From an uncultured Selenomonadales bacterium (lineage in GTDB: Bacteria; Bacillota; Negativicutes; Selenomonadales; Selenomonadaceae), in contig OMYB01000007.1 of the NCBI GenBank assembly GCA_900315155.1, positions 1 through 64,000 of the forward strand: DNA of 64,000 nucleotides, in the 5' to 3' direction. Within the stretch, counting starts at the first letter, position 1, and each line of letters begins with the position of its first letter. The translations under genes and the position numbers were made by a program. Positions 1 through 64,000 of the stretch are shown in pieces. The notes under the pieces are model-generated. The model had not been told where the DNA came from. It ran no database searches and worked only from the letters and a program-made list of their open reading frames with translations.

Positions 1-57
1 GGCTATCCAGACGATGAATATTTCTTCTTAAAACTTATCGACATGAGCCGCCATTGA
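1..57 (+). CDS. possible 3' end of a gene entering from the left edge
   Basis: Frame 1 is open from the first base to a TGA at 55-57 and would encode a tail of 18 residues ending LIDMSRH. The residues are protein-like (GYPDDEYFF...) and the stop is followed by the hairpin at 107-148, which could end both this gene and the convergent rpmB. Too little is visible to name a family, and 18 open codons can occur by chance. Confidence 0.35.
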   Translation, partial: GYPDDEYFFLKLIDMSRH

Positions 58-106
58 TGTACGTGGGATGGCTCATCCCACAGAAAAAATGATAGAGCCA
101 AAAATA

Positions 107-148
107 AAGAGAGCCAACCCCTTGTCAACCAAGGGATTGGCTCTCTTT
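107..148. terminator. rho-independent terminator after rpmB, possibly bidirectional
   Basis: A nearly perfect inverted repeat (AAAGAGAGCCAA-x-CCCTTG, four-base loop, then the complement) lies 33 bases beyond the rpmB stop. Read on the minus strand it is followed by a TTTATTTTTGG tract. On the plus strand the tract is weaker, so termination of the left-edge gene is possible but less certain. Confidence 0.85.
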
Positions 149-180
149 ATGATATATCGGCTTCTGATATTTTGCGCAAA

Positions 181-372
181 TCAGAGGGCACGCTGAACCT
201 TACCAGAACGCAGGCAGCGCGTGCAGACATTGATACGTTTAACCTCACCGTCAACGACAGCGCGAACACGCTGAATGTTCGGTTTCCAGGAACGTCTCGT
301 CTTCAGATGGGAATGGCTGACGTTGTTGCCGGCCAGCTCGCCTTTTGCGCAGACTTCACATACATGTGCCAT
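181..372 (-). CDS. rpmB: 50S ribosomal protein L28
   Basis: The product is a 63-residue basic protein matching L28, a component of the large ribosomal subunit. It has the zinc-binding (C+) form: Cys5-x2-Cys8 and Cys50-x2-Cys53 frame the conserved SHSHLKTRR and KPN blocks typical of the family. The length is normal. The ATG at 372 is preceded by GAGGAGG at good spacing. The gene is transcribed alone from its own promoter (425-454), with a short leader hairpin, and ends at the strong terminator at 107-148. Confidence 0.97.
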   Translation of the reverse strand: MAHVCEVCAKGELAGNNVSHSHLKTRRSWKPNIQRVRAVVDGEVKRINVCTRCLRSGKVQRAL

Positions 373-424
373 GTGTTACACCTCCTCGTAAGAATATGTC
401 GGATCTCTCCGACACAATACGTGT

Positions 425-454
425 ATTCTACCACAAGGAATGTGGGATAGTCAA
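425..454 (-). promoter_or_regulatory. sigma-70 promoter of rpmB, with leader hairpin
   Basis: On the minus strand TTGACT (449-454) and TAGAAT (425-430) are separated by 18 bases. The predicted leader then holds a perfect 7-bp hairpin with a GAGA tetraloop (397-414), just before the ribosome-binding site. The hairpin may stabilise the leader; any role in feedback control is speculation. Confidence 0.7.
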
Positions 455-500
455 GTCTTTTTCCTTGACACCAAAAAATTTTCGTAAAAGCATCCTACGC

Positions 501-1640
501 TCAGGAAAGCTCGGCAAAAGCCCCCATCGCCAGCTGTGCGATATAGGCTGCCGAGGCCCCGAGTGCAGCAGGATTGACCTGGAATTCTGGATTGTGATTG
601 GCTGCAGAACGGCCCGTGCCGACGAGAACGAAACATCCGGGAATCGTCGTCTGGTAATAGGCAAAATCCTCTCCGGCAAGCGACGTCGGTGCCGGCTCGA
701 CAGAAATTCCCTGCTCCTCTGCTGTTTTCCGCGCAAACTCCGTCCATGCCGGTGTGTTATCCGTCGCCGGAGGGCCTGCGACCCAGTCGATCTCAGCCGA
801 TCCGCCAAAGCTCTTTGCCTGGCCATCCGCGAGATCGCGCATGCGCTTTTCGATGCGGGCACGGTCGGCATTATCGAGACAGCGGACCGTGCCTTCGATC
901 TCCGCTGTCTCCGGGATGACATTCCAGGTATTGCCGCTCGTAAACCGTGTGATACTCACGAGGTCGCGGTGTCCCGGGTCGATATTGCGGCTGATGATGC
1001 TCTGCGCCGCCACGACGAACGACGAAGCCATGACAATCGGGTCGATGCCGCGTTCCGGGTGGGCCGCATGCGTGCCCTTTCCGCGAAAACGGATCACGAA
1101 TTTATCCACGGATGCCGTCACAGCACCTTCGCTGACGCCGACTGTCCCCACGGGGAATAACGGCGACGTATGCAGGCCAAAGAGAGCCTGCACATCCTTC
1201 AGAGCGCCCGTATGCAGGACGTCAACAGCCCCGCCCGGTGCTTCTTCGCCCGGCTGGAACACGATGCGGACGGTTCCCGGCAGTTCTTCCTCATGCGCCT
1301 TGAGATAAAGCGCCGCACCGAGCACGCTCGTCAAATGGAAATCATGACCGCAGGCATGCATCTTCCCCGGTGACTCCGATGCGTAGGGCAATCCCGTCTG
1401 CTCGGTCACAGGCAGCGCATCGATATCCGCGCGCAGGCCGATAAACGGCGCTTTCCCCGTACCGACCTCCGCGATGAGGCCCGTATTCAGGGGAACATCA
1501 AGGATACGGATGCCCGCCGCCCCGAGAGCCTTCCGCAGGCGCTTCGTCGTTTCAAACTCCTCGAACGAAAGCTCCGGATGCCGGTGAAACCAGTAAAATT
1601 CCTCCGTAATGGTTCTCGTGATGCTTTCCCGCTGCTTCAT
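501..1640 (-). CDS. M20 family metal-dependent amidohydrolase (hippurate/N-acyl-amino-acid hydrolase type)
   Basis: The product is a full-length (379 aa) M20D peptidase-family protein, a cytoplasmic two-metal hydrolase that removes acyl groups from amino acids or related amides. Visible landmarks are HPELSF near residue 21, GLRADIDALP near 69, the metal-binding ACGHDFH near 96-102, PGEEAPGG near 130 and LAGEDFAYY near the C-terminus. The substrate cannot be read from sequence. The chosen start is the ATG at 1640; a GTG at 1649 is equally in frame. The gene lies 16-25 bases downstream of the barrel gene, so it may be co-transcribed with the Pel locus, though a functional link is unproven. All expected catalytic residues are present. 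Confidence 0.9.
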   Translation of the reverse strand: MKQRESITRTITEEFYWFHRHPELSFEEFETTKRLRKALGAAGIRILDVPLNTGLIAEVGTGKAPFIGLRADIDALPVTEQTGLPYASESPGKMHACGHDFHLTSVLGAALYLKAHEEELPGTVRIVFQPGEEAPGGAVDVLHTGALKDVQALFGLHTSPLFPVGTVGVSEGAVTASVDKFVIRFRGKGTHAAHPERGIDPIVMASSFVVAAQSIISRNIDPGHRDLVSITRFTSGNTWNVIPETAEIEGTVRCLDNADRARIEKRMRDLADGQAKSFGGSAEIDWVAGPPATDNTPAWTEFARKTAEEQGISVEPAPTSLAGEDFAYYQTTIPGCFVLVGTGRSAANHNPEFQVNPAALGASAAYIAQLAMGAFAELS

Positions 1641-1665
1641 ATGCTTCACCTATCCTCTCTATACA

Positions 1666-2805
1666 TCAAAAGGCATGGGTATACCAAAGTGCCGCCGCCA
1701 CGCCCTGGTAGGGCACGCGGCCCTGCTCCCGGCGACGGTAACGCTCGAGGCTGAACGCCCAGCTTTCCGTGGACGACGCCTGCCAGTCGACGCGGGTGAG
1801 CAGCGACCAGCGCGTCCACGCCCCCGTATCGGCCTCACGGTATAGCGTATCATATCCCGTCGTAGAATGGAAGCGGCTCGCCAGGACTTGCCAATGCACG
1901 CTCGGCTCGGCCATATGATGCACGCCGATAGCGATTTCGTTATCATCGGTCGCCTTCGCCTCCCACACCGCACTCGTACGGCGCTGATGGCCATAGGTCG
2001 TATAGGCTTCAAAATCGTCCTTTTCTCCCCATCTCCCGCTGTACGCCCAGCCGATCTCGAACTCCGCTCCGTCGCGGTATGTGCCTGGCTCTCCATCTGC
2101 CGTCTGTGTCGTCCTGCCCGTATAGGAGCCTCGGAGCCAGGTCTCTGCCTGCTCGCGTTCCCCGATATGCCGATACGACAGCCTCCCGCGGATAATATCA
2201 CCGGGATCCACGTTGTCATCCCAGGATTCCTTGCGGTAGTCGTAGGAACGCCGCACTTCATAGGAAAGCTTCGCATGCACGGAATCTCCCTCCGTCACAC
2301 GGCGCACGCCCTCCATCTCCGGCACGATCTGCCAGCCGGCACCAAAATCCTGAAAGAAGGCAAGTCCCTGCGGCACTCTGGCTTTATCATAGGAGCGGTG
2401 CTGCCCCGTCGGCAGGCTGACGGTCAGCCCATAAATCATACCACCAGTGGGATGCTCACTGTGATAGCGTACGCTCAGTGCCATATCGAGCAGGCCGGCC
2501 GAAGTGCCCTGCGGGCCGTTCTGGTACGAGCCAAGCCACCCTGCCGACAGCCCGGTCTCGAGCCAATGGCGTGCATCCCCATGCGGCCACGCGGCATCGC
2601 TGATTTTGTCCTGTCCCGGATAGCGGTCCAGGCGCTCCGCCATATACACGGACAACGGGAAATACGTCTGATGTCCGCGATGCGCCGTTGCCATTCCATC
2701 CCGGCGTTCTTCTCCCTTCGTATGGTCGTAAAGCATACCGAACTGGATGCCCCGGCTCGAACCGAAATTCCAGAATCCATGCGCCACGGTATCCGCATCC
2801 TTCAC
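1666..2805 (-). CDS. outer-membrane beta-barrel (C-terminal part of an interrupted Pel-locus export protein)
   Basis: This open frame encodes about 379 residues of alternating polar and aromatic strands and ends WYTHAF, a terminal Phe motif typical of outer-membrane barrels. It has no signal peptide of its own. It lies in exactly the same frame as the coiled-coil gene at 2839-3639, from which one TGA (2839-2841) and 11 sense codons separate it. Those codons continue a helix-like stretch (QDAAKSSLAQAV). The most likely history is one gene of about 656 sense codons cut by a nonsense mutation. Its place after pelG suggests a role in exporting the polymer across the outer membrane, replacing PelB. 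If translated alone from the GTG at 2805 it would stay in the cytoplasm. Confidence 0.7.
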   Translation of the reverse strand: MKDADTVAHGFWNFGSSRGIQFGMLYDHTKGEERRDGMATAHRGHQTYFPLSVYMAERLDRYPGQDKISDAAWPHGDARHWLETGLSAGWLGSYQNGPQGTSAGLLDMALSVRYHSEHPTGGMIYGLTVSLPTGQHRSYDKARVPQGLAFFQDFGAGWQIVPEMEGVRRVTEGDSVHAKLSYEVRRSYDYRKESWDDNVDPGDIIRGRLSYRHIGEREQAETWLRGSYTGRTTQTADGEPGTYRDGAEFEIGWAYSGRWGEKDDFEAYTTYGHQRRTSAVWEAKATDDNEIAIGVHHMAEPSVHWQVLASRFHSTTGYDTLYREADTGAWTRWSLLTRVDWQASSTESWAFSLERYRRREQGRVPYQGVAAALWYTHAF

Positions 2806-2838
2806 AGCCTGCGCGAGGCTGCTTTTCGCCGCGTCCTG

Positions 2839-3639
2839 TCATTTTTCCGCCTCAGCCTGCTGCTGCTCAGCGGACGCCACGGCGGAAGCATCCGTAACAT
2901 AACGGCCATCCGAACCGGAGACTTCCGTATATCCGCCCTCAGCCATGTACTGGTCAGCCAGCGCCTCCACAACATCCATGTTGTTCTGGTCATAGCCCAG
3001 TTCGTCGATGGCGCGCGCTACCGCCTCAGCCCGATTGGCCGCATGATAGGTCACGCTCCCCTCACCACCCGGCTGCCAGACGACGGCGGCCTGTGCCGAA
3101 GCCACAGCCTGCTGTGCGGCATCGCGCTGTGCCGTCAGCGCATCCACGTCCGCCTGCCGTTCTGCGATAACCTGCCAGTAGTCATAGGCCGCCTGCTGCG
3201 CCGCAATCGCCTCGCGCGTGCGTTGGGCACTCAGGGCCTGCGCATCCTGCACGGCCTGTGCCGACTGCGCCACCGCCTGCGTACTGTCATGGAGGTTTTT
3301 TTCATCCTCCGCCACAGCATTCCTGGCCGCCGTCACGGCCTGCTGCGCATCCGCGAGATTTTTCCTGCCCGTCTCTACATTAGCGCGCGCCGTGCGCAAA
3401 TCGCTCTGCGCATGGTGGACGTTCACGATCGTCTCGCGTGCCTGACGCAGATTCTGCAGCGTGGGCGCTACCTCAAGAAGCGGATCATGCCATGCTGCCT
3501 CCGTCCGCACCGGCAGCCATGCCCCGCTCAATAAAGAAACAACCACCGCCGTACCACATACCTGATACAGCCTTTTTTTCTGTTCAGCCCTTCGCGCTGC
3601 TTTCCGCACGCTTTTTCTCGTCCGTCTCATCGGATTCAC
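2839..3639 (-). CDS. signal-peptide coiled-coil protein (N-terminal part of an interrupted Pel-locus export protein)
   Basis: The product is 266 residues. A basic N-terminus is followed by a hydrophobic segment (about residues 25-42) and a likely cleavage site near TEAAW. A long Ala/Gln-rich coiled coil (about residues 55-190) comes next, then an acidic tail that stops at TGA (2839-2841). The same frame continues beyond the TGA into an outer-membrane beta-barrel, so this is probably the periplasmic domain of one larger protein. The start overlaps the end of pelG by 56 bases, implying the same operon. If it is not a broken gene, it would be a secreted coiled-coil protein. The coiled coil could span the periplasm in place of the TPR scaffold of PelB; this is inference. 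Confidence 0.7.
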   Translation of the reverse strand: MNPMRRTRKSVRKAARRAEQKKRLYQVCGTAVVVSLLSGAWLPVRTEAAWHDPLLEVAPTLQNLRQARETIVNVHHAQSDLRTARANVETGRKNLADAQQAVTAARNAVAEDEKNLHDSTQAVAQSAQAVQDAQALSAQRTREAIAAQQAAYDYWQVIAERQADVDALTAQRDAAQQAVASAQAAVVWQPGGEGSVTYHAANRAEAVARAIDELGYDQNNMDVVEALADQYMAEGGYTEVSGSDGRYVTDASAVASAEQQQAEAEK

Positions 3640-4969
3640 CCTCTTTCTGTTCCGTATTCAGCTGCTCCAGATTCACGAGCCGCCCATTTCCCAGCCAGCG
3701 TGCCAGACGTGTCAAGGGTCCATGCGGCGCGCGATAAAACACCGGCTGTGCGCAGTAGACATAGTATGCAATGTCGGAAGTGAAATGCGTCAGTTCCCGC
3801 CAGGCGAGGACCAGCGTCACTGCCGCCGCCAGGAAGAAGGTGAAGCCATAGGTCTCCGGGCCTCCACGGTAAAGCCCCCAGAGGCCGAACCCGGCATTCA
3901 GCAGGGCAAACGACAGTCCGGTCCGCAGCACCGCCTTCTGCAGGTCAAAATACGTCAGCAGAATAAACAGCACCTGCATGACGCCGGTGAAAAACACGGC
4001 GAAAAGCAGCACGTTAAACAGGCTGACCGATACTTCAGGCAAGCCCGCATGGGCGAGCAGGAGACTGCTGAGAGCCAGTGCAGCGAGCGTAAAGAGGAAT
4101 TGGAACTCGACGACCTGCCGAAGCTCGAACCAAAGCGTATAGAGCAGGTCACGCTGGGCATCCTCGATTTCGCGCAGGTTGCCGCGCCGCGTGACCGCAT
4201 CGAAATAGGCTGCGTATTTCGTATAGAAATTCGTCTCCGCCGCGACGACGAAGAGCACCATGAGCGGCAGGATCGAGATAAAGGCATAGAAGGTTACGAC
4301 ATCGTAGGCCGGTGCATAGCGGTACGTGGCCGAGACGTCGACACCCCATGGGCCCTGCCAGATGATGAGGTTTGGCACGAAGAGCCCGAGCATATAGCCG
4401 AGCGAAGCCAATCCGATCCGCCAATGCCGCTCAAAATACGGCAAAAAACCGAAGGGCAGTCCTCCGCGCGGCATGCCGAAGCAGCTCACGATATGGATGA
4501 AGAACAGCGTTAAAAGCAATCCCATGCCCAGCGTCACGGCAAGCATCGCAGCGAGGTGCGGAGGCGACATGCCCGATACGAGCAGGAACCAGTCCGTCAC
4601 AACCGATAACAGCGAACCGGCCGCAAACCCGCCGATGAGCCGGCGAAACCGCTTGACGGCTGTGAGATAGATGCTCTGCACCCAGATAATGAGCATCTCG
4701 AGGAAAAAGACCCAGCTCAGCACGCTTTCCAGCATAGGCAGCGGCTGTCCGTAGAGGAAAAGGCCAGCAAAAATGCTGCCAAGAACGACGACGATGGCAC
4801 ACATGCCGAACAAGGATGCCGTAACGTCGCGGTAAAATGAGGTCGAGAGGCAGTCCGCGATATAGCGCGTAAGCACCATCGCGAACCCGCTCACGAGAAT
4901 CTGCGAGAAGACGAAAGCATACACGATAGGCGCGACAAAAAGGCTCTGCTCCGCTCCGACGCCTGCCAT
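3584..4969 (-). CDS. pelG: Pel polysaccharide transporter PelG, apparently with an internal N-terminal deletion
   Basis: The product is 461 residues of multi-pass membrane protein matching PelG, the MATE-like inner-membrane partner of PelF. Recognisable blocks are VYAFVFSQILVSGFAMVLTR and IADCLS near the N-terminus, about eleven hydrophobic segments, and a charged C-terminal tail. It starts MAGVG, the normal beginning of PelG, but then jumps directly to a segment that in relatives lies about 60 residues further on, so the amphipathic start and first membrane helix seem to be missing. The same deletion removes the expected pelF stop. The frame is kept, so a shortened protein could be made but is unlikely to be normal. 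Confidence 0.8.
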   Translation of the reverse strand: MAGVGAEQSLFVAPIVYAFVFSQILVSGFAMVLTRYIADCLSTSFYRDVTASLFGMCAIVVVLGSIFAGLFLYGQPLPMLESVLSWVFFLEMLIIWVQSIYLTAVKRFRRLIGGFAAGSLLSVVTDWFLLVSGMSPPHLAAMLAVTLGMGLLLTLFFIHIVSCFGMPRGGLPFGFLPYFERHWRIGLASLGYMLGLFVPNLIIWQGPWGVDVSATYRYAPAYDVVTFYAFISILPLMVLFVVAAETNFYTKYAAYFDAVTRRGNLREIEDAQRDLLYTLWFELRQVVEFQFLFTLAALALSSLLLAHAGLPEVSVSLFNVLLFAVFFTGVMQVLFILLTYFDLQKAVLRTGLSFALLNAGFGLWGLYRGGPETYGFTFFLAAAVTLVLAWRELTHFTSDIAYYVYCAQPVFYRAPHGPLTRLARWLGNGRLVNLEQLNTEQKEGESDETDEKKRAESSAKG

Positions 4970-6401
4970 GATCCCGCACCTGCCCTTCTCTTTCGGTTTC
5001 CTGATAAATCCGGCGATAAGAATCGATGAAATGCTCGTGGGTATAGCCGCGCTTCACGCGTTCATAGCCTATGGCGGCCATCTTTTTCCGCAGCGGGTAA
5101 TCCCTCGCGAGCCGAAGGATTTCCTCAGCCATAGACTGATCATCGAGCGGCGGAACGACGGCACCGGCCGTGCCGAGCGTATCGTGGCTGTCGCCGTAGA
5201 TGAGCTCACGGCAGCACCCGACATCCGTTGTCACATAAGGGCGGTGTGCCGCGAATCCCTCGAGCACGGAGAGCGGCTGTCCCTCACTGATGCTGGAAAG
5301 CACAAGGATATCCATGCGTGGCAGATAGTCTGTCACTTTGATGGAGCCTGTGAAATAGACACGCTCCAGTCCGAGCTCGGCAGCCATGCGCTGAACCATG
5401 TCCGCATACTCCGGGTCCTCCTCGAGGTTTCCCATGACGTAGAGCTCCGTATCCGGCATGGCCTGCTGCACATGCAGGAACGCACGCAGGAGCGTCACAA
5501 TATCCTTGATGGGTACGACGCGGACAACCGCACCGATGCGGATAGGTCCGCTGTGATCTTCGAGCTCAGGGATATCCTTGAACCGCTCCATATGGATGCC
5601 ATTCGGTACGATGCCGATCTTGCCCGGATCGCAGCCGAGTTCCGCCTCGATCTCCGCGTTGTGCTCGAACAGCGTGTAGACGTGATCGGCCTGGCTGTAG
5701 GACAGCCGCGCGAGCGCGTAAAAATACGAAATCCACACGGATTTGAAATCGCCCTTGGCCCATTCGCTCTTGATGATCTCCGCCTCGCGTTCGCGCGAGT
5801 AGATCCCGTACTCCGTGATGATGTAGGGCTTATGATACAGCGTCGCCGCAATGCCGCCGATGATGCCGCAGTACCCCGTCGCCACGCTGTGGTAGATATC
5901 CGCCTCGGGAATCTCCTGCTGCAGCAGATAAAAGAGTGGCAGCAGCATGGAGCGCATCGTCCAGAAGAAATCCGTGAATGGCAGATAGCTGAACTTTTCG
6001 CGGTAGACGGAGCGGATGATATCAAAGAAATCCCGCGCCATGAAGATGTCGAGCGGGCTCTTCCATTTGCGGCGGTGGAAAATCTCGATGAGGCGGGCAA
6101 AATCGATATCGCCCTCCCCGCTCACGAGTGCCAAAAGCGCCTGCCGCTCCTCTGTGCTGAGCATGCGCTCCTGCAGGCCGCTCGCCTGCTGCGCCAGGAT
6201 TTCGTCGAAGAACACTTCCTGGATGCCCGCGAAATTCTGTGGGAACTTGTACTTGAATGCGCCGCGGTCTTTGGCGAACGCGCCGATGGAGTACACGGAA
6301 AACTCGATGTCCTGCAGTCCCTCGATGAGCATCTGCGTCCAGGCCGACACGCCGCCTACCACATAGGGGTACGAACCCTCCGTCAGCAGACATACTTTCA
6401 T
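4431..6401 (-). CDS. pelF: Pel glycosyltransferase PelF (GT4), with an aberrant read-through tail
   Basis: Residues 1 to about 477 match PelF, the cytosolic GT4 transferase that polymerises the Pel polysaccharide from UDP-sugars. The N-terminus reads LTEGSYPYVVGGVSAW, and the donor-site motif SSISEGQPLSVLEGFAA is intact. After about residue 477 the frame continues for roughly 180 residues through pelG in the wrong frame, giving an Arg/His-rich tail unlike any protein. PelF proteins are normally about 480-510 residues. The native stop was probably in the part of pelG now deleted. The start overlaps the preceding DUF2194 gene by four bases (ATGA). Confidence 0.88.
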   Translation of the reverse strand: MKVCLLTEGSYPYVVGGVSAWTQMLIEGLQDIEFSVYSIGAFAKDRGAFKYKFPQNFAGIQEVFFDEILAQQASGLQERMLSTEERQALLALVSGEGDIDFARLIEIFHRRKWKSPLDIFMARDFFDIIRSVYREKFSYLPFTDFFWTMRSMLLPLFYLLQQEIPEADIYHSVATGYCGIIGGIAATLYHKPYIITEYGIYSREREAEIIKSEWAKGDFKSVWISYFYALARLSYSQADHVYTLFEHNAEIEAELGCDPGKIGIVPNGIHMERFKDIPELEDHSGPIRIGAVVRVVPIKDIVTLLRAFLHVQQAMPDTELYVMGNLEEDPEYADMVQRMAAELGLERVYFTGSIKVTDYLPRMDILVLSSISEGQPLSVLEGFAAHRPYVTTDVGCCRELIYGDSHDTLGTAGAVVPPLDDQSMAEEILRLARDYPLRKKMAAIGYERVKRGYTHEHFIDSYRRIYQETEREGQVRDHGRRRSGAEPFCRAYRVCFRLLADSRERVRDGAYALYRGLPLDLILPRRYGILVRHVCHRRRSWQHFCWPFPLRTAAAYAGKRAELGLFPRDAHYLGAEHLSHSRQAVSPAHRRVCGRFAVIGCDGLVPARIGHVASAPRCDACRDAGHGIAFNAVLHPYRELLRHAARRTALRFFAVF

Positions 6402-8048
6402 GATGCATCATCCCTCCAGTAAAGCCGCGCCTGCGTGCCCGTCATGCGGACGAGGTAGCAGTCCTCGCCGATCACTTCTGCCGTGCACCCATCCGCATGA
6501 TCCAGTTCCCGCTGCGAGCGAAGGAGGAACCGTACCTCGCCGCTGTGTCCCCAGACATGGAGCTCGCAGTAGTTCTCGGTACGCTGCACGCGGTAGTCGA
6601 GCTGATCGAAATCCTCGAAATACGGCAGGCTCTCCGAGGCCGTCACCGGCGTGAGCCACGGATAGCGCGCCGTCAGGTCCGCGAGAAACGACGTGAACGC
6701 CGCTTTCATCTGAGACCAGTGCTGATCCTCACTCGACGCGTAAAAAATCTGATCCGGGTGCACGAAATGGGCAAAAACTCCGCGATGCGAGAGCTCGCTG
6801 AGCGCGCTCAGCCGGATGGCGGCATCCGGCATATAGCCGGATGAGATGCGCGGCAGCTGGTAAATCCCGTTCGCATCCCGGTGGAACGTCTGGTAGTAAC
6901 CCGGATAAGCGCGCGGTCCGTTGTAGAGCGAGGCGATGCATCGCAGCGTGGGGATTGCGGACTGAACCACGGCAGCGCCGTCCGCATCGAGGATATTCGA
7001 CGCCGGCACATAGACCTGGAACGTGTAATCCGGATACAGCGACTTCGCATAGCGATACAATTCCTTTGTCGCCGCCTCCATCTCCTCAGCATCCGGCCAC
7101 GGCGTATAGCCGAGCTCCGTATCGGAAGTATCTTTTGTCGTGAGCAGCTCATGGTTATAGCCGTGCAGACCGAGCTCCCCGCCCATATTCAGGAGCGCAT
7201 GCCCATACGCGATTGCCGTGTTGCGCGCATCCGCCTCGGGGAACGGCCCCTGCGTCTGGTTGTTGTACGTCTCGACGAGCATACCCGTGTATTTCAGCTG
7301 GTTCTGCCGCGCGAGATCGCACATCCAGGGCCACCACTCCTCGCGGTAAAATGCCTCGGCCGTGGCTTTGCCCGTCTCGGCCTTCAACCGGGAGAAATTT
7401 CCCTAGCATCGGCATGCCATCGCCGTAAGCAATCTCCGTCACCGCATCGTCCGCGAGACGCACAGAGGGCGAAGGCGGCAGCATATCGGAGGTGAGGCCC
7501 AGATACAGTCCCTTGCTCCCCACGAGGAAATCCGTGCGAAAGTCCAGGCCCTCATGCGGCATCGCAGGCCCCATGCCGGCAATGCCGAGCACCTGACGCC
7601 ACGCCGCTGGCGCCGCTTTCCAATCGCTCACGCCCGGATACTGGAGCACGAGCAGCGTGCCGCCCGCGCGCACGTAGTCGAGGACAGCCTGCTGGGCGGC
7701 CAGGCTCTCCACGCGTCCCGTGGCGAGCAGGACGGCCTGCGTACCGGAGGGGATTGGGATGGCTTCCTGGAGCGAATGGCTCTCGAAACTTTTTTTCTGC
7801 TCCTGCAGCATGGTCTCGGCGTTATGCCGTGTGAACATGCTCGGCACCTCCGTCGGGTCGTAAAGGATGACAAAATGATCCCGTGCGATGTCCGCCGCCT
7901 CACTCCAGGGCTCCTGCGCCGTCATGCGCTGGTGTGCCGCATTGCGAAATGACGCAGCCTGCCAAAAAGAAGACGAGCGCGTAAGCTGGAAGAACAAGCC
8001 GAGCAGAGCGGCCAAAACCAGGAGAAATACGATACTGCGCCGATTCAT
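6398..8048 (-). pseudogene. DUF2194-like Pel-locus protein (membrane-anchored, deacetylase-like), frameshifted
   Basis: Two overlapping frames together make one protein of about 549 residues. The first part (from 8048) has a signal anchor (about residues 5-25) and an amidotransferase-like fold region with DYVRAGGTLLVLQYPG. The second part (to 6398) carries LGLHGYNHE, which resembles the zinc-binding HxxxH of polysaccharide deacetylases. The frames switch within 7395-7403 (CTAGGGAAATTT on the coding strand); removing one base restores a sensible join (LGNFSRLKAETGK). DUF2194 genes sit beside pelF in Gram-positive Pel loci, where the analogous protein is a deacetylase. Stop and start overlap pelF and pelE by four bases each. 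The name rests on memory of family context. Confidence 0.75.
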
Positions 8049-8926
8049 GACCGCTCACCTCCCCAAAAGCGGATAGCGTTCAGCGCCACGGGGGACAGCC
8101 GGACCGGCAGAGCCTTGATCTCCTCCACGGCCTGCCTGATGCCAGCCGCATCATGGCGGGCCACGGCGAGGACGAGGGCAAGCCCCGCGGGCGTTTCTGC
8201 GTCTGGATTTTGGGCGCGCGCACGGCGGATATCCTCCTCCGCGCGGTCGTATTCACCCATCTCGATGGCCAGGCGAATGGCCATTTCCTGATACATCGTA
8301 CGATCCGGCAGCTTCTCCGCCAGTCTCTCCAACACGCGGAGCAATTCTTTTTGCTTTGCCCCGCGATCCTTTTCGTCGCGCGAGCCCGTCCGGAGGAAGT
8401 CCTGCAGTTTCTCCGCATAGCGCTCGAGGAGTGCCTGCTCCTCCTCGCCCTCCTTGCCGGGCAGGGACTGCTCGATCTCATAGAGCTCTGCCGAGAGCTT
8501 TTCGTTGCGCGCGGTCAGCAGCGAGACCGCATAGTAGGTGATCTCGCGGTCCTTGTCGTTGATCGCCTCACGCAGAATGGCCGGATTGTCCACGATCTCC
8601 TGTTTGATGGCCGTCGTGAACAGGCGCCGTTTCAGCTGAGCATTCGTCATGAGATGGATATCGTGAAGCGGCACGACATCGGCCTGATACGCCATCTGCC
8701 CAAACGACGGCAGCACCCGCTCCTCGCGCAGGTCGCCCGGCTCCACCGCATGAAAATGTGCCAGGCGGCTGACGAGCAGCCAGACGAGCAGGCTCACAAT
8801 GCCGACGCCCGGCAGCAGGAGCACGAGCACGGACTCCACGGCCGCTTCCTGCCGGCCTGCCACCCGTGTGCGCAGGAGAAAGTACACGAGAGCGATGATG
8901 ATCTGCCAAACGAATAACGCCGCCAT
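8045..8926 (-). CDS. pelE: PelE-like membrane/TPR protein
   Basis: The product is 293 residues. Two hydrophobic helices lie near the N-terminus (about residues 2-18 and 33-55), followed by a cytosolic alpha-helical region with TPR-like repeats. This is the architecture of PelE, an inner-membrane scaffold that works with PelD, PelF and PelG. The ATG at 8926 is preceded by GGAGG and follows the pelD stop by one base; the reading frame extends further upstream but that part only overlaps pelD. The stop overlaps the next start (ATGA), so translation is coupled. This is the only core pel gene here with no visible lesion. Confidence 0.75.
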   Translation of the reverse strand: MAALFVWQIIIALVYFLLRTRVAGRQEAAVESVLVLLLPGVGIVSLLVWLLVSRLAHFHAVEPGDLREERVLPSFGQMAYQADVVPLHDIHLMTNAQLKRRLFTTAIKQEIVDNPAILREAINDKDREITYYAVSLLTARNEKLSAELYEIEQSLPGKEGEEEQALLERYAEKLQDFLRTGSRDEKDRGAKQKELLRVLERLAEKLPDRTMYQEMAIRLAIEMGEYDRAEEDIRRARAQNPDAETPAGLALVLAVARHDAAGIRQAVEEIKALPVRLSPVALNAIRFWGGERS

Positions 8927-8927
8927 A

Positions 8928-10232
8928 TCAATCGACCTCCTGCACGCGTACGACAGGCACATCGACGCCGGCCAGACGCTTTTGCACGATACGGCCCGTC
9001 TCCGCATCCGCCTCGGCGAGAAGAACCGCATAGCTGCCATCCTCCTGCACGCCGATAAAATCGTCCGCACGGACGCAGTGCTCCAGCCGCCTGTCCAGCT
9101 CCTCCGCGCTCAGCGCGCCCGTCTGCAGGACGAGCAGGAGACTCCTTGCCCCCTCGATAATCGCCTGCGTCTTGCCGTAGAGCAGGCCCATCGCGCCGAT
9201 GTAGAGATAGTTGAAATCAAAGGGCGAAGAAAAACCATAGCGCTGCTGCCACCAGGCAAAGCCCGCCATGATCCCTGCGCCGGCCACGTTCTCGAGGAAC
9301 GGCACAGCCTGCTGGAACCAGTGGCGCCACCGGCTGCATTTCTCCTGCTCGCGGCGCTGCTGCTGCACGATGGTATACGCAGACACCATCCCCTCCGCAA
9401 CGGAGCGCAGGCCGCTGCCATCCCGCTCATGCGCCGTCCAGCCGAGCTCGCGCCGTGCCAGCGTCCCCGAAAACGCCGCGCTGCCAAACAGGATATCCCG
9501 ATCCGCCTGTCCCTCGTCCGGATGTTTTTCCCGCACGGTCGGCCAGGCAGCACCAGCGGGCAGCACGGGACGGACGCGCGACAGGAAATCCTGCCAGCTC
9601 AGAGAAACGCCAGGGCCGAGATGGACAACCGGCGCCTGCGTCCGCACCGCGACGCACTGCCAGAGCCCATACGCCGCATCGCGCGCCGAAAGGAAGGCCT
9701 GCTCGCCCCGAACGGAAACCGTGGAGGCATGACGCTCCAGTATCGCGTTCAGGATGCGCCCCAGCAGCCCTTCGCCCGCCCGCTGCCCCGGTCCATACAG
9801 CTCCGGCAGCCGGACGATCGTGATCGCCATGCGCTCCTGCTCGCGCCAGCTCGCCGCCAGAGCCTCGAGATGGCATAGCCTGCGCCCGAGACGTGTCTGC
9901 GGCGCGACCGCATCCGACTCCTGTACCCGGCGCCCGCACGGGAACACATCCGCATGGCTGAGCAGAAAGACCCGCTGTACCGCATGCTCCTGCGCCAAAG
10001 ACAACAGCCTGTCGAGCCGCGCGGCCCCATCCGCGCACGAGGGCTCCATTTCATAGAGGATGACCGACGGCCCGGCGGCCGCCACATCATCCGATGCATG
10101 TGCCCCCATGATGCCTTCCGGCAAATTCTGCACGCTCCAGCCCTCTTTCTGGTAGCACGCCGTCACCTACAGGGCCAAAAAATCTGGCAGTCCAACAAGC
10201 AAAAGGTTCTGTTCTGCCTTTTTCACCTGCAT
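8928..10232 (-). pseudogene. pelD: PelD-like c-di-GMP receptor with N-terminal SDR domain, interrupted by an early TAG
   Basis: Translation from the ATG at 10232 (AGGAAAGGA upstream) gives a Rossmann-like beginning (NLLLVGLPDFLAL), a TAG at 10167-10169, then an uninterrupted frame of 412 residues. Domains in order are an SDR/epimerase-like region (to about residue 270), two hydrophobic helices (about 300-345), and a short degenerate GGDEF-like tail. There RADD (9060-9071) aligns with the c-di-GMP I-site RxxD, and EDGSY (9030-9044) replaces GGDEF, exactly five residues later. The GAF domain of Pseudomonas PelD is absent. SDR-PelD fusions are known from Gram-positive Pel loci. The GTG at 10166 could allow a truncated product lacking the first beta strand. 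Confidence 0.7.
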
Positions 10233-10292
10233 CACCCGAATTCCTTTCCTGAAACCTATCCGGCAGTGCATCCTCCGCTGCCCCTATAACGA

Positions 10293-10334
10293 AGCGGCCA
10301 ATCCCCGGCAGACACTGCCGGCTCCTTGGCCGCT
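10293..10334 (-). terminator. hairpin after the carbonic anhydrase gene
   Basis: A 9-bp outer stem (AGCGGCCAA/TTGGCCGCT) encloses a second stem (CCGGCAG/CTGCCGG) eight bases past the carbonic anhydrase stop. No clear U-tract follows on the minus strand, so it is a weak or factor-assisted terminator at best. It separates that gene from the pel operon. Confidence 0.5.
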
Positions 10335-10341
10335 CGTTCCT

Positions 10342-10908
10342 TTATCCGTGCAGCCACTCGATATGGCCGCTTGCGATATCATAGATGGCACCGACTACCT
10401 CATGTCCATCGAGATCCGGATGCTCGGCAAACGCCTTGCGGATTTTCTCTACATTATAGCGGACATTGCGCTCGCACGCCTCATGCTCGTCCGAGGTATC
10501 GCCGATGGCCTTTTGGATTTCCTGCGTGATGCTGCCGACATAGCCATCCGTATGCCCCTCCATCGCAGCATCGACGGCACCGCAATGCGTGTGGCCTAGC
10601 ACGACGGTCACCGGTGTCCCGAGATGACCTGCGGCATACTCGATGCTGCCGAGCTGATGCGGATCCACGACATTTCCCGCCACGCGCACGACGAAAATCT
10701 CCCCAATGCCGCAGCCAAAGACCACCTCCGGGATCACGCGCGAATCCGAGCAGGCAAGCACCGTCGCAAAAGGCTTCTGCCCATCCCGCGCCGTCCGCAG
10801 CCGCGACGCTGCCGTCACATTCCCGTCGCTGCGCCCGTATGCCAGATACATCTCATTTCCCTGACGCAGGCGCGACAAACTCTGCTCCACCGCCGTTAAC
10901 TCAGCCAT
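10342..10908 (-). CDS. beta-class carbonic anhydrase
   Basis: The product is 188 residues and matches beta carbonic anhydrases, which interconvert CO2 and bicarbonate using a zinc ion. Zinc ligands Cys53, His106 and Cys109 are present (CSDSRV and HTHCGAV), as is the Asp55-Arg57 catalytic dyad. The ATG at 10908 follows GGGAGGG at seven bases; an upstream ATG would put that ribosome-binding site inside the gene. The gene stands alone between hslO and the pel operon. It has no signal peptide, so it is cytoplasmic, probably supplying bicarbonate for carboxylases. Confidence 0.95.
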   Translation of the reverse strand: MAELTAVEQSLSRLRQGNEMYLAYGRSDGNVTAASRLRTARDGQKPFATVLACSDSRVIPEVVFGCGIGEIFVVRVAGNVVDPHQLGSIEYAAGHLGTPVTVVLGHTHCGAVDAAMEGHTDGYVGSITQEIQKAIGDTSDEHEACERNVRYNVEKIRKAFAEHPDLDGHEVVGAIYDIASGHIEWLHG

Positions 10909-11062
10909 GACAATCCCTCCCATAATAAATCCCGATTCTCATCTATTGTTAGAATATTTCTACATAAAGCATACAGAATCCTTCTTTATGAGAAGAATTC
11001 ACGTCCCCATAACAAAAAAGTTGTATGCCGCAACAGAAGGGGGCAGCAAGCAGAAAAACATA

Positions 11063-11098
11063 AAAAATCCACTCCTGCTCATAACGATGCAGGAGTGG
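11063..11098 (-). terminator. rho-independent terminator after hslO
   Basis: A perfect 10-bp stem (CCACTCCTGC/GCAGGAGTGG) with a 10-base loop is followed on the minus strand by ATTTTTTATG. It ends the rib-yfcE-hslO transcript. Confidence 0.85.
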
Positions 11099-11140
11099 AA
11101 TCCTTGCTTGCCGTTTATTTGGCGCTACGGTTATTCGGCC

Positions 11141-12016
11141 TTATCCGTGCTGCTGCTCTTCGAAGAGTGCTTCGAGATCTTTTTTATTGAACTGATATTT
11201 CTCGTTGCAGAATTTGCATACGACCTCGGCATGGCCGTCGTCGATAAGGCTTTGGAGGTCAGATGGTTTCAGGCTGATAAGGGCACGGCTGATGTGCTCC
11301 TTCGAGCAGTGGCAGCGAAACGCGAGGTCTGTTGTCGTAAGATAGTCGATGTCGAAGCCTTTGAAGACTTCAGCGATGATGCCTTTCGCGTCGTAGCCGT
11401 GCTCGACCATATGGGAGACGGAGTGGATCTCGCGGAGGTTGGCCTCGAGGTGGTCGATGGTCTCGTCCGTCGCATCCGGCATGGGCTGCAGGATGAAGCC
11501 GCCCGCCCCGATGCACTGGAAGTCCGGGTTGACGAGCACGCCGAGGCCGACGCTTGACGGCGTCTGCTCGGAGACAAACAGGTATTTCGTGAGGTCGTCG
11601 GCAATCTCGCCGTCTGTGAGCTCCGTGCTGCCCGTGATGGGGTTGCGGAGGCCGGTGAAGCGCGTGACCGTCACGAGGCCGTTCGTGCCGACACCGCCGC
11701 CCACGTCGATTTTCCCCTTGCTGTTGAGGGGCAGGTTGACATGCGGCTCGTCGACGTAGCCGCGCACGTAGCCTTCCGGCGTCGCGTCGGCCGTGACCTT
11801 GCCGAGGGGGCCGTGTCCATCAAAGCGGATGGTCAGTGCCTCCTCGTTTTTGAGGTTTGCCGCCATGAGCAGCGCGCCCGTCATTGTGCGGCCGAGGGCT
11901 GCGGCGGCCACTGGGTAGCAGTCGTGGCGGCGGATGGCCTCATTGACGAGGTCCGTCGTCACGGCCGCGTAGATGCGCACGCCGTCCGCCGTGGCTTTTA
12001 CGAGATGATCTTTCAT
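11141..12016 (-). CDS. hslO: Hsp33 redox-regulated holdase chaperone
   Basis: The product is 291 residues with the full Hsp33 layout: an N-terminal substrate-binding domain beginning DHLVKATADGVRIYAA, a linker, and a C-terminal zinc switch with CHC and CKFC cysteine pairs. In the family these cysteines release zinc on oxidation and switch the protein on as an ATP-independent holdase. The gene lies downstream of the yfcE-like gene across a palindromic element and may be partly co-transcribed with the riboflavin operon. Length and motifs are normal. Confidence 0.96.
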   Translation of the reverse strand: MKDHLVKATADGVRIYAAVTTDLVNEAIRRHDCYPVAAAALGRTMTGALLMAANLKNEEALTIRFDGHGPLGKVTADATPEGYVRGYVDEPHVNLPLNSKGKIDVGGGVGTNGLVTVTRFTGLRNPITGSTELTDGEIADDLTKYLFVSEQTPSSVGLGVLVNPDFQCIGAGGFILQPMPDATDETIDHLEANLREIHSVSHMVEHGYDAKGIIAEVFKGFDIDYLTTTDLAFRCHCSKEHISRALISLKPSDLQSLIDDGHAEVVCKFCNEKYQFNKKDLEALFEEQQHG

Positions 12017-12032
12017 GTGGGTTTCTCCTAAA

Positions 12033-12094
12033 AAGGACTCCCTCAGCCGCCTGCGGCGGCAGCTCCCCCAACGGGGGCGCCAAGTCTCGAGGCT
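12033..12094. repeat. palindromic, REP-like intergenic element
   Basis: About 60 bases between yfcE and hslO contain two tight palindromes: a 6-bp stem GCCGCC-TGC-GGCGGC (12046-12060) and CCCCC-AAC-GGGGG (12065-12077), flanked by CTCCCTCAG and GCCAAG. Similar sequences are scattered between genes in many Firmicute genomes (recollection, not a search). It may also act as an attenuator, since no other terminator follows yfcE. Confidence 0.5.
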
Positions 12095-12118
12095 GCTTTA
12101 GGGGCACAAATGAACAAC

Positions 12119-12676
12119 TTAGATAGGTAGGTGCATCAGGACTTCTTTTGTGTCGATGTCGTAGATGCGGATTTCGTGATCCTCGATGACGGCGCAGGTG
12201 GCTTTGCCATCCTCGCGCTTCGAGAGCGCCGGAGATCCCGGGTTCAGGAACACGGTATCGCCACGTTTCTCGAGGACGTTCGTGTGGATGTGGCCGCTGA
12301 TGAAGATGTCAGCGCGGAGATGTTTGGCCATCGCATCTTTCTCCGCGTCGCTCATGACCGTATGGCCGTGCGTGACGACGATGCGTTTGCCCTCCCACAC
12401 GACGTAGGCATACGGAGCCTGCACGGGCGTCTCCAGGCAGCTGGCATCGACCTCGGAGTCGCAGTTGCCGCGGGCGATCACGACGGGCACGGGGCAGCTG
12501 TTGATGCGCTGCACGAGGCCGGCCGGGTTGTAGTCCGCCTTCATGGGGTTGCGCGGGCCGTGATACAGGACGTCGCCCGCATGCAGGATGAGGTCGGCGT
12601 CCGGGAAAAACGCATCAAAGGATTTCTGCCAGGCCATTTCGTGGCCGTGGGTATCGCTGATTACACCGATTTTCAT
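12119..12676 (-). CDS. YfcE/MJ0936-family metallophosphodiesterase
   Basis: The product is 185 residues and matches small calcineurin-like phosphodiesterases of the YfcE type. Metal-binding motifs are visible in order: DTHGH near residue 8, LHAGD near 34, RGNCD near 70, THGHT near 103 and SGHIHT near 128. Such enzymes hydrolyse phosphodiesters in vitro; their natural substrate is generally unknown. The ATG at 12676 fits the ribosome-binding site AAGGGG better than the ATG six bases earlier. It follows ribH by 12 bases and is probably the fifth gene of the FMN-riboswitch operon. Confidence 0.93.
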   Translation of the reverse strand: MKIGVISDTHGHEMAWQKSFDAFFPDADLILHAGDVLYHGPRNPMKADYNPAGLVQRINSCPVPVVIARGNCDSEVDASCLETPVQAPYAYVVWEGKRIVVTHGHTVMSDAEKDAMAKHLRADIFISGHIHTNVLEKRGDTVFLNPGSPALSKREDGKATCAVIEDHEIRIYDIDTKEVLMHLPI

Positions 12677-12688
12677 CGTCATCGCCCC

Positions 12689-13153
12689 TTACAGCTTCTT
12701 CAGAAGATTGGCCATTTCCATCGCGGCCATCGCGCCGTCCGCGCCCTTATTGCCGGCCTTCGTGCCCGCGCGCTCGACGGCCTGCTGGATATTCTCCGTC
12801 GTCACGACACTGAAAATCGTTGGGACGCCCGTCTGCATGCCGACCTGGGCGACGCCTTTCGAGACCTCGTTGCACACGTAGTCGTAGTGGCTCGTCGCGC
12901 CGCGGATGACGGCGCCGAGGCAGATCACGGCGTCGTACTTGCCGGACTCGGCCATCTTTTTCGCGACGACGGGGATCTCAAAGGCCCCCGGGACCCAGGC
13001 GACATCGATGTCCGCATCCACCGTCTCGTGGCGGTGGAGCGTATCGAGTGCGCCGCCGAGCAGCTTGCTCGTGATGAACTCGTTAAAGCGTGCGACGACG
13101 ATGCCGAATTTCAGGCCTTTGCCCGTTACGAAACCTTCATATACGTTTGCCAT
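12689..13153 (-). CDS. ribH: 6,7-dimethyl-8-ribityllumazine synthase
   Basis: The product is 154 residues, the normal length for lumazine synthase. The enzyme condenses 5-amino-6-ribitylaminouracil with 3,4-dihydroxybutanone phosphate in the penultimate step of riboflavin synthesis, usually as a 60-mer or pentamer. Conserved blocks are [35 protein letters not shown] and a Lys/Asn-rich C-terminus (GNKGADGA). The ATG at 13153 follows AGGGAGG. The gene is the fourth of the rib operon, 17 bases after ribBA. Confidence 0.97.
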
Positions 13154-13170
13154 GGTATTTTCCTCCCTAA

Positions 13171-14379
13171 TCAAAGCTTATCCTCATTGAGGATGTGACC
13201 CATTTTTGCTTTCTTGGTTTTGAGATATCTCTCATCGTATTGCTGTGCGGGGACCTGGAGGGGGACGCGGTCGGTGATCGTAATGCCGTAGCCCTCGAGG
13301 CCGACGCATTTCGCCGGGTTGTTCGTCATGAGACGGATGCTCGTGAGCCCGAGGTCCGCGAGGATCTGTGCGCCGATGCCGTAGTCGCGCAAATCGGGGG
13401 CAAAGCCTAGCTCGACATTTGCCTCGACCGTGTCACGGCCTTTGTCCTGCAGCTCGTACGCGCGCATCTTGTTCGCAAGGCCGATGCCGCGCCCCTCCTG
13501 ACGCATGTATAGCACGACGCCCTCGCCCTCCTCCTCGATTTTCTGCAGTGCGAGACCGAGCTGGGGGCCGCAGTCGCAGCGCAGCGAGCCCAGGGCATCG
13601 CCCGTGAGGCACTCGGAGTGGACGCGCACGAGCACGTCTTTCTTGCCGCGCACATTGCCCTTGACGACGGCAATATCGCATTTGTTGTTGAGCGCATTCT
13701 CATAGGCATGGATGCGGAAATGACCGTACTTGCTCGGGAAGTCGACGTCCGCAACCTCATGCACAAAGTTTTCCGTGCGCTTGCGGTACTCGATGAGGCT
13801 CTTGACCGTGATGAGGTGCAGGCCGTGCTGCTTCGCAAACTCGATGAGTTTCGGCGTGCGCATCATATGCCCATCGTCGTCCATGATCTCGCAGCAAAGA
13901 CCAGCCGGATAGAAACCTGCCAGCCGTGCGAGGTCCGTGGTCGTCTCCGTATGCCCTGCGCGGCGCAGGACGCCACCCTCGACCGCACGCAGCGGGAACA
14001 CATGTCCCGGGCGGCGGAACGATGCCGGCTTTGCCTTGGGATCGAGGAGCTTGCGGATGGTGTGGCAGCGCTCAAATGCCGAGATGCCCGTCTCCGTATC
14101 GTAAGCATCGATGGAGACCGTAAATGCCGTCTCGTGGTTATCCGTATTATTCATGACCATCTGCGGAATCTGGAGCTCATCGAGCCGCTTGCCATCAATC
14201 GGCGTGCAGATGAGTCCCTTCGCATAGGTCGCCATGAAGTTCACGTCCTCGGGCGTGACCATGGCAGCTGCGACGATGAGGTCGCCCTCGTTCTCGCGAT
14301 CCTCGTCATCGACGACGACGATCATCTTGCCATTCCGGATATCCTCGATGGCCTCTTCGACCGTTGCAAAATCTGACAT
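13171..14379 (-). CDS. ribBA: bifunctional 3,4-dihydroxy-2-butanone-4-phosphate synthase / GTP cyclohydrolase II
   Basis: The product is 402 residues. The N-terminal half is RibB ([11 protein letters not shown] near residue 25, making 3,4-dihydroxybutanone phosphate from ribulose 5-phosphate). The C-terminal half is RibA (GTP to 2,5-diamino-6-ribosylamino-pyrimidinone phosphate), with the zinc site Cys-x10-Cys-x-Cys in [14 protein letters not shown] and RQEGRGIGL. The ATG at 14379 follows ATAGGAGG; six extra residues are possible from an upstream codon but place the ribosome-binding site inside. Both active sites look complete, so this gene supplies both substrates of the riboflavin branch. 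Confidence 0.97.
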
Positions 14380-14393
14380 AAATATGCCTCCTA

Positions 14394-15041
14394 TCAAAAT
14401 CCGTTTTCCAGCAGGAATTCCTGCGTAAGCGGTACTTCCTGTGGTTCGGCTTGTGTATCGATACTCTGTCCCCGCATCAATTTCATCGCATACTTGCCGA
14501 GGATATCCGTCTCGATATCGAGCAGGTCCCCCAGGCGTTTCTCGCGCAGGTTCGTGACCTCGCGCGTATGCGGGATGAGGCTCACGGTGAAATCCGCCTC
14601 CGTGACAGCTGCCACCGTCAGGCTGATGCCATCGAGCGCGACCGATCCTTTCTCGACGATGCCGCGCAGGATATCCGGACCGGCACCGACCTGCAGCAGC
14701 AGGGCATTCCCCTCCGCGCGCAGCGAAAGGATCTTTCCCGTGCCGTCAATGTGGCCCGAGACAATGTGACCGCCCAGGCGCGTGGTCGGCAGCAATGCCC
14801 GCTCGAGATTCACAAGGCTGCCCGGTGTCAGCTCTGCGAGGGACGTGCGACGCACCGTTTCCGGCATGACATCCGCCGTGAAATGGTCCGGCGTAAAGGA
14901 CGTCACCGTCAGGCAGATCCCGTTGACGCAGATGCTGTCACCAATATGCGCATCCGAGAGCACTTTCGACGCCTCGATGTCGATGGTACCGCCGCCGAGG
15001 CTGCGGAGCCGCCCGACTTCTTCGATGATTCCCGTAAACAA
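14394..15041 (-). CDS. ribE: riboflavin synthase, alpha chain
   Basis: The product is 215 residues with two tandem lumazine-binding barrels (from [10 protein letters not shown], and again from about residue 98 with [11 protein letters not shown]). The enzyme dismutates two lumazines to riboflavin, returning one pyrimidine to RibH. The [10 protein letters not shown] and [10 protein letters not shown] repeats mark the duplicated halves. The C-terminal tail of about 20 residues after the second barrel is normal for the family. It sits nine bases after ribD and 14 before ribBA in the operon. Confidence 0.97.
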
Positions 15042-15050
15042 GCACTCACC

Positions 15051-16145
15051 TCATTTCTTTACATAACCCGTCAGCAGGATATCTTGGCCGAAAGCCTGCG
15101 GCGTGAGATCCGTGAGTTCTACGGCATCCGCAAGATGCGCAAAGCCCTCTCCCTCGACCGGTGTCAGGGCATCGCGGCCGCCGACGAGCTTTGGCGCGAT
15201 GAACGCAAGGACCTTATCGACAAGACCGGCTTGCAGCAAGGAGAAATCCATGGTGCCGCCGCCCTCGACGAGGATGGAGCAGATTTCCCGCTGACCGAGT
15301 TCCTTCATCAGGGACTTCAAATCGACGTGTTCCTCTCCGCCCGCATAGAGAATGCGCGCACCCGCCTGCTCGAGCGCATGAACGCGTTCCTGCGGCGCTT
15401 TCGTCGTCACAGCGATGATGGTCGGTGCCTTGCCATCCGTGATGACCTTTGCATCCAGCGGGGTACGGGCCTGGCTGTCGACGATGATGCGGATGGGGTT
15501 CCTGCCCTCGCGGTCCGGCAGGCGCGTCGTGAGACTCGGGTTATCCTTGAGCACCGTACCGATGCCGACGAGGATGCCATCGCAGCGGTCGCGCAGCTCG
15601 TGCACGAAACGGCGCGACTCCTCTCCCGTGATCCACTGGGACTCGCCCGTGCGCGTCGCGATCTTGCCGTCCAGTGTCATGGCCGTCTTAAGGATGACGA
15701 ACGGCATCTTGCCAGAGATCCAGTGCAGGAAGACTTCATTGAGTTTCCGCGCTTCCTCCTCGAGAACGCCGCAGCGCACCTCGATGCCCGCATCCTCGAT
15801 GATCTGGATGCCCTTGCCCGCGACGAGCGGATTCGGGTCGCCCATACCGATGACGACACGCGCGATGCCCGCCTCAGCGACGGCCTTGGCGCACGGGCCC
15901 GTGCGGCCGTAATGGGAGCATGGCTCCAGCGTGACGTAGAGCGTCGCGCCCTTTGCGAGTTCCCCCGCCATGCGCAGCGCGTGGATCTCCGCATGCGGCG
16001 TGCCCGCCTTGCGGTGCCAGCCCGCTGCGATGATGCGGCCATCGCGGACGATGACGGCGCCGACGAGCGGGTTCGGCGACGTGCGCCCCTCCGCATTGCG
16101 TGCCAAATCCAGCGCCACCCGCATAAAATCTTCATCCGTCACCAT
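15051..16145 (-). CDS. ribD: bifunctional riboflavin deaminase/reductase RibD
   Basis: The product is 364 residues. The N-terminal cytidine-deaminase-like domain has the zinc motif His51-Ala-Glu53 and Cys76-x8-Cys85 (PCSHYGRTGPC). The C-terminal reductase domain begins near residue 150 (KTAMTLDGKIA), with ILVEGGG near 293. It deaminates and then reduces the pyrimidine intermediate in riboflavin synthesis. It is the first gene of the operon, directly controlled by the FMN riboswitch and its terminator immediately upstream. Confidence 0.97.
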   Translation of the reverse strand: MVTDEDFMRVALDLARNAEGRTSPNPLVGAVIVRDGRIIAAGWHRKAGTPHAEIHALRMAGELAKGATLYVTLEPCSHYGRTGPCAKAVAEAGIARVVIGMGDPNPLVAGKGIQIIEDAGIEVRCGVLEEEARKLNEVFLHWISGKMPFVILKTAMTLDGKIATRTGESQWITGEESRRFVHELRDRCDGILVGIGTVLKDNPSLTTRLPDREGRNPIRIIVDSQARTPLDAKVITDGKAPTIIAVTTKAPQERVHALEQAGARILYAGGEEHVDLKSLMKELGQREICSILVEGGGTMDFSLLQAGLVDKVLAFIAPKLVGGRDALTPVEGEGFAHLADAVELTDLTPQAFGQDILLTGYVKK

Positions 16146-16171
16146 GCATCACTCCTCATGATAAACCAGGC

Positions 16172-16208
16172 AAACAAAAAGCCGCTGATGATGATTCTCA
16201 TCAGCGGC
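16172..16208 (-). terminator. terminator of the FMN riboswitch (expression platform)
   Basis: A perfect 10-bp stem (GCCGCTGATG/CATCAGCGGC) is followed on the minus strand by TTTTTGTTTG. It lies between the FMN aptamer and ribD, so FMN binding most likely favours this hairpin and stops transcription of the rib operon early. Confidence 0.88.
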
Positions 16209-16243
16209 TGATTCTTCTATGTGCATCCAAAAAGGATGGCAAA

Positions 16244-16392
16244 CATATCTTTCTCATCCAGACTGCAGAAAACGCATCGCTGCATTTCCTTCACTGTCGG
16301 CCCCGGAATTTCACCGGATCCTGCACCTCCAAAGAGGGCTCGCGGGCTATACCGCCGGTGGGGAATCTCACCCCGCCACAAGAGATGTTTCA
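16244..16392 (-). promoter_or_regulatory. FMN riboswitch (RFN element)
   Basis: The minus strand contains the conserved RFN blocks in order: GGCGGGGTGAGATTCCCC, ACCGGCGGTATAGCCCGCGA, GATCCGGTGAAATTCCGG and GGCCGACAGT, closing with GGATGAGAAAGA. The aptamer binds flavin mononucleotide. It occupies most of the 314-base gap before ribD; an open frame through it is an artefact. Confidence 0.97.
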
Positions 16393-16403
16393 TCTTCGGT
16401 TTC

Positions 16404-16432
16404 ATCCTATCATTCTAATTGACTTTTGTCAA
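16404..16432 (-). promoter_or_regulatory. promoter of the rib operon
   Basis: TTGACA (16427-16432) and TAGGAT (16404-16409) on the minus strand are separated by 17 bases. Initiation would fall just before the first stem of the FMN riboswitch. Confidence 0.75.
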
Positions 16433-16459
16433 GGAAAGGATTCCGAAGACGCAATCTGC

Positions 16460-17071
16460 TTAACGGTACTCGAGGTCGCGGTTCGCGTTACGGACCTCTT
16501 CGCTGACCGGGAGGCTGGCCTCGTAGCGGCGGATGATGACGTTCGTCGTCAGGATGCCGGCGAGGAGCACGATCGCGGCGAGCAGGATGACGCGGGCGGC
16601 GTTATCGTCGCTGTCGCTGTCACCAAAGAGGCCGCCGAGGCCCTCCTGTACGGAGTCGATGGCGGGGCCGAAGCTCTGGATCGCATTGTAGGCGTTGTAG
16701 GCCGTCGCGAACGTGTTCCAGCCTGCGACGCCGAGGTTCATGAGCGAGCGCTCACGATAGGCGTTGATCCAGGACTGGATCGTGATGATGATGGCCGAGC
16801 CCAGCATCGGGACGACGAGCATGACGTACATGAGGCTCATGAGCGTACCGACGAACGCTGGCGGGAGATAGCCCGTCGAGGCCGCGATATAGCTGACGAT
16901 GAACGCGTACACATACGTGAAACCGACGGCGGACTGGATGGCGCCGGCCCATGCGAGCACGCGCACCCAACCGCCGATGGCCTTCGATTCCGCCCAAATT
17001 TTACCAACGTTCTTCGCGTTGAAGTAGCTGATGACTACATTCAGGAGAAGAACCAGGAGTAACATACCCAT
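16460..17071 (-). CDS. uncharacterised multi-pass membrane protein downstream of the TerC gene
   Basis: No family was recognised. The product is 203 residues with about five hydrophobic segments (roughly residues 1-15, 35-60, 72-100, and 160-180 among them), and an acidic, Gly-rich loop GLFGDSDSDD near residue 147 that could face solvent or bind metal. It ends in a short charged tail. It begins 45 bases after the TerC-family gene with no terminator between, so it should share the Mn2+-riboswitch promoter. A role alongside TerC in metal handling is inferred from position only. Confidence 0.75.
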   Translation of the reverse strand: MGMLLLVLLLNVVISYFNAKNVGKIWAESKAIGGWVRVLAWAGAIQSAVGFTYVYAFIVSYIAASTGYLPPAFVGTLMSLMYVMLVVPMLGSAIIITIQSWINAYRERSLMNLGVAGWNTFATAYNAYNAIQSFGPAIDSVQEGLGGLFGDSDSDDNAARVILLAAIVLLAGILTTNVIIRRYEASLPVSEEVRNANRDLEYR

Positions 17072-17115
17072 GAAATCAAGTCCTTTCTTATGTTACAGAA
17101 CCAATACTTTTTCTT

Positions 17116-17796
17116 TTATTTGACGGCTTTCTGCTTTTTGCTGCGCAGCCAGCCTATGAGACAGACGAGCGCGGCGAGGAAAGCCGGGAGACCGTAGACG
17201 ATCCAGCCGCCCATCGTGCTGACGAGCGTACCGCCGAGCGCACCATCCTCGATCATCATCTTGCCAGACGTCCAGCCGATAATGGCGGCGCCGACATACA
17301 TGACGACAGGGAAGCGGTCCATGATGCTGCTAATGAGCGTGCTGCCACCCACGACTATCGGGATGCTGATGAGCAGGCCCATGGCAACGAGACCGAAATG
17401 ACCATTGGCCGCCCCGGCAATCGAAAGCACATTGTCGAGGCTCATCGTCGCATCCGCGATGAGGATGGTCTTGACCGCCCCCATGAGGTTATCTGCGGCC
17501 TGGACGTCCTTGGTCTCATGACTGGGCGCGAGCAGGCCGATGGCGATAGGCAGCAGGATAAGGCCGCCGATGAACTGCAGGTACGGGATCGTGAGCAGCC
17601 AGACCGCCACGAACGTCAGCGCCAGGCGGATGACCACTGCACCGGCCGTGCCGATGAAGATGGCCTTGTGCCTTGCCTTCGCCGAGAGACGGTTCGCCGC
17701 CATTGCGATGACGACGGCGTTGTCACCGGCGAGCGCGAGATCGAGGATGATGATCGAGCCCAGCGCCATAAAGAATTCTGCGGAGAATGTTTCCAT
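17116..17796 (-). CDS. TerC/YjbE-family integral membrane protein (probable Mn2+ exporter)
   Basis: The product is 226 residues with about seven membrane helices. The two conserved acidic motifs of the family are present: DLALAGDNAVVIAMA near residue 16 and ADATMSLDNVLSIAG near 112. TerC-family proteins move Mn2+ out of the cytosol, and several are controlled by yybP-ykoY riboswitches; exactly such an element lies upstream. The ATG at 17796 follows AAAGGAAG; the longer frame upstream runs into the riboswitch terminator and is not coding. Confidence 0.92.
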   Translation of the reverse strand: METFSAEFFMALGSIIILDLALAGDNAVVIAMAANRLSAKARHKAIFIGTAGAVVIRLALTFVAVWLLTIPYLQFIGGLILLPIAIGLLAPSHETKDVQAADNLMGAVKTILIADATMSLDNVLSIAGAANGHFGLVAMGLLISIPIVVGGSTLISSIMDRFPVVMYVGAAIIGWTSGKMMIEDGALGGTLVSTMGGWIVYGLPAFLAALVCLIGWLRSKKQKAVK

Positions 17797-17826
17797 ATAT
17801 GACTTCCTTTCTTTGTGGGCCTGGAA

Positions 17827-17962
17827 ACAAAAAAGACCTTCACATGGTATCTGTCTCCAGGTATCATGCGAAAGTCTCACCTATTGCGTATGCAACGCTG
17901 ACGCCAGCCCATCAGGCAGTGCTTGTTGACATCAGCCGCGAGGTTACTCCCCTTCGCTATTT
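17827..17962 (-). promoter_or_regulatory. yybP-ykoY (Mn2+) riboswitch with terminator
   Basis: The minus strand carries the hallmark GAAGGGGAGTAA near 17944-17956, then a helical region including GCCTGATGGGCTGGC. A terminator follows (17827-17874): GACTTTCGCATGATAC pairs with GATACCATGTGAAGGTC and is followed by TTTTTTG. These elements sense Mn2+ and let transcription continue when the metal is high. The match to the aptamer core is by eye; the terminator is clear. Confidence 0.87.
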
Positions 17963-17974
17963 CTTTATGGATAG

Positions 17975-18003
17975 AGTATAACAGGTGTTTTCATCTCTGT
18001 CAA
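17975..18003 (-). promoter_or_regulatory. near-consensus sigma-70 promoter of the terC operon
   Basis: TTGACA (17998-18003) and TATACT (17975-17980) lie 17 bases apart on the minus strand. Initiation would fall a few bases before the yybP-ykoY element. Confidence 0.85.
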
Positions 18004-18102
18004 GCAAAAAGTTTAAAGGTCGAAAAATATGTTTATATGCATCTTTGTATTTTCTCAGTATGCACAGTGAACAAAAAATGTAAAAAAACTTGATTTTCCC
18101 TC

Positions 18103-18130
18103 TTGACATGCAACGTGTATACAGTATAAT
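18103..18130 (+). promoter_or_regulatory. consensus promoter of the MFS transporter gene
   Basis: TTGACA (18103-18108) and TATAAT (18125-18130) lie 16 bases apart. About 20 bases further on, TTACACG occurs twice in direct orientation (18153-18159 and 18166-18172), which could bind a regulator. The AT-rich stretch from 18004 to 18102 holds no gene. Confidence 0.8.
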
Positions 18131-18231
18131 AAGACCCATAGCATTTACATGTTTACACGTAAGTGTTACACGAGTTCTTATTCTATTTATTATCAGTAGA
18201 CAAAAATACTGAAGAAAGAGAGGTAATGATC

Positions 18232-19524
18232 ATGGAAATGCAAAGTGCCATGAGCAGCGCAGCAATGCCCACCCGTACAAACTATCGTTGGAAGGTAGCG
18301 TTGCTGATTTTCCTTGTCAGCTTCGTCGCCTATATGGATCGCGTCAATCTATCCGTCGCTACACCGGTCATTATGCAGGAATTCGGTTTCACGAAAATTG
18401 ATATGGGTTTCATCCAGACCTGCTTCTTTGCCGGCTACGCCCTGATGCAGGTACCGGGCGGCATTCTCGCTGACCGCTTTGGCCTTCGCAAGACCGGTAC
18501 ATTCGCCATCCTCTGGTGGTCGGCCTTCACGGCTCTGACCGCTTTTGCCCAGGGCAAGATCAGTTTCGCTGCCGTCCGCCTGGCCTTCGGCCTCGGCGAG
18601 GGGCCGGTTTTCCCCTCGCTCGGTGCAGCGTGCTATAAATGGTTCCATCACGACGAGAAGGGCAAAGCCAGTTCCTCCATCCTCGGCGGTACGTTCTTCG
18701 GCCCGGTCGTCGGCCCCGTCCTGACCGTTGCCCTCATGAGCTGGCTCGGCTGGCAGGGTGTCTTCATCGCGTTTGGTATCCTCGGCGCCGTCGTCGCCTA
18801 CGCTTGGCATCGCTACACGCGTGACGATCCGAAGGATTGCCCGTACGTGAGCAAGGAAGAAGTCGAATATATCAACGAAGCCCGCGGCGCGAACACGGCA
18901 AAAGCCGTTGCCCCGTGGAAGAAACTCCTCAAAAACCATCGTTTCTGGGCCGTTGGCCTGCAGTTCCTCGTCGTTGACTACATTATGTATGTTTTCCTCG
19001 CCTGGCTCCCGATGTTCCTCACGGAGGTCTATGGCCTGAACCTGAAATCCATGGGCTTCTGGACGGCCGTTCCCTGGATTGCCCTGACGTTCATGGTGTT
19101 CTTCGCCGGCTGGTTCTCCGATCGCCTCGCCATGGGGAAAAACAGCGAGCGCCAGTACACGATGCGTTCGGCTACGGCCATTCTTGGCATCGTCGTCACG
19201 TCCGTCGGCCTCTATGCCGCTTCCCAGATGGCTTCCGTTGAGGCAGCGATCTTCTGGATGACCGTGGCTCTCGGCGCACTCGGCTTCTGCATGAGCGCGA
19301 CCTGGTCCTCCGTCATGTCGCTCGGCGGCCGTTTCAGCGGTTCCGTCTCCGGCTGGATCAACCTCTGGGGCAACATCGGCGGCGTCCTCGCCCCGACCGT
19401 CACGGCTTTCCTCGTTGAGGCATACGGCTGGAACGATGCCTTCGCCATCACGGCTCTGTTCGGTGCACTCGTCGTCGTCTGCTGGCTCGTCATCAAACCG
19501 GGCAAACAGCTCGTCGAAGACTAA
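18232..19524 (+). CDS. MFS transporter, ACS (organic anion:cation symporter) family
   Basis: The product is 430 residues with twelve predicted membrane helices. The segment YMDRVNLSVATPVIMQEFG after the first helix is typical of the ACS family, which imports hexuronates, glucarate/galactarate, galactonate and related acids. The first cytoplasmic loop holds the MFS signature (GGILADRFGLRKTG). The exact substrate cannot be read, and no sugar-acid catabolic genes are adjacent. The ATG at 18232 follows GAGAGG at eight bases; another ATG at 18226 is too close to it. The gene stands alone with its own promoter and terminator, facing the sec genes. Confidence 0.92.
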   Translation: MEMQSAMSSAAMPTRTNYRWKVALLIFLVSFVAYMDRVNLSVATPVIMQEFGFTKIDMGFIQTCFFAGYALMQVPGGILADRFGLRKTGTFAILWWSAFTALTAFAQGKISFAAVRLAFGLGEGPVFPSLGAACYKWFHHDEKGKASSSILGGTFFGPVVGPVLTVALMSWLGWQGVFIAFGILGAVVAYAWHRYTRDDPKDCPYVSKEEVEYINEARGANTAKAVAPWKKLLKNHRFWAVGLQFLVVDYIMYVFLAWLPMFLTEVYGLNLKSMGFWTAVPWIALTFMVFFAGWFSDRLAMGKNSERQYTMRSATAILGIVVTSVGLYAASQMASVEAAIFWMTVALGALGFCMSATWSSVMSLGGRFSGSVSGWINLWGNIGGVLAPTVTAFLVEAYGWNDAFAITALFGALVVVCWLVIKPGKQLVED

Positions 19525-19569
19525 GTACGAATCCACCTCCACAACAACTTCACACATAAATTCACACAG

Positions 19570-19614
19570 AAAAATCCCCGCGGTTCGGAACCTCCGAAAT
19601 CCGCGGGGATTTTT
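19570..19614. terminator. bidirectional terminator between the MFS gene and secF
   Basis: A 14-bp perfect stem (AAAAATCCCCGCGG and its complement) with A- and T-tracts on opposite sides serves both convergent genes. Confidence 0.92.
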
Positions 19615-19638
19615 TATGCGCGTTATGCTTTTACCGGA

Positions 19639-20568
19639 TTACTCAGCAGCCGCTGCCTTAACCGGAGCTTTGTGCTGCTTATCGCTATGGTTGCGGAGCA
19701 GGATCCAAATCGGGCTCGCGATGAAGATAGACGAGTACGCACCGCTGCCGAAACCGACGAGCAGGGCAAACGCAAAGTCCTTCGTCGTTTCACCGCCGAA
19801 GAAGTAGAGCGCTGCCGTCGTGAACAGCACCGTGAACACCGTGTAGAGCGAGCGCGTGAGCGTTTGGTACACGGAAGTATTGACGAGCTGATCGATATCG
19901 CCGCCGCGGCGGAAATGCAGACGCATATTCTCGCGGATGCGGTCGAAGATAACGATGGTATCGTTGATGGAGTAACCAACGATGGTCAGCAGGGCCGCGA
20001 TGAACGAGGAGTCCACCTGGCGCTGCGTAAAGGCGAAGAACGCGATGACGACGAGGATATCGTGCACGAGCGCGAGGACAGCCGCCACGCCGAAACGCCA
20101 TTCAAAGCGATACGCGACGTAGACGATGATGAGCGCCCAGGAAAGAACCAGGGCCATCACCGCATTCGTGATGAGCTCGCCGCCGATCGTCGCGCCGACT
20201 TTCTCCTGACGGAGCACCTGGAAATCCCCGCAGTCGGCCTTTACCGCATCCATGACCTGCATGCGCTGGTCCTCCTCGAGGGCCACCGTGCGGATCATGA
20301 CGTTCTGCGAGCTGCTGGCGTCCGTCGCCGCGCCGGCCTCGCCCTCGAGCTGGATCGTGCTGCCGCCGAGGTCATATTTCGAGAGGCTCGAGCGGACGTC
20401 CTGGATCGTCACCGGCTGCTCGAAATGCAGGTCGATGATCGTACCACCCGTAAAGTCGATACCAAAGTTCAGGCCGCGCGCTGCCAGGCAGATAATGCCG
20501 GGGATGATCACACAGAGGGAAATCAGGAACCAGATTTTGCGATGTCCCGCAATATCAAACTTGTTCAT
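19639..20568 (-). CDS. secF: protein translocase subunit SecF
   Basis: The product is 309 residues. SecF forms, with SecD and YajC, the membrane complex that uses the proton-motive force to pull secreted proteins across the inner membrane. The first helix, the small periplasmic domain with LNFGIDFTGGT near residue 35, and five further C-terminal helices with VGYSINDTIVIFDRIRE are present. Its ATG overlaps the secD stop by four bases. The C-terminus is slightly extended and basic. Confidence 0.97.
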   Translation of the reverse strand: MNKFDIAGHRKIWFLISLCVIIPGIICLAARGLNFGIDFTGGTIIDLHFEQPVTIQDVRSSLSKYDLGGSTIQLEGEAGAATDASSSQNVMIRTVALEEDQRMQVMDAVKADCGDFQVLRQEKVGATIGGELITNAVMALVLSWALIIVYVAYRFEWRFGVAAVLALVHDILVVIAFFAFTQRQVDSSFIAALLTIVGYSINDTIVIFDRIRENMRLHFRRGGDIDQLVNTSVYQTLTRSLYTVFTVLFTTAALYFFGGETTKDFAFALLVGFGSGAYSSIFIASPIWILLRNHSDKQHKAPVKAAAAE

Positions 20569-21893
20569 GCCTTCGTCCCCTCCTTCTTTTGCGTCTTTTC
20601 CGTCTTTGGCTCTCTGCCCGACGCGAAAATCATATCCTCTTTCTTCCAGAGCATATAGCCATTCGCACCGTAGGCGGCCGGATTCTCAAAAATCTTCGAG
20701 CCGATCATGAGTTTCAACAGGTACTGCGAAACCGTGATAGCCGTGAACATCGAGAGCAAAGTACCAAGGCCGAGCGTGATCGCGAAGCCGCGGATCGTAC
20801 CCGTGCCAAGGAAGAACAGGACGGCCGCCGCGATGATCGTCGTGACGTTCGAGTCGAAGATGGTCGTAAACGCGCGCTTAAAGCCCGAGTTCATGGCCTG
20901 GCGCAGCGTCTTGCCCTGAATCTGGTATTCCTCTTTGAAATGCTCGAAAATCAGGACGTTCGCATCGACGGCCATACCGATGGACAGGATGATACCGGCG
21001 ACGCCCGGGAGTGTCAACGTCGCATCGAGCACGTACAGCAGAGCGAGAAGCATCATCGTGTATGCCATGAGGGCGATATCGGCGATGAAGCCGGACAGGC
21101 GGTAGAACGCCACCATGAACAGGAGGACGGCGCCGAGGCCGACGACAAACGCGAACTCGGATTTATCCTTGGAGTCCTGACCGAGGGACGGGCCGACGGT
21201 ACGGGTCTCGATGATGTTGACCTTGACCGGCAGCGCACCGGAGCGCAGGACGATGGCGAGGTTCTGGGCTTCCTCCAGCGTCTTCTGACCGGAGATTTCA
21301 GCCTTGCCGCCGAGAATCGGCTCGCGGACGTTCGGGGCCGTGAGCACCTCACCATCGAGGAGGATGGCGATCGTGCGGCCGACGTTCTTCATCGTGAGGT
21401 CGCCGAATTTCTTCGCGCCCTCATCCGTGAATTCGAGGTTGACGACGTTCTGGCCGTTCTGCTGGTTCGTCGCAGCCTGAGCATCCTTCAGATCCTCACC
21501 GGTGAGGACGGTATTGCCTTCCTCATCTTTGAACTCGAGCATAGCCGTCTTACCAATGGTCTTGATGGCGGCATCCGGGTCTTTGACGCCCGGCAGTTCG
21601 ATGATGACTCGTTTCGAGCCCTCACGCTGGATAATCGGCTCGGTCAGGCCGAGGGAGTTGACGCGCTTCTCCATGATGGTGACCACGCGGTTCATCGCAT
21701 CATCGTTGACCTTGGCTATATCGGTATCCTCTGCCTCGAGGACGACATGCGTGCCGCCCTGCAGGTCCAGGCCCTGGCGGATCGAGAATGCCAGAGGCTT
21801 GACGCCCGCGAGGAAGATGCCGATGATAGCCACGATGCACACGATGAGCTTCATGAGACTATCTTTTCGCAAAAGTTTCAACCCTTTCTGCAT
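20565..21893 (-). CDS. secD: protein translocase subunit SecD
   Basis: The product is 442 residues, the length of the shorter SecD class. After the first helix it has the P1 head region starting QGLDLQGGTHVVLEAE, a periplasmic domain to about residue 250, and a five-helix bundle with GMAVDANVLIFEHFKEE, the conserved acidic/proton-relay segment. Works with SecF and YajC, the latter encoded about 2 kb upstream. It overlaps secF by four bases, so translation is coupled. Confidence 0.97.
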   Translation of the reverse strand: MQKGLKLLRKDSLMKLIVCIVAIIGIFLAGVKPLAFSIRQGLDLQGGTHVVLEAEDTDIAKVNDDAMNRVVTIMEKRVNSLGLTEPIIQREGSKRVIIELPGVKDPDAAIKTIGKTAMLEFKDEEGNTVLTGEDLKDAQAATNQQNGQNVVNLEFTDEGAKKFGDLTMKNVGRTIAILLDGEVLTAPNVREPILGGKAEISGQKTLEEAQNLAIVLRSGALPVKVNIIETRTVGPSLGQDSKDKSEFAFVVGLGAVLLFMVAFYRLSGFIADIALMAYTMMLLALLYVLDATLTLPGVAGIILSIGMAVDANVLIFEHFKEEYQIQGKTLRQAMNSGFKRAFTTIFDSNVTTIIAAAVLFFLGTGTIRGFAITLGLGTLLSMFTAITVSQYLLKLMIGSKIFENPAAYGANGYMLWKKEDMIFASGREPKTEKTQKKEGTKA

Positions 21894-21935
21894 GATGATA
21901 GGAATAAGATGGGAACATATCTATGGGGAGACCGC

Positions 21936-22292
21936 TCAGGACGCTGCCTGTTCGGATTCCTTTCTTTGAATGAAATCGATGACCTGCTGCAGGACTTCCT
22001 GCGCGGAGTAATCATCGGTCTGGATGTAGAGGTCGGCGTGAGCCCGTGCATCCGCGAGGCGCTGGTGCTGCACATTAAGACGGTCCTCATCCCAATATAC
22101 CACGCGCCGCTTGTGGATGGCCGGCATCCTCGCGTCGATCATGACGAGAAGGTCCGGATGATGTTTCTGCCAAAAATTATGGACACAGGAATGCTCCTGC
22201 GCCACGTTGTAGGCATCATAACCTGCCTTTCGGAGTCCTGCTACGAGTGTCGTTTTGCCCGAGGCGCAGACTCCCACGATTGCAATTCTCAT
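21936..22292 (-). CDS. small P-loop NTPase, kinase-like
   Basis: The product is 118 residues with a Walker A motif at its start (VGVCASGKTTL, residues 5-15) and no obvious partner domain. The fold resembles small nucleoside/adenylate-kinase-type proteins; substrate unknown. YWDEDRLNVQHQRL in the middle and a C-terminal helix complete it. The ATG at 22292 follows GAAGGAAG. It lies between the SpoIIE-type phosphatase and secD on the same strand; co-transcription is likely but a common function is not evident. Confidence 0.8.
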   Translation of the reverse strand: MRIAIVGVCASGKTTLVAGLRKAGYDAYNVAQEHSCVHNFWQKHHPDLLVMIDARMPAIHKRRVVYWDEDRLNVQHQRLADARAHADLYIQTDDYSAQEVLQQVIDFIQRKESEQAAS

Positions 22293-22331
22293 GAAAAGAC
22301 TTCCTTCTTCGATTGGCAATATATCAATATG

Positions 22332-23048
22332 TCAGTATGGATACTTGATTTCGAGCTGCTCGATCTTCGGCGAACCCGCGGAGTCATCCGTGATGCCCAT
22401 GACCACGACGGTCATGTCATCGCCAGCCTTGTCCTGATCGCGCGAAAGTGCGAGGTCGATGATGGCCTGTGCGATGTACGAGGCATCATCCGGACCATTG
22501 TCGGCGATGATTTTCTGGATTTCTGCCTCATCCAGGCCATGGCCCACGCGCTTGCGCCCGGCATGCGCGATGCCGTCCGTGTACGAAACGAGGATGAGTC
22601 CCGGTTCGAGCGGCACCTCATACATGAGCGGTTTCATATGACGATGCACGCCGATGGGCTCGACGTCCTCATTGTAGACCGCATCATAATCCCCGGTATG
22701 TACGAAGACCGGACAGTTCGAATTGCGGCTGATGACCGCCGTCGAAGACTCCAGATCGGCACTGAGGATGGTCAGTGTGCAGGATACCTTCCGGTCCTTC
22801 ATATTGTAAAGGTAATCATGTACGGCACGCGCTACCGAGCCATCGCGTGCCCCGTCCGAGATAAGCTGGACGCATTTGTTCACGACCCAGCTGCTCGTAT
22901 GATGTGCGGCAAGGCCGTTGCCCTGGCCATCTGCAATCACCGCCGAGACGCCGCCATTCGGGCGCTCGACAAAGTCACAGGTATCGCCGCAGACCTCCAT
23001 GGCATACTTGGACGTTTTTGCAAGACCTATCTTGATTTCCATAGCCAT
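22332..23048 (-). CDS. SpoIIE-family PP2C-type serine phosphatase
   Basis: The product is about 238 residues and consists only of a SpoIIE/PP2C catalytic domain. Metal-binding aspartates are visible in VIADGQGNG (near residue 40), VSYTDGIAHA (near 157) and KAGDDMTVVV (near 210). Stand-alone SpoIIE domains usually reverse partner-switch phosphorylation; no kinase or anti-sigma gene is next to it. The start is uncertain among three in-frame codons (23051, 23048, 23042). Confidence 0.88.
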   Translation of the reverse strand: MAMEIKIGLAKTSKYAMEVCGDTCDFVERPNGGVSAVIADGQGNGLAAHHTSSWVVNKCVQLISDGARDGSVARAVHDYLYNMKDRKVSCTLTILSADLESSTAVISRNSNCPVFVHTGDYDAVYNEDVEPIGVHRHMKPLMYEVPLEPGLILVSYTDGIAHAGRKRVGHGLDEAEIQKIIADNGPDDASYIAQAIIDLALSRDQDKAGDDMTVVVMGITDDSAGSPKIEQLEIKYPY

Positions 23049-23090
23049 CACCTGATTTACAAGAGCTACAAAAGGAATAAGGCAGCCTGG

Positions 23091-23696
23091 TCATCGTCTG
23101 CCCGCTGCATGCTCTTTGCAGCAGTTGACAATACCGATTTCCGTCACGAGGTAATCGACCGGCTGGTCGTGCTCCTCAGCGGGAACCTCAGGCACAATCT
23201 GTCCCTCAAAGATGCAGGCAATGCGGCAGGCACGGTCAGCGCGGGGCAGGAACCGGTCATAGTAACCGCCGCCCAGGCCGAGCCGCTCACCGCCGCGCGT
23301 AAAAGCTGCCCCAGGGACAATCATGAGGTCGATTTCCTCCGGCGGAATGATGCGCAGGACCTCAGGAGCCAGGCTGCGGATGCCAAACTTCCCTGTGACG
23401 AGATCCTCCATCGACTCGAGCTCAGCCGCCTCCATGATACCCGGGCCCGTGATTTCAGGGATGCCGATCCGCTTTCCCTGTGACAGGCAGGCCTTCAGCA
23501 ACGCGTCGAGCTGAACCTCATCCGGCATCGACGCATAGGCAAAGACAGTCTGCGCCTGCCGGAAAGCATCCATTTGGAAAAGCCTGCCGAGAATGCACTG
23601 ACTCATGCCCTGACGCAAAGACGGCTGGATTTTCTTTCTCCACGCAACCATGCGGCTGCGCAGGGCTTTCTTTTCTGCTTTCTTTTCTGCTGTCAA
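23091..23696 (-). CDS. 5-formyltetrahydrofolate cyclo-ligase
   Basis: The product is 201 residues and matches the MthfS/YgfA family, which converts 5-formyl-THF to 5,10-methenyl-THF with ATP and keeps the folate pool in use. Conserved blocks are the basic N-terminal helix (KKALRSRMVAWRK), MPDEVQ near residue 57, the substrate/ATP loop GLGGGYYDRFL near 142 and a C-terminal V(D)YLVTEIGI. Length is normal. It lies 34 bases after yajC on the same strand. Confidence 0.95.
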   Translation of the reverse strand: MTAEKKAEKKALRSRMVAWRKKIQPSLRQGMSQCILGRLFQMDAFRQAQTVFAYASMPDEVQLDALLKACLSQGKRIGIPEITGPGIMEAAELESMEDLVTGKFGIRSLAPEVLRIIPPEEIDLMIVPGAAFTRGGERLGLGGGYYDRFLPRADRACRIACIFEGQIVPEVPAEEHDQPVDYLVTEIGIVNCCKEHAAGRR

Positions 23697-23730
23697 TTCC
23701 GCTCACCTCCACGCACGGTCCGACGGGATG

Positions 23731-24030
23731 TTATTCCGCCTTCTCTGCTGCATCGGCTGCACTCACGTTGGCATTGACGGATCCGCGGGCGACCACGATC
23801 GTCGTGTTCTCGGCGATCTTCAGATGAATCTTCTTATCGTCGATTTTTTCAATCACGCCGTAGATGCCGCCGATGGTCATCACCTGGTTGCCAACCTGCA
23901 GGGCATCGAGCATGGCCTTGCGCTGCTGCTGCTGTTTCTTCTGCGGGCGGTAAAGCAGCAGATAGAAAATCACCACCATGACAAGGATCGGGCCCCAGGT
24001 AGCGAGGGCATTCATCGTTTCCGGACTCAT
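23731..24030 (-). CDS. yajC: preprotein translocase subunit YajC
   Basis: The product is 99 residues. A single N-terminal helix followed by YLLLYRPQKKQQQQ is diagnostic for YajC, the small partner of SecDF; a compact beta domain (VGNQVMTIGGIYG) follows. The ATG at 24030 is eight bases from AAGGAG, while the in-frame ATG at 24039 is only three bases from it. The order tgt-yajC and later secD-secF is common in bacteria, here interrupted by three genes. Confidence 0.96.
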   Translation of the reverse strand: MSPETMNALATWGPILVMVVIFYLLLYRPQKKQQQQRKAMLDALQVGNQVMTIGGIYGVIEKIDDKKIHLKIAENTTIVVARGSVNANVSAADAAEKAE

Positions 24031-24077
24031 TACATACACTCCTTCATTGACTGTTTTACTGTTCTGACTGTTTTAGA

Positions 24078-26578
<2,501 letters not shown>

Positions 26579-26586
<8 letters not shown>

Positions 26587-27256
26587 CGGCCTGTCCTCTT
26601 TCCGGCAGCTGCAGGGAGAACGTTTCGTAGACGAGTTCGTAGAGTGCTTCGAGGTTATTTTGAGAAATGTACCGCACACGCGCTTCCCGCGGCGCGGCGG
26701 CACGCGCTTTGTTCGTCACAGAATGGCCGACGAAATTCGTGTTGATGATGATGAGATCCGCATGCTGGAGCTGCTTCTCATCGAAGTTTGCCGAGTTCCC
26801 TACGACCTTGAACGCGGGGCAGCTTTCCTGGACTTTCTTCTGCCACGTCTGACTGCCGCCGACGACATAAATGGAAAAGGCATCGAAGACGGCAAAGGGA
26901 TTTTCCTCCGCCTGATGGATTTCTTTTGCGGTATCCAACTCTTCCAGCAGTTTTTCCACCGCTGGATTCTCCGGCTTCACCAAATCCGGCGGAACGAGCC
27001 TTCTCAGGCGGGCGATTTCGTTTTTCAGGGTTTTGATTTCGTCTTCCCGCTGGATCTCCCGCACGATAGCGAGCTCCTTTTCCTCCTGCAGCCGTGCATT
27101 CTGCTCCCGCAGCAGCACGATTTCCGCTTCACATTTCTCCAGTTTCCCTGCCACTGCTGCATCTCTTCGCGCCTGTTCCTTCGCTTCTTTGGCGCGCTGT
27201 TTCTTTTCCACCGCAGCCTGCGCCGCCGCCCCCGATGCCTTTCGCTTATGGATCAT
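26579..27256 (-). CDS. DUF2325 protein with coiled-coil N-terminus
   Basis: The product is 225 residues. Residues 1 to about 100 form a basic, then acidic, coiled coil (KKQRAKEAKEQARRD, EIVLLREQNARLQEEK). The C-terminal 90 residues match DUF2325 (YVVGGSQTWQKK, ADLIIINTNFVGHSV), a small domain of unknown function that looks Rossmann-like and lacks enzymatic motifs. The ATG at 27256 follows CAGGAGG. The stop overlaps tmcAL by eight bases, suggesting translational coupling; a joint role is not established. Confidence 0.88.
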
Positions 27257-27320
27257 CGCTGCACCTCCTGACAAAAAGGAGGGCTGTTTCCAGTCCCCCT
27301 GATTTGTTAAAGATAACTTT

Positions 27321-28784
27321 TTAGAGTTTTGCAATCTTCTGCAGCGTCCCCTCGATGAGGTTGACCTGCGGAGCAACCGTCGCAAGCATGACTTTCTCGT
27401 TCGGGCTGTGGATATCCACGGTCGTCACGCCGATCGAAACCATGTCGAGGCTCGGATTCTTTGCGATGTGGTAGCCGCACTCCAGGCCGGCGTGGATCGT
27501 CTCGACCTTGATGGGACGGCCCATCTGCTCCTGGAACGTATCCGCCATGAGCTTGGCGAGGCGGCTGTTCTTGTTCTCTTTCCAGCCCGGCGCCTTCGTG
27601 CCGATCTCAACGGCAAAGCCCGTGAGCGCGCCGAGCTCCCTGCCCATGAAAATGAACTCGTCCAGCTTGCCATCGATGGAGGAACGCGGGAAGAACTGCA
27701 CGCGCACGCTCTCCTCCGCCATCTCGATGACGCCGAGGTTCGCCGAGGTCTCGACGAGGCCCGGGACGACCGTGGACATCGCGTAGACGCCCGTGTGCAG
27801 AAGCGTCAGCAGGTTCAGCAGGCGCTTGAGGTCGCCGTCCTTCAGCACGTGCTCCGGCATCTCCTCACTCGTGCTGAGCTCAAAGAACAGATCCGCATCC
27901 ACGCCGCCGTAGATGGCGAGGAAACGATGTTTCTCGGCCTCGATGACGGCCTGCAGATCCGCGCGCGGCAGATCCGTGACGAACGTGACCTTTGCCGCAT
28001 CCGGGATCGCATTGGCCGCCTTGCCGCCCGTAAACGAAGCGAGCTCAATATGGCCCTGCCGTGCGAGTCCCTGCAGCAGGAAAGCCATCGTGCGGATGGC
28101 GTTGCCGCGGCCGTCGCCGATGCGCTCGCCGGAGTGGCCGCCCTTGAGCCCCTTGAGTGCGAGAGACCAGGCCTGCTTGCCCTCTGGCTCCACGCGGTCG
28201 AGCTTGCGCGCAAAGTTGATATGGACAGAACCAGCGCTGCCGACCGTCATCTCATCGTAGTTTTCGCTGTCGCAGTTGATGAGGAACTGCGCATCCGTGA
28301 GATGCTCGGCCGCAAGGTTGATGGAACCCGTCATGCCGACCTCCTCATCGACCGTCACGATGAGGCGCAGCGGGCCGTGATCTTTGGCATGCTGCAGGAT
28401 GTACATGCCGATGGCGACACCGATGCCGTCATCGCCGCCGAGGCTCGTGCCGACTGCCTCGAGATATTCATCCGTGCGGTTCAGCTTGAGCGCATCCTTC
28501 AGCGGGTCAAACGCTACGCCCTCCTCTGCGACGCAGACCATATCCATGTGGCCCTGCAGGATCGTGAGCGGTGCGTTCTCAAAGCCAGGCGTAGCCGGTG
28601 CATCCGCAATGATGTTGTTTACGGCATCCTGCGTGACCTGGCAGCCAAGTTCCGTCAGATGCTGTTTGAGATAATCGCTGACAGCCTTCTCGTGCCCGGA
28701 CTTGCGCGGAATCTGCGTCAACGGCTCGAACTCTTTCAGGACACCCTCAAGAATCTCTTTATTTTCTGCGCTTTTCTTTTCCAT
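27321..28784 (-). CDS. PepD-type aminoacyl-histidine dipeptidase (M20C)
   Basis: The product is 487 residues and matches cytosolic beta-Ala-His/Xaa-His dipeptidases. The di-zinc ligands lie in ILQGHMDMV (near residue 76), GTSLGGDDGIGVA (near 112) and VDEEVGMTGS (near 145). A lid domain follows, including GGHSGERIGDGRGNA, and the final metal His lies in IHAGLECG. The ATG at 28784 follows GAAGGAG. It stands between sepF and the DUF2325 gene, separated from sepF by a terminator, so it is probably transcribed separately. Confidence 0.94.
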   Translation of the reverse strand: MEKKSAENKEILEGVLKEFEPLTQIPRKSGHEKAVSDYLKQHLTELGCQVTQDAVNNIIADAPATPGFENAPLTILQGHMDMVCVAEEGVAFDPLKDALKLNRTDEYLEAVGTSLGGDDGIGVAIGMYILQHAKDHGPLRLIVTVDEEVGMTGSINLAAEHLTDAQFLINCDSENYDEMTVGSAGSVHINFARKLDRVEPEGKQAWSLALKGLKGGHSGERIGDGRGNAIRTMAFLLQGLARQGHIELASFTGGKAANAIPDAAKVTFVTDLPRADLQAVIEAEKHRFLAIYGGVDADLFFELSTSEEMPEHVLKDGDLKRLLNLLTLLHTGVYAMSTVVPGLVETSANLGVIEMAEESVRVQFFPRSSIDGKLDEFIFMGRELGALTGFAVEIGTKAPGWKENKNSRLAKLMADTFQEQMGRPIKVETIHAGLECGYHIAKNPSLDMVSIGVTTVDIHSPNEKVMLATVAPQVNLIEGTLQKIAKL

Positions 28785-28826
28785 CGAAAAAGACTCCTTC
28801 CTGCCATCCATCCGGCAGCAATACAC

Positions 28827-28860
28827 AAAAAAAGCCAGGCAATTGCATCACTGCCTGGCT
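28827..28860 (-). terminator. rho-independent terminator after sepF
   Basis: A perfect 9-bp stem (AGCCAGGCA/TGCCTGGCT) is followed on the minus strand by a run of seven T. It separates sepF from the dipeptidase gene. Confidence 0.87.
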
Positions 28861-28892
28861 CCATATCCTAAGTTACTTCACAACGGGGCAGC

Positions 28893-29471
28893 TCACTCCG
28901 GCCGAGCCTTCACAGGATCCGCCTCGGTAATCTCCACACCTTTCGGCACATAAAGGACGATGCAGCTGGAAACACGTTTTGGCGTCGCATCGAGAACATA
29001 GCACGCACCATTGAGAAAATCGCAGATGCGGCGCTGCTCCAGGCCCTCCAGTTTCTCATAATTGACCACAGCACCCTTGCCGCTGCGGATATCATCCGCA
29101 ATCTGCGTAACCTGGTCAAAATTCGACGGAGCATAGACGTGCACATTCAGATGACCGACTTTCGTCGTGTGAAGCGTGAGCTTCGGGCGATCCGAATCAT
29201 GGTCGCGGCCGAATATGCGGTGTGAACGTCTTCTCTCCTCAGAAGCAGAGCTGGACGGCGTTCCCGTAAAGAAATACTCCGGAGCACCATTCGCTACCTG
29301 ACGGACCTCATAACCGGCCTCTTCTGCCGTCGTCTCTGCAGCACGCACAGTTTTTGCCTGCTGTTTTGCCTCCTCGAGGATATCCTCTTCCTCGATTTCC
29401 TCATTTACCACAGGAAAAAACAGATCGACCGCATTGCTTACTTTGCTTTTTACTTTGTCCAGGAGCTCCAT
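28893..29471 (-). CDS. sepF: cell division protein SepF
   Basis: The product is 192 residues. SepF anchors FtsZ filaments to the membrane in Firmicutes and related lineages. The N-terminal amphipathic helix (MELLDKVKSKVSNAVDLFF), an acidic linker and the C-terminal SepF domain (NVHVYAPSNFDQVTQIADD, ICDFLNGACYVLDATPKRVS) are all present. The ATG at 29471 follows GGAAGGA; 17 upstream in-frame codons have no signal. It stands alone rather than in the usual division cluster, behind a promoter region with DnaA-box-like sites. Confidence 0.94.
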   Translation of the reverse strand: MELLDKVKSKVSNAVDLFFPVVNEEIEEEDILEEAKQQAKTVRAAETTAEEAGYEVRQVANGAPEYFFTGTPSSSASEERRRSHRIFGRDHDSDRPKLTLHTTKVGHLNVHVYAPSNFDQVTQIADDIRSGKGAVVNYEKLEGLEQRRICDFLNGACYVLDATPKRVSSCIVLYVPKGVEITEADPVKARPE

Positions 29472-29530
29472 ATCATCTCGTCCTTCCAGCTCGTCCAATC
29501 CATACCATAACCATGATTCCAAATAGAGAT

Positions 29531-29600
29531 TTATCCACAGATATAGACTTATCCACCATTAACTGTTGATAATTATAGCACAGCAAACAGGAAAAAGCAA
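29531..29600 (-). promoter_or_regulatory. sepF promoter with DnaA-box-like sites
   Basis: On the minus strand TTGCTT (29595-29600) and TATAAT (29572-29577) are 17 bases apart. Immediately downstream of the predicted start lie TTATCCACA (29531-29539, matching the TTATNCACA DnaA-box consensus) and TTATCCACC (29549-29557), 18 bases apart in the same orientation. A weaker inverted relative TTATCAACA (29564-29572) abuts the -10. The placement would suit repression by DnaA; binding is inferred only from sequence. Confidence 0.55.
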
Positions 29601-29653
29601 AAACTCTGGGCAAAAAAATCGAAAATTTATCGATTTTCCGCTCAGAGTTTTTA
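29598..29653 (-). terminator. terminator region after typA
   Basis: Two nested inverted repeats (outer AAAACTCTG/CAGAGTTTT, inner AAAATCGA/TCGATTTT) are flanked by T-tracts on the minus strand, about 50 bases past the typA stop. The right edge touches the sepF -35 element. Confidence 0.7.
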
Positions 29654-29703
29654 TTTTTCACGCGTTTTCAAACGCGTATTCGTAATTTTTGCTTTTCCCG
29701 CTC

Positions 29704-31527
29704 TTACTTGCGTGCATTTTTCGCATCACGGCCGCGAGTCTTGCGGTCGAGAATGGACTTGCGCATGCGGATGTTCTTCGGCGTAACCTCGACCATCTCG
29801 TCGCTGTTGATGTACTCGATGGCCTGCTCGAGGGAGAGGATACGCGGCGGCGTGAGGCGGATGGCCTCATCCGAGGAGGACGTACGCATGTTGGAAACGT
29901 TCTTCTTCTTGCACGGGTTGATATCGATATCGTTCTCGCGGGAGTTCTCACCGACGATCATGCCTTCGTAGACCTGCTCGCCCGGTCCGATGAACATCGT
30001 GCCGCGATCCTGCAACGTGTAGATACCATAGCCTGTCGTCTCGCCCTGCTCGAAAGCAACGAGCGAACCGCGCGTACGGCCTGGGATATCGCCTTTGTAC
30101 GGAGCATAGCCGTGGAAGACGTGGTTCATGATGCCGTTGCCTTTCGTGCTCGTGAGGAGCTCGGAACGGAAACCGATGAGGCCGCGCGCCGGAATCGTGA
30201 ACTCGAGCAGCATGTAGCCCGGTTTCTCCGTCATGTTCGTGAGCTCAGCCTTACGCGTGCCGAGGCCCTCCATGACAGCGCCCATGTACTCCTGCGGAAC
30301 CTCGACCGTGAGACTCTCGATTGGCTCGCAGAGCTGGCCGTTGATCGTCTTGTAGACAACTTCCGGCTTGCCGACCTGCAGCTCGTAGCCCTCGCGGCGC
30401 ATCTCTTCGATGAGGATGGACAGATGCAGCTCGCCGCGGCCGGAGACCTTGAACACATCCGGGGAGTCCGTCTCCTCGACCTTCATGGCGACGTTCGTCT
30501 CGACCTCGCGGAACAGGCGCTCGCGCAGGTGGCGGGACGTGACGAACTGGCCTTCACGGCCTGCGAACGGGCTCGTGTTGACACCGAACGTCATGGACAG
30601 CGTCGGCTCGTCAATGTTGATCGTCGGCAGGGCCTCCGGATTATCCGCATCCGTAACCGTGTAGCCGATGGAGACCTCGCCGAGACCCGTGAGGGCGACG
30701 ATCTCGCCCATGCCGGCCTCCGGCACCTCGACGCGCTTCAGCCCCTGGTAGACAAAGACCTTGCCGATACGAGCCTTGTACTCGTTATCGCCGTTCGTGA
30801 CGACGACGTTCTGGTTCGTCTTGACCTTGCCGCGGATGATGCGGCCGATAGCCACGCGGCCGACGAAGGAATCTGCCTCCAGCGTCGTAACCATCATCTG
30901 GAGCGGGCCTTCCGGATCGCCTTTCGGTGCCGGCAGCTCTTTGATGATCGTCTCCATGAGCGGCTCGAGGTTATCGTTGTTGTCCTCCATGTGGTACTTG
31001 GCGATACCATCGCGGGCAGAGCAGTAGATCACCGGGAAGTCGAGCTGATCGTCATCGGCATCGAGCTCCATGAACAGCTCGAGAACCTCATCGTAGACGT
31101 CATCGACGCGCTGGTTCGGCTTATCGATCTTGTTGATGACAACGATCGGCTTCAGATGCTGCTCGAGTGCCTTGCGCAGGACGTACTTCGTCTGCGGCAT
31201 CGGGCCCTCGAAAGAGTCGACGAGCAGCAGAACGCCATCGACCATGTTCAGGACACGCTCAACCTCGCCGCCGAAGTCTGCATGCCCCGGGGTATCGACG
31301 ATGTTGATCTTCGTACCATTATACATGATGGCCGTATTCTTCGACAGGATCGTGATACCGCGCTCACGCTCGATATCGCCGGAGTCCATGACGCGCTCAG
31401 CGACCTGCTCGTTGGAACGGAACACATGACTCTGCTTGAGCATGGCATCGACCAGCGTCGTCTTACCATGGTCGACGTGGGCGATAATAGCAACATTTCT
31501 CAGCTTGTCATTCGTTACGATACTCAT
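29704..31527 (-). CDS. typA: translational GTPase TypA/BipA
   Basis: The product is 607 residues, the expected length. The GTPase motifs are complete: [10 protein letters not shown] near residue 15, the [12 protein letters not shown] switch near 77, NKIDKP near 131 and CSARDG. Domains II, III, V and the BipA-specific C-terminus follow ([35 protein letters not shown]). TypA helps 50S assembly and translation under stress. The ATG at 31527 gives the usual N-terminus; a TTG nine bases upstream is an alternative closer to GGAGG. Confidence 0.97.
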
Positions 31528-31638
31528 TCTGTGCAATCTGCCTCCTGTATGTCACACGAAAGAAAAGGATACAAGCATGATTTGTATCCTGGACTTCAAG
31601 GTTTATACCGTTTTATCAACGTGGTAAAATCTTTACCT

Positions 31639-31668
31639 ATAATAGCACAACCTCTGGTATACTGGCAA
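31639..31668 (-). promoter_or_regulatory. candidate promoter of typA
   Basis: TTGCCA (31663-31668) and TATTAT (31639-31644) are 18 bases apart on the minus strand, about 110 bases before typA. The 278-base gap between typA and the divergent polyphosphate genes holds nothing else that could be identified with confidence. Confidence 0.45.
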
Positions 31669-31805
31669 GAGTTTTCCGAAAAAGCTTTTGTCCATTGATG
31701 TCCGTTAATTTTTCGTAAAACTTGCCCATTTTGTCATTCCAAACAGGATTTTTTGCTTTCTTCTGTAATATTATATAGTGAGAAAAACATTTAGGAGGTG
31801 GAGAC

Positions 31806-33335
31806 ATGGCTCTGAAAAAATCCAATCTCTACGGAGTCATCTATATGTCCACGGCAAAGCTCGAACTGCTGATCGCTGACCTCAAAACGCACGAGATCAT
31901 CGAGCGCGCGACGTCGCCGAGCTTTACCCAGGTCTATGACAAATCCATGATCTATCACGCAGAAATGGAAACGATTGTCTCGGCGCTGAACGGCTTCCAG
32001 CAGATCCTCGCCGACTACGGCGTGAAAGAATACCACTTTTGGGCGAGCCAGCAGCTCATCGACGATATCACGGCACGTTATCTCACGGAACAGATCTACA
32101 ACCGCACGGGTCTCACCGTGCAATGGCTGAGCACGAGTCAGCTCAACTATTTCCGCGCCGTCTCGCTCGTCGCGCACACGGCGGAGTCGAAAGGTCTCAG
32201 CAAGCGCACGTCGTACCTGCTCTACATCGGTTCCGCCGGTGCGACACTTTCGAAGTTCCGCGACCGCGAATTCATCCAGAGCTGGAACATCCGCATCGGC
32301 TACCTCGAGATTGACCAGCTCATGGCAGCACTGCGCAACTCGGCGAATGCCCCTTACGAGATACTCGAAGATTACATCGGCAGCAAACTCGCCTACCTCG
32401 GCACCGAGCTCGCCGAGGCACAAGATGAAAATGCCATGATCGTTCTGCAGGGATTCACGGGACTTGCGAATCTCCTGCTCGATGACTCGGAACGCACGGC
32501 GAAGGTTCCCCTGAAGAAGTATCAGGAGCTCAACCAGAAACTCATGGCCGACTCCGTGCCGCACATCCAGAAGAAGCTGCGGCTCGATGCAACGACCGCC
32601 CGGCACGTCGTCCCCGGCATGCTCATCGTGAACCGTCTCCTCCACTATATTCATGCAGAGGAAATCTGGCTCACGCGCCTCAACATCTGGGATGGCCTGG
32701 CCCTGCAGGTAGCCCGCGACCGTGGGATGCTGAAACAGGACATCGAGGCCATCACGCTGACTTCGTCCATCAACATCGCGAACCGCTATCTCACAGACGA
32801 TGCACACCGCGACATGTCCCTGCGCATCGCGCTCCATCTTTTCGATCAGCTCAAAAAACTCCATCACCTCACGGCGCGCGACCGCCTGTTGCTCGCCGTC
32901 GGCATCAATGTCGCCGACATCGGCAACTACATCAGCCAGGACGAGCACTATCATCACTCCTACTATGTCCTGAAAGCGAACCCGATCATTGGCCTTTCGG
33001 ACAAGGAAAACACCATCATCGCCGAACTTGCACGCTACCACAGCGCCGAAGCCCCACGCGTCGAGCAGCACCACTACAACCAGCTTCCGCCGGACGTCCA
33101 GATGCGCATGGCAAAACTCGTCGCCATCGTCCGTATTGCCGATGCCCTCGACGATTCGCATCAGCAAAAAATCTCGAAGCTGACCGTATCGCTGCGCGAC
33201 AACGAGTTACGTCTCACGGCCTACTCCACGCAGGATCTGGCCCTTGAGGAATGGGCATTCGCCAACAAAGCGAAACTGTTTTACGAGGTATACGGCATCA
33301 AAGCTGTCCTGAAACAACGGAGGTCTGAAGCATGA
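31806..33335 (+). CDS. degenerate Ppx/GppA-like protein with HD-like C-terminal domain (probable pseudoenzyme)
   Basis: The product is 509 residues with the overall layout of exopolyphosphatase: two ASKHA half-domains, then an HD-like region from about residue 330. The catalytic signatures are lost. VIYMSTAKLELLI replaces the usual VIDxGSNxxRLLI, WLSTSQLNYFRA stands where the Glu-rich GEEEA should be, YIGSAGATLSKF replaces DxGGGSTE, and INVADIG replaces the LLHDIG of the HD motif. It is therefore unlikely to be an active phosphatase and may instead bind polyphosphate or a nucleotide and act on Ppk. AGGAGGTGGA precedes the ATG, and its stop overlaps the ppk start by four bases. Confidence 0.82.
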   Translation: MALKKSNLYGVIYMSTAKLELLIADLKTHEIIERATSPSFTQVYDKSMIYHAEMETIVSALNGFQQILADYGVKEYHFWASQQLIDDITARYLTEQIYNRTGLTVQWLSTSQLNYFRAVSLVAHTAESKGLSKRTSYLLYIGSAGATLSKFRDREFIQSWNIRIGYLEIDQLMAALRNSANAPYEILEDYIGSKLAYLGTELAEAQDENAMIVLQGFTGLANLLLDDSERTAKVPLKKYQELNQKLMADSVPHIQKKLRLDATTARHVVPGMLIVNRLLHYIHAEEIWLTRLNIWDGLALQVARDRGMLKQDIEAITLTSSINIANRYLTDDAHRDMSLRIALHLFDQLKKLHHLTARDRLLLAVGINVADIGNYISQDEHYHHSYYVLKANPIIGLSDKENTIIAELARYHSAEAPRVEQHHYNQLPPDVQMRMAKLVAIVRIADALDDSHQQKISKLTVSLRDNELRLTAYSTQDLALEEWAFANKAKLFYEVYGIKAVLKQRRSEA

Positions 33336-35503
33336 GCAAGAAAAAGAATAAGATACAGAAGCAGTACGAAGCGATGCCGGAGCTCTTCACGAACCGCGAG
33401 CTCTCCTGGCTGGACTTCAATGACCGCGTGCTCGAGGAGGCACGAGACCCAGAGAATCCGCTGCTCGAGCGCTGCAATTTCCTCGGCATCACGCAAAGCA
33501 ATGTCGACGAATTTTTCATGGTCCGCGTGGCCTCGCTGAACAAGCTCGCCGCTGCCGGTATCCATACGACCGACCCGTCCGGCCTCACACCGCAGGAGCA
33601 GGTCGATGCCGTCAACGCAAAGGAGCACGCCGCCGTCGAGCGCCGCTACTCCACGTACAACCGCTCCCTGCTGCCACTTCTTGAGAAACAGGGCATCTGT
33701 ATCCTGAAACCGGAAGAACTGGACGAGAAACAAACGGAGACGATCCAGCGCTATTTCAACGACGAGCTCTATCCGGTTCTTACGCCGATGGCGGAAGATT
33801 CCTCCCGCCCGTTTCCATTCCTGCAGAACAACTCACTGAACCTCGCCATCCGCCTCGTCGACCCGGAGAAAGATGAGCATCTCTTCGCCACGCTGCGCGT
33901 GCCGGACCTCTTTCCCCGTCTCGTGAAGGTCTCCGGCGCCCCGAACACCTTCGTGCTGCTCGAAAACATCATCCGCCAGTTCCTCGGCACGCTGTTCCAT
34001 GGCTATAACGTCGAGAGTGCCTCGGCGTACCGCCTCATTCGCGATATGGACCTTGACGTGGCTGAGCACGACAGTTCCGACCTGCTGCGTGCCGTCAAGG
34101 ATCAGCTTCGCGAACGTGAGCACGGCAACGTCATGCGCCTCGAAATCGAGAGCACTATGGACGGCGAGCTCTGCGACCATCTCATCCAAACGCTCCGCGT
34201 CTCCCCGAGCACCGTCTACCGCATCAACGGCCCGATCGACCTCACATTCCTCAAGAAACTCGGCGGCATGGTCACGGGACACGACGACCTGAAATACGCT
34301 TCCTACGACAGCTACCGCGTCCCCGAGCTCACAGACCGCGAAAGCAACATCTTCGCCGCCATCCGCGAAAAGGACTTCCTCGTCCAGCATCCCTATGATT
34401 CCTTTGATGCCGTCGTCAACTTCATCCGCCAGGCTTCGATGGACGACGATGTCCTCGCCATCAAGATGACGCTCTACCGCGTTTCGGGCAACTCGCCGAT
34501 CATCAAATATCTCGGGCGCGCCGCCCAGCTCGGGAAGCAGGTCACGGTTCTCGTCGAAGTCAAGGCGCGTTTCGATGAGGAAAACAACGTCAAATGGGCG
34601 ATGCAGCTGGAAAAGATGGGCTGCCATGTCATCTACGGTCTCGTCGGCCTCAAGACGCACTCGAAGATCGCACTTGTCATCCGCCATGACGACGACGGCA
34701 TCCGCCGTTACATCCACCTCGGCACGGGCAACTACAACGATGTCACGGCGCGGTTCTACACGGATATGGGACTCTTCACCTGCAACCGTGACATGGGCAT
34801 CGATGCGACGAATCTCTTCAACATGCTCTCCGGTTTTTCGCGCCCGCCGTATTTCCGCGAACTGCGCATCTCGCCGAACCACATCCGCGAATTCATCTAC
34901 CAGAAAATCGATGATGAAATCGCAGCAGCCCTCGAGGGCCGCACGGCGCGCATCAAAATGAAGATGAACTCCCTCTCCGATTCCGGCGTCATCGCGAAGC
35001 TCTACGAGGCATCATCCGCCGGCGTCAAGATCCAGCTCATCGTTCGCGGCATCTGCTGCCTGCGCAACGAAGTCCCGGATATCAGCGACAACATCGAGGT
35101 ACACAGCATCGTCGGCCGCTTCCTTGAGCACAGCCGCATCTATTATTTCTACGCGGACGGTGCCGAGGAAACCTATCTCGCCTCTGCGGATATGATGACG
35201 CGCAACCTGAACCGCCGCGTCGAGATTCTCTTCCCCATCCTGCAGCAGGACTGCAAGAAACGCACGCAGGAAATCTTCGAGGATATGTGGCGGGATAACG
35301 TCAAGTCCCGCGTGCTCCATCATAAAGACTGGGTACGCATCGACCGCCGTGGCCTTGCCCTGTTCGACTCGCAGCAGAACTTCATCGATCAGGCCGGGCG
35401 CCTCGTCGAGAAACGCCGCAAAGAGCAGAAGGCACAGAAGGAAGAAGCGGATGTGTTCCAGCCCATGACGAAGCATGAGGATGAACTCGCCGGCGACGAA
35501 TAA
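33332..35503 (+). CDS. ppk: polyphosphate kinase 1
   Basis: The product is 723 residues and matches Ppk1, which reversibly makes polyphosphate from ATP at the membrane. The N-domain begins FTNRELSWLDFNDRVLEEA. The phosphate-accepting His lies in GLKTHSKIALVIR (near residue 446), and a second phospholipase-D-like motif, FLEHSRIYYF, lies near 600. IHLGTGNYND precedes the C-terminal domains. All expected active-site residues are visible. Start overlap (ATGA) with the upstream Ppx-like gene implies tight co-expression. An Lys/Glu-rich tail ends the protein. Confidence 0.97.
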   Translation: MSKKKNKIQKQYEAMPELFTNRELSWLDFNDRVLEEARDPENPLLERCNFLGITQSNVDEFFMVRVASLNKLAAAGIHTTDPSGLTPQEQVDAVNAKEHAAVERRYSTYNRSLLPLLEKQGICILKPEELDEKQTETIQRYFNDELYPVLTPMAEDSSRPFPFLQNNSLNLAIRLVDPEKDEHLFATLRVPDLFPRLVKVSGAPNTFVLLENIIRQFLGTLFHGYNVESASAYRLIRDMDLDVAEHDSSDLLRAVKDQLREREHGNVMRLEIESTMDGELCDHLIQTLRVSPSTVYRINGPIDLTFLKKLGGMVTGHDDLKYASYDSYRVPELTDRESNIFAAIREKDFLVQHPYDSFDAVVNFIRQASMDDDVLAIKMTLYRVSGNSPIIKYLGRAAQLGKQVTVLVEVKARFDEENNVKWAMQLEKMGCHVIYGLVGLKTHSKIALVIRHDDDGIRRYIHLGTGNYNDVTARFYTDMGLFTCNRDMGIDATNLFNMLSGFSRPPYFRELRISPNHIREFIYQKIDDEIAAALEGRTARIKMKMNSLSDSGVIAKLYEASSAGVKIQLIVRGICCLRNEVPDISDNIEVHSIVGRFLEHSRIYYFYADGAEETYLASADMMTRNLNRRVEILFPILQQDCKKRTQEIFEDMWRDNVKSRVLHHKDWVRIDRRGLALFDSQQNFIDQAGRLVEKRRKEQKAQKEEADVFQPMTKHEDELAGDE

Positions 35504-35547
35504 CCAAGCCCCTGTCAGGCAAAAGAAAACTACATAAAGAAAAGAGG

Positions 35548-35626
35548 AAAATACCCCCTTTCCGACGAATTGAATGCATAGAATCCCATCGACGTATACA
35601 TGCATCCGAAGGAAAGAGGGTATTTT
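35548..35626 (+). promoter_or_regulatory. long-range hairpin sequestering the ribosome-binding site of the second Ppx gene
   Basis: A 16-base arm (35548-35563, AAAATACCCCCTTTCC) pairs with 35611-35626 (GGAAAGAGGGTATTTT) with one mismatch. The loop holds two ATGCAT palindromes (35574-35579 and 35600-35605). The right arm is the ribosome-binding site of the following gene (ATG at 35630) and is followed by a short T-rich run, so the same hairpin could attenuate transcription from ppk or hide the ribosome-binding site. Confidence 0.6.
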
Positions 35627-35629
35627 TAT

Positions 35630-36577
35630 ATGCAGAAAAACATCGAAAGTGTCGCCGTTATCGACTTGGGCTCGAACTCCTGCCGCATGCAGGTCACGCA
35701 GATCATCAACGGCAGTTTTCTCAAAACAGGAACGCAGCTCAAAGAGTACGTGCGCCTCTCCGAAGGCATGGGACCAGAAAAAACCCTGAAGCCGGAGCCG
35801 ATCGCGCGCACGCTTGCCACGCTGAAGACGTTCAAGAACACCTACGATAAACTCCCGAACCTCCACCTCATCGCCATCGCGACGGCTGCCGCCCGCCAGG
35901 CCGCGAACCAGAAGGAGTTCCTCGACCTCGTCAAGAAAGAGACGGGCATCGCGTTCAACGTCATCCCCGGCGAGGAAGAGGCGCGCCTGGACTATCTCGG
36001 CGTCGTGCGCACGCTGCCCGTCGATGACTGCCTCATCGTGGATACCGGCGGTGCGAGCACCGAGCTCATCCTGGTAAAAGACGGCGAAGCTAATGAGCGC
36101 ATCAGCATCCCCTTTGGAGCGGTCACGAACTCCGCCGATTTCAACCTGGGAGACAAGATTTCGGCCGTGAATCTCTTCGATGCCATGACGTTTGTCGAGC
36201 AGGCCCTCTTCGAGATTCCTTGGATTCATGAAGCATACGAGATGCCGCTTGTCTGCCTCGGCGGCAGCAACCGTTCCCTCGCGAAGATTTCCCGCCGTCG
36301 CCTCGACTGCGACCCGGATGACATCCCGGATCTCCACGGCTACACGATTTCCGTCGCCGACGCCATCGAAATCATGCGCGAGCTCATCGGCACAGACAAG
36401 AAGGGCCGTGAGAACATCCCCGGTCTCACGAAATCCCGCTCCGACGTCATCGTCGGCGGCCTCATCCCGCTCACGATCATCATGCGCGTCTGCCACATCA
36501 GCGAAGTCGTCTGCTCCGCACACGGCCTTCGCGAAGGTGCCCTCTTTGACTATTTGGACTCGAAAAAGAAAAAATAA
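35630..36577 (+). CDS. Ppx/GppA-family phosphatase (exopolyphosphatase or pppGpp phosphohydrolase)
   Basis: The product is 315 residues, two ASKHA half-domains without the HD extension. Unlike the gene before ppk, the catalytic motifs are intact: VIDLGSNSCRMQV near residue 11, IATAAARQAANQ, VIPGEEEARLDYLG near 119 and VDTGGASTELIL near 141. It would hydrolyse polyphosphate and/or pppGpp; the two cannot be separated by eye. The ATG at 35630 follows GGAAAGAGGG, which is part of a hairpin. It completes a ppx-like/ppk/ppx cluster of a kind also known in lactobacilli. Confidence 0.92.
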   Translation: MQKNIESVAVIDLGSNSCRMQVTQIINGSFLKTGTQLKEYVRLSEGMGPEKTLKPEPIARTLATLKTFKNTYDKLPNLHLIAIATAAARQAANQKEFLDLVKKETGIAFNVIPGEEEARLDYLGVVRTLPVDDCLIVDTGGASTELILVKDGEANERISIPFGAVTNSADFNLGDKISAVNLFDAMTFVEQALFEIPWIHEAYEMPLVCLGGSNRSLAKISRRRLDCDPDDIPDLHGYTISVADAIEIMRELIGTDKKGRENIPGLTKSRSDVIVGGLIPLTIIMRVCHISEVVCSAHGLREGALFDYLDSKKKK

Positions 36578-36589
36578 ACGGGTATAACA

Positions 36590-36628
36590 AAAATACTGCC
36601 ACCGTAAAAATTACGGTGGCAGTATTTT
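36590..36628. terminator. bidirectional terminator after the Ppx gene
   Basis: A long perfect stem (AAATACTGCCACCGTA and complement, five-base loop) ending in TTTTT on the plus strand and A/T-rich on the other side. It also lies directly at the stop of the convergent small gene. Confidence 0.9.
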
Positions 36629-36912
36629 TATGCCTGTTGCATATCGAGAATGGCGACGTCGCATTCCGGGTTCGAGCGCATCCACTTGTCGATGATCTTC
36701 GTTGCCTCGTGGATGAGATCTCCATCCCCCTGCTCATAGACGCCATCCGGGCGACGCCAGTCACTGTAGACCTTATGCATCGTTTCGGGTGTGTTGTGAT
36801 CCTGACGGTACGCCAGGTCACCATGGATGCCTGCCGGCCGGATTTCCGCTACAACACGGTAACGGTCACTGCCGTCATCATGAAATAAAGCTCTACCCAC
36901 ATCGATTTTCAT
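36628..36912 (-). CDS. small conserved-looking protein of unknown function
   Basis: No family was recognised. The product is 94 residues, acidic, without signal peptide or membrane segment; it contains RPAGIHGDLAYRQDHNT, a Trp-Arg-Arg-Pro turn and an amphipathic C-terminal helix. The ATG at 36912 lacks a strong ribosome-binding site, but the frame is uninterrupted, codon use matches neighbours, and a terminator lies immediately after. It stands alone between the polyphosphate and thiamine clusters. The 202 bases between it and thiE hold only AT-rich sequence and the hairpin at 37074-37106. Confidence 0.65.
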   Translation of the reverse strand: MKIDVGRALFHDDGSDRYRVVAEIRPAGIHGDLAYRQDHNTPETMHKVYSDWRRPDGVYEQGDGDLIHEATKIIDKWMRSNPECDVAILDMQQA

Positions 36913-37073
36913 AAGGCTGAATCAACTCGCTTTCCAGCAGGATATCCTGCACTTCTATCTGTTCTTATGGAGATTTACGATACCTTTACAAAGGATTTAC
37001 TTCCTGTACACTTCTCCATAATAGCACGAAATCCTGCTGAAAAAGCCGTTTTTATAAAAATTTAACGAACCAT

Positions 37074-37106
37074 ACCGAATAGGCATAACGGTTATGCCCA
37101 TTCGGT
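37074..37106 (-). terminator. hairpin after thiE
   Basis: A 16-bp stem with one mismatch (ACCGAATAGGCATAAC/GTTATGCCCATTCGGT) lies nine bases beyond thiE. The T-rich side is on the plus strand, so as a terminator for the thi operon it is imperfect; it may instead protect the transcript end. Confidence 0.5.
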
Positions 37107-37114
37107 TTTCTTTG

Positions 37115-37768
37115 TTATAAAATCGTTATCAATTCATGCACTTTCGCCGAGATGTCCGGGGCTTTCGTAATCTCCGAAACCAGGGCACATGTCGTGGCCC
37201 CTGCTGCGCGGACATCGGCAAGGTTATGGGCCTTGATGCCGCCGATGGCGGTAAAGGGATGTGTGGCATGTGCCGCAGCATAGCGGATGTAGCCGAGGCC
37301 CGTAACCGGAGCCGGACGATCCTTGGTCCGCGTCGGATACACGGGGCCGCAGCCGATGTAGTCGATGGTATCGCCCAATGCGTTCGATGCCTCGAGCTGG
37401 CGCGGGTTATGCGTAGACAGGCCGATGACTTTATCCGTCCCCAGGATCCTGCGCACGGCAGCGGCAGGCAGATCGTCCTGCCCGACATGCACGCCGTCGG
37501 CATCGACGGCCAAAGCGAGTGCCGGGAAATCATCGACGATGAACACGGCATGATACTGGTCGCAGAGTTTTCGGATCGCCAGGCAATCCGCATACATCTC
37601 CCGCCCCGTCTTTTCTTTCTCGCGATACTGCAGGAACCGGATGCCGCCCGCGAGCATCTGCTCCACGGTTTCGACCGCCGTACGTCCCTCCGAGAGTTTC
37701 TCCGCCGTAATCGCATAGATGGGCGACGCGCGGAAAATCCGCATGGCTTCGCTTCGATTCATTGGCAT
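37115..37768 (-). CDS. thiE: thiamine-phosphate synthase
   Basis: The product is 217 residues and matches ThiE, which couples HMP-pyrophosphate to the thiazole phosphate to give thiamine phosphate. TIM-barrel motifs are visible: LQYREKEKTGREMY near residue 46, VDDFPALALAVDADGVHVGQDDLP near 78-101, IGLSTHNPRQ, GCGPVYPTRTKDRP and AIGGI. The GTG/ATG region start at 37768 follows GAGG. Last gene of the thi operon, nine bases after thiH. Confidence 0.96.
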   Translation of the reverse strand: MPMNRSEAMRIFRASPIYAITAEKLSEGRTAVETVEQMLAGGIRFLQYREKEKTGREMYADCLAIRKLCDQYHAVFIVDDFPALALAVDADGVHVGQDDLPAAAVRRILGTDKVIGLSTHNPRQLEASNALGDTIDYIGCGPVYPTRTKDRPAPVTGLGYIRYAAAHATHPFTAIGGIKAHNLADVRAAGATTCALVSEITKAPDISAKVHELITIL

Positions 37769-37777
37769 AGCATCACC

Positions 37778-38935
37778 TCATACCATGCGCTGCCAGTCCT
37801 TGAAGACGGGCTGGTAGTGCTGGCGGTAGAGCATCTGCGCCATCTCGGCCGCCGAGCGCGTATCGTTGATATCGAACTGGCTGTCCTCGTCCGCCTCGCA
37901 GGCGAGGCCGCCCACGGCCGTCGAGGAGCTGCCCGACATCTTCGTGACACCGAGATGGACGAGATGGTCACGCATCGCGCGGCTCTCCCGCGTCGACACC
38001 GTGATGCCCGCACGCGGCATGAACAGCCGGAACGCGAGGATATACTGCACGAGCCCGATGTCGTCAATCGGACTTTTTGCCTGGAACCCCGCGACGCAGG
38101 GACGCAGGCGCGGCGTCGAGATGGCGACCTCGATATCTTTATACTTATGCTGCAGGTAATCCGCATGAATGCCCGTGAAAAATGCCTCACTGCGCCAATG
38201 ATAGAGCCCGAGCAGCGCGCCGAGGCCGATCGTGCGCAGGCCGGCACGTGCCGCGCGCTCCGGCGCATCGAGGCGGAACTCGTAGTTGCTCTTCGGGCCG
38301 AACGGATGCAAAGGCTCGTAGGCCGCCTTGTTATAGCACTCCTGAAACATCGTCATGCCGTCCGCACCCACCGCAGCGGCACGGCGGTAGTCCTCCTCCG
38401 TCAGCGAATAGACCTCGAGACTCACGCTGGCGAAGATGTCTTTCAGGACATCAACGGCATCGAGGATGTAGTCGACCGAGCTGAACCGCGGCGACTCCCC
38501 CGTGAGTACGAGTACGGAGTCGAGTCCCGTCGTCTCTTTGATTTTCTTGCCCCATTCGCGGATTTCATCCCTGCCCAGCTGCTTCCGCACGATGGGCTCG
38601 CCCTGGTGGAAACCGCAGTAGACGCAGCCGTTTTCGCAGTAGTTCGCAATATACATCGGCGTGAAAAGCTGCATGACGTAGCCGAAATTGCGAATCGTCT
38701 CACGGTTCGCGCGCTGCGCCATCGGCTCGAGATACGCCGCTGCCTTCGGTGAGAGCAGCGTAAGATAGTCCATGCGGTTCAGATGCGGTTTCTGCAGGAC
38801 GGTCCGCACATCCTCATCCGTAACACAATCGAGAAAGGCATCAAAGTCGAAATCCGCATAACTTTTCACGACGTCGAGGAACTGACCGCGCTCTGCCGCA
38901 GCCGCCAGTTCTCGGTCGATGGTTTCCTTATCCAT
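37778..38935 (-). CDS. thiH: 2-iminoacetate synthase (radical SAM)
   Basis: The product is 385 residues. ThiH cleaves tyrosine with a radical SAM mechanism to give dehydroglycine (2-iminoacetate) for the thiazole ring. The 4Fe-4S motif CENGCVYCGF (CxxxCxxC) lies near residue 100, with GESPRFSS and the C-terminal CEADEDSQFDINDTRS, both typical of ThiH. The presence of ThiH rather than ThiO suggests an anaerobic organism. The start directly abuts the thiG stop. Confidence 0.97.
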   Translation of the reverse strand: MDKETIDRELAAAAERGQFLDVVKSYADFDFDAFLDCVTDEDVRTVLQKPHLNRMDYLTLLSPKAAAYLEPMAQRANRETIRNFGYVMQLFTPMYIANYCENGCVYCGFHQGEPIVRKQLGRDEIREWGKKIKETTGLDSVLVLTGESPRFSSVDYILDAVDVLKDIFASVSLEVYSLTEEDYRRAAAVGADGMTMFQECYNKAAYEPLHPFGPKSNYEFRLDAPERAARAGLRTIGLGALLGLYHWRSEAFFTGIHADYLQHKYKDIEVAISTPRLRPCVAGFQAKSPIDDIGLVQYILAFRLFMPRAGITVSTRESRAMRDHLVHLGVTKMSGSSSTAVGGLACEADEDSQFDINDTRSAAEMAQMLYRQHYQPVFKDWQRMV

Positions 38936-39748
38936 TCAGCGCACCCCGCTTTCATCCGCGCTGCGCAGAAATCCCGTGAGCGGCGAGGACGCACTCGCAT
39001 GGCCGTCGAGCACGCGTCCCGGCCGTGCGAGATACGCCGCACGCCCGGCCTGAACGGCGAGTTGGAATGCCTTTGCCATGGCCGCAGAATCCCCGGCCGT
39101 CGCGACGGCCGTATTCACGAGCACGGCGTCCGCGCCCATCTCCATGGCCTCGCATGCCTCCGACGGGCGGCCGATGCCCGCATCGACGATGATGGGCACG
39201 TCGATTTCATCGATGAGGATCTGGATGAGTTCCTTCGTGCGCAGGCCGCGGTTGCTGCCGATGGGAGCGGCAAGCGGCATGACGGCCGCCGCACCGGCAT
39301 CCACGAGGCGCACAGCCGTGCTGAGGTCCGGATTGATGTATGGCAGAACCGTGAAGCCTTCTTTGACGAGGGTTTCCGTCGCCTGGATGGTCTCGATGTT
39401 GTCCGGCATGAGGTAGCGGTTGTCCGAAATAACCTCGATCTTGATCCAGTCACCGCAGCCCATCGCCCGCGCGAGATGCGCGATGCGGATGGCTTCCTTG
39501 GCATTGCGCGCACCGGAGGTATTCGGCATGAGGATACGGTCCTGCGGGATGAAGTTCAGGATATTCTCCTCCGGATAATCCGCATCGGCACGGCGCAGCG
39601 CCGTCGTGATGACCTCGGCACCCGATGCGCAGATCGTCGCCTCCATCTCCTTGTTCGAGCGGAACTTCCCCGTTCCGAGGAACAGGCGGCTCTGGAGTTC
39701 CCTGCCCCCGATTACCAGCTTATCTTCTTTTGCTTCTGTATGTGCCAT
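38936..39748 (-). CDS. thiG: thiazole synthase
   Basis: The product is 270 residues, the normal length. ThiG builds the thiazole phosphate from deoxyxylulose phosphate, dehydroglycine and sulfur on ThiS thiocarboxylate. The Schiff-base Lys lies in WIKIEVISD (near residue 107), and phosphate-binding loops APIGSNRGL and DAGIGRPS are present. The ATG at 39748 follows GGAGGATGCTGAT; this ribosome-binding site lies within the last codons of thiS. Upstream in-frame codons overlap thiS and are not used. Confidence 0.97.
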
Positions 39749-39749
39749 A

Positions 39750-39959
39750 TCAGCATCCTCCTCCCATGAACTGCACAATCTCGACCTCGTCACCGGCCTG
39801 CAGGACGGTATCCGCCCATTTTGCCGCATCGACAATCTCTTCATTGTGCTCGACGGCTACGGTGCCGGGACGGAACCCCCTCTCTGCAACCAGTGCAGCG
39901 AGGGTCATCGCCTCCGGCACGCGCACCGACTTGCCATTGACATGGATTGGTATCGCCAT
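39750..39959 (-). CDS. thiS: sulfur carrier protein ThiS
   Basis: The product is 69 residues with the ubiquitin-like ThiS fold ([39 protein letters not shown]). The C-terminus reads GGGC instead of ending in the Gly-Gly that ThiF adenylates, so either the Cys is tolerated or removed. The ATG at 39959 follows AAAGGAGGG; two earlier codons are in frame. First gene behind the TPP riboswitch. No thiF gene is visible in this window. Confidence 0.92.
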
Positions 39960-40007
39960 ATACACAGCCCTCCTTTCGTTCTGGGGCAGGCGGCCGATAG
40001 CATACCC

Positions 40008-40043
40008 AAAAGCGCCTGCCTCCCGTATAGGAGACAGGCGCCT
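40008..40043 (-). terminator. terminator of the TPP riboswitch (expression platform)
   Basis: A GC-rich stem (AGGCGCCTGTCTCC and its near complement, five-base loop) ends in TTTTGGG on the minus strand, between the TPP aptamer and thiS. TPP binding would favour it. Confidence 0.8.
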
Positions 40044-40065
40044 GTATCATTTCTTTTATGCAGGG

Positions 40066-40176
40066 CCAGATCAGCGTTCCTACGCGGGCATTATCCCGAT
40101 CAGGTCAGGTCAACGGCTGAGGGAACTCCCTATAGCCATTTCTCAGCCGCTATCCAGCGGCTCCCTTGCTATCTGC
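40066..40176 (-). promoter_or_regulatory. TPP riboswitch (THI element)
   Basis: On the minus strand GGGAGCC...GGCTGAGA precedes the strongly conserved ACCTGATCGGGATAATGCCC and GCGTAGGAA. Thiamine pyrophosphate binding would repress thiS-thiG-thiH-thiE through the terminator just downstream. The element fills most of the 257-base gap between thiS and the methyltransferase gene. Confidence 0.96.
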
Positions 40177-40216
40177 TCTTTATTGTAGTGCGTACCGGCA
40201 CGATTGTCAAATCTTG

Positions 40217-41017
40217 TCAAACCTCGATGACGCCGTAATGCACCTTGCTGTATTTCCCGCCCATGATGAGCGGAAAGCCCAGCCTCGAAAACTCCGTGCT
40301 CTTCGCGGACTCCTTCATGACGACGCGGCGGCGCGCGACACGACAGGCCTCCTCTACCGCCTCGCGCGTGAGCGCCCGCGGATCGGCCACCGTGCGCAGC
40401 GGGTCGAGCGCCTTGCTCTCGTAAAACGGATGGCGGAACATCGGATCGAAATAGACGACGTCGAAACTGTCATCGGGCTGTGCGCGCAGGTACGTGAGCG
40501 CATCGCTGCACACCGTACGCACGCGGCGCATGGCCTCCGTCACAGGATGGCTGTCGCCCGTAAAATGCGCGAGCCCCCATCCCACGACGGCCTCGATGAG
40601 CGGCTGGGACTCCAGCCCCGTGACCTCACCCGTCTCACCGGCGAGATACGCGGCCGTGATGGCATCGGCACCAAAGCCGAGCGTGCCGTCCAGCACCCGA
40701 TCGCCCGGCCGGATATCCATGGCCTCTCCCATGCGGTCGCCACGCCCGTGGCGGATATTCTTGATGCGCAGATGAGCCATATTCGGGTGAAAAAACAACT
40801 CTCCTCCCGGCGTCTCCAGCATGAGCAGGCCGTTCTTTGCGACGAGCACGAACTGCACACCATACCGCTCGCGGATTTCATCGACCGAAAGCGTGCGCCG
40901 CTCGGCATAAGGGATCCCCAGGCGTTCGGCCGTGCTCCTCGCGAGAGCCAGCGTCTCCTCGTTCCAGTTCCGCGATGTCGTTACGACGGCATCCAGGCCT
41001 GTATGCTGCTGTTCCAT
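40217..41017 (-). CDS. class I SAM-dependent methyltransferase, RsmJ-like
   Basis: The product is about 266 residues. The SAM-binding motif VLDGTLGFGADAITAAY lies near residue 108, and the active-site motif YFDPMFRHPF near 188. DPMF is shared with RsmJ, the 16S rRNA guanosine-1516 methyltransferase, but overall identity is too low to name it. The first 80 residues add a small mixed domain. The ATG at 41017 starts five bases after the upstream stop, behind GGAGG; earlier in-frame codons lie inside that gene. Last gene of the mutS-mutL cluster. Confidence 0.88.
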   Translation of the reverse strand: MEQQHTGLDAVVTTSRNWNEETLALARSTAERLGIPYAERRTLSVDEIRERYGVQFVLVAKNGLLMLETPGGELFFHPNMAHLRIKNIRHGRGDRMGEAMDIRPGDRVLDGTLGFGADAITAAYLAGETGEVTGLESQPLIEAVVGWGLAHFTGDSHPVTEAMRRVRTVCSDALTYLRAQPDDSFDVVYFDPMFRHPFYESKALDPLRTVADPRALTREAVEEACRVARRRVVMKESAKSTEFSRLGFPLIMGGKYSKVHYGVIEV

Positions 41018-41021
41018 ATGC

Positions 41022-41438
41022 TCAATCATCCTCCTGCACCTGTGCGAGATAATGGTGATACCAAAGCCCGGTATGGACAAAGCAGAGATACATCAAGAGC
41101 TCCTCCATGGTCTCCGCATGGCTGTAATCCAGCACCCAGGTATGGTCGCCCGCCGTACTGAGCACGGCGCCGAGCACGATCCCGCCGAGGAACACAATGG
41201 GGACCGGTAGATGCAGCAGCCGACGCCACGGCATGTATTTCCAAAAACTGTACAAAAGGTAGATCATATACACGCCGAGGATCGCATACAGCAGCTGCCA
41301 GCCGGGGACATCGTGCATCGCGATGAACTGCGGGCCGTTTTCCCACGACCAGACCGGGACGAGCACCAGCGCCAGAGGCAGGATCAGCAGGGCGAAAACA
41401 ATGTCGAATATCTTTAAGGGACGAAATGGGAAATGCAA
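41022..41438 (-). CDS. small multi-pass membrane protein of unknown function
   Basis: No family was recognised. The product is about 138 residues with four hydrophobic segments (roughly residues 10-30, 47-70, 80-100 and 115-130), interrupted by a polar Trp/Glu loop. Ends QVQEDD. Two starts are possible: a TTG at 41438 behind AGAAAGGAA (preferred) or a GTG at 41471 without a visible ribosome-binding site. It follows mutL by 36 bases and its stop lies just before the methyltransferase start, so it is in the mutSL operon; nothing links it to mismatch repair. Confidence 0.7.
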   Translation of the reverse strand: MHFPFRPLKIFDIVFALLILPLALVLVPVWSWENGPQFIAMHDVPGWQLLYAILGVYMIYLLYSFWKYMPWRRLLHLPVPIVFLGGIVLGAVLSTAGDHTWVLDYSHAETMEELLMYLCFVHTGLWYHHYLAQVQEDD

Positions 41439-41474
41439 AACTTCAGATTCCTTTCTATATGGATCCAGCACCGG

Positions 41475-43355
41475 TTAGAAACCAAATCCCGTGCGCTTGA
41501 ACATCTTCGCGAGGTCTTCGCTCGAGAATTTCAAAATCGTCGGGCGGCCATGCGGGCAGGTGAACGGAAACGGCGTGTGCGAGAGCTCTTCAAGCAGGAT
41601 CTCCATCTGTCGGAGGTTCAGCTCCTCGCCGGCCTTGATCGCTGCACGGCAGGCCGTCGTCGCGAGGCAGGCCTGGCGGATTTCCTTGGCCGTCGTCTCG
41701 TGCATCTCCATGAGGTTCGTGAGGATCTCGCGCACGATGTCCTCGGCCTCCGATACGGGCACGTCCGTCGGCACCTCCATGAGGCGGAATTCCTTGTCGC
41801 CGCAAGGCTCCATGCTGAAACCGAGCTGCCGGAACAGGTCCTTGTTTTCCTCCACGAGCCGCGCTTCCTTTGCATCGAACGAGAGAATCGCATGCACGAG
41901 GAGCTGCTGGGACGGGATATCCCCCGCCATCGCGGAAAAACGGTCAAAGAGGATGCGCTCATGCGCCGCGTGCTGGTCGATGATGTAGAGCCCCTTGGCG
42001 TCCTGCGCGATGATGTACGTGAGATCGACCTGGCCGATGGGAATCATGTTCCCGTCCCCCGTAAGCGTCGGATCCGCCTCGGCTTTATCGGCGACCTCCT
42101 CCCGCACCGGCTCGACGGGTGGATAGGAAACCGTTTTTTCCTGCTGGATCTGCTCTCGCGCCTGCGCAAAGGAAATCCCGCCCGCATGGTGGACTGCCTC
42201 GTATGTCGTCCGGGGCTTCCACGCAGAGGGGGCAGGCTGCGCCGCTGGTTGAGCTGGTTGAGCCGCCGGGGCTGCCGGCTGGAACGCGATGGTATCCTGC
42301 GCATAGCGGGGCTGCTCCAGGTGCGGTTTCTCGACAACGGCTGCGACCTCCTTGAGGCTGCGGTCGACCGCCGGGCGGATGGCATCGTGGACCGCCTTAT
42401 AGACGACCTTGAACACACTGCTCTCGTCCTCGAATTTCAGCTCACTCTTCTGCGGATGCACGTTCACATCGATCGTGCGCTGCGGCACCTGGATGTTGAG
42501 TACGGCAAGCGGGAATCCGGCCTTCGGGATCAGGGATTTGTAGGCGTTATCGATGGCCTTTGCGATGGCGCGGTTGCCGATGATGCGGCCGTTGACGATG
42601 AAAGTCTGCCAGCCGCGGCTGCTCTTGAGCATCGAGGGCTTCGTGATGAATCCGTCCACGCTGATTTCCTCGCCGACGAACTCCAGATTGAGCAGGCTCT
42701 GCGCCACTTTTTCCCCATAAATGGCACGGATCGTATCCTTGAGATCCCCGTTGCCCGGTGTCGATACCGCTGCCTTGTTGTTGCTGATGAGGCGGAACGC
42801 GATCTCGGGATGCGAGAGCGCGAGCTTTACCAGAAAGTCGTTGATATGTGCCGTCTCCGTATGATTCGTCTTGAGGAACTTCTTGCGTGCGGGCGTGTTG
42901 AAGAACAGGTCCTCGACCTGGATCGTCGTACCGATGCCGCAGCCCGCCTCCTGGATATCCAGGTCACGCCCGCCCGTGATGCTCACATGGGTGCCGAGGT
43001 CTGCGCCTGGCTCGCGCGTCAGCATCGTGAAGCGCGACACCGAGGCAATGGTCGGCAGTGCCTCGCCGCGAAAGCCGAGCGTCCCGATGGTATTCAGGTC
43101 GCTGACCTCGCGGATCTTACTTGTCGCGTGGCGTTTCACGGCCATCTGCGCATCTTCCATGCTCATGCCCTTGCCGTTATCGGTCACGCGGATAAAGCTC
43201 GTGCCGCCCGCCAGGATCTCAACCTCGATGCGGTCCGCACCGGCGTCGATGGCGTTTTCCACAAGCTCCTTTACGACCGACGCGGGCCGCTCGACGACCT
43301 CGCCCGCCGCGATCTTGTTGATGGTGCTGTCGTCCAGCAGATGGATGATACTCAT
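41475..43355 (-). CDS. mutL: DNA mismatch repair protein MutL
   Basis: The product is 626 residues. The GHKL ATPase is complete (ENAIDAGADR, TDNGKGM, TLGFRGEALPTI), followed by a Pro/Ala-rich linker (about residues 335-430) and the C-terminal endonuclease domain. That domain carries DQHAAHERILFD, the nickase motif with Asp at the last position instead of the common Glu, plus ACRAAI and CPHGRPT. So it is a nicking-type MutL, as expected in organisms without MutH. Its start overlaps the mutS stop by four bases. Confidence 0.97.
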   Translation of the reverse strand: MSIIHLLDDSTINKIAAGEVVERPASVVKELVENAIDAGADRIEVEILAGGTSFIRVTDNGKGMSMEDAQMAVKRHATSKIREVSDLNTIGTLGFRGEALPTIASVSRFTMLTREPGADLGTHVSITGGRDLDIQEAGCGIGTTIQVEDLFFNTPARKKFLKTNHTETAHINDFLVKLALSHPEIAFRLISNNKAAVSTPGNGDLKDTIRAIYGEKVAQSLLNLEFVGEEISVDGFITKPSMLKSSRGWQTFIVNGRIIGNRAIAKAIDNAYKSLIPKAGFPLAVLNIQVPQRTIDVNVHPQKSELKFEDESSVFKVVYKAVHDAIRPAVDRSLKEVAAVVEKPHLEQPRYAQDTIAFQPAAPAAQPAQPAAQPAPSAWKPRTTYEAVHHAGGISFAQAREQIQQEKTVSYPPVEPVREEVADKAEADPTLTGDGNMIPIGQVDLTYIIAQDAKGLYIIDQHAAHERILFDRFSAMAGDIPSQQLLVHAILSFDAKEARLVEENKDLFRQLGFSMEPCGDKEFRLMEVPTDVPVSEAEDIVREILTNLMEMHETTAKEIRQACLATTACRAAIKAGEELNLRQMEILLEELSHTPFPFTCPHGRPTILKFSSEDLAKMFKRTGFGF

Positions 43356-45985
43356 GCCTGTCCTGTCTCCTCCTTTGCCTGCTGCTGCAGTTTATACAGT
43401 TCGTTGAGTGCCTCGATGGGCGTCATCGTCATGATATCGAGCGAAAGGATCGCCTCGCTGAGTCCCGAGGCAAACAGGGAGCCCATCATCGGCTCCGGCC
43501 GCGCTGTTTCTGCCCCCGTGCCTGCTTTCGCCTTTCCTCCGGCAGCCACGGTCTCAGCGGCCATTGTTCCGCCTGCCGCACGCAGTTCCGCCTCATGCTG
43601 GCTCTCGAGCTCCGCGAGGATCTCGTCCGCTCGCTTCGTGACGGATTTTGGCAGGCCCGCGAGCCTTGCCACGTGGATGCCGTAGGATTTGTCCGCGGCA
43701 CCGCGCACGATGCGGCGCAGGAAGGCTACCTGCGTCCCGCGCTCCTTGACGGCGACGCAATAGTTCTGGATCTTGTCGTCCTCAAGGTCCGTGAGTTCAT
43801 GGTAATGCGTGGCAAACAGCGTCTTGGCATGTACCTTTTTCTCCATGTACTCGATGACGGCCTTGGCGATGCTCATGCCATCGAACGTGCTCGTGCCGCG
43901 GCCGATCTCGTCGAGGATGACGAGGCTGTTCTTCGTCGCGTATTTGAGGATCTGCGCGACCTCATTCATCTCCACCATGAACGTCGACTGGCCGCTGACG
44001 AGGTCATCGCTCGCACCGATGCGCGTAAAGATGCGGTCCACCGGCGAGATCGACGCCTCACGCGCCGGGACAAAGGAACCCACCTGCGCCATGAGCGTGA
44101 GCAGCGCAACCTGACGCATGTAGGTCGATTTACCGGCCATGTTCGGGCCTGTGATGAGCATGATTTCGCAGTCGCGATGATTCAATGCCGCATCGTTCGG
44201 CACGAAGAGATCGCGCGTGAGGATGCGCTCGACGAGCGGGTGGCGGCCATCCTTGATGTCGATCTCGCCGTTATCCGTGATGTGCGGCCGCACGTAGTCA
44301 TAGCGTGATGCCGCCTCGGCCAGGCTCGCGAGCACATCGACGATGGCGACCTGATGTGCCGTCTGCTGGATCTCCGTCAGATGTCCCTTAATCGTCTCGC
44401 GCACCTCGGTAAAGAGGTTGTACTCGATGTTGACGATCTTCTCCTGCGCACCGAGGATCTTCGTCTCAAACGCCTTGAGTTCCTCCGTGATATACCGCTC
44501 GGCATTGGCAAGCGTCTGCTTACGGATGTAGCGGTCCGGCACGAGATCCGCGCCCGAGTTGCGCACCTCGATGTAGTAGCCGAAGACCTTGTTGTAGCCG
44601 ATTTTCAGCGACTTGATGCCAGTCTCTGCCTTCTCGCGCTCCTCGATTTCCTGCAGCATGGCTTTGCTGTCATGGGAGATACGGCGGTACTCATCGAGCT
44701 CCGCGTTGTAGCCATCCTTGATGATGCCGCCCTCGCGCAGCGTGATCCCCGGCTCATCGACGATGGAACGCTGCAGCAGCTCTACGAGCGCATCAAAGGT
44801 CTCCACGCCCGCATGACACTGCTGCAAAAGCTGTGCCTGCACGCCGTCCAGCTTCGCGCGGATTTCCGGCAGGCAGGCAAGAGAGACCTTCAGGGCGATG
44901 AGATCGCGGGCATTTGCCGTACCGACCTCGACGCGCGTGAGCAGGCGTTCGAAATCATGCACCTCGCGGCAGCCCTCGCGTACGCCGCCACGCCGCGTGA
45001 AATCGCCCGCCAGCTCCTCCACGGCATCCAGCCGGCGGTTGATGCGCAGGATCGACAGCATCGGATACTCGAGCCATTTCTTCAGCAAGCGGCTGCCCAT
45101 CGGGGTCTCCGTGAAATCCAGCACATCGAGCAGCGTATTCTTCTTGCCGCCGTCGCGCAGGTTACGCGTGATCTCGAGATTGCGCAGCGTATACGTATCG
45201 ACGACGAGGTTCTCCGAAGCATCGAGGAATGTGAGCTTATTAAGATGCGTGAGGTCCGTCTTCACCGTCTCATGCAGATAGTCCAGGAGCGTCGCAACCG
45301 CCTCGCTCGCCTCTCCCTTTTCAGGACGGTTTGTGGAATCGAAATGCTGCACCATGCGGTCCTCCACATGCTGGGAGACCTCCGGGATGCGCGTAAACGA
45401 GCAGTGCGGCAGTCGCAGATCCATGAAATCTTTCAAGGCATCGCGGAAAGAAAGATCGCCGACGATGAGCAATTCCGGCATCTGCAGGCGGTAAAGCTCA
45501 TCCAGGAGCATCTGCAGCCGATTCGCACCGCCGTACAGCCCATAAAAGCACTCGCCCGTCGAGATATCCGCCCCCGCGAGCACGATGGTCTCCCCCTTCT
45601 CGTAGATGAGCGCGATATAGTTGTTCGCCGCGTTTTTCAGCGCATCCTCGGTGAGCACCGTGCCCGGCGTCACGATCTTGATGACCTCGCGCTTCGTGAG
45701 ACCTTTTGCCTTCGGGTCGCCGATCTGCTCGGCAATGGCGATCTTGTATCCCTTCTTGATGAGTTTGTTGATATACGTCTCCGCCGCGTGATACGGGACA
45801 CCGCACATCGGAGCCTTATCCTTATTTCCGCTGCGGCTCGTCAGCGTGAGCCCGAGTTCCTTCGAGACTAGCTTGGCATCATCAAAGAACATCTCATAGA
45901 AATCGCCCAGCCGGAAAAACAGGATCGTATCCGGGTACTGCTCCTTCGTCGCCAGATACTGCTGCATCATCGGCGTATATTCCAT
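43352..45985 (-). CDS. mutS: DNA mismatch repair protein MutS
   Basis: The product is 877 residues, full length. The mismatch-recognition Phe-x-Glu lies in FRLGDFYEMF (near residue 30). The connector, lever and clamp domains follow, then the ATPase with GPNMAGKSTYMRQ near 620, the Walker B region DEIGRGTSTFDG and the helix-turn-helix C-terminus. AGGAGG precedes the ATG. Behind a promoter at 46021-46049 and translationally coupled to mutL. Confidence 0.98.
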   Translation of the reverse strand: MEYTPMMQQYLATKEQYPDTILFFRLGDFYEMFFDDAKLVSKELGLTLTSRSGNKDKAPMCGVPYHAAETYINKLIKKGYKIAIAEQIGDPKAKGLTKREVIKIVTPGTVLTEDALKNAANNYIALIYEKGETIVLAGADISTGECFYGLYGGANRLQMLLDELYRLQMPELLIVGDLSFRDALKDFMDLRLPHCSFTRIPEVSQHVEDRMVQHFDSTNRPEKGEASEAVATLLDYLHETVKTDLTHLNKLTFLDASENLVVDTYTLRNLEITRNLRDGGKKNTLLDVLDFTETPMGSRLLKKWLEYPMLSILRINRRLDAVEELAGDFTRRGGVREGCREVHDFERLLTRVEVGTANARDLIALKVSLACLPEIRAKLDGVQAQLLQQCHAGVETFDALVELLQRSIVDEPGITLREGGIIKDGYNAELDEYRRISHDSKAMLQEIEEREKAETGIKSLKIGYNKVFGYYIEVRNSGADLVPDRYIRKQTLANAERYITEELKAFETKILGAQEKIVNIEYNLFTEVRETIKGHLTEIQQTAHQVAIVDVLASLAEAASRYDYVRPHITDNGEIDIKDGRHPLVERILTRDLFVPNDAALNHRDCEIMLITGPNMAGKSTYMRQVALLTLMAQVGSFVPAREASISPVDRIFTRIGASDDLVSGQSTFMVEMNEVAQILKYATKNSLVILDEIGRGTSTFDGMSIAKAVIEYMEKKVHAKTLFATHYHELTDLEDDKIQNYCVAVKERGTQVAFLRRIVRGAADKSYGIHVARLAGLPKSVTKRADEILAELESQHEAELRAAGGTMAAETVAAGGKAKAGTGAETARPEPMMGSLFASGLSEAILSLDIMTMTPIEALNELYKLQQQAKEETGQA

Positions 45986-46020
45986 CGCGTGTTACCTCCT
46001 GACAAAGTGGTCGATACTCC

Positions 46021-46049
46021 ATTATACCTGAAAAATCGCTTTAATGTAA
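46021..46049 (-). promoter_or_regulatory. promoter of mutS-mutL
   Basis: TTACAT (46044-46049) and TATAAT (46021-46026) are 17 bases apart on the minus strand, about 36 bases before mutS and just after the terminator of the upstream isomerase gene. Confidence 0.65.
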
Positions 46050-46081
46050 GCAAAAAGCCCCAGATTTTATCCTCTGAGGCT
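46050..46081 (-). terminator. rho-independent terminator after the RpiB/LacA-type gene
   Basis: AGCCTCAGA pairs with TCTGGGGCT (one G-U) around an AU-rich loop and is followed by TTTTTGC on the minus strand. It abuts the mutS -35. Confidence 0.82.
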
Positions 46082-46102
46082 AAAAAGGTATGCGATTTTC
46101 TC

Positions 46103-46564
46103 TTACTCCACCGGCTTGCAGCACTCCGCATCGATAGCCTGTACTTTTTTGATGCGGCGCTGGTATTTCTCCGCCGTCAGCGGCTCCGTGTGCATCCACG
46201 TCTTCACGATTTCCATCGCAATGGCTCCGCCGATGATCTTGCCGCCGAGGCAGAGTACGTTGCTGTCGTTATGCTGGCGCGCGAGCTGGGCGCAGAACGG
46301 GTCCTGGCACACGACCGCATAGATGCCGCGCAGCTTGTTTGCGATCATCGCGCTGCCATAGCCGACGCCATCGACAAAGATGCCACGGTCGCACTCCCCC
46401 TTTGCAACAGCCTTCGCCGCCGGGAACACGAAATCCGACAAATCGCAGTTCTCCTTATGGTACGTTCCAAAATCCACGACTTCATGCCCCTCGCTCTCGA
46501 GGTACAGCTTGATTTCCGTCTTCAAATCCGTCCCTGCATGATCATTCGCCATAGCAATCTTCAT
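46103..46564 (-). CDS. RpiB/LacA/LacB-family sugar-phosphate isomerase
   Basis: The product is 153 residues with the family fold: MANDHAGTDLK at the start (sugar-phosphate binding), GYGSAMIANKLRGIYAVVC in the middle and HNDSNVLCLGG near 98. In E. coli RpiB the catalytic base is a Cys directly before GTG; here that position is Asp65 (FVDGVGYGS), closer to LacA-type subunits, and the mycobacterial Glu is also absent. So ribose-5-phosphate isomerase activity should not be assumed; a tetrose or hexose phosphate is possible. It lies alone between miaB and mutS. Confidence 0.88.
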   Translation of the reverse strand: MKIAMANDHAGTDLKTEIKLYLESEGHEVVDFGTYHKENCDLSDFVFPAAKAVAKGECDRGIFVDGVGYGSAMIANKLRGIYAVVCQDPFCAQLARQHNDSNVLCLGGKIIGGAIAMEIVKTWMHTEPLTAEKYQRRIKKVQAIDAECCKPVE

Positions 46565-46669
46565 AATAGTTTCCTCCTGAGTACAACATTATTTCTTTTC
46601 GAAAGTGTTTTTCGGACCACTTGTTGATCACGTCGTCCATAAAACACAGCCAATATATCTACTTGCAGA

Positions 46670-48001
46670 TTACACGCGCTCGCCTTTGAGCACCCACGTC
46701 TGCGGCTGTGTAATCTTCACGTGGATGAAATCGCCCGGCTCTTCACCGTTATGCGGGAACAGCACGAGCTTGTTCGTGCGCGTGCGGCCGTTCCAGATGG
46801 CGTCGTCATTCTTGCTCGGGCCTTCGACCATGATTTCCTGCACCGTGCCCTTCAGGGCCTCGTTGATCTCTGCGGAAATCTGGTTCTGCACGGCCATGAG
46901 ATGGTTGAGGCGCTCGTGCTTCAGCTGGTCATCGACCTGATTTTCCATCGTCGCCGCCGGCGTGCCGCTGCGTTTCGAGTAGATGAACGTATAGGCCGAG
47001 TCGTAGCGGATTTCTTTGAGGAAATCGAGCATCTGACGGAAATCGTCATCCGTCTCCCCCGGAAAACCGACGATGAGGTCGGTCGTGAGTGCGACGTTCG
47101 GGATTTCCCTGCGAATGCGCCGCACGAGGTCCTTATAGCTTTCGACCGTGTAGACGCGGTTCATGGCTTTGAGGATCTTGTTGCTGCCATACTGCACGGG
47201 CAGATGGATGTGCTCGCAGAGGTGCTTGCCATCGCGGATGGCTGCGATGACCTTGTCGGAGAGGTCCTTCGGATGCGATGTCATGAAGCGCACGCGCTCG
47301 ATGCCCGGCACCGCGTCGACCAGCTTCAGCAGGTCCGCGAAATCCGCACGCTTGTGGTCTTTGCCGTAGGAGTTGACGTTCTGGCCGAGGAGCGTGACCT
47401 CCTTGTAGCCTTGTGCGACGGCTTCCTCGACTTCTTTGACGATATCCTCAGGCTGGCGGCTGCGCTCACGGCCGCGCACATACGGCACGATGCAGTAGCT
47501 GCAGAAGTTGTTGCAGCCGTACATGATGGGCACCCAGGCGGAGAGCCGCCCGCTGCGCTGGACCGGGCCGCCGTCCGGCAGCTTGGTCTCTCCCTCAGCC
47601 GTATCGACGACATGACCGTGCTCCGCCTCGATTTCGCGTACCACCTGCGCGAGCTCATGCACCTTGTTCGTACCGAGCACGAAGTCGATGTGCGGCGCGC
47701 GCTTGATGAGATTGCCCGCCTCTTTCTGGGCCATGCAGCCCGTGATGCCGAAGATCAGCTGCGGATTCTTCTGCTTGAGGTGCTTGATTTCGCCGATCTT
47801 GCCGTAAACATGGTCCTCGGCCGTCTCACGCACGCAGCACGTGTTGATGAGAATGAGATCCGCATCCTCCATGCTGTCCGTCTGCTCATACCCGATCGCG
47901 GCGAGTTCACCTGCCATGCGCTCGGCGTCGCTCACGTTCATCTGGCACCCGTAGACCAGCAGCTTCATGTATTTATGCATGTTCCCGTCAATGACTTTCA
48001 T
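46670..48001 (-). CDS. miaB: tRNA-2-methylthio-N6-dimethylallyladenosine synthase
   Basis: The product is 443 residues. MiaB adds the methylthio group to i6A37 of tRNAs reading UNN codons. The auxiliary cluster Cys residues (YGCQMN, NTCCVRE, GCMAQ), the radical SAM motif CNNFCSYC (near residue 162) and a C-terminal TRAM domain are all present. The ATG at 48001 follows AGGAAGCGAA; an extension upstream has no ribosome-binding site. Lies 28 bases after the cysteine-rich unknown gene. Confidence 0.97.
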   Translation of the reverse strand: MKVIDGNMHKYMKLLVYGCQMNVSDAERMAGELAAIGYEQTDSMEDADLILINTCCVRETAEDHVYGKIGEIKHLKQKNPQLIFGITGCMAQKEAGNLIKRAPHIDFVLGTNKVHELAQVVREIEAEHGHVVDTAEGETKLPDGGPVQRSGRLSAWVPIMYGCNNFCSYCIVPYVRGRERSRQPEDIVKEVEEAVAQGYKEVTLLGQNVNSYGKDHKRADFADLLKLVDAVPGIERVRFMTSHPKDLSDKVIAAIRDGKHLCEHIHLPVQYGSNKILKAMNRVYTVESYKDLVRRIRREIPNVALTTDLIVGFPGETDDDFRQMLDFLKEIRYDSAYTFIYSKRSGTPAATMENQVDDQLKHERLNHLMAVQNQISAEINEALKGTVQEIMVEGPSKNDDAIWNGRTRTNKLVLFPHNGEEPGDFIHVKITQPQTWVLKGERV

Positions 48002-48029
48002 TTCGCTTCCTGTTTTCCTCCCAATCCGA

Positions 48030-48941
48030 TTATTCCCCGGCGAGAGCCTTGAGGCGCTCCGTAACGAGGTCGATCCACTCGCCATGGAAACCAGCCTCCA
48101 TCATGAGCTCGTCGAGCGTCTCCACGCGCGGCTGCTCGAGGAACATCGTCACGCGCTTCTTCTCAAGCGGGCGGTAGATGTAGTACTCCTCCGGCTTCGT
48201 GTCCTCGGCGGGGAATGCGACGCTGTATTCGTGATAGATCTTGTCGTTCATCGACTCATAGACGAGCACGGAACGCTGTGCGTAGGCATGAAAACGCTCC
48301 GGCAGATCCTCGAGGAGCGTGCCGATTTCCTTGCGGATTTCTTCCATGCGGGAAGTATAGGCATCCAGATCCTTCTGCTCGGCCGCCGTATCCGTGAGGA
48401 TTGCCGCGCAGATGAGGTCGCGCACGCCCTCGAAGCCCGTGAGGTCGAATTTGCCGAAGTCTTCCAGCGTCGCCGTGCCCAGCCATGTTTTCAGCGTATT
48501 TTCCATAGCAGCCTTTGCCTTGGCGACAACGAGATCATCGAGGCCGTGCAGTTCCTCGCAAAGGTTATAGACGCGCTGCTCCGGCGTATCCTCCTGAAGA
48601 ACGGACGATTTCGCGCAATCCGTGCACAGGCACACGGCCTCGTTCCAGAACGGTTCCCCTGCCTCGATCTGTCCCATCGTTGGGAATTCCTTGCCGAGCT
48701 TGTCATAGACCTTGCGCTCCTCGGCGAGTTTGCCTTTCGAGTAATAGGTCAGCGGGCGCTTGTGATAGCGCACGGGCGTCGTCTTGCCGCATTTCTCGCA
48801 GTGATAGTTCTTGCCTTCAAGGTTCACGGGGATATCCTTACCCTCTTTCGGCTTGTAGAACTCATAGGGAACCGTCTCTACGAAGCAGTAGTTGAAGACG
48901 TTCAGCAGGTTTTCGGTGATCTTTGTCGGCTCGTTGGCCAT
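48030..48941 (-). CDS. cysteine-rich cytosolic protein of unknown function
   Basis: No family was recognised. The product is 303 residues, acidic, without signal peptide. An N-terminal zinc-ribbon-like region has Cys48-x2-Cys51 and, about 50 residues later, CLCTDC (Cys104, 106, 109). The rest is mostly helical and ends with an acidic stretch (DLVTERLKALAGE). The ATG at 48941 follows AAAGGAGT. It precedes miaB on the same strand by 28 bases, so the two may be co-transcribed. A metal-binding role is inferred from the cysteines only. Confidence 0.78.
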   Translation of the reverse strand: MANEPTKITENLLNVFNYCFVETVPYEFYKPKEGKDIPVNLEGKNYHCEKCGKTTPVRYHKRPLTYYSKGKLAEERKVYDKLGKEFPTMGQIEAGEPFWNEAVCLCTDCAKSSVLQEDTPEQRVYNLCEELHGLDDLVVAKAKAAMENTLKTWLGTATLEDFGKFDLTGFEGVRDLICAAILTDTAAEQKDLDAYTSRMEEIRKEIGTLLEDLPERFHAYAQRSVLVYESMNDKIYHEYSVAFPAEDTKPEEYYIYRPLEKKRVTMFLEQPRVETLDELMMEAGFHGEWIDLVTERLKALAGE

Positions 48942-48963
48942 GTTGCAACACTCCTTTGTAAAC

Positions 48964-48991
48964 GAAAAGCCCGGAAGAAACCTTCCGGGCT
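48964..48991 (-). terminator. terminator of the tRNA operon
   Basis: AGCCCGGAAGG/CCTTCCGGGCT forms a perfect stem followed by TTTTCGTTT on the minus strand, 11 bases past the last tRNA-Cys. Confidence 0.88.
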
Positions 48992-49001
48992 GCCTATGTC
49001 T

Positions 49002-49075
<74 letters not shown>

Positions 49076-49083
49076 AAAAAAAA

Positions 49084-49158
49084 TGGAGCGGAAAACGAGA
49101 TTCGGACTCGCGACCCCCACCTTGGCAAGGTGGTGCTCTACCACTGAGCTATTTCCGC
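49084..49158 (-). tRNA. tRNA-Gly (GCC), copy with altered T-loop
   Basis: The 75 bases with encoded CCA have acceptor GCGGAAA/TTTCCGC and anticodon loop TTGCCAA. The T-loop reads TCCGAAT rather than TTCGAAT: the base at 49105 is G on the plus strand, giving C at position 55 where U (pseudouridine) is nearly universal. The sister copy at 49266-49340 is normal. Fourth gene of the operon. Confidence 0.95.
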
Positions 49159-49160
49159 AT

Positions 49161-49234
<74 letters not shown>

Positions 49235-49265
49235 AGCCTCTATATGAAGTTAGTATTCACAAAAA

Positions 49266-49340
49266 TGGAGCGGAAAACGAGATTCGAACTCGCGACCCCC
49301 ACCTTGGCAAGGTGGTGCTCTACCACTGAGCTATTTCCGC
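49266..49340 (-). tRNA. tRNA-Gly (GCC), standard copy
   Basis: The 75 bases have encoded CCA, anticodon GCC, and the normal TTCGAAT T-loop. Second gene of the operon, 31 bases before tRNA-Cys copy 2 and four bases after tRNA-Asp. Confidence 0.96.
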
Positions 49341-49344
49341 ATAG

Positions 49345-49421
49345 TGGCGACCCGAAAGGGACTTGAACCCTTGACCTCCGCCGTGACAGGGCGGCATTCT
49401 AACCAACTAAACTACCGGGCC
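49345..49421 (-). tRNA. tRNA-Asp (GTC)
   Basis: The 77 bases include encoded CCA, acceptor GGCCCGG/TCGGGTC and anticodon loop CTGTCAC with GTC. First gene of the operon. It is a substrate for queuosine modification by Tgt. Confidence 0.96.
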
Positions 49422-49465
49422 ATTTTCTTTTCGTCGTCTTGCGCTTCGCATCAACGACAGGTATT

Positions 49466-49494
49466 ATTATAAAGAAAACCCTCCGGGTTGTCAA
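49466..49494 (-). promoter_or_regulatory. perfect consensus promoter of the tRNA operon
   Basis: TTGACA (49489-49494) and TATAAT (49466-49471) lie exactly 17 bases apart on the minus strand, about 45 bases before tRNA-Asp. The -35 lies in the loop of the upstream gene's terminator. Confidence 0.92.
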
Positions 49495-49503
49495 CACCCG
49501 AAG
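49479..49503 (-). terminator. terminator of the ASCH-like gene, overlapping the tRNA promoter
   Basis: CCCTTCGGGT pairs with AACCCGGAGGG around GTTGAC and is followed by TTTTCTTT on the minus strand. The T-tract forms part of the spacer of the tRNA promoter. Confidence 0.8.
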
Positions 49504-49538
49504 GGAATTTTTTTCTTTTCTATGAAGTTCCTGCGAAA

Positions 49539-49898
49539 TTACGATTCGAGATCCTCGTGAATCTCCGAGAAATAGATAACCGTAACGGTATCCTCCATCG
49601 TCACATGGCGCTTATGCATGTGCTCGAAGTCTGCCACGAGATCCTCGCGCGTGTTGATGCCCGGGTCCTGATGCTCCAAATCCTCGCTCGTCAGCGTCCC
49701 CATCGTCTTGACGCGGACCTTATCGATGATTGCCGTATAGAGTTTATGCTTCGGCTCGAACTTCTTTCCCACCGTTACCCAGACAACGGAATGTTTCGGA
49801 TAGAGCGCGCTCACGTCGCCGAGCTTGACCGTGCAGTTCTTCGTGCGCTCCATGAGCATCTTCTTATGCTTTGCTGTTTCGAAATTCAATGCCATCAT
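49539..49898 (-). CDS. ASCH/PUA-like domain protein
   Basis: The product is 119 residues. MERTKNCTVKLGD, followed by VVWVTVGKKFEPKHKLYTAIIDKV, resembles ASCH domains, small PUA-like folds that bind RNA or hydrolyse modified nucleosides. No catalytic motif was confirmed, so the function is open. The ATG at 49898 follows GGAG at ten bases; ten further upstream codons are possible. Transcribed alone towards the tRNA operon, from which its terminator separates it. Confidence 0.78.
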   Translation of the reverse strand: MMALNFETAKHKKMLMERTKNCTVKLGDVSALYPKHSVVWVTVGKKFEPKHKLYTAIIDKVRVKTMGTLTSEDLEHQDPGINTREDLVADFEHMHKRHVTMEDTVTVIYFSEIHEDLES

Positions 49899-50105
49899 AT
49901 GCCAACAACTCCAATCTGTGCTGTACAAGGTTTTCTATAGGCTTAACATTCTCCCCACTGGTTCCAGAATCCTGCTTCCCTATAAAATACGGACAAAAAT
50001 TTTCCCATATGCCATCGTCTCTTCATCGAATTTTCCTGCAAGAGCCGCCGAGGTATGGTAGAATGGGAGACGCAAATAACGAAAAACAAAAGGAGTGTGT
50101 GATTC

Positions 50106-50825
50106 ATGAAACGTATCGCAAAAATCTTTGCTCTCTTCACGGTCCTGACCGTACTCTTCGCTGTTCCGGCGTTTGCCGCCGAGCAGCCGCAAAAACCCAT
50201 TCTGTCCGTGGATGGCTCTGGCACGGGTACGGCGGCGCCGGATATGGCTACGGCCGTCATCGGCATCACGACGCATGCCTCTGACGCCGGCAAGGCCCAG
50301 AACGACAACGCCTGGACCGCCGGCCAGATTCAGAAAGCCATCCAGTCCCTCGGCATCGCTGCCAAGGATATCCAGACGGATAACTACTCGTTCCAGCCGA
50401 CCTACCGCCAGGACGAGAAGCATCGCAACGAGATCGATGGCTACACGGTGAACAACTCGGTCGTCGTGACCATCCGCGACATCAAAAAAACGGGCAAGGT
50501 CATCGACGCAGCCCTGAACCACGGCGCAAATGAAGTCAGCTCGCTGACGTTCTCCGCCAGCGACACGAAGGCCGTCCGCAGGGAAGCTCTCAAAAATGCC
50601 TGCCAGGATGCACGCGCGAAAGCGGACATCATCGCGAGCACGCTCGGCCGCCGCATCGTCGGCATCCAGAATGTCTCCGAGAGCACCGGCAGCCTGGGCG
50701 TCCGCCGCTACCGCATGCCTTTGATGGTTGCCGCTGCCAAGATGGACAGCAACGAGACGCCGATCGAGGCCGGTACGCTGACGATGAACGCCAACGTTCA
50801 TGTTGACTTCATCCTCAGTGACTAA
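50106..50825 (+). CDS. SIMPL-domain (DUF541) exported protein
   Basis: The product is 239 residues with a clear signal peptide (cleavage after PAFA, near residue 24), then the SIMPL domain (LSVDGSGTGTAAPDMATAVIGI, KDIQTDNYSFQPTY, LTFSASD). SIMPL proteins are periplasmic or envelope-attached and mostly uncharacterised; E. coli YggE belongs here and is linked to oxidative stress. AAAGGAG precedes the ATG. The acyltransferase gene follows 38 bases later, probably in the same transcript. Confidence 0.93.
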   Translation: MKRIAKIFALFTVLTVLFAVPAFAAEQPQKPILSVDGSGTGTAAPDMATAVIGITTHASDAGKAQNDNAWTAGQIQKAIQSLGIAAKDIQTDNYSFQPTYRQDEKHRNEIDGYTVNNSVVVTIRDIKKTGKVIDAALNHGANEVSSLTFSASDTKAVRREALKNACQDARAKADIIASTLGRRIVGIQNVSESTGSLGVRRYRMPLMVAAAKMDSNETPIEAGTLTMNANVHVDFILSD

Positions 50826-50863
50826 TTCCATAAAAATCAGCAAAGTTAGGAGTCTTTCTTTTT

Positions 50864-52042
50864 ATGACATCCGCGACAACCGTGAATCCTGAAATCCCAG
50901 CCGAACCGAAGCGCAAGCCGCGCCTCGCCGCCATAGAATACATCCGCGGCATCTCTATGATGGGCGTCATCGCGATCCATATCGGCTCGCAGTACATCGT
51001 CAATACCGCAGCGAACATCCACCTCGTAGCACTGTTCGAGATTTTCTCGCGCTTCTGCGTGCCGATCTTCTTTTTTATTTCGGCGTTCGGCCTGTTCTAC
51101 AACCTCGATAGCAAGGCCCCGTTCAACTATCCGAAATTCCTGAAGAAGCGCTTCAAGGCCGTGCTCATCCCGTACCTCGTATGGTCGTTCTTCTACCTGC
51201 TCCACGACGGGTTGTTCTACCATACCGGGTTCCCGGACCTCTACCGGCTCGGCGGGCTTCTGCTCTTTGGGGCAGCAAAATATCAGCTGTATTTCCTCGT
51301 CATCCTGCTCTGGTTCTACCTGCTCATGCCACTCTGGATCTGGTGGGTCAAGCGCATCGGCCCCATGGGCTTTGCCGGGCTGCTCGCGGTGCAGATTGGT
51401 TTTGACTACTGGTCGAGCTACAGCGTCGCGTTCAACACCTTCGTCTACGGCCTGCCGGATGGCTCGCTGCTGAAGCCATTCCTCATGTACCGCCTGAACT
51501 ACTGGGTATTCCACTACCTCTTCATCTTCATGCTCGGCGGCTGGCTGGCCACGCACATGGATGCGTTCTACACCTTCATGAAGGAAAAACGCACGCCGAT
51601 CACGATCGTGTTCTGGGCATCGCTCGGATCCCTGCTCTGGTACTACTACCACCTCATCCTGAAAGAAGGATACACGCCGCTGGAGGCGATCAACACGGCG
51701 CATCAGCTGTCGCCGGAAGGTATCTTCTACACGCTTGGCGCGTCGATCTTCTTCTTCACGATCTTCACGTACCAGAAATACCCGCAGTGGCTTAACCCCA
51801 TGCTGCATCAGCTCGGCAGGCACTCCTACTTTGCCTACCTCGTGCATCCGCTGTTCATCGGATACATCGCCTATTATCTCGAGAAGCACGGCATCATCAT
51901 GACGGCCGACATCGCCATCGCCATGTACGTCGTCGTGCTCGCCATCAGCGTCGGTGCGGCCGCCCTCTGCCGCCGCATCGGCACGGCGATTCCCCTGGTC
52001 AACATCCTGACCATCGGCTCGTTCCCACGAAAACGAAAATAA
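50864..52042 (+). CDS. acyltransferase-3 family membrane protein
   Basis: The product is 392 residues with about ten membrane helices. The family signature is present (YIRGISMMGVIAIHIGSQY near residue 26, with the His used in acyl transfer), as is FCVPIFFFISAFGLF. Members O-acylate surface sugars or peptidoglycan. A nearby glycan locus is lacking, so the substrate is unknown. It ends at a strong terminator shared with the convergent histidine kinase. Confidence 0.9.
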   Translation: MTSATTVNPEIPAEPKRKPRLAAIEYIRGISMMGVIAIHIGSQYIVNTAANIHLVALFEIFSRFCVPIFFFISAFGLFYNLDSKAPFNYPKFLKKRFKAVLIPYLVWSFFYLLHDGLFYHTGFPDLYRLGGLLLFGAAKYQLYFLVILLWFYLLMPLWIWWVKRIGPMGFAGLLAVQIGFDYWSSYSVAFNTFVYGLPDGSLLKPFLMYRLNYWVFHYLFIFMLGGWLATHMDAFYTFMKEKRTPITIVFWASLGSLLWYYYHLILKEGYTPLEAINTAHQLSPEGIFYTLGASIFFFTIFTYQKYPQWLNPMLHQLGRHSYFAYLVHPLFIGYIAYYLEKHGIIMTADIAIAMYVVVLAISVGAAALCRRIGTAIPLVNILTIGSFPRKRK

Positions 52043-52054
52043 AGTTTACCGCAA

Positions 52055-52102
52055 CAAAAAAGCGTGCTGCATTCCATTCAGTGGAGTGCAGCACGCTTTT
52101 TT
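52055..52102. terminator. bidirectional terminator between the acyltransferase and kinase genes
   Basis: A 20-bp stem with one mismatch (AAAAAAGCGTGCTGCATTCC and complement) has A- and T-tracts at both ends, placed between two convergent genes. Confidence 0.93.
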
Positions 52103-52105
52103 CTG

Positions 52106-54100
52106 TTAAGCCAGCGCATCCTGTTTCATGCGATACGCATAAATCAGCCGTGCGAGGGTATCGCAAACGATTTTCATATCCATCGGTTTGGTCAGATGCG
52201 CATTCATACCTGCCTCATGGGATTTCTTGACGTCCTCCTCAAAGGCGTTGGCTGAGAGTGCAATAATCGGAACGGACGGGGCATCCGGGCGGTCGAGATG
52301 GCGGATGCCCTCCGCCGCCTCATAGCCGTTGAGCACGGGCATGCGGATATCCATGAGGACGGCATCGTAGAAGAACGGGTCCGAATTGTCGAATGTCGAG
52401 ACACCGACCTGCCCATCCCCTGCCGTATCCACGACCATGCCCTGCAGCTGCAGGAACGTAACGGCAATCTCCTGATTGAGCTCATTATCCTCACAGAGCA
52501 GGATATGCGCTCCCTTCAGGATACCGAGCGGCGTGTCCTGCTGTTTTTTCTTCCTTTTCTGTTCTTCCGCAATTTCCACAGGCAGATCGACGGTGAATTT
52601 CGACCCCTCTCCCGGTGCGCTCTCGCAGGCAATCGTGCCCTGCAGGAGTTCGATAAGTCCCTTGACGATGGAGAGGCCGAGGCCTGTGCCATTGCTCGTC
52701 ACCCGTTCCTGCTGAAACGGCTTGAACATCATAGGCAGGAACTCCTTCGACATGCCAATGCCGTTATCTTTCACCTCGAAATGGAGCGTTGCTTTTTTAC
52801 TCCCTTTCTCCCTCCTGCATCGGCCGAGCAGCCAGACATCCTTGCCCGTCGGCGTGAATTTCACGGCATTCGAGAGCAGATTCATGAGGATCTTCGTCAG
52901 GCGCACATGGTCGACCGAAATGGACTGGACGCCATCGAAATCGAGATCCGTATGGAAGATGACATTTTTCGTCACAGCCGTCGCACGGATCGTGTCCGTG
53001 ATGGATTCGAGGAAATGATTCGTATCCACGACATGCGGCTCCATCTTCGCTTTCTTGCTCGAAATACGCGAGATATCCAGCGTGTCGTTGATGAGCTGCA
53101 GGAGGAGTTTACTCGACTGCTGGATTTTCAGCAAATACGCTTCCCGCTTCTCTTCATCCTTTGTTTCCAGTGCCAGCTTGTCAAATCCGACGATGGCATT
53201 CATCGGCGTACGCATATCATGACTGATATTCGCAAAGAATTCTTTTTCCACCTCTGAGGCACGCTTAAGCATTTCCATGCTCTTCGTGAGCTTCGCGTTC
53301 AGTTCCTGGATTTCCATGCGCGTCTTCATTTCCATCGTGATATCCGTGAAAGCCGAGGCGAGGCCGACGATATTGCCATCCGCATCATAAAGGGGATTCT
53401 TGAACGTGTCAATCCAGCGCTTTTCCCCATCCCCTCTCGTCTGCAGCACGGCACGGTGGACGCTGCCGCCCGTACGCAGGACATGCATCTCATCGGCATA
53501 ATACTGGTCGAGATTATCCTTCCAGCCCAGCTCCTCATTCGTATGGCCAAGAACGATAGACTCATCCGCAAAACCATAGAAGTCCAGGAAGGATCGGTTC
53601 GCACCGAGGAAGCGCTGATTCTTGTCTTTCCAGAACAGGGCGGGGCGCACGGCATTCAGGACATTCAGCACCTGCTCGTCCATATGGGAAACCTCGCGGC
53701 GGCTGGCCTCGAGGCGCCGCGTCTCCGCCGTCGTATCGGTAAAGCCCAGCTCGAAAAGGGGCTCGCCATCGGTATCCGGACGGGACACGATGGTGACAAA
53801 TACCCAGTAATAGCCGACTTCCGGTTTATGGATATCGATTGGTGTGCGCAGTAGGGCATGCTGGATCCATGCCGGATTCGCTGCAGCCTGCTGAAGCGTC
53901 CACGCCAGGCGCGGCAGGTCTGAGGGGTGGACCAGTTTCTCAAAAGGTTGGCTCAGGTAAGCCTTGGTCTCTTCCTCCGTCTTCTGCATGAATTCGATTA
54001 ACCCCTGTGACACCTCCAGAACATGCAGCCGATCCGGCTCCACCCTGGCACAACACTGCGGAAGCATCGACGACCGGGTTTCCCATTCCCGTTCTCCCAT
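52106..54100 (-). CDS. soluble hybrid sensor histidine kinase (PAS-PAS-HisKA-HATPase-REC)
   Basis: The product is 664 residues with no membrane segment. Domains in order are two PAS-like domains (about 15-135 and 145-265), a dimerisation/phosphoacceptor helix with FANISHDMRTPMNAIVGF (near 292), an HATPase with NLLSNAVKFTP and DNGIGM then GTGLGLSIVKG, and a C-terminal receiver with CEDNELNQ and phospho-Asp in VLMDIRMP (near 590). It senses a cytosolic signal; the ligand is unknown. It follows the PhoB-type regulator by 24 bases and should be its partner, though the receiver implies an internal relay. Confidence 0.94.
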   Translation of the reverse strand: MGEREWETRSSMLPQCCARVEPDRLHVLEVSQGLIEFMQKTEEETKAYLSQPFEKLVHPSDLPRLAWTLQQAAANPAWIQHALLRTPIDIHKPEVGYYWVFVTIVSRPDTDGEPLFELGFTDTTAETRRLEASRREVSHMDEQVLNVLNAVRPALFWKDKNQRFLGANRSFLDFYGFADESIVLGHTNEELGWKDNLDQYYADEMHVLRTGGSVHRAVLQTRGDGEKRWIDTFKNPLYDADGNIVGLASAFTDITMEMKTRMEIQELNAKLTKSMEMLKRASEVEKEFFANISHDMRTPMNAIVGFDKLALETKDEEKREAYLLKIQQSSKLLLQLINDTLDISRISSKKAKMEPHVVDTNHFLESITDTIRATAVTKNVIFHTDLDFDGVQSISVDHVRLTKILMNLLSNAVKFTPTGKDVWLLGRCRREKGSKKATLHFEVKDNGIGMSKEFLPMMFKPFQQERVTSNGTGLGLSIVKGLIELLQGTIACESAPGEGSKFTVDLPVEIAEEQKRKKKQQDTPLGILKGAHILLCEDNELNQEIAVTFLQLQGMVVDTAGDGQVGVSTFDNSDPFFYDAVLMDIRMPVLNGYEAAEGIRHLDRPDAPSVPIIALSANAFEEDVKKSHEAGMNAHLTKPMDMKIVCDTLARLIYAYRMKQDALA

Positions 54101-54124
54101 ATCCCCGTCATCCCCTTCGATTTG

Positions 54125-54832
54125 TTACGTCTCGCTCCAGGCAAAACGGTAGCCGACGCCGCGCACGGTCTCGATGGCATCCGCCACCTCCGGGCAAACG
54201 CCGAGCTTCATGCGCAAATGGCGGATATGCACATCCACCGTGCGCGTGTCCCCGTAATACTCATAGCCCCAGACCTGCTCGAGAAGCTCGTCACGCGAAT
54301 AAGCCCGGCCGATATGCGTGAGGAACAGCTTCAGCAGCTCGTACTCTTTCGGCGTCAGGGAAAGCGGCTTACCGTTCGCCGTCACCGTATAGGCGCGGAA
54401 ATCCATCGTGAGCGGCCCCACATGGAGCGTCATCTGATCTTTTTCTTTCGTGTGTTCATCCCGCGGTGCGCTGCGGCGCAGGACGGCCTTGATGCGTGCG
54501 GCCAGTTCCCGCTGGGAGAACGGCTTTGCAATGTAGTCATCCGCGCCGAGCTCGAGCCCGAGCACTTTGTCGATTTCCTCGGCGCGCGCCGTCAGCATGA
54601 TGATGGGGATAGCCGAGGTATCCTCACTGCCCTTCAGCCTGCGGCAAACCTCAAACCCATCCATCTTCGGAAGCATGACATCGAGCAGGATGAGATCCGC
54701 CCCATCCGCCTTCGCCAAAGCCTCCTCGCCATCCTCCGCCGTCAGCACAGCATAGCCATGCCGCATGAGCTGCACCTGCAGCAGCTCGCGGATAGCATCC
54801 TCATCGTCCACGACCAAGATTTTTGTCTGCAT
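54125..54832 (-). CDS. OmpR/PhoB-family response regulator
   Basis: The product is 235 residues: a receiver domain with acidic pocket VVDDEDAIRE and phospho-Asp in LILLDVMLP (near residue 51), then a winged-helix DNA-binding domain (LTPKEYELLKLFLTHIGRAYSRDELLEQVWG, VDVHIRHLRMK). It probably controls genes with the hybrid kinase encoded next to it. Targets cannot be read; the adjacent ABC uptake operon is a candidate. GGGAGAAACC precedes the ATG. Confidence 0.95.
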   Translation of the reverse strand: MQTKILVVDDEDAIRELLQVQLMRHGYAVLTAEDGEEALAKADGADLILLDVMLPKMDGFEVCRRLKGSEDTSAIPIIMLTARAEEIDKVLGLELGADDYIAKPFSQRELAARIKAVLRRSAPRDEHTKEKDQMTLHVGPLTMDFRAYTVTANGKPLSLTPKEYELLKLFLTHIGRAYSRDELLEQVWGYEYYGDTRTVDVHIRHLRMKLGVCPEVADAIETVRGVGYRFAWSET

Positions 54833-54917
54833 GGTTTCTCCCTTTATCTTCGTATGCCTTATCCTTCTATTATAGAATAATCATCGGAAAACTGCCATAT
54901 CAAATCCCGCCTTTTCC

Positions 54918-54954
54918 TATAAAAAAGATGGCCACGCCATATGCATAGCCATCT
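54918..54954 (-). terminator. terminator of the ABC uptake operon
   Basis: AGATGGC/GCCATCT forms the stem with an internal loop, followed on the minus strand by TTTTTTATAGG, 20 bases after the last ATPase gene. Confidence 0.82.
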
Positions 54955-54973
54955 CCGTGTTATGTTTTATCCT

Positions 54974-55744
54974 TTACTTCATCGTGAAAAAATCGACTGC
55001 CAGCAGGCGGCGCGCGGCAAGGGACTGTGGATGCGCCACCACGGCAGCTGTCGCGCCCTGCTCGACGATGCGGCCCTGCTCCATGACGCAGACGCGGTCG
55101 GCCACCTGCGCGAGCAGCGGCAGGTCGTGCGTGATAAACAGGCAGGTCAGCTGCCGCTCACGGCAGAGCTCGCGGATGAGCGCGACGATGCGCTGCTGCA
55201 GGGTGACGTCGAGCGCACTCGTGACCTCGTCGCAGATGAGCAGCTGCGGCTGCGTCGTGAGCGCCCGTGCAATGGCCGCACGCTGGCACTGGCCGCCGCT
55301 CACTTCAAAGGGATAGCGCGCCGCGATACGCTCCGGCAGTTCCACGCGCGCGAGGAGTTCCCGCACACGCTGCTCGCGTGCCGCCCGCGCCACGCCCTGC
55401 GTGCGCAGCGGCTCCGCGATACTCCAGCCCAGCGTGCGGCGCGGATCGAACGACGCCTCGGGCTGCTGGAAGATGACCTGCACCTGCTGCCACCGCGCGC
55501 GATTGCCGGCCTCCTGAGCGGCATAGGTCTGTCCCGCGATGGTGATGGTGCCGCTGTCCGCCGTCTCCAGCCCCGCGATGATGCGCGCCGTCGTGCTCTT
55601 GCCGCAACCCGAGACGCCGACGAGACCCGCACACTCGCCGCGCTGCAGCGAGAACGAGACGCCCGCCAGCACCTGCTGCTTCTGTTTCCGTCCAAACGTC
55701 TTCTGCAGGTCATGTACGACCAGCAGCGGCTGTGTTTCAGGCAT
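54974..55744 (-). CDS. ABC transporter ATPase, peptide/nickel family (second ATPase)
   Basis: The product is 256 residues. Walker A (GVSGCGKSTTAR near residue 43), the signature SGGQCQRAAIARAL and Walker B with LLICDEVTSALDV are intact. It matches DppF/NikE-type ATPases, which pair with a DppD/NikD-type partner. The ATG at 55744 overlaps the upstream gene by eight bases; the longer frame is inside that gene. Last gene of the five-gene uptake operon. Confidence 0.92.
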   Translation of the reverse strand: MPETQPLLVVHDLQKTFGRKQKQQVLAGVSFSLQRGECAGLVGVSGCGKSTTARIIAGLETADSGTITIAGQTYAAQEAGNRARWQQVQVIFQQPEASFDPRRTLGWSIAEPLRTQGVARAAREQRVRELLARVELPERIAARYPFEVSGGQCQRAAIARALTTQPQLLICDEVTSALDVTLQQRIVALIRELCRERQLTCLFITHDLPLLAQVADRVCVMEQGRIVEQGATAAVVAHPQSLAARRLLAVDFFTMK

Positions 55745-56534
55745 CGGCCAGCGCCTCCTCTCCCCGTCGCTCGATATGCGGCACGGCTGCGATGAGGGCG
55801 CGCGTATATTCGGCCTGCGGATGCACAAATACGTCGTGCCGTTTGCCCTGCTCCATCACGCGGCCGTTTTGCAGCACGAGCAGCTGGTCAGCGAGGTACC
55901 AGGCCACGCCCATGTGATGCGTGACGATGATGAGCGCCGTGCCCTGCTCGCGGCAGAGTGCCTGCAGTTCTTTCACCACATCGACCTGCGTGACGGTATC
56001 CAGCGCCGAAGTCGGCTCGTCGGCCAGCAGCAGCTGCGGCTGCATGAGCAGGGCCGCGAGGATGCCCACGCGCTGCCCCATGCCGCCCGATAGTTCAAAC
56101 GGATAGGCCTCCAGTACGGATGCATCGAGATGCAGCCGTGCCATGAGCCTGAGCGCCCGCTCGCGCGCCTCCTGACGCGTCCAGTCCTTGTGCAGGTGCA
56201 CGCTCTCCCAGAGCTCCGCTCCCACGCGACGCACGGGGCAGAACGAGGCGCCCGCGTCCTGGAAGATCATAGACAGCCGCGGCCCGCAGAGCGCACGCCG
56301 CGCGTTGGCATCCAGTGTCGTGAGTTCCTGCCCCGCGAATGTCATCGTACCATGCTCGATGCTGCGCTCGTCCGACGGCAGGCCCATGATGGCCTTTAAC
56401 AACGTGCTCTTGCCGCTGCCGGACTCGCCGACGATAGCCAGCACCTGTCCGGCTTCCAGCGAAAAGCTGACATCCTGTACAGCCACCTTTCCCTCCCAGG
56501 CCACGGAGAGATTTTTTACCTCCAACAGGCTCAT
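55737..56534 (-). CDS. ABC transporter ATPase, peptide/nickel family (first ATPase)
   Basis: The product is 265 residues with Walker A (GESGSGKSTLLKA near residue 36), the signature ELSGGMGQRVGI, and Walker B (LLLADEPTSALDT). Corresponds to DppD/NikD. It follows the binding-protein gene by 22 bases and overlaps the next ATPase, so the two ATPases are made together. Confidence 0.93.
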   Translation of the reverse strand: MSLLEVKNLSVAWEGKVAVQDVSFSLEAGQVLAIVGESGSGKSTLLKAIMGLPSDERSIEHGTMTFAGQELTTLDANARRALCGPRLSMIFQDAGASFCPVRRVGAELWESVHLHKDWTRQEARERALRLMARLHLDASVLEAYPFELSGGMGQRVGILAALLMQPQLLLADEPTSALDTVTQVDVVKELQALCREQGTALIIVTHHMGVAWYLADQLLVLQNGRVMEQGKRHDVFVHPQAEYTRALIAAVPHIERRGEEALADA

Positions 56535-56556
56535 TGCTTGTCCCTCCTATAGGGAT

Positions 56557-58113
56557 TTAGTCTTTGGCGAGCTCCGGCGTAATCTCGTAGTAGTCGGACG
56601 GGTGCGCCGCGAAGCCCTTGACATTCTTCTTCATGACGAACGACATACGCAGATGCGATGCGTAGAAATACGCGCAGTCATCGAGGATCTGCTGCTCCAT
56701 CTGGATCGCAATCGAACTGCGCTTGTCCGCTCCGAACGTATTGCGCAGCTGCTCCTCCAGCGACTCGATGCGGTCGTTGTAGTAGAAGCCCATGTTGTAG
56801 GCCGAGCTTTTCAGTACATGCGTAGAGAAATAATACTCCGGGTCACCCGTAGGTGCCGTGACGAAAGCATTCGAGTACAAGTCATACTCGCCGCTCTTAA
56901 GGAAATTCTTGTAGTTGTTCGTGGCATTGACGTCGAGCTTGATGCCGATGTCCTTGAGGTCGGCCTGCGCCGCCTCGGCGAGCAGCGGCAGTTCCTGACG
57001 GCTCGTGTACGTCAGGTAGCGCAGCTCGAGGTTCTTGCCGTCTTTATCGACATAGCCGTCGCCGTCCGTGTCCGCATAGCCAGCCTCTTTGAGCAGCCCC
57101 TTCGCTTTCTCTTTATCAAAGGCCACGGTATGCACGGCGTTATCGCCGAACGTCATGCTCGCGGGGAACGGGCCGACGGCCGGCGTGCCCTGGCCGTGCA
57201 GCAGCACCTTCGTAAAGTTCTCCTTGTCGATCGCCATAGAGATGGCCTGGCGCACACGCAGATCCTGCAGAGCTGGCGTCTTGAAATTGAACGCCACCTG
57301 ATAGATGCGCGACGTATCCGCCTGGCTCACGTTATACTTGTCGTTGTTCTGGAACAGTTCGAGGTTCGAATACGGCAGGCCCTGTACGGCATCGAGTTCG
57401 CCGTTCTGCATGGCCATGGTCAGCGTATCGCCGTCCGTGATGCTCTTTACGACGATTTTATCCATATGCGGTTTCGTCTCGCCCCAATAGTTTTCGTTTT
57501 TCTTGAGGTCGATTTCCGTATCGGAGACGCTCGTCGCCTCATACGGGCCGGTGCCGATGACGATTTTATCGTGTTCCCCTGCCTCGACGTCGATGATGCA
57601 GCCGTACGGGTCAGAGAGATAGTTCAGCAGAGCCGGTACTTTCTCCTTGGATTTGATGGTGATGGACTGACCGTCCGCCGTCATGGACTCGATTTTCAGG
57701 TCCTTCGGTGCACGGTCGTGCTTCTGCAGCAAATCCTCGAAGCAGGCCTTGACCGCCTCGCCCGTGACTTTCTTGCCGTTGGAGAAGCAGATATTGTCCT
57801 TCAGGTTGATTTTCACCGTGTAGTCATCAATCTGCTCGTAATCCTTGGCCAGCCAGGGCTCGAGCTCCATGGTGTTCGTAAAGCGGAATAGCGTCTCGCC
57901 GATACCATAGCGGATGCTGCTCCAGCCCACATAGGTATCATGTGGGTTCGTGCCCGTATTCTGGTTCGAGACGCCGTAGGCCACCGTGCCATAGGTGAAT
58001 GTCTTGGCATCGCCTGCGGACTTGCTGCCGCTCTGCGAGCCGCAGCCACTGGCCAGCAGGGCTGCCGTCACGAGTACGGCGAGAGCCATCTTGATGTTAT
58101 GCTGTTTTTTCAT
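56557..58113 (-). CDS. family 5 solute-binding lipoprotein, peptide/nickel type
   Basis: The product is 518 residues. A basic N-terminus and hydrophobic segment lead to a lipobox-like ASGC (Cys24), so it is a lipoprotein, then a two-lobe binding fold (LKDNICFSNGKKVTGEAVKACFEDLL, GTGPYEATSVSD, RQAISMAIDKENF). This class binds peptides, nickel or metal-chelator complexes. The sequence reminds me of nickel/metallophore proteins, but no ligand residues can be confirmed. It sits third in the operon, after the two permeases. Confidence 0.92.
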   Translation of the reverse strand: MKKQHNIKMALAVLVTAALLASGCGSQSGSKSAGDAKTFTYGTVAYGVSNQNTGTNPHDTYVGWSSIRYGIGETLFRFTNTMELEPWLAKDYEQIDDYTVKINLKDNICFSNGKKVTGEAVKACFEDLLQKHDRAPKDLKIESMTADGQSITIKSKEKVPALLNYLSDPYGCIIDVEAGEHDKIVIGTGPYEATSVSDTEIDLKKNENYWGETKPHMDKIVVKSITDGDTLTMAMQNGELDAVQGLPYSNLELFQNNDKYNVSQADTSRIYQVAFNFKTPALQDLRVRQAISMAIDKENFTKVLLHGQGTPAVGPFPASMTFGDNAVHTVAFDKEKAKGLLKEAGYADTDGDGYVDKDGKNLELRYLTYTSRQELPLLAEAAQADLKDIGIKLDVNATNNYKNFLKSGEYDLYSNAFVTAPTGDPEYYFSTHVLKSSAYNMGFYYNDRIESLEEQLRNTFGADKRSSIAIQMEQQILDDCAYFYASHLRMSFVMKKNVKGFAAHPSDYYEITPELAKD

Positions 58114-58152
58114 CGTTCTTTCTCCTTCACTGCATCATCGTTTTATCGCAAA

Positions 58153-58977
58153 TTATTTCCTGCGCACGTCGAGGACATCGCGCAGTTTATCACCTAGCAG
58201 ATTAAAAATGGCCACGGATACGAAAATCGCTACGCCCGGGCCAAGGATAATCCACGGCGCCGTCTGCAGCATGCTGCGGCCATTGTTCATCATAGCGCCC
58301 CACTCCGCCGTCGGCGGCATGGCGCCGAGACCGAGGAACGATAGGCCCGCGAGCTCCATGATAATCGTGCCGACGTTCAGCGCCGCCGTCACGAGGATGG
58401 GGCCTGCCACATTCGGCGTCACATGCTGCCAGAGTATCGTGAGCGTCGAGCAGCCCGCCATGCGTGCCGCCTCCATATAAGGTGCCGTGCGGATGGTCAG
58501 CACGAGCCCACGTGCGAGGCGCGCATATTTCGGCCAGCCGATGAGCGCGAGCGCCAGGGCAGCCTGGATGAGGCCGCCGCCCAGCACGCCCGCTACGGCG
58601 ATGGCGAAGACCATCTCCGGGAATGCGAGGAACACATCGGACAGGCGCATGAGGAACGTATCGGCCCAGCCGCCACGGTAACCGCAGAAAATGCCGATGA
58701 CGCTGCCCACGACCGCGATAAAGACGAGCAGCAGCAGCGAGGCACAGAGCGTCGTCTGCGAGCCCGCAATCACGCGCGAAAGCAAATCGCGCCCGTAGCG
58801 GTCCGTGCCAAGCAGATGATCGCCGCCCGGCGGCTGGAGCGAGATGGACAAATCCTGCACGTAAGGATCCTGCGGCGTGAGCCACGGCGCAAAGACCGCA
58901 AGGAGCAGCAACGCCCCCGCGAGCAGCAAATAGGGCCAAAGCGCCCGGTAACGTGGGGATAACAGAAGTTTTTTCAT
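58153..58977 (-). CDS. ABC transporter permease, DppC/NikC type
   Basis: The product is 274 residues with six predicted membrane helices and the cytosolic EAA loop (GWPKYARLARGLVLTIRTAPYMEAARMAG near residue 145). The N-terminal LGTDRYGRDLLSRVIAGSQTTL is typical of DppC-like permeases. Its start overlaps the upstream permease stop by four bases. Confidence 0.94.
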   Translation of the reverse strand: MKKLLLSPRYRALWPYLLLAGALLLLAVFAPWLTPQDPYVQDLSISLQPPGGDHLLGTDRYGRDLLSRVIAGSQTTLCASLLLLVFIAVVGSVIGIFCGYRGGWADTFLMRLSDVFLAFPEMVFAIAVAGVLGGGLIQAALALALIGWPKYARLARGLVLTIRTAPYMEAARMAGCSTLTILWQHVTPNVAGPILVTAALNVGTIIMELAGLSFLGLGAMPPTAEWGAMMNNGRSMLQTAPWIILGPGVAIFVSVAIFNLLGDKLRDVLDVRRK

Positions 58978-59918
58978 GCGTTATCCCCTTTCCCATAGCG
59001 GATGCGTGGATCGAAATAATGGTAGAGCAGATCCGCCGCCAGATTGACACTGACATAGATGAACGACATCCAGACCACGTAGGACTGGATGAGTGGGTAG
59101 TCGCGCATAAGGATGGCATCGACGGCCATCTTGCCCACGCCGTCCCACATAAAGATACTCTCCACGATGGCCGTGCCGCCGAGCAGCGAGCCGACGGAGA
59201 GCGCGAGCAGCGTGATAATCGTGATAAACGACGATTTCAGCACATCGCGCCAGAGGATCCAGCGCTCCGGCACACCGCGCGCACGGGCACCGGCCACGTA
59301 GGGCTTCGCGAGCTCCTCCAGCACGACGGCGCGGATCTGACGCGTGTACTTCGCACCCATGGCGATGGCGAGCGTCACCGCCGGCAGCACGACGGAGAGC
59401 GGATTGTCCGCACTGCTCATAACGGGGAACAGGCCGGCCTGGAGCGCGAGGAAATAGATGAGCAGCAGACCCACGAAGAAGTTCGGCAGCGAGTTGCCCA
59501 CAAAGGTCAGGAAACGGATGATATAGTCGGGCCAGCGGTTCTGCCGCACGGCCGCATAGATGCCGAGCGGGATAGCGAACAGCAGCGTAAGCCCCACAGA
59601 GGCCAGCATGAGCTCGACCGTCGCCGGCATTTTGTCCATGAACGTGTCAAACACGAGCTTGCCCGAGATATACGAGCGCCCCATGTCGCCCGTCACCACG
59701 CCCTGCAGCCAGTGCCCATACTGCACAAGGAACGCCTGATCGAGGCCGAGCTCGGCGCGCTTCGCCGCCTTGACCTCCTCCGTCACGCCGCCCGACTGCT
59801 CAAACATCACGTCCACGGCATCGTCCGCCGCGAACTGCATCATGCCAAACGTGAGGAAGGTGATGCCTACGAGAATCGGGATCAACTGCAGGAAACGCTG
59901 AAAAACATACTTCCGCAC
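58974..59918 (-). CDS. ABC transporter permease, DppB/NikB type
   Basis: The product is 314 residues with six predicted helices and the usual N-terminus (VFQRFLQLIPILVGITFLTFGMMQ), a large external loop and the EAA loop (KYTRQIRAVVLEELAKPYVAGARARG near residue 190). First gene of the operon; permease-permease-binding protein-ATPase-ATPase is an unusual but known order. Confidence 0.94.
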   Translation of the reverse strand: MRKYVFQRFLQLIPILVGITFLTFGMMQFAADDAVDVMFEQSGGVTEEVKAAKRAELGLDQAFLVQYGHWLQGVVTGDMGRSYISGKLVFDTFMDKMPATVELMLASVGLTLLFAIPLGIYAAVRQNRWPDYIIRFLTFVGNSLPNFFVGLLLIYFLALQAGLFPVMSSADNPLSVVLPAVTLAIAMGAKYTRQIRAVVLEELAKPYVAGARARGVPERWILWRDVLKSSFITIITLLALSVGSLLGGTAIVESIFMWDGVGKMAVDAILMRDYPLIQSYVVWMSFIYVSVNLAADLLYHYFDPRIRYGKGDNA

Positions 59919-60025
59919 ATCCTATCGCTCCTTTTATCTTTCGATGCTCTTTTGATTTTATATGGGTATCCAGGGGATATTTTTCTTCACTTTTGTAAAT
60001 TATAGCGAAGAAATTGGCAAAAATT

Positions 60026-60064
60026 AAGCCCCCACGGGGGTTCTCATAACCCCCATGGGGGCTT
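60026..60064. promoter_or_regulatory. double palindrome in the divergent promoter region
   Basis: Two 17-base arms (AAGCCCCCACGGGGGTT and AACCCCCATGGGGGCTT) form a near-perfect inverted repeat around CTCAT. Each arm contains its own palindrome, CCCCCAyGGGGG (60029-60040 and 60050-60061), whose centres are 21 bases apart. Weak promoter elements face outward: TATACT at 60086-60091 for the methyltransferase, TATAAT (minus, 59999-60004) for the ABC operon. It is probably an operator for one regulator acting on both. Confidence 0.6.
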
Positions 60065-60134
60065 ATAAAAGGACAAAAAAATCGATATACTGGTAAAAAA
60101 GATGAATCACATCGGAAAAATAAGGAGTGTCAAC

Positions 60135-60899
60135 ATGCAGGCAATATCGACAACCCTGCCGCAGGCCGCCGCGGACGCGGACATCCTGCTTGAGCGTCAG
60201 GTGGAATCCTACTGGGATCACCGCAGCGAAGAGTTCTCCACCAAGCGCCGCCGCGAACTCGACGGACCGGATGGTGCGGCCTGGCGCCGCCTGCTCACGC
60301 AATACATCGACGGTATCTGGCCAGATATGCACCACCTTCGCGTCCTCGATGTCGGAACAGGCGCCGGCTTCTTTGCGATTCTCCTCGCCGAGATGGGCGC
60401 CCGGGTCACAGGCATAGACATGTCGCGAGAGATGCTCCACGAGGCCAAGGAAAACAGCCTCGCCTATGGCGTGAGCAGCCTGACGGAATTCCGCCCCATG
60501 AACGCACAAGAGCTGGATTTTGACGATGCATCGTTTGACATCGTCATCAGCCGCAACCTCACGTGGACGCTGCCCGATGCCGCACAGGCTTACCGGGAAT
60601 GGAGCCGCGTACTGAAAGCGGGCGGACTGCTCCTGAATTTCGACTCGGACTACAGCCAGACCGTCTGGACACAGGACAACACCGGCGACGAGCTCGCCGA
60701 TGCGACCCTCGCCGAATGCACAGCCATCAAAAATGCGATGTCCATAAACGAGGAAGAGCGTCCCGCCTGGGATATGGCTCAGTTGCAGTCTCTCGGGCTC
60801 ACCGTACGCCTGCAGGCCGACATCCGCCCGCAGGTACACCTCGATCCCCTGCTGATCTTTGATGCGCAGCCTCTCTTCGCCCTTTGTGCACAGAAATAG
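60135..60899 (+). CDS. class I SAM-dependent methyltransferase
   Basis: The product is 254 residues with SAM motif VLDVGTGAGFFAILLAEMG (near residue 73), GIDMSREM and the post-I acid, ELDFDDASFDIVISRNLTW, typical of small-molecule methyltransferases of the UbiE/arsenite class without the Cys pattern of ArsM. The ATG at 60135 follows AAGGAG at seven bases. Divergent from the uptake operon across the double palindrome, so its substrate may relate to the imported compound; inference only. Confidence 0.88.
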   Translation: MQAISTTLPQAAADADILLERQVESYWDHRSEEFSTKRRRELDGPDGAAWRRLLTQYIDGIWPDMHHLRVLDVGTGAGFFAILLAEMGARVTGIDMSREMLHEAKENSLAYGVSSLTEFRPMNAQELDFDDASFDIVISRNLTWTLPDAAQAYREWSRVLKAGGLLLNFDSDYSQTVWTQDNTGDELADATLAECTAIKNAMSINEEERPAWDMAQLQSLGLTVRLQADIRPQVHLDPLLIFDAQPLFALCAQK

Positions 60900-60927
60900 A
60901 AGGAAAGAACGAACACGCCTCCCGCAG

Positions 60928-60952
60928 GCCTCACCTCGGCGAGGCTTTTTTA
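60928..60952 (+). terminator. rho-independent terminator after the methyltransferase gene
   Basis: GCCTC...GAGGC with a CCTCGG-rich loop is followed by TTTTTTA, about 30 bases after the stop. The remaining bases up to 61068 hold no gene; GGAG precedes the next ATG. Confidence 0.78.
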
Positions 60953-61068
60953 TTGCCCTTCTTCCTGCTTCCTGCTATACTTATATACTAGAGTATTGTT
61001 GCCATAGCAACGGATAATCGATGAAACACATCCTGCAAATTTGCGGATATAAAGGAGACTTATAGACT

Positions 61069-63015
61069 ATGAAACTTACGCGCAAATCGGTCGAACTTCT
61101 TGCCCCTGCCGGTACCTGGGATGCCCTCGTGGCCGCTGTCGAGTCCGGTGCCGATGCGGTCTATCTCGGCGGCAAGCATTTCAACATGCGCATGCATGAG
61201 GGTGATTTCAACTTCACGGATGAAATGCTCAAAGACGCCATCGCCTATACGCACGAACACGGCGTCCGCCTCTACATCACGCTGAATAATCTCATCAGTG
61301 ATGAGGAAATCCCCGCCCTGAAAGAGTATCTGGCTTACCTGAACGAAATCAAGCCGGATGCCATCCTCGTGCAGGATTTCGCCGTGCTGAAACTCGTCCG
61401 CGACATGGGCATCACGATTCCGCTGCACACGTCGGTCATGATGAATACGCACAACGAGCATGCCATCCAGAAACTCAAGGAATACGGCATCACGCGCATC
61501 GTCGTCGGCCGTGAGATGACGCTCTCCGAGCTCTCGCTGTTCCGTGAGCGCACCGGCATCGATGTCGAGTACTTCATGCACGGCGACATGTGCTTCTCCG
61601 AGTCCGGCCAGTGCATCCACTCCGGCGTCGTCTTCAGCCAGAGCGGCAACCGCGGCCGCTGCCTGAAACCCTGCCGCTGGGCCTATCAGCTCATCGACGA
61701 AAACACAGGCGAAGTCCTCGACCACGACGGCCCGGGCGCGTACAAGCTCGCGCTCAAGGATATGTGCATGTACCGCGCAATCCCGCAGCTGATCCAGGCC
61801 GGCGTCTTCTCGTTCAAGATCGAGGGCCGCATGCGCCCGGCCGGCTTTATCCGCCGCATCGTCTCCACGTACCGCAAGGCCATCGATGCCTACATCGCCG
61901 ATCCGAACGGCTACCACACGGACGAGGAAGGCTGGAAAAACCTCTATGACAACCGCGCCCGTGACTTCACGACGACGTTTGCTTTCGGCAAACCGGGCAA
62001 GAAGGATATCGGCTTCACCGGTGAGCGCGAGCCGCGCTTCTTCTCCGATGCCGTCAAGGAAGCAGGTTTCCAGGATGAAGTCCTGAAGCAGGAACCAGAC
62101 ATCCGGAAGGAAAATGTCCCGCATCGCACGCTCGCCGTCCGCGTGGGGACGCTGGACGCCGCCAAGGCTGCCGTCGACAACGGCGCTGACGTCATCTACG
62201 TCGGTGGTGAGGCCTTCCGCCCGAATCTGCCGTGGACGCTCAAGGACTACGACGATATCCTCGCTTATGCCGATGGCAAGACAAATGTCGTCATCAACAC
62301 GCCGCGTACGACGATGCGCCGCGAATGCGGCGAGCTCGAGCAGTTCTTCGATGCGATCAAGGATAAGCCATTCAGCGGCATCATGGTCAGCAACCTCGGC
62401 TCACTGAAGCTCGCCCAGACGCTCACGAAGCTGCCGGTACAGGCCGATACGTCGTTCAACCTGTTCAACCACCTCGCCGCGGAATTCCTCAAGGAAAACG
62501 GCGTCACGATGGCCACGTCCTCGTACGAGCTCTCCTTCGAGCAGCTCCGCGAAATCGTCGAGAACAGCACGATGCCTATCGAGGTCGTCGTGCACGGTGC
62601 CTACGAGTCGATGATCTGCGACCACAACATCCCGGGCATGTCTCTCCCATACTACAACGAGCTCGACAACCCGGAGATCCTGGACCGCCATTACGCGCTG
62701 CTCGATAATGCCAAGGAAGTCCACCCGCTCCGCATTGACCAGTACGGCCGCAACCATATCTATTTTGCGAAGGATCTCTGCCTCTATCCGTACCTCCCGA
62801 AATTCAATGGTGTGGCCTCCTACCGCATCGAGGCACAGGACTACGCGCCGGAACTCACGGGGCTCCTCACGCGCATCTACCGCTCTGCCCTCGACAGCCT
62901 GAGCGCCGGCGGTGAAGGATTCGATGCAGCTGCCTTTGAGCAGATGAAAAACCAGAGCCCGCGCGAACTGGGCATCGGCACGTACCGTTTCCGCCAGTCC
63001 CGCAACTCCATCTGA
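61069..63015 (+). CDS. U32-family protein with two barrel-like halves
   Basis: The product is 648 residues. Residues 1 to about 330 are a standard U32 domain (VELLAPAGTWDALVAAVESGADAVYLGG, FMHGDMCFSESGQC, NRGRCLKPCRWAY, FKIEGRMRP). Four Cys (C-x6-C and C-x3-C) match those needed in TrhP-type RNA hydroxylation enzymes. Residues about 355-560 repeat the pattern (LAVRVGTLDAAKAAVDNGADVIYVGG), so the gene is an internal duplication or fusion. U32 proteins modify tRNA or rRNA rather than act as collagenases; which role applies is unknown. AAAGGAG precedes the ATG. Confidence 0.92.
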   Translation: MKLTRKSVELLAPAGTWDALVAAVESGADAVYLGGKHFNMRMHEGDFNFTDEMLKDAIAYTHEHGVRLYITLNNLISDEEIPALKEYLAYLNEIKPDAILVQDFAVLKLVRDMGITIPLHTSVMMNTHNEHAIQKLKEYGITRIVVGREMTLSELSLFRERTGIDVEYFMHGDMCFSESGQCIHSGVVFSQSGNRGRCLKPCRWAYQLIDENTGEVLDHDGPGAYKLALKDMCMYRAIPQLIQAGVFSFKIEGRMRPAGFIRRIVSTYRKAIDAYIADPNGYHTDEEGWKNLYDNRARDFTTTFAFGKPGKKDIGFTGEREPRFFSDAVKEAGFQDEVLKQEPDIRKENVPHRTLAVRVGTLDAAKAAVDNGADVIYVGGEAFRPNLPWTLKDYDDILAYADGKTNVVINTPRTTMRRECGELEQFFDAIKDKPFSGIMVSNLGSLKLAQTLTKLPVQADTSFNLFNHLAAEFLKENGVTMATSSYELSFEQLREIVENSTMPIEVVVHGAYESMICDHNIPGMSLPYYNELDNPEILDRHYALLDNAKEVHPLRIDQYGRNHIYFAKDLCLYPYLPKFNGVASYRIEAQDYAPELTGLLTRIYRSALDSLSAGGEGFDAAAFEQMKNQSPRELGIGTYRFRQSRNSI

Positions 63016-63062
63016 TGGGGTAAAATTCCCTCGTTCGTTTCTTTGATAGAAAGGAAAGCATC

Positions 63063-64000
63063 ATGAGCGAAAAGCAATACCTTGGCCCGGAAGCCATCAT
63101 CGAAAAGAAAAAGAAGTACATCATGCCCTGCCTCGCGCATTTTTATCAGCATCCGCGCCAGATTGTCAAAGGCTCCATGCAGTACCTCTTCGACAGCGAG
63201 GGAAACAAGTACCTCGACTGCTATGCCGGCGTATCGGTCATGAACTGCGGCCATTGCAACCCGGAAATCACGAAAAAGGTCACGGAGCAGGTCAACACGC
63301 TGCAGCACGTCTGCAACATCTACCTCACAGAAAACTTCGTCAATCTCGCCGAAAAACTCGCGGAAGTCACACCGGGAGACCTGCAGAAGACCTTCTTCTG
63401 CTCCACAGGCTCCGAGGCCACAGAAGGTGCCCTGCTTCTCGCCGAGATCTATACGGGCAATCCGGAGATCATCGCGCTGCGCCAGGGCCTGCACGGCCGC
63501 ACGAAACTCGGCATGAGCATCACGGGCCTGCAGATGTGGCGCACGGATCCGAATCCGGTCGGCGGCATCCATTTCGCCCCGAACCCATACTGCTACCGCT
63601 GCCCGCTCAACAAGAAGCCGGACACCTGCGACCTCGCCTGCGCGAATGCCATCGAGGACCTCATCAAGACGGCTACCTCCGGCCACCCGGGCGCCTTTAT
63701 CGCCGAGCCGATCCAGGCTAACGCCGGCTGCGTCGTGCCGCCGAAGGGCTACTTCAACCGCGTACAGGAAATCTGCCACCAGTACGGCACCCTGCTCATC
63801 ACGGATGAAGTCCAGACGGGCTTTGCGCGCACGGGCAAGATGTTCGCGATAGAGAACTGGGGCATCGCTCCGGACATCATGGCTGTCGCTAAGGCACTCG
63901 GCAACGGCGCACCGATCTCGGCGTTCATCTCTACGGCGAAGATCGCCGATACGTACACGCGACCCGGCGCCTCGACACTCGGCGGCAACCCGGTATCGAG
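63063..64000 (+). CDS. class III PLP-dependent aminotransferase, 3' end beyond window
   Basis: At least 312 residues are visible and the frame is open to the edge. Motifs of class III (omega) aminotransferases are present: GVSVMNCGHCNPEI, STGSEATEGALLLA (near 119), DEVQTGFARTGKMF (near 248) and the PLP lysine in VAKALGNGAP (near 281). A four-Cys insert (PYCYRCPLNKKPDTCDLAC) occurs in a subset of these enzymes. Substrates may include beta-alanine, GABA or ornithine. AAAGGAAAG precedes the ATG, 47 bases after the U32 gene. Confidence 0.93.
   Translation, partial: MSEKQYLGPEAIIEKKKKYIMPCLAHFYQHPRQIVKGSMQYLFDSEGNKYLDCYAGVSVMNCGHCNPEITKKVTEQVNTLQHVCNIYLTENFVNLAEKLAEVTPGDLQKTFFCSTGSEATEGALLLAEIYTGNPEIIALRQGLHGRTKLGMSITGLQMWRTDPNPVGGIHFAPNPYCYRCPLNKKPDTCDLACANAIEDLIKTATSGHPGAFIAEPIQANAGCVVPPKGYFNRVQEICHQYGTLLITDEVQTGFARTGKMFAIENWGIAPDIMAVAKALGNGAPISAFISTAKIADTYTRPGASTLGGNPVS

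Follow-up and report, generated by a model that had tools for sequence, protein, structure and literature searches.

A coil-barrel gene downstream of pelG as the probable outer-membrane exporter of the Pel system in Negativicutes, recognized at a decaying pel locus

Gene content and decay of the pel locus

The window analyzed here, i.e., the whole stretch of DNA under study, comprises the first 64 kb of contig C9 in a genome of 2.49 Mb. Its minus strand carries genes for SDR-PelD, PelE, a DUF2194 protein, PelF, PelG, a coiled coil and a beta-barrel, in this order (Table 1), as seen from open reading frames, Pfam and tblastn. PelE and the remaining genes were identified by tblastn against an intact relative. 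This gene order is far above chance. The original prediction had the order from pelD to pelG and its coordinates right, and had also placed a coiled coil joined to a beta-barrel directly after pelG; both parts were found there in one frame, with a single in-frame stop between them, and together they form a single HSP (3645-1669) against residues 52-809 of the coil-barrel protein encoded by L036, the intact locus of genome G027 that served as the reference for decay.

Table 1. Features of the pel locus and its flank in the window (all on the minus strand)
Feature	Coordinates	Remarks
SDR-PelD remnant	8928..10223 (-)	ORF 10166-8928; inactive-epimerase-like N-terminus, TM region, C-terminal end of GGDEF
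PelE	8045..9070 (-)	tblastn with L036 PelE: 48% identity, residues 4-295 of 299, 8926-8054
DUF2194 protein, candidate PelA-type deacetylase	6398..8048 (-)	broken; Pfam PF09960 on both pieces
PelF glycosyltransferase	4968..6401 (-)	near full length; L036 residues 1-474 of 479, 72% identity
PelG	3584..4969 (-)	PF16933 positions 57-452, E = 8.8e-95; N-terminal 57 residues gone at the pelF/pelG junction
Coil of the coil-barrel protein	2839..3639 (-)	starts like a signal peptide, then a putative periplasmic coiled coil; in-frame stop at 2841-2839
Predicted outer-membrane beta-barrel domain	1666..2805 (-)	open frame, terminal F; profile A1 E = 1.2e-118
M20 peptidase (flank)	501..1649 (-)	Pfam Peptidase_M20; occupies the place of GH114 in intact relatives

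The N-terminus of PelD in the window is an SDR domain (Pfam Epimerase, 5.8e-08), and the PelF gene product matches DUF3492 (4.4e-74) and Glyco_trans. Compared with L036, PelD aligns with residues 20-394 and 663-723 of 732; residues 395-662 (about 268 residues) are deleted, and with them the GAF domain and most of the GGDEF domain. A c-di-GMP receptor of the PelD kind would have a degenerate GGDEF domain with an RxxD I-site; a RADD stretch is present in the PelD open reading frame of the window, RAED in PelD of L036. The DUF2194 gene (Pfam DUF2194, E = 3.7e-85) gives two HSPs, 8048-7404 and 7402-6413; residues 214-272 (about 60) are deleted and the frame changes near 7403. PelG lacks residues 1-57, and the GH114 hydrolase gene found 3' of the barrel in relatives is missing. 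A second pel copy in the same genome (G000:C20) is likewise in pieces, the pel locus is broken in the same-genus genomes G001 and G002, and no pel locus was found in the same-genus genome G003 (82% complete). Judged from its reading frames, the pel locus of the window is a decaying remnant that would not work as it stands. PelF, the core of PelG and the barrel are still open and resemble those of intact relatives, and frameshifting, read-through of the stop or a sequencing error might be invoked to argue for a functional locus; this is scarcely credible, as base-calling errors cannot explain the deletions in PelD, DUF2194 and PelG together with the loss of GH114, and the breakage of the second copy and of same-genus genomes speaks against it. 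Sequencing error as the origin of the breaks was accordingly rejected, the losses being large deletions that recur. In a tree of barrel sequences the window copy clusters with those of G027, G663-G665, G024 and G668, apart from the barrels of G001 and G002, and its history thus differs from that of its congeners.

Intact loci, distribution and genomic context

The Gram-positive-type order of pelD, pelE, deacetylase, pelF and pelG, damaged in the window, is intact in many relatives. Coil and barrel are there one protein of about 600-800 residues, encoded directly 3' of pelG and composed of a signal peptide, a helix-rich acidic coil of about 210-330 residues, and a barrel that has F as its last residue in most forms. 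The usual intact order is SDR-PelD, PelE, DUF2194, PelF, PelG, coil-barrel, GH114, the last being of the PelA-hydrolase type (E = 4.2e-16 in L036). A single open frame of 1140 residues in G046 covers both PelG and the coil-barrel, with a signal-peptide-like stretch between them; a fusion is unproven, as a TTG start in between is possible. Among the coil-barrel proteins scanned with Pfam, no TPR was found and no domain before the coil, SLH included; the sole match was to Phenol_MetA_deg, below threshold. Sequence searches of the PDB gave no match for the coil and only weak matches to TonB receptors for the barrel. Large loop insertions are seen in some barrels (G018, G658).

The original prediction had proposed checking pelF/pelG neighborhoods in Negativicutes genomes for an intact coil-barrel gene after pelG. 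A profile made from a 13-row barrel alignment (A1) was applied to a sample of 250 genomes of the class; a narrower barrel alignment (A2) yielded eight named loci. The barrel was found with A1 in 45 of the 250 genomes: in all 35 that were PelG-positive over the cut-off, versus 10 of the 215 that were PelG-negative (Fisher p ~5e-34, uncorrected for kinship). In 33 of the 35 it follows pelG in the same orientation at a distance of 0.9-2.8 kb, and chance adjacency was rejected on these figures. The two exceptions are G016, with duplicated DUF2194 genes between pelG and barrel, and G006, with the barrel on another contig. The expected neighborhood was also present at 17 of 17 further loci, in which pelG is followed by the barrel and, in most, the barrel by GH114. 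Among 380 genomes of the class, 67 were barrel-positive; in one genome (G030) PelF, PelG and the barrel lie on three separate contigs. In a phylum sample of 299 genomes, none of the roughly 289 from outside the class had the barrel, and seven of these were PelG-positive over the cut-off; a scan of viral contigs gave no match. Within these samples the coil-barrel family is restricted to Negativicutes.

Most barrels of PelG-negative genomes, like the second barrel of G046, adjoin other synthase loci, seven in number. Two (L051, L054) combine the barrel with a PilZ-bearing cellulose-synthase-like GT2, MBOAT, AlgX and a GH5 cellulase; two (L046, L049) with a GT2 and a BcsB homologue, GGDEF and a DUF2334 deacetylase being identified in L049; and three (L048, L050, L052) with a GT2 and a polysaccharide deacetylase. 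The family is therefore not Pel-only, but occurs at cellulose loci and at two further types of GT2 polymer locus as well. In the tree, barrels cluster by polymer system, not by species. Support is 100/97 for the cellulose barrels, which span two families, 99/97 for the BcsB-GT2 type and weak (83/48) for the deacetylase-GT2 type; G046 and G175 have two barrels each, and every one is placed with its own system. Barrel genes occurring independently of pel in relatives had been named beforehand as evidence against a Pel export module. Taken to the letter, such genes exist, in the cellulose and the two GT2 contexts; they point to a general exporter family and not to chance adjacency. Orphan barrels without a nearby polysaccharide synthase occur in G029, G037 and G226, together with a fragment at a contig edge in G083; PelF was not found in these four genomes. 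A barrel match in G152 (3.5e-4) was set aside as weak, with no EPS gene nearby.

Predicted structure and comparison with known exporters

AlphaFold was run on the coil-barrel of Selenomonas infelix (L066) with a nine-row alignment, giving a mean pLDDT of 82 and a pTM of 0.64. In the model, helices 8-128 and 178-284 form a hairpin that is followed by about 16-17 strands, a count read from the DSSP string that is inexact, an even number being expected. The first helix measures ~18 nm at 0.15 nm per residue. The barrel of the window was modeled with a pTM of 0.75. The structure prediction proposed for the barrel yielded a model that polysaccharide exporters match well. Foldseek against the PDB returned PgaA, BcsC, AlgE and PelB, and also FapF, among the best matches, with PgaA 4y25 having the highest target TM-score (0.63). 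Ordinary porins (OmpT, PorB, BpsOmp38) rank among the best as well, at similar E-values, so that the fold is no proof of export.

In most Pel-type proteins of Selenomonadaceae, the conserved motif [YW]xQN[RNYKH] occurs 136-158 residues ahead of the barrel, where the hairpin tip is predicted. It was found in none of the seven cellulose or GT2 coil-barrels and in 0.9% of shuffled sequences. Distant Pel-type coil-barrels are also without it, and the motif may therefore be lineage-specific rather than Pel-specific. The net charge of the coil per 100 residues is -12.6 in the Pel type, -9.0 and -6.3 in the two GT2 types and -4.0 in the cellulose type; the acidic Pel coils would be in keeping with a cationic Pel chain (PMC12141448), the non-Pel sample being small.

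The absence of a visible PelB, noted in the original prediction, holds for the whole genome: the PelB barrel PF24604 was found in none of 48 genomes, this one included, while a Caballeronia pel record matched as the positive control. PelC gave no match in 29 genomes, again including this one, with a single divergent PelC sequence as query, which makes for a weak test. The BcsC domain (BCSC_C) was found in none of 10 genomes, among them Negativicutes with coil-barrel cellulose loci; the E. coli control matched. HHalign detected no relation of the coil-barrel to the PelB barrel (probability 1%) or to the Fusobacterium barrel. Membership of the PelB family was rejected after tests for both a TPR scaffold and a PF24604 barrel.

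PelB/PelC of Pseudomonas aeruginosa (PelBC, PDB 9h80; PMC12141448) is likewise a product of the pel operon and joins its outer-membrane barrel to an extended helical region in the periplasm, and the ~18 nm helix of the coil-barrel model is similar in length to the PelB scaffold, modeled at over 20 nm (PMC12141448). The coil-barrel has a helical hairpin where PelB has TPRs, and its barrel shows no detectable sequence relation to that of PelB. BcsC (cellulose) and PgaA (PNAG) have 16-stranded exporter barrels for synthase-dependent polysaccharides, comparable to the ~16 strands predicted here, and rank among the best structure matches (BcsC 6tzk/9b8a/9b8h; PgaA 4y25); their periplasmic part consists of TPR domains, that of the coil-barrel of a predicted helical hairpin. 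With PelB, BcsC, PgaA and AlgE the coil-barrel thus has in common a barrel of ~16 strands and linkage to synthase loci (Pel and three others), but not the TPR scaffold, which in AlgK/AlgE resides in a separate protein.

The amyloid transporter FapF (PDB 5o65, 5o68; PMC5557850) also joins a periplasmic coiled coil to an outer-membrane barrel and had the highest identity in its Foldseek list (14-15%). FapF is a 12-stranded trimer with a short parallel coiled coil of ~40 residues and exports amyloid protein (PMC5557850). The coil-barrel differs in its ~16 strands, in a hairpin of two helices of more than 100 residues each and in its linkage to pel and other EPS loci.

Gram-positive pelDEA(DA)FG loci have been described in Bacillus cereus, streptococci and clostridia, and PelD begins with an SDR domain in Brevibacillus, streptococci, clostridia and actinobacteria (PMC7112168). 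The Negativicutes loci share with them SDR-PelD and separate deacetylase and GH genes; PelB/PelC are missing from the Gram-positive loci, and neither was detected in Negativicutes. The monoderm loci have no outer-membrane module; those of Negativicutes add the coil-barrel after pelG.

Proposed export route and alternatives

The gene 3' of pelG is interpreted, with a probability of roughly 0.8, as encoding the protein that exports Pel across the outer membrane in Negativicutes, with sister versions for cellulose and other GT2 polymers. In such a system PelF would polymerize the chain in the cytoplasm under the control of SDR-PelD via c-di-GMP, and the chain would pass the inner membrane via PelD, PelE and PelG. 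It would be trimmed in the periplasm by DUF2194 and GH114, acting as a split PelA. The coil-barrel would sit in the outer membrane, reach with its ~18 nm helical hairpin towards the complex in the inner membrane, dock there by the hairpin tip, and guide the chain into the ~16-strand barrel and out of the cell. It would thus do the job of PelB, i.e., of a TPR scaffold plus barrel, but its periplasmic part is unrelated and neither PelB nor PelC is detectable. The distinct Pel export route originally suggested stands insofar as conservation, the absence of PelB and the structure model argue for an outer-membrane module standing in for PelB/PelC; it does not stand for the window, where the locus would not work, nor as a family dedicated to Pel.

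Coiled-coil linkers joined to a barrel are also found in OmpM and SLH porins, outer-membrane proteins of Negativicutes, of which the coil-barrel is reminiscent. It could on that model be an OmpM- or adhesin-like anchor or tether that holds the polymer or the envelope by its coiled coil or by a surface loop while the polymer exits by another pore. The few barrels that stand alone without any synthase would fit a tether, and the loop insertions a surface role. Yet this reading is unlikely: the scanned proteins have no SLH or other Pfam domain before the coil, the barrels are linked to the synthase loci of several polymers with subtypes that track the polymer on the tree, the predicted barrel (AlphaFold, Foldseek) is of porin size, and searches for other exporter families of the outer membrane gave no match (PelB barrel 0/48, BcsC 0/10). 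Still less is to be said for a general diffusion porin that lies beside pel and other EPS loci by chance. The matches to OmpT, PorB and BpsOmp38 would fit, but the barrel accompanies PelG in all 35 genomes and seldom occurs elsewhere, its place in the locus and the gene order are constant across several families, and it bears a long acidic hairpin, all of which makes a diffusion porin very improbable.

Exporter function being preferred, we consider it somewhat probable, with clearly less confidence than for the Pel exporter itself, that Negativicutes possess an undescribed exporter family for Pel, cellulose and other polymers, in which one antiparallel hairpin takes the place of TPRs and subtypes are matched to the polymer, and that diderms with a Gram-positive-type Pel core recruited barrels independently; in Fusobacteriota, outside the class, an unrelated barrel-like gene lies directly 3' of pelG.

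The passage of biofilm polysaccharides through the outer membrane of diderm Firmicutes is undescribed in the literature found. No paper describing the coil-barrel module was found, and none on Negativicutes, cellulose synthase and the outer membrane. A survey of operons (PMC7112194) reports that outer-membrane pore genes are frequently lost, with no mention of Negativicutes. An exporter family spread across the class and built on a scaffold other than TPRs would be a direct and testable answer to how diderm Firmicutes export such polymers; it would represent a second design for carrying a sugar chain across the periplasm and illustrate the fitting of a monoderm-type Pel core to an outer membrane. 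It would also bear on biofilm formation by oral Selenomonas: PelF/PelG are present and biofilm is formed in S. sputigena, and they are absent and none is formed in S. lamontii (PMC13339959).

Pel loci in Fusobacteriota

A pel locus of the DUF2194 type is also present in Fusobacteriota (Cetobacterium somerae and Fusobacterium vincentii). PelG carries here a C-terminal extension with a lipobox and a Y/N/G-rich repeat, and is followed by a barrel-like protein of 305-316 residues with the C-terminus GFEYIF, unrelated to the coil-barrel protein (29.6% identity between the two species). The next gene in F. vincentii is GH114. This second diderm lineage may possess its own Pel outer-membrane part.

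Coil-barrel variants and cellulose loci

In many coil-barrel proteins of Selenomonadaceae (L060, L063 and others) the signal peptide is preceded by a very long basic N-region, which reaches about 100 residues at most and contains the motif RMTRKRxR several times over. In G046, PelG and the coil-barrel lie in one uninterrupted frame, 1140 residues long, and are separated by a segment that resembles a signal peptide; the two are either fused, or translation begins again at a TTG codon. At two Negativicutes cellulose loci (L051, L054) the coil-barrel takes the place of BcsC; their PilZ-type synthase, MBOAT and AlgX homologues and GH5 suggest acetylated cellulose as the product.

Irregular and degraded loci

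Coordinates of the features
Feature	Locus	Position	Genome
Long basic N-region	L060	8840-9120	
Long basic N-region	L063	8804-9100	
PelG/coil-barrel frame	L028	9155-12577	G046
DUF2194 tandem duplicates	L038	3675-7499	G016
Irregular barrel gene	L037	5572-9174	G018
Irregular barrel gene	L092		G658
Irregular barrel gene	L030	11673-13103	G021
Second pel locus, window's genome	L023	8000-12500 (C20:38400-42500)	G000
Pel locus	L069	10001-13025	C. somerae
Pel locus	L107	9001-13239	F. vincentii

The duplicated DUF2194 genes of G016 lie between pelG and the barrel. Among the three irregular barrel genes, large insertions occur (about 340 residues within the barrel of G018), and one gene is split by a transposase-like ORF. 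The second pel locus of the window's genome is degraded further than the window copy; a barrel fragment and a GH114 fragment remain.
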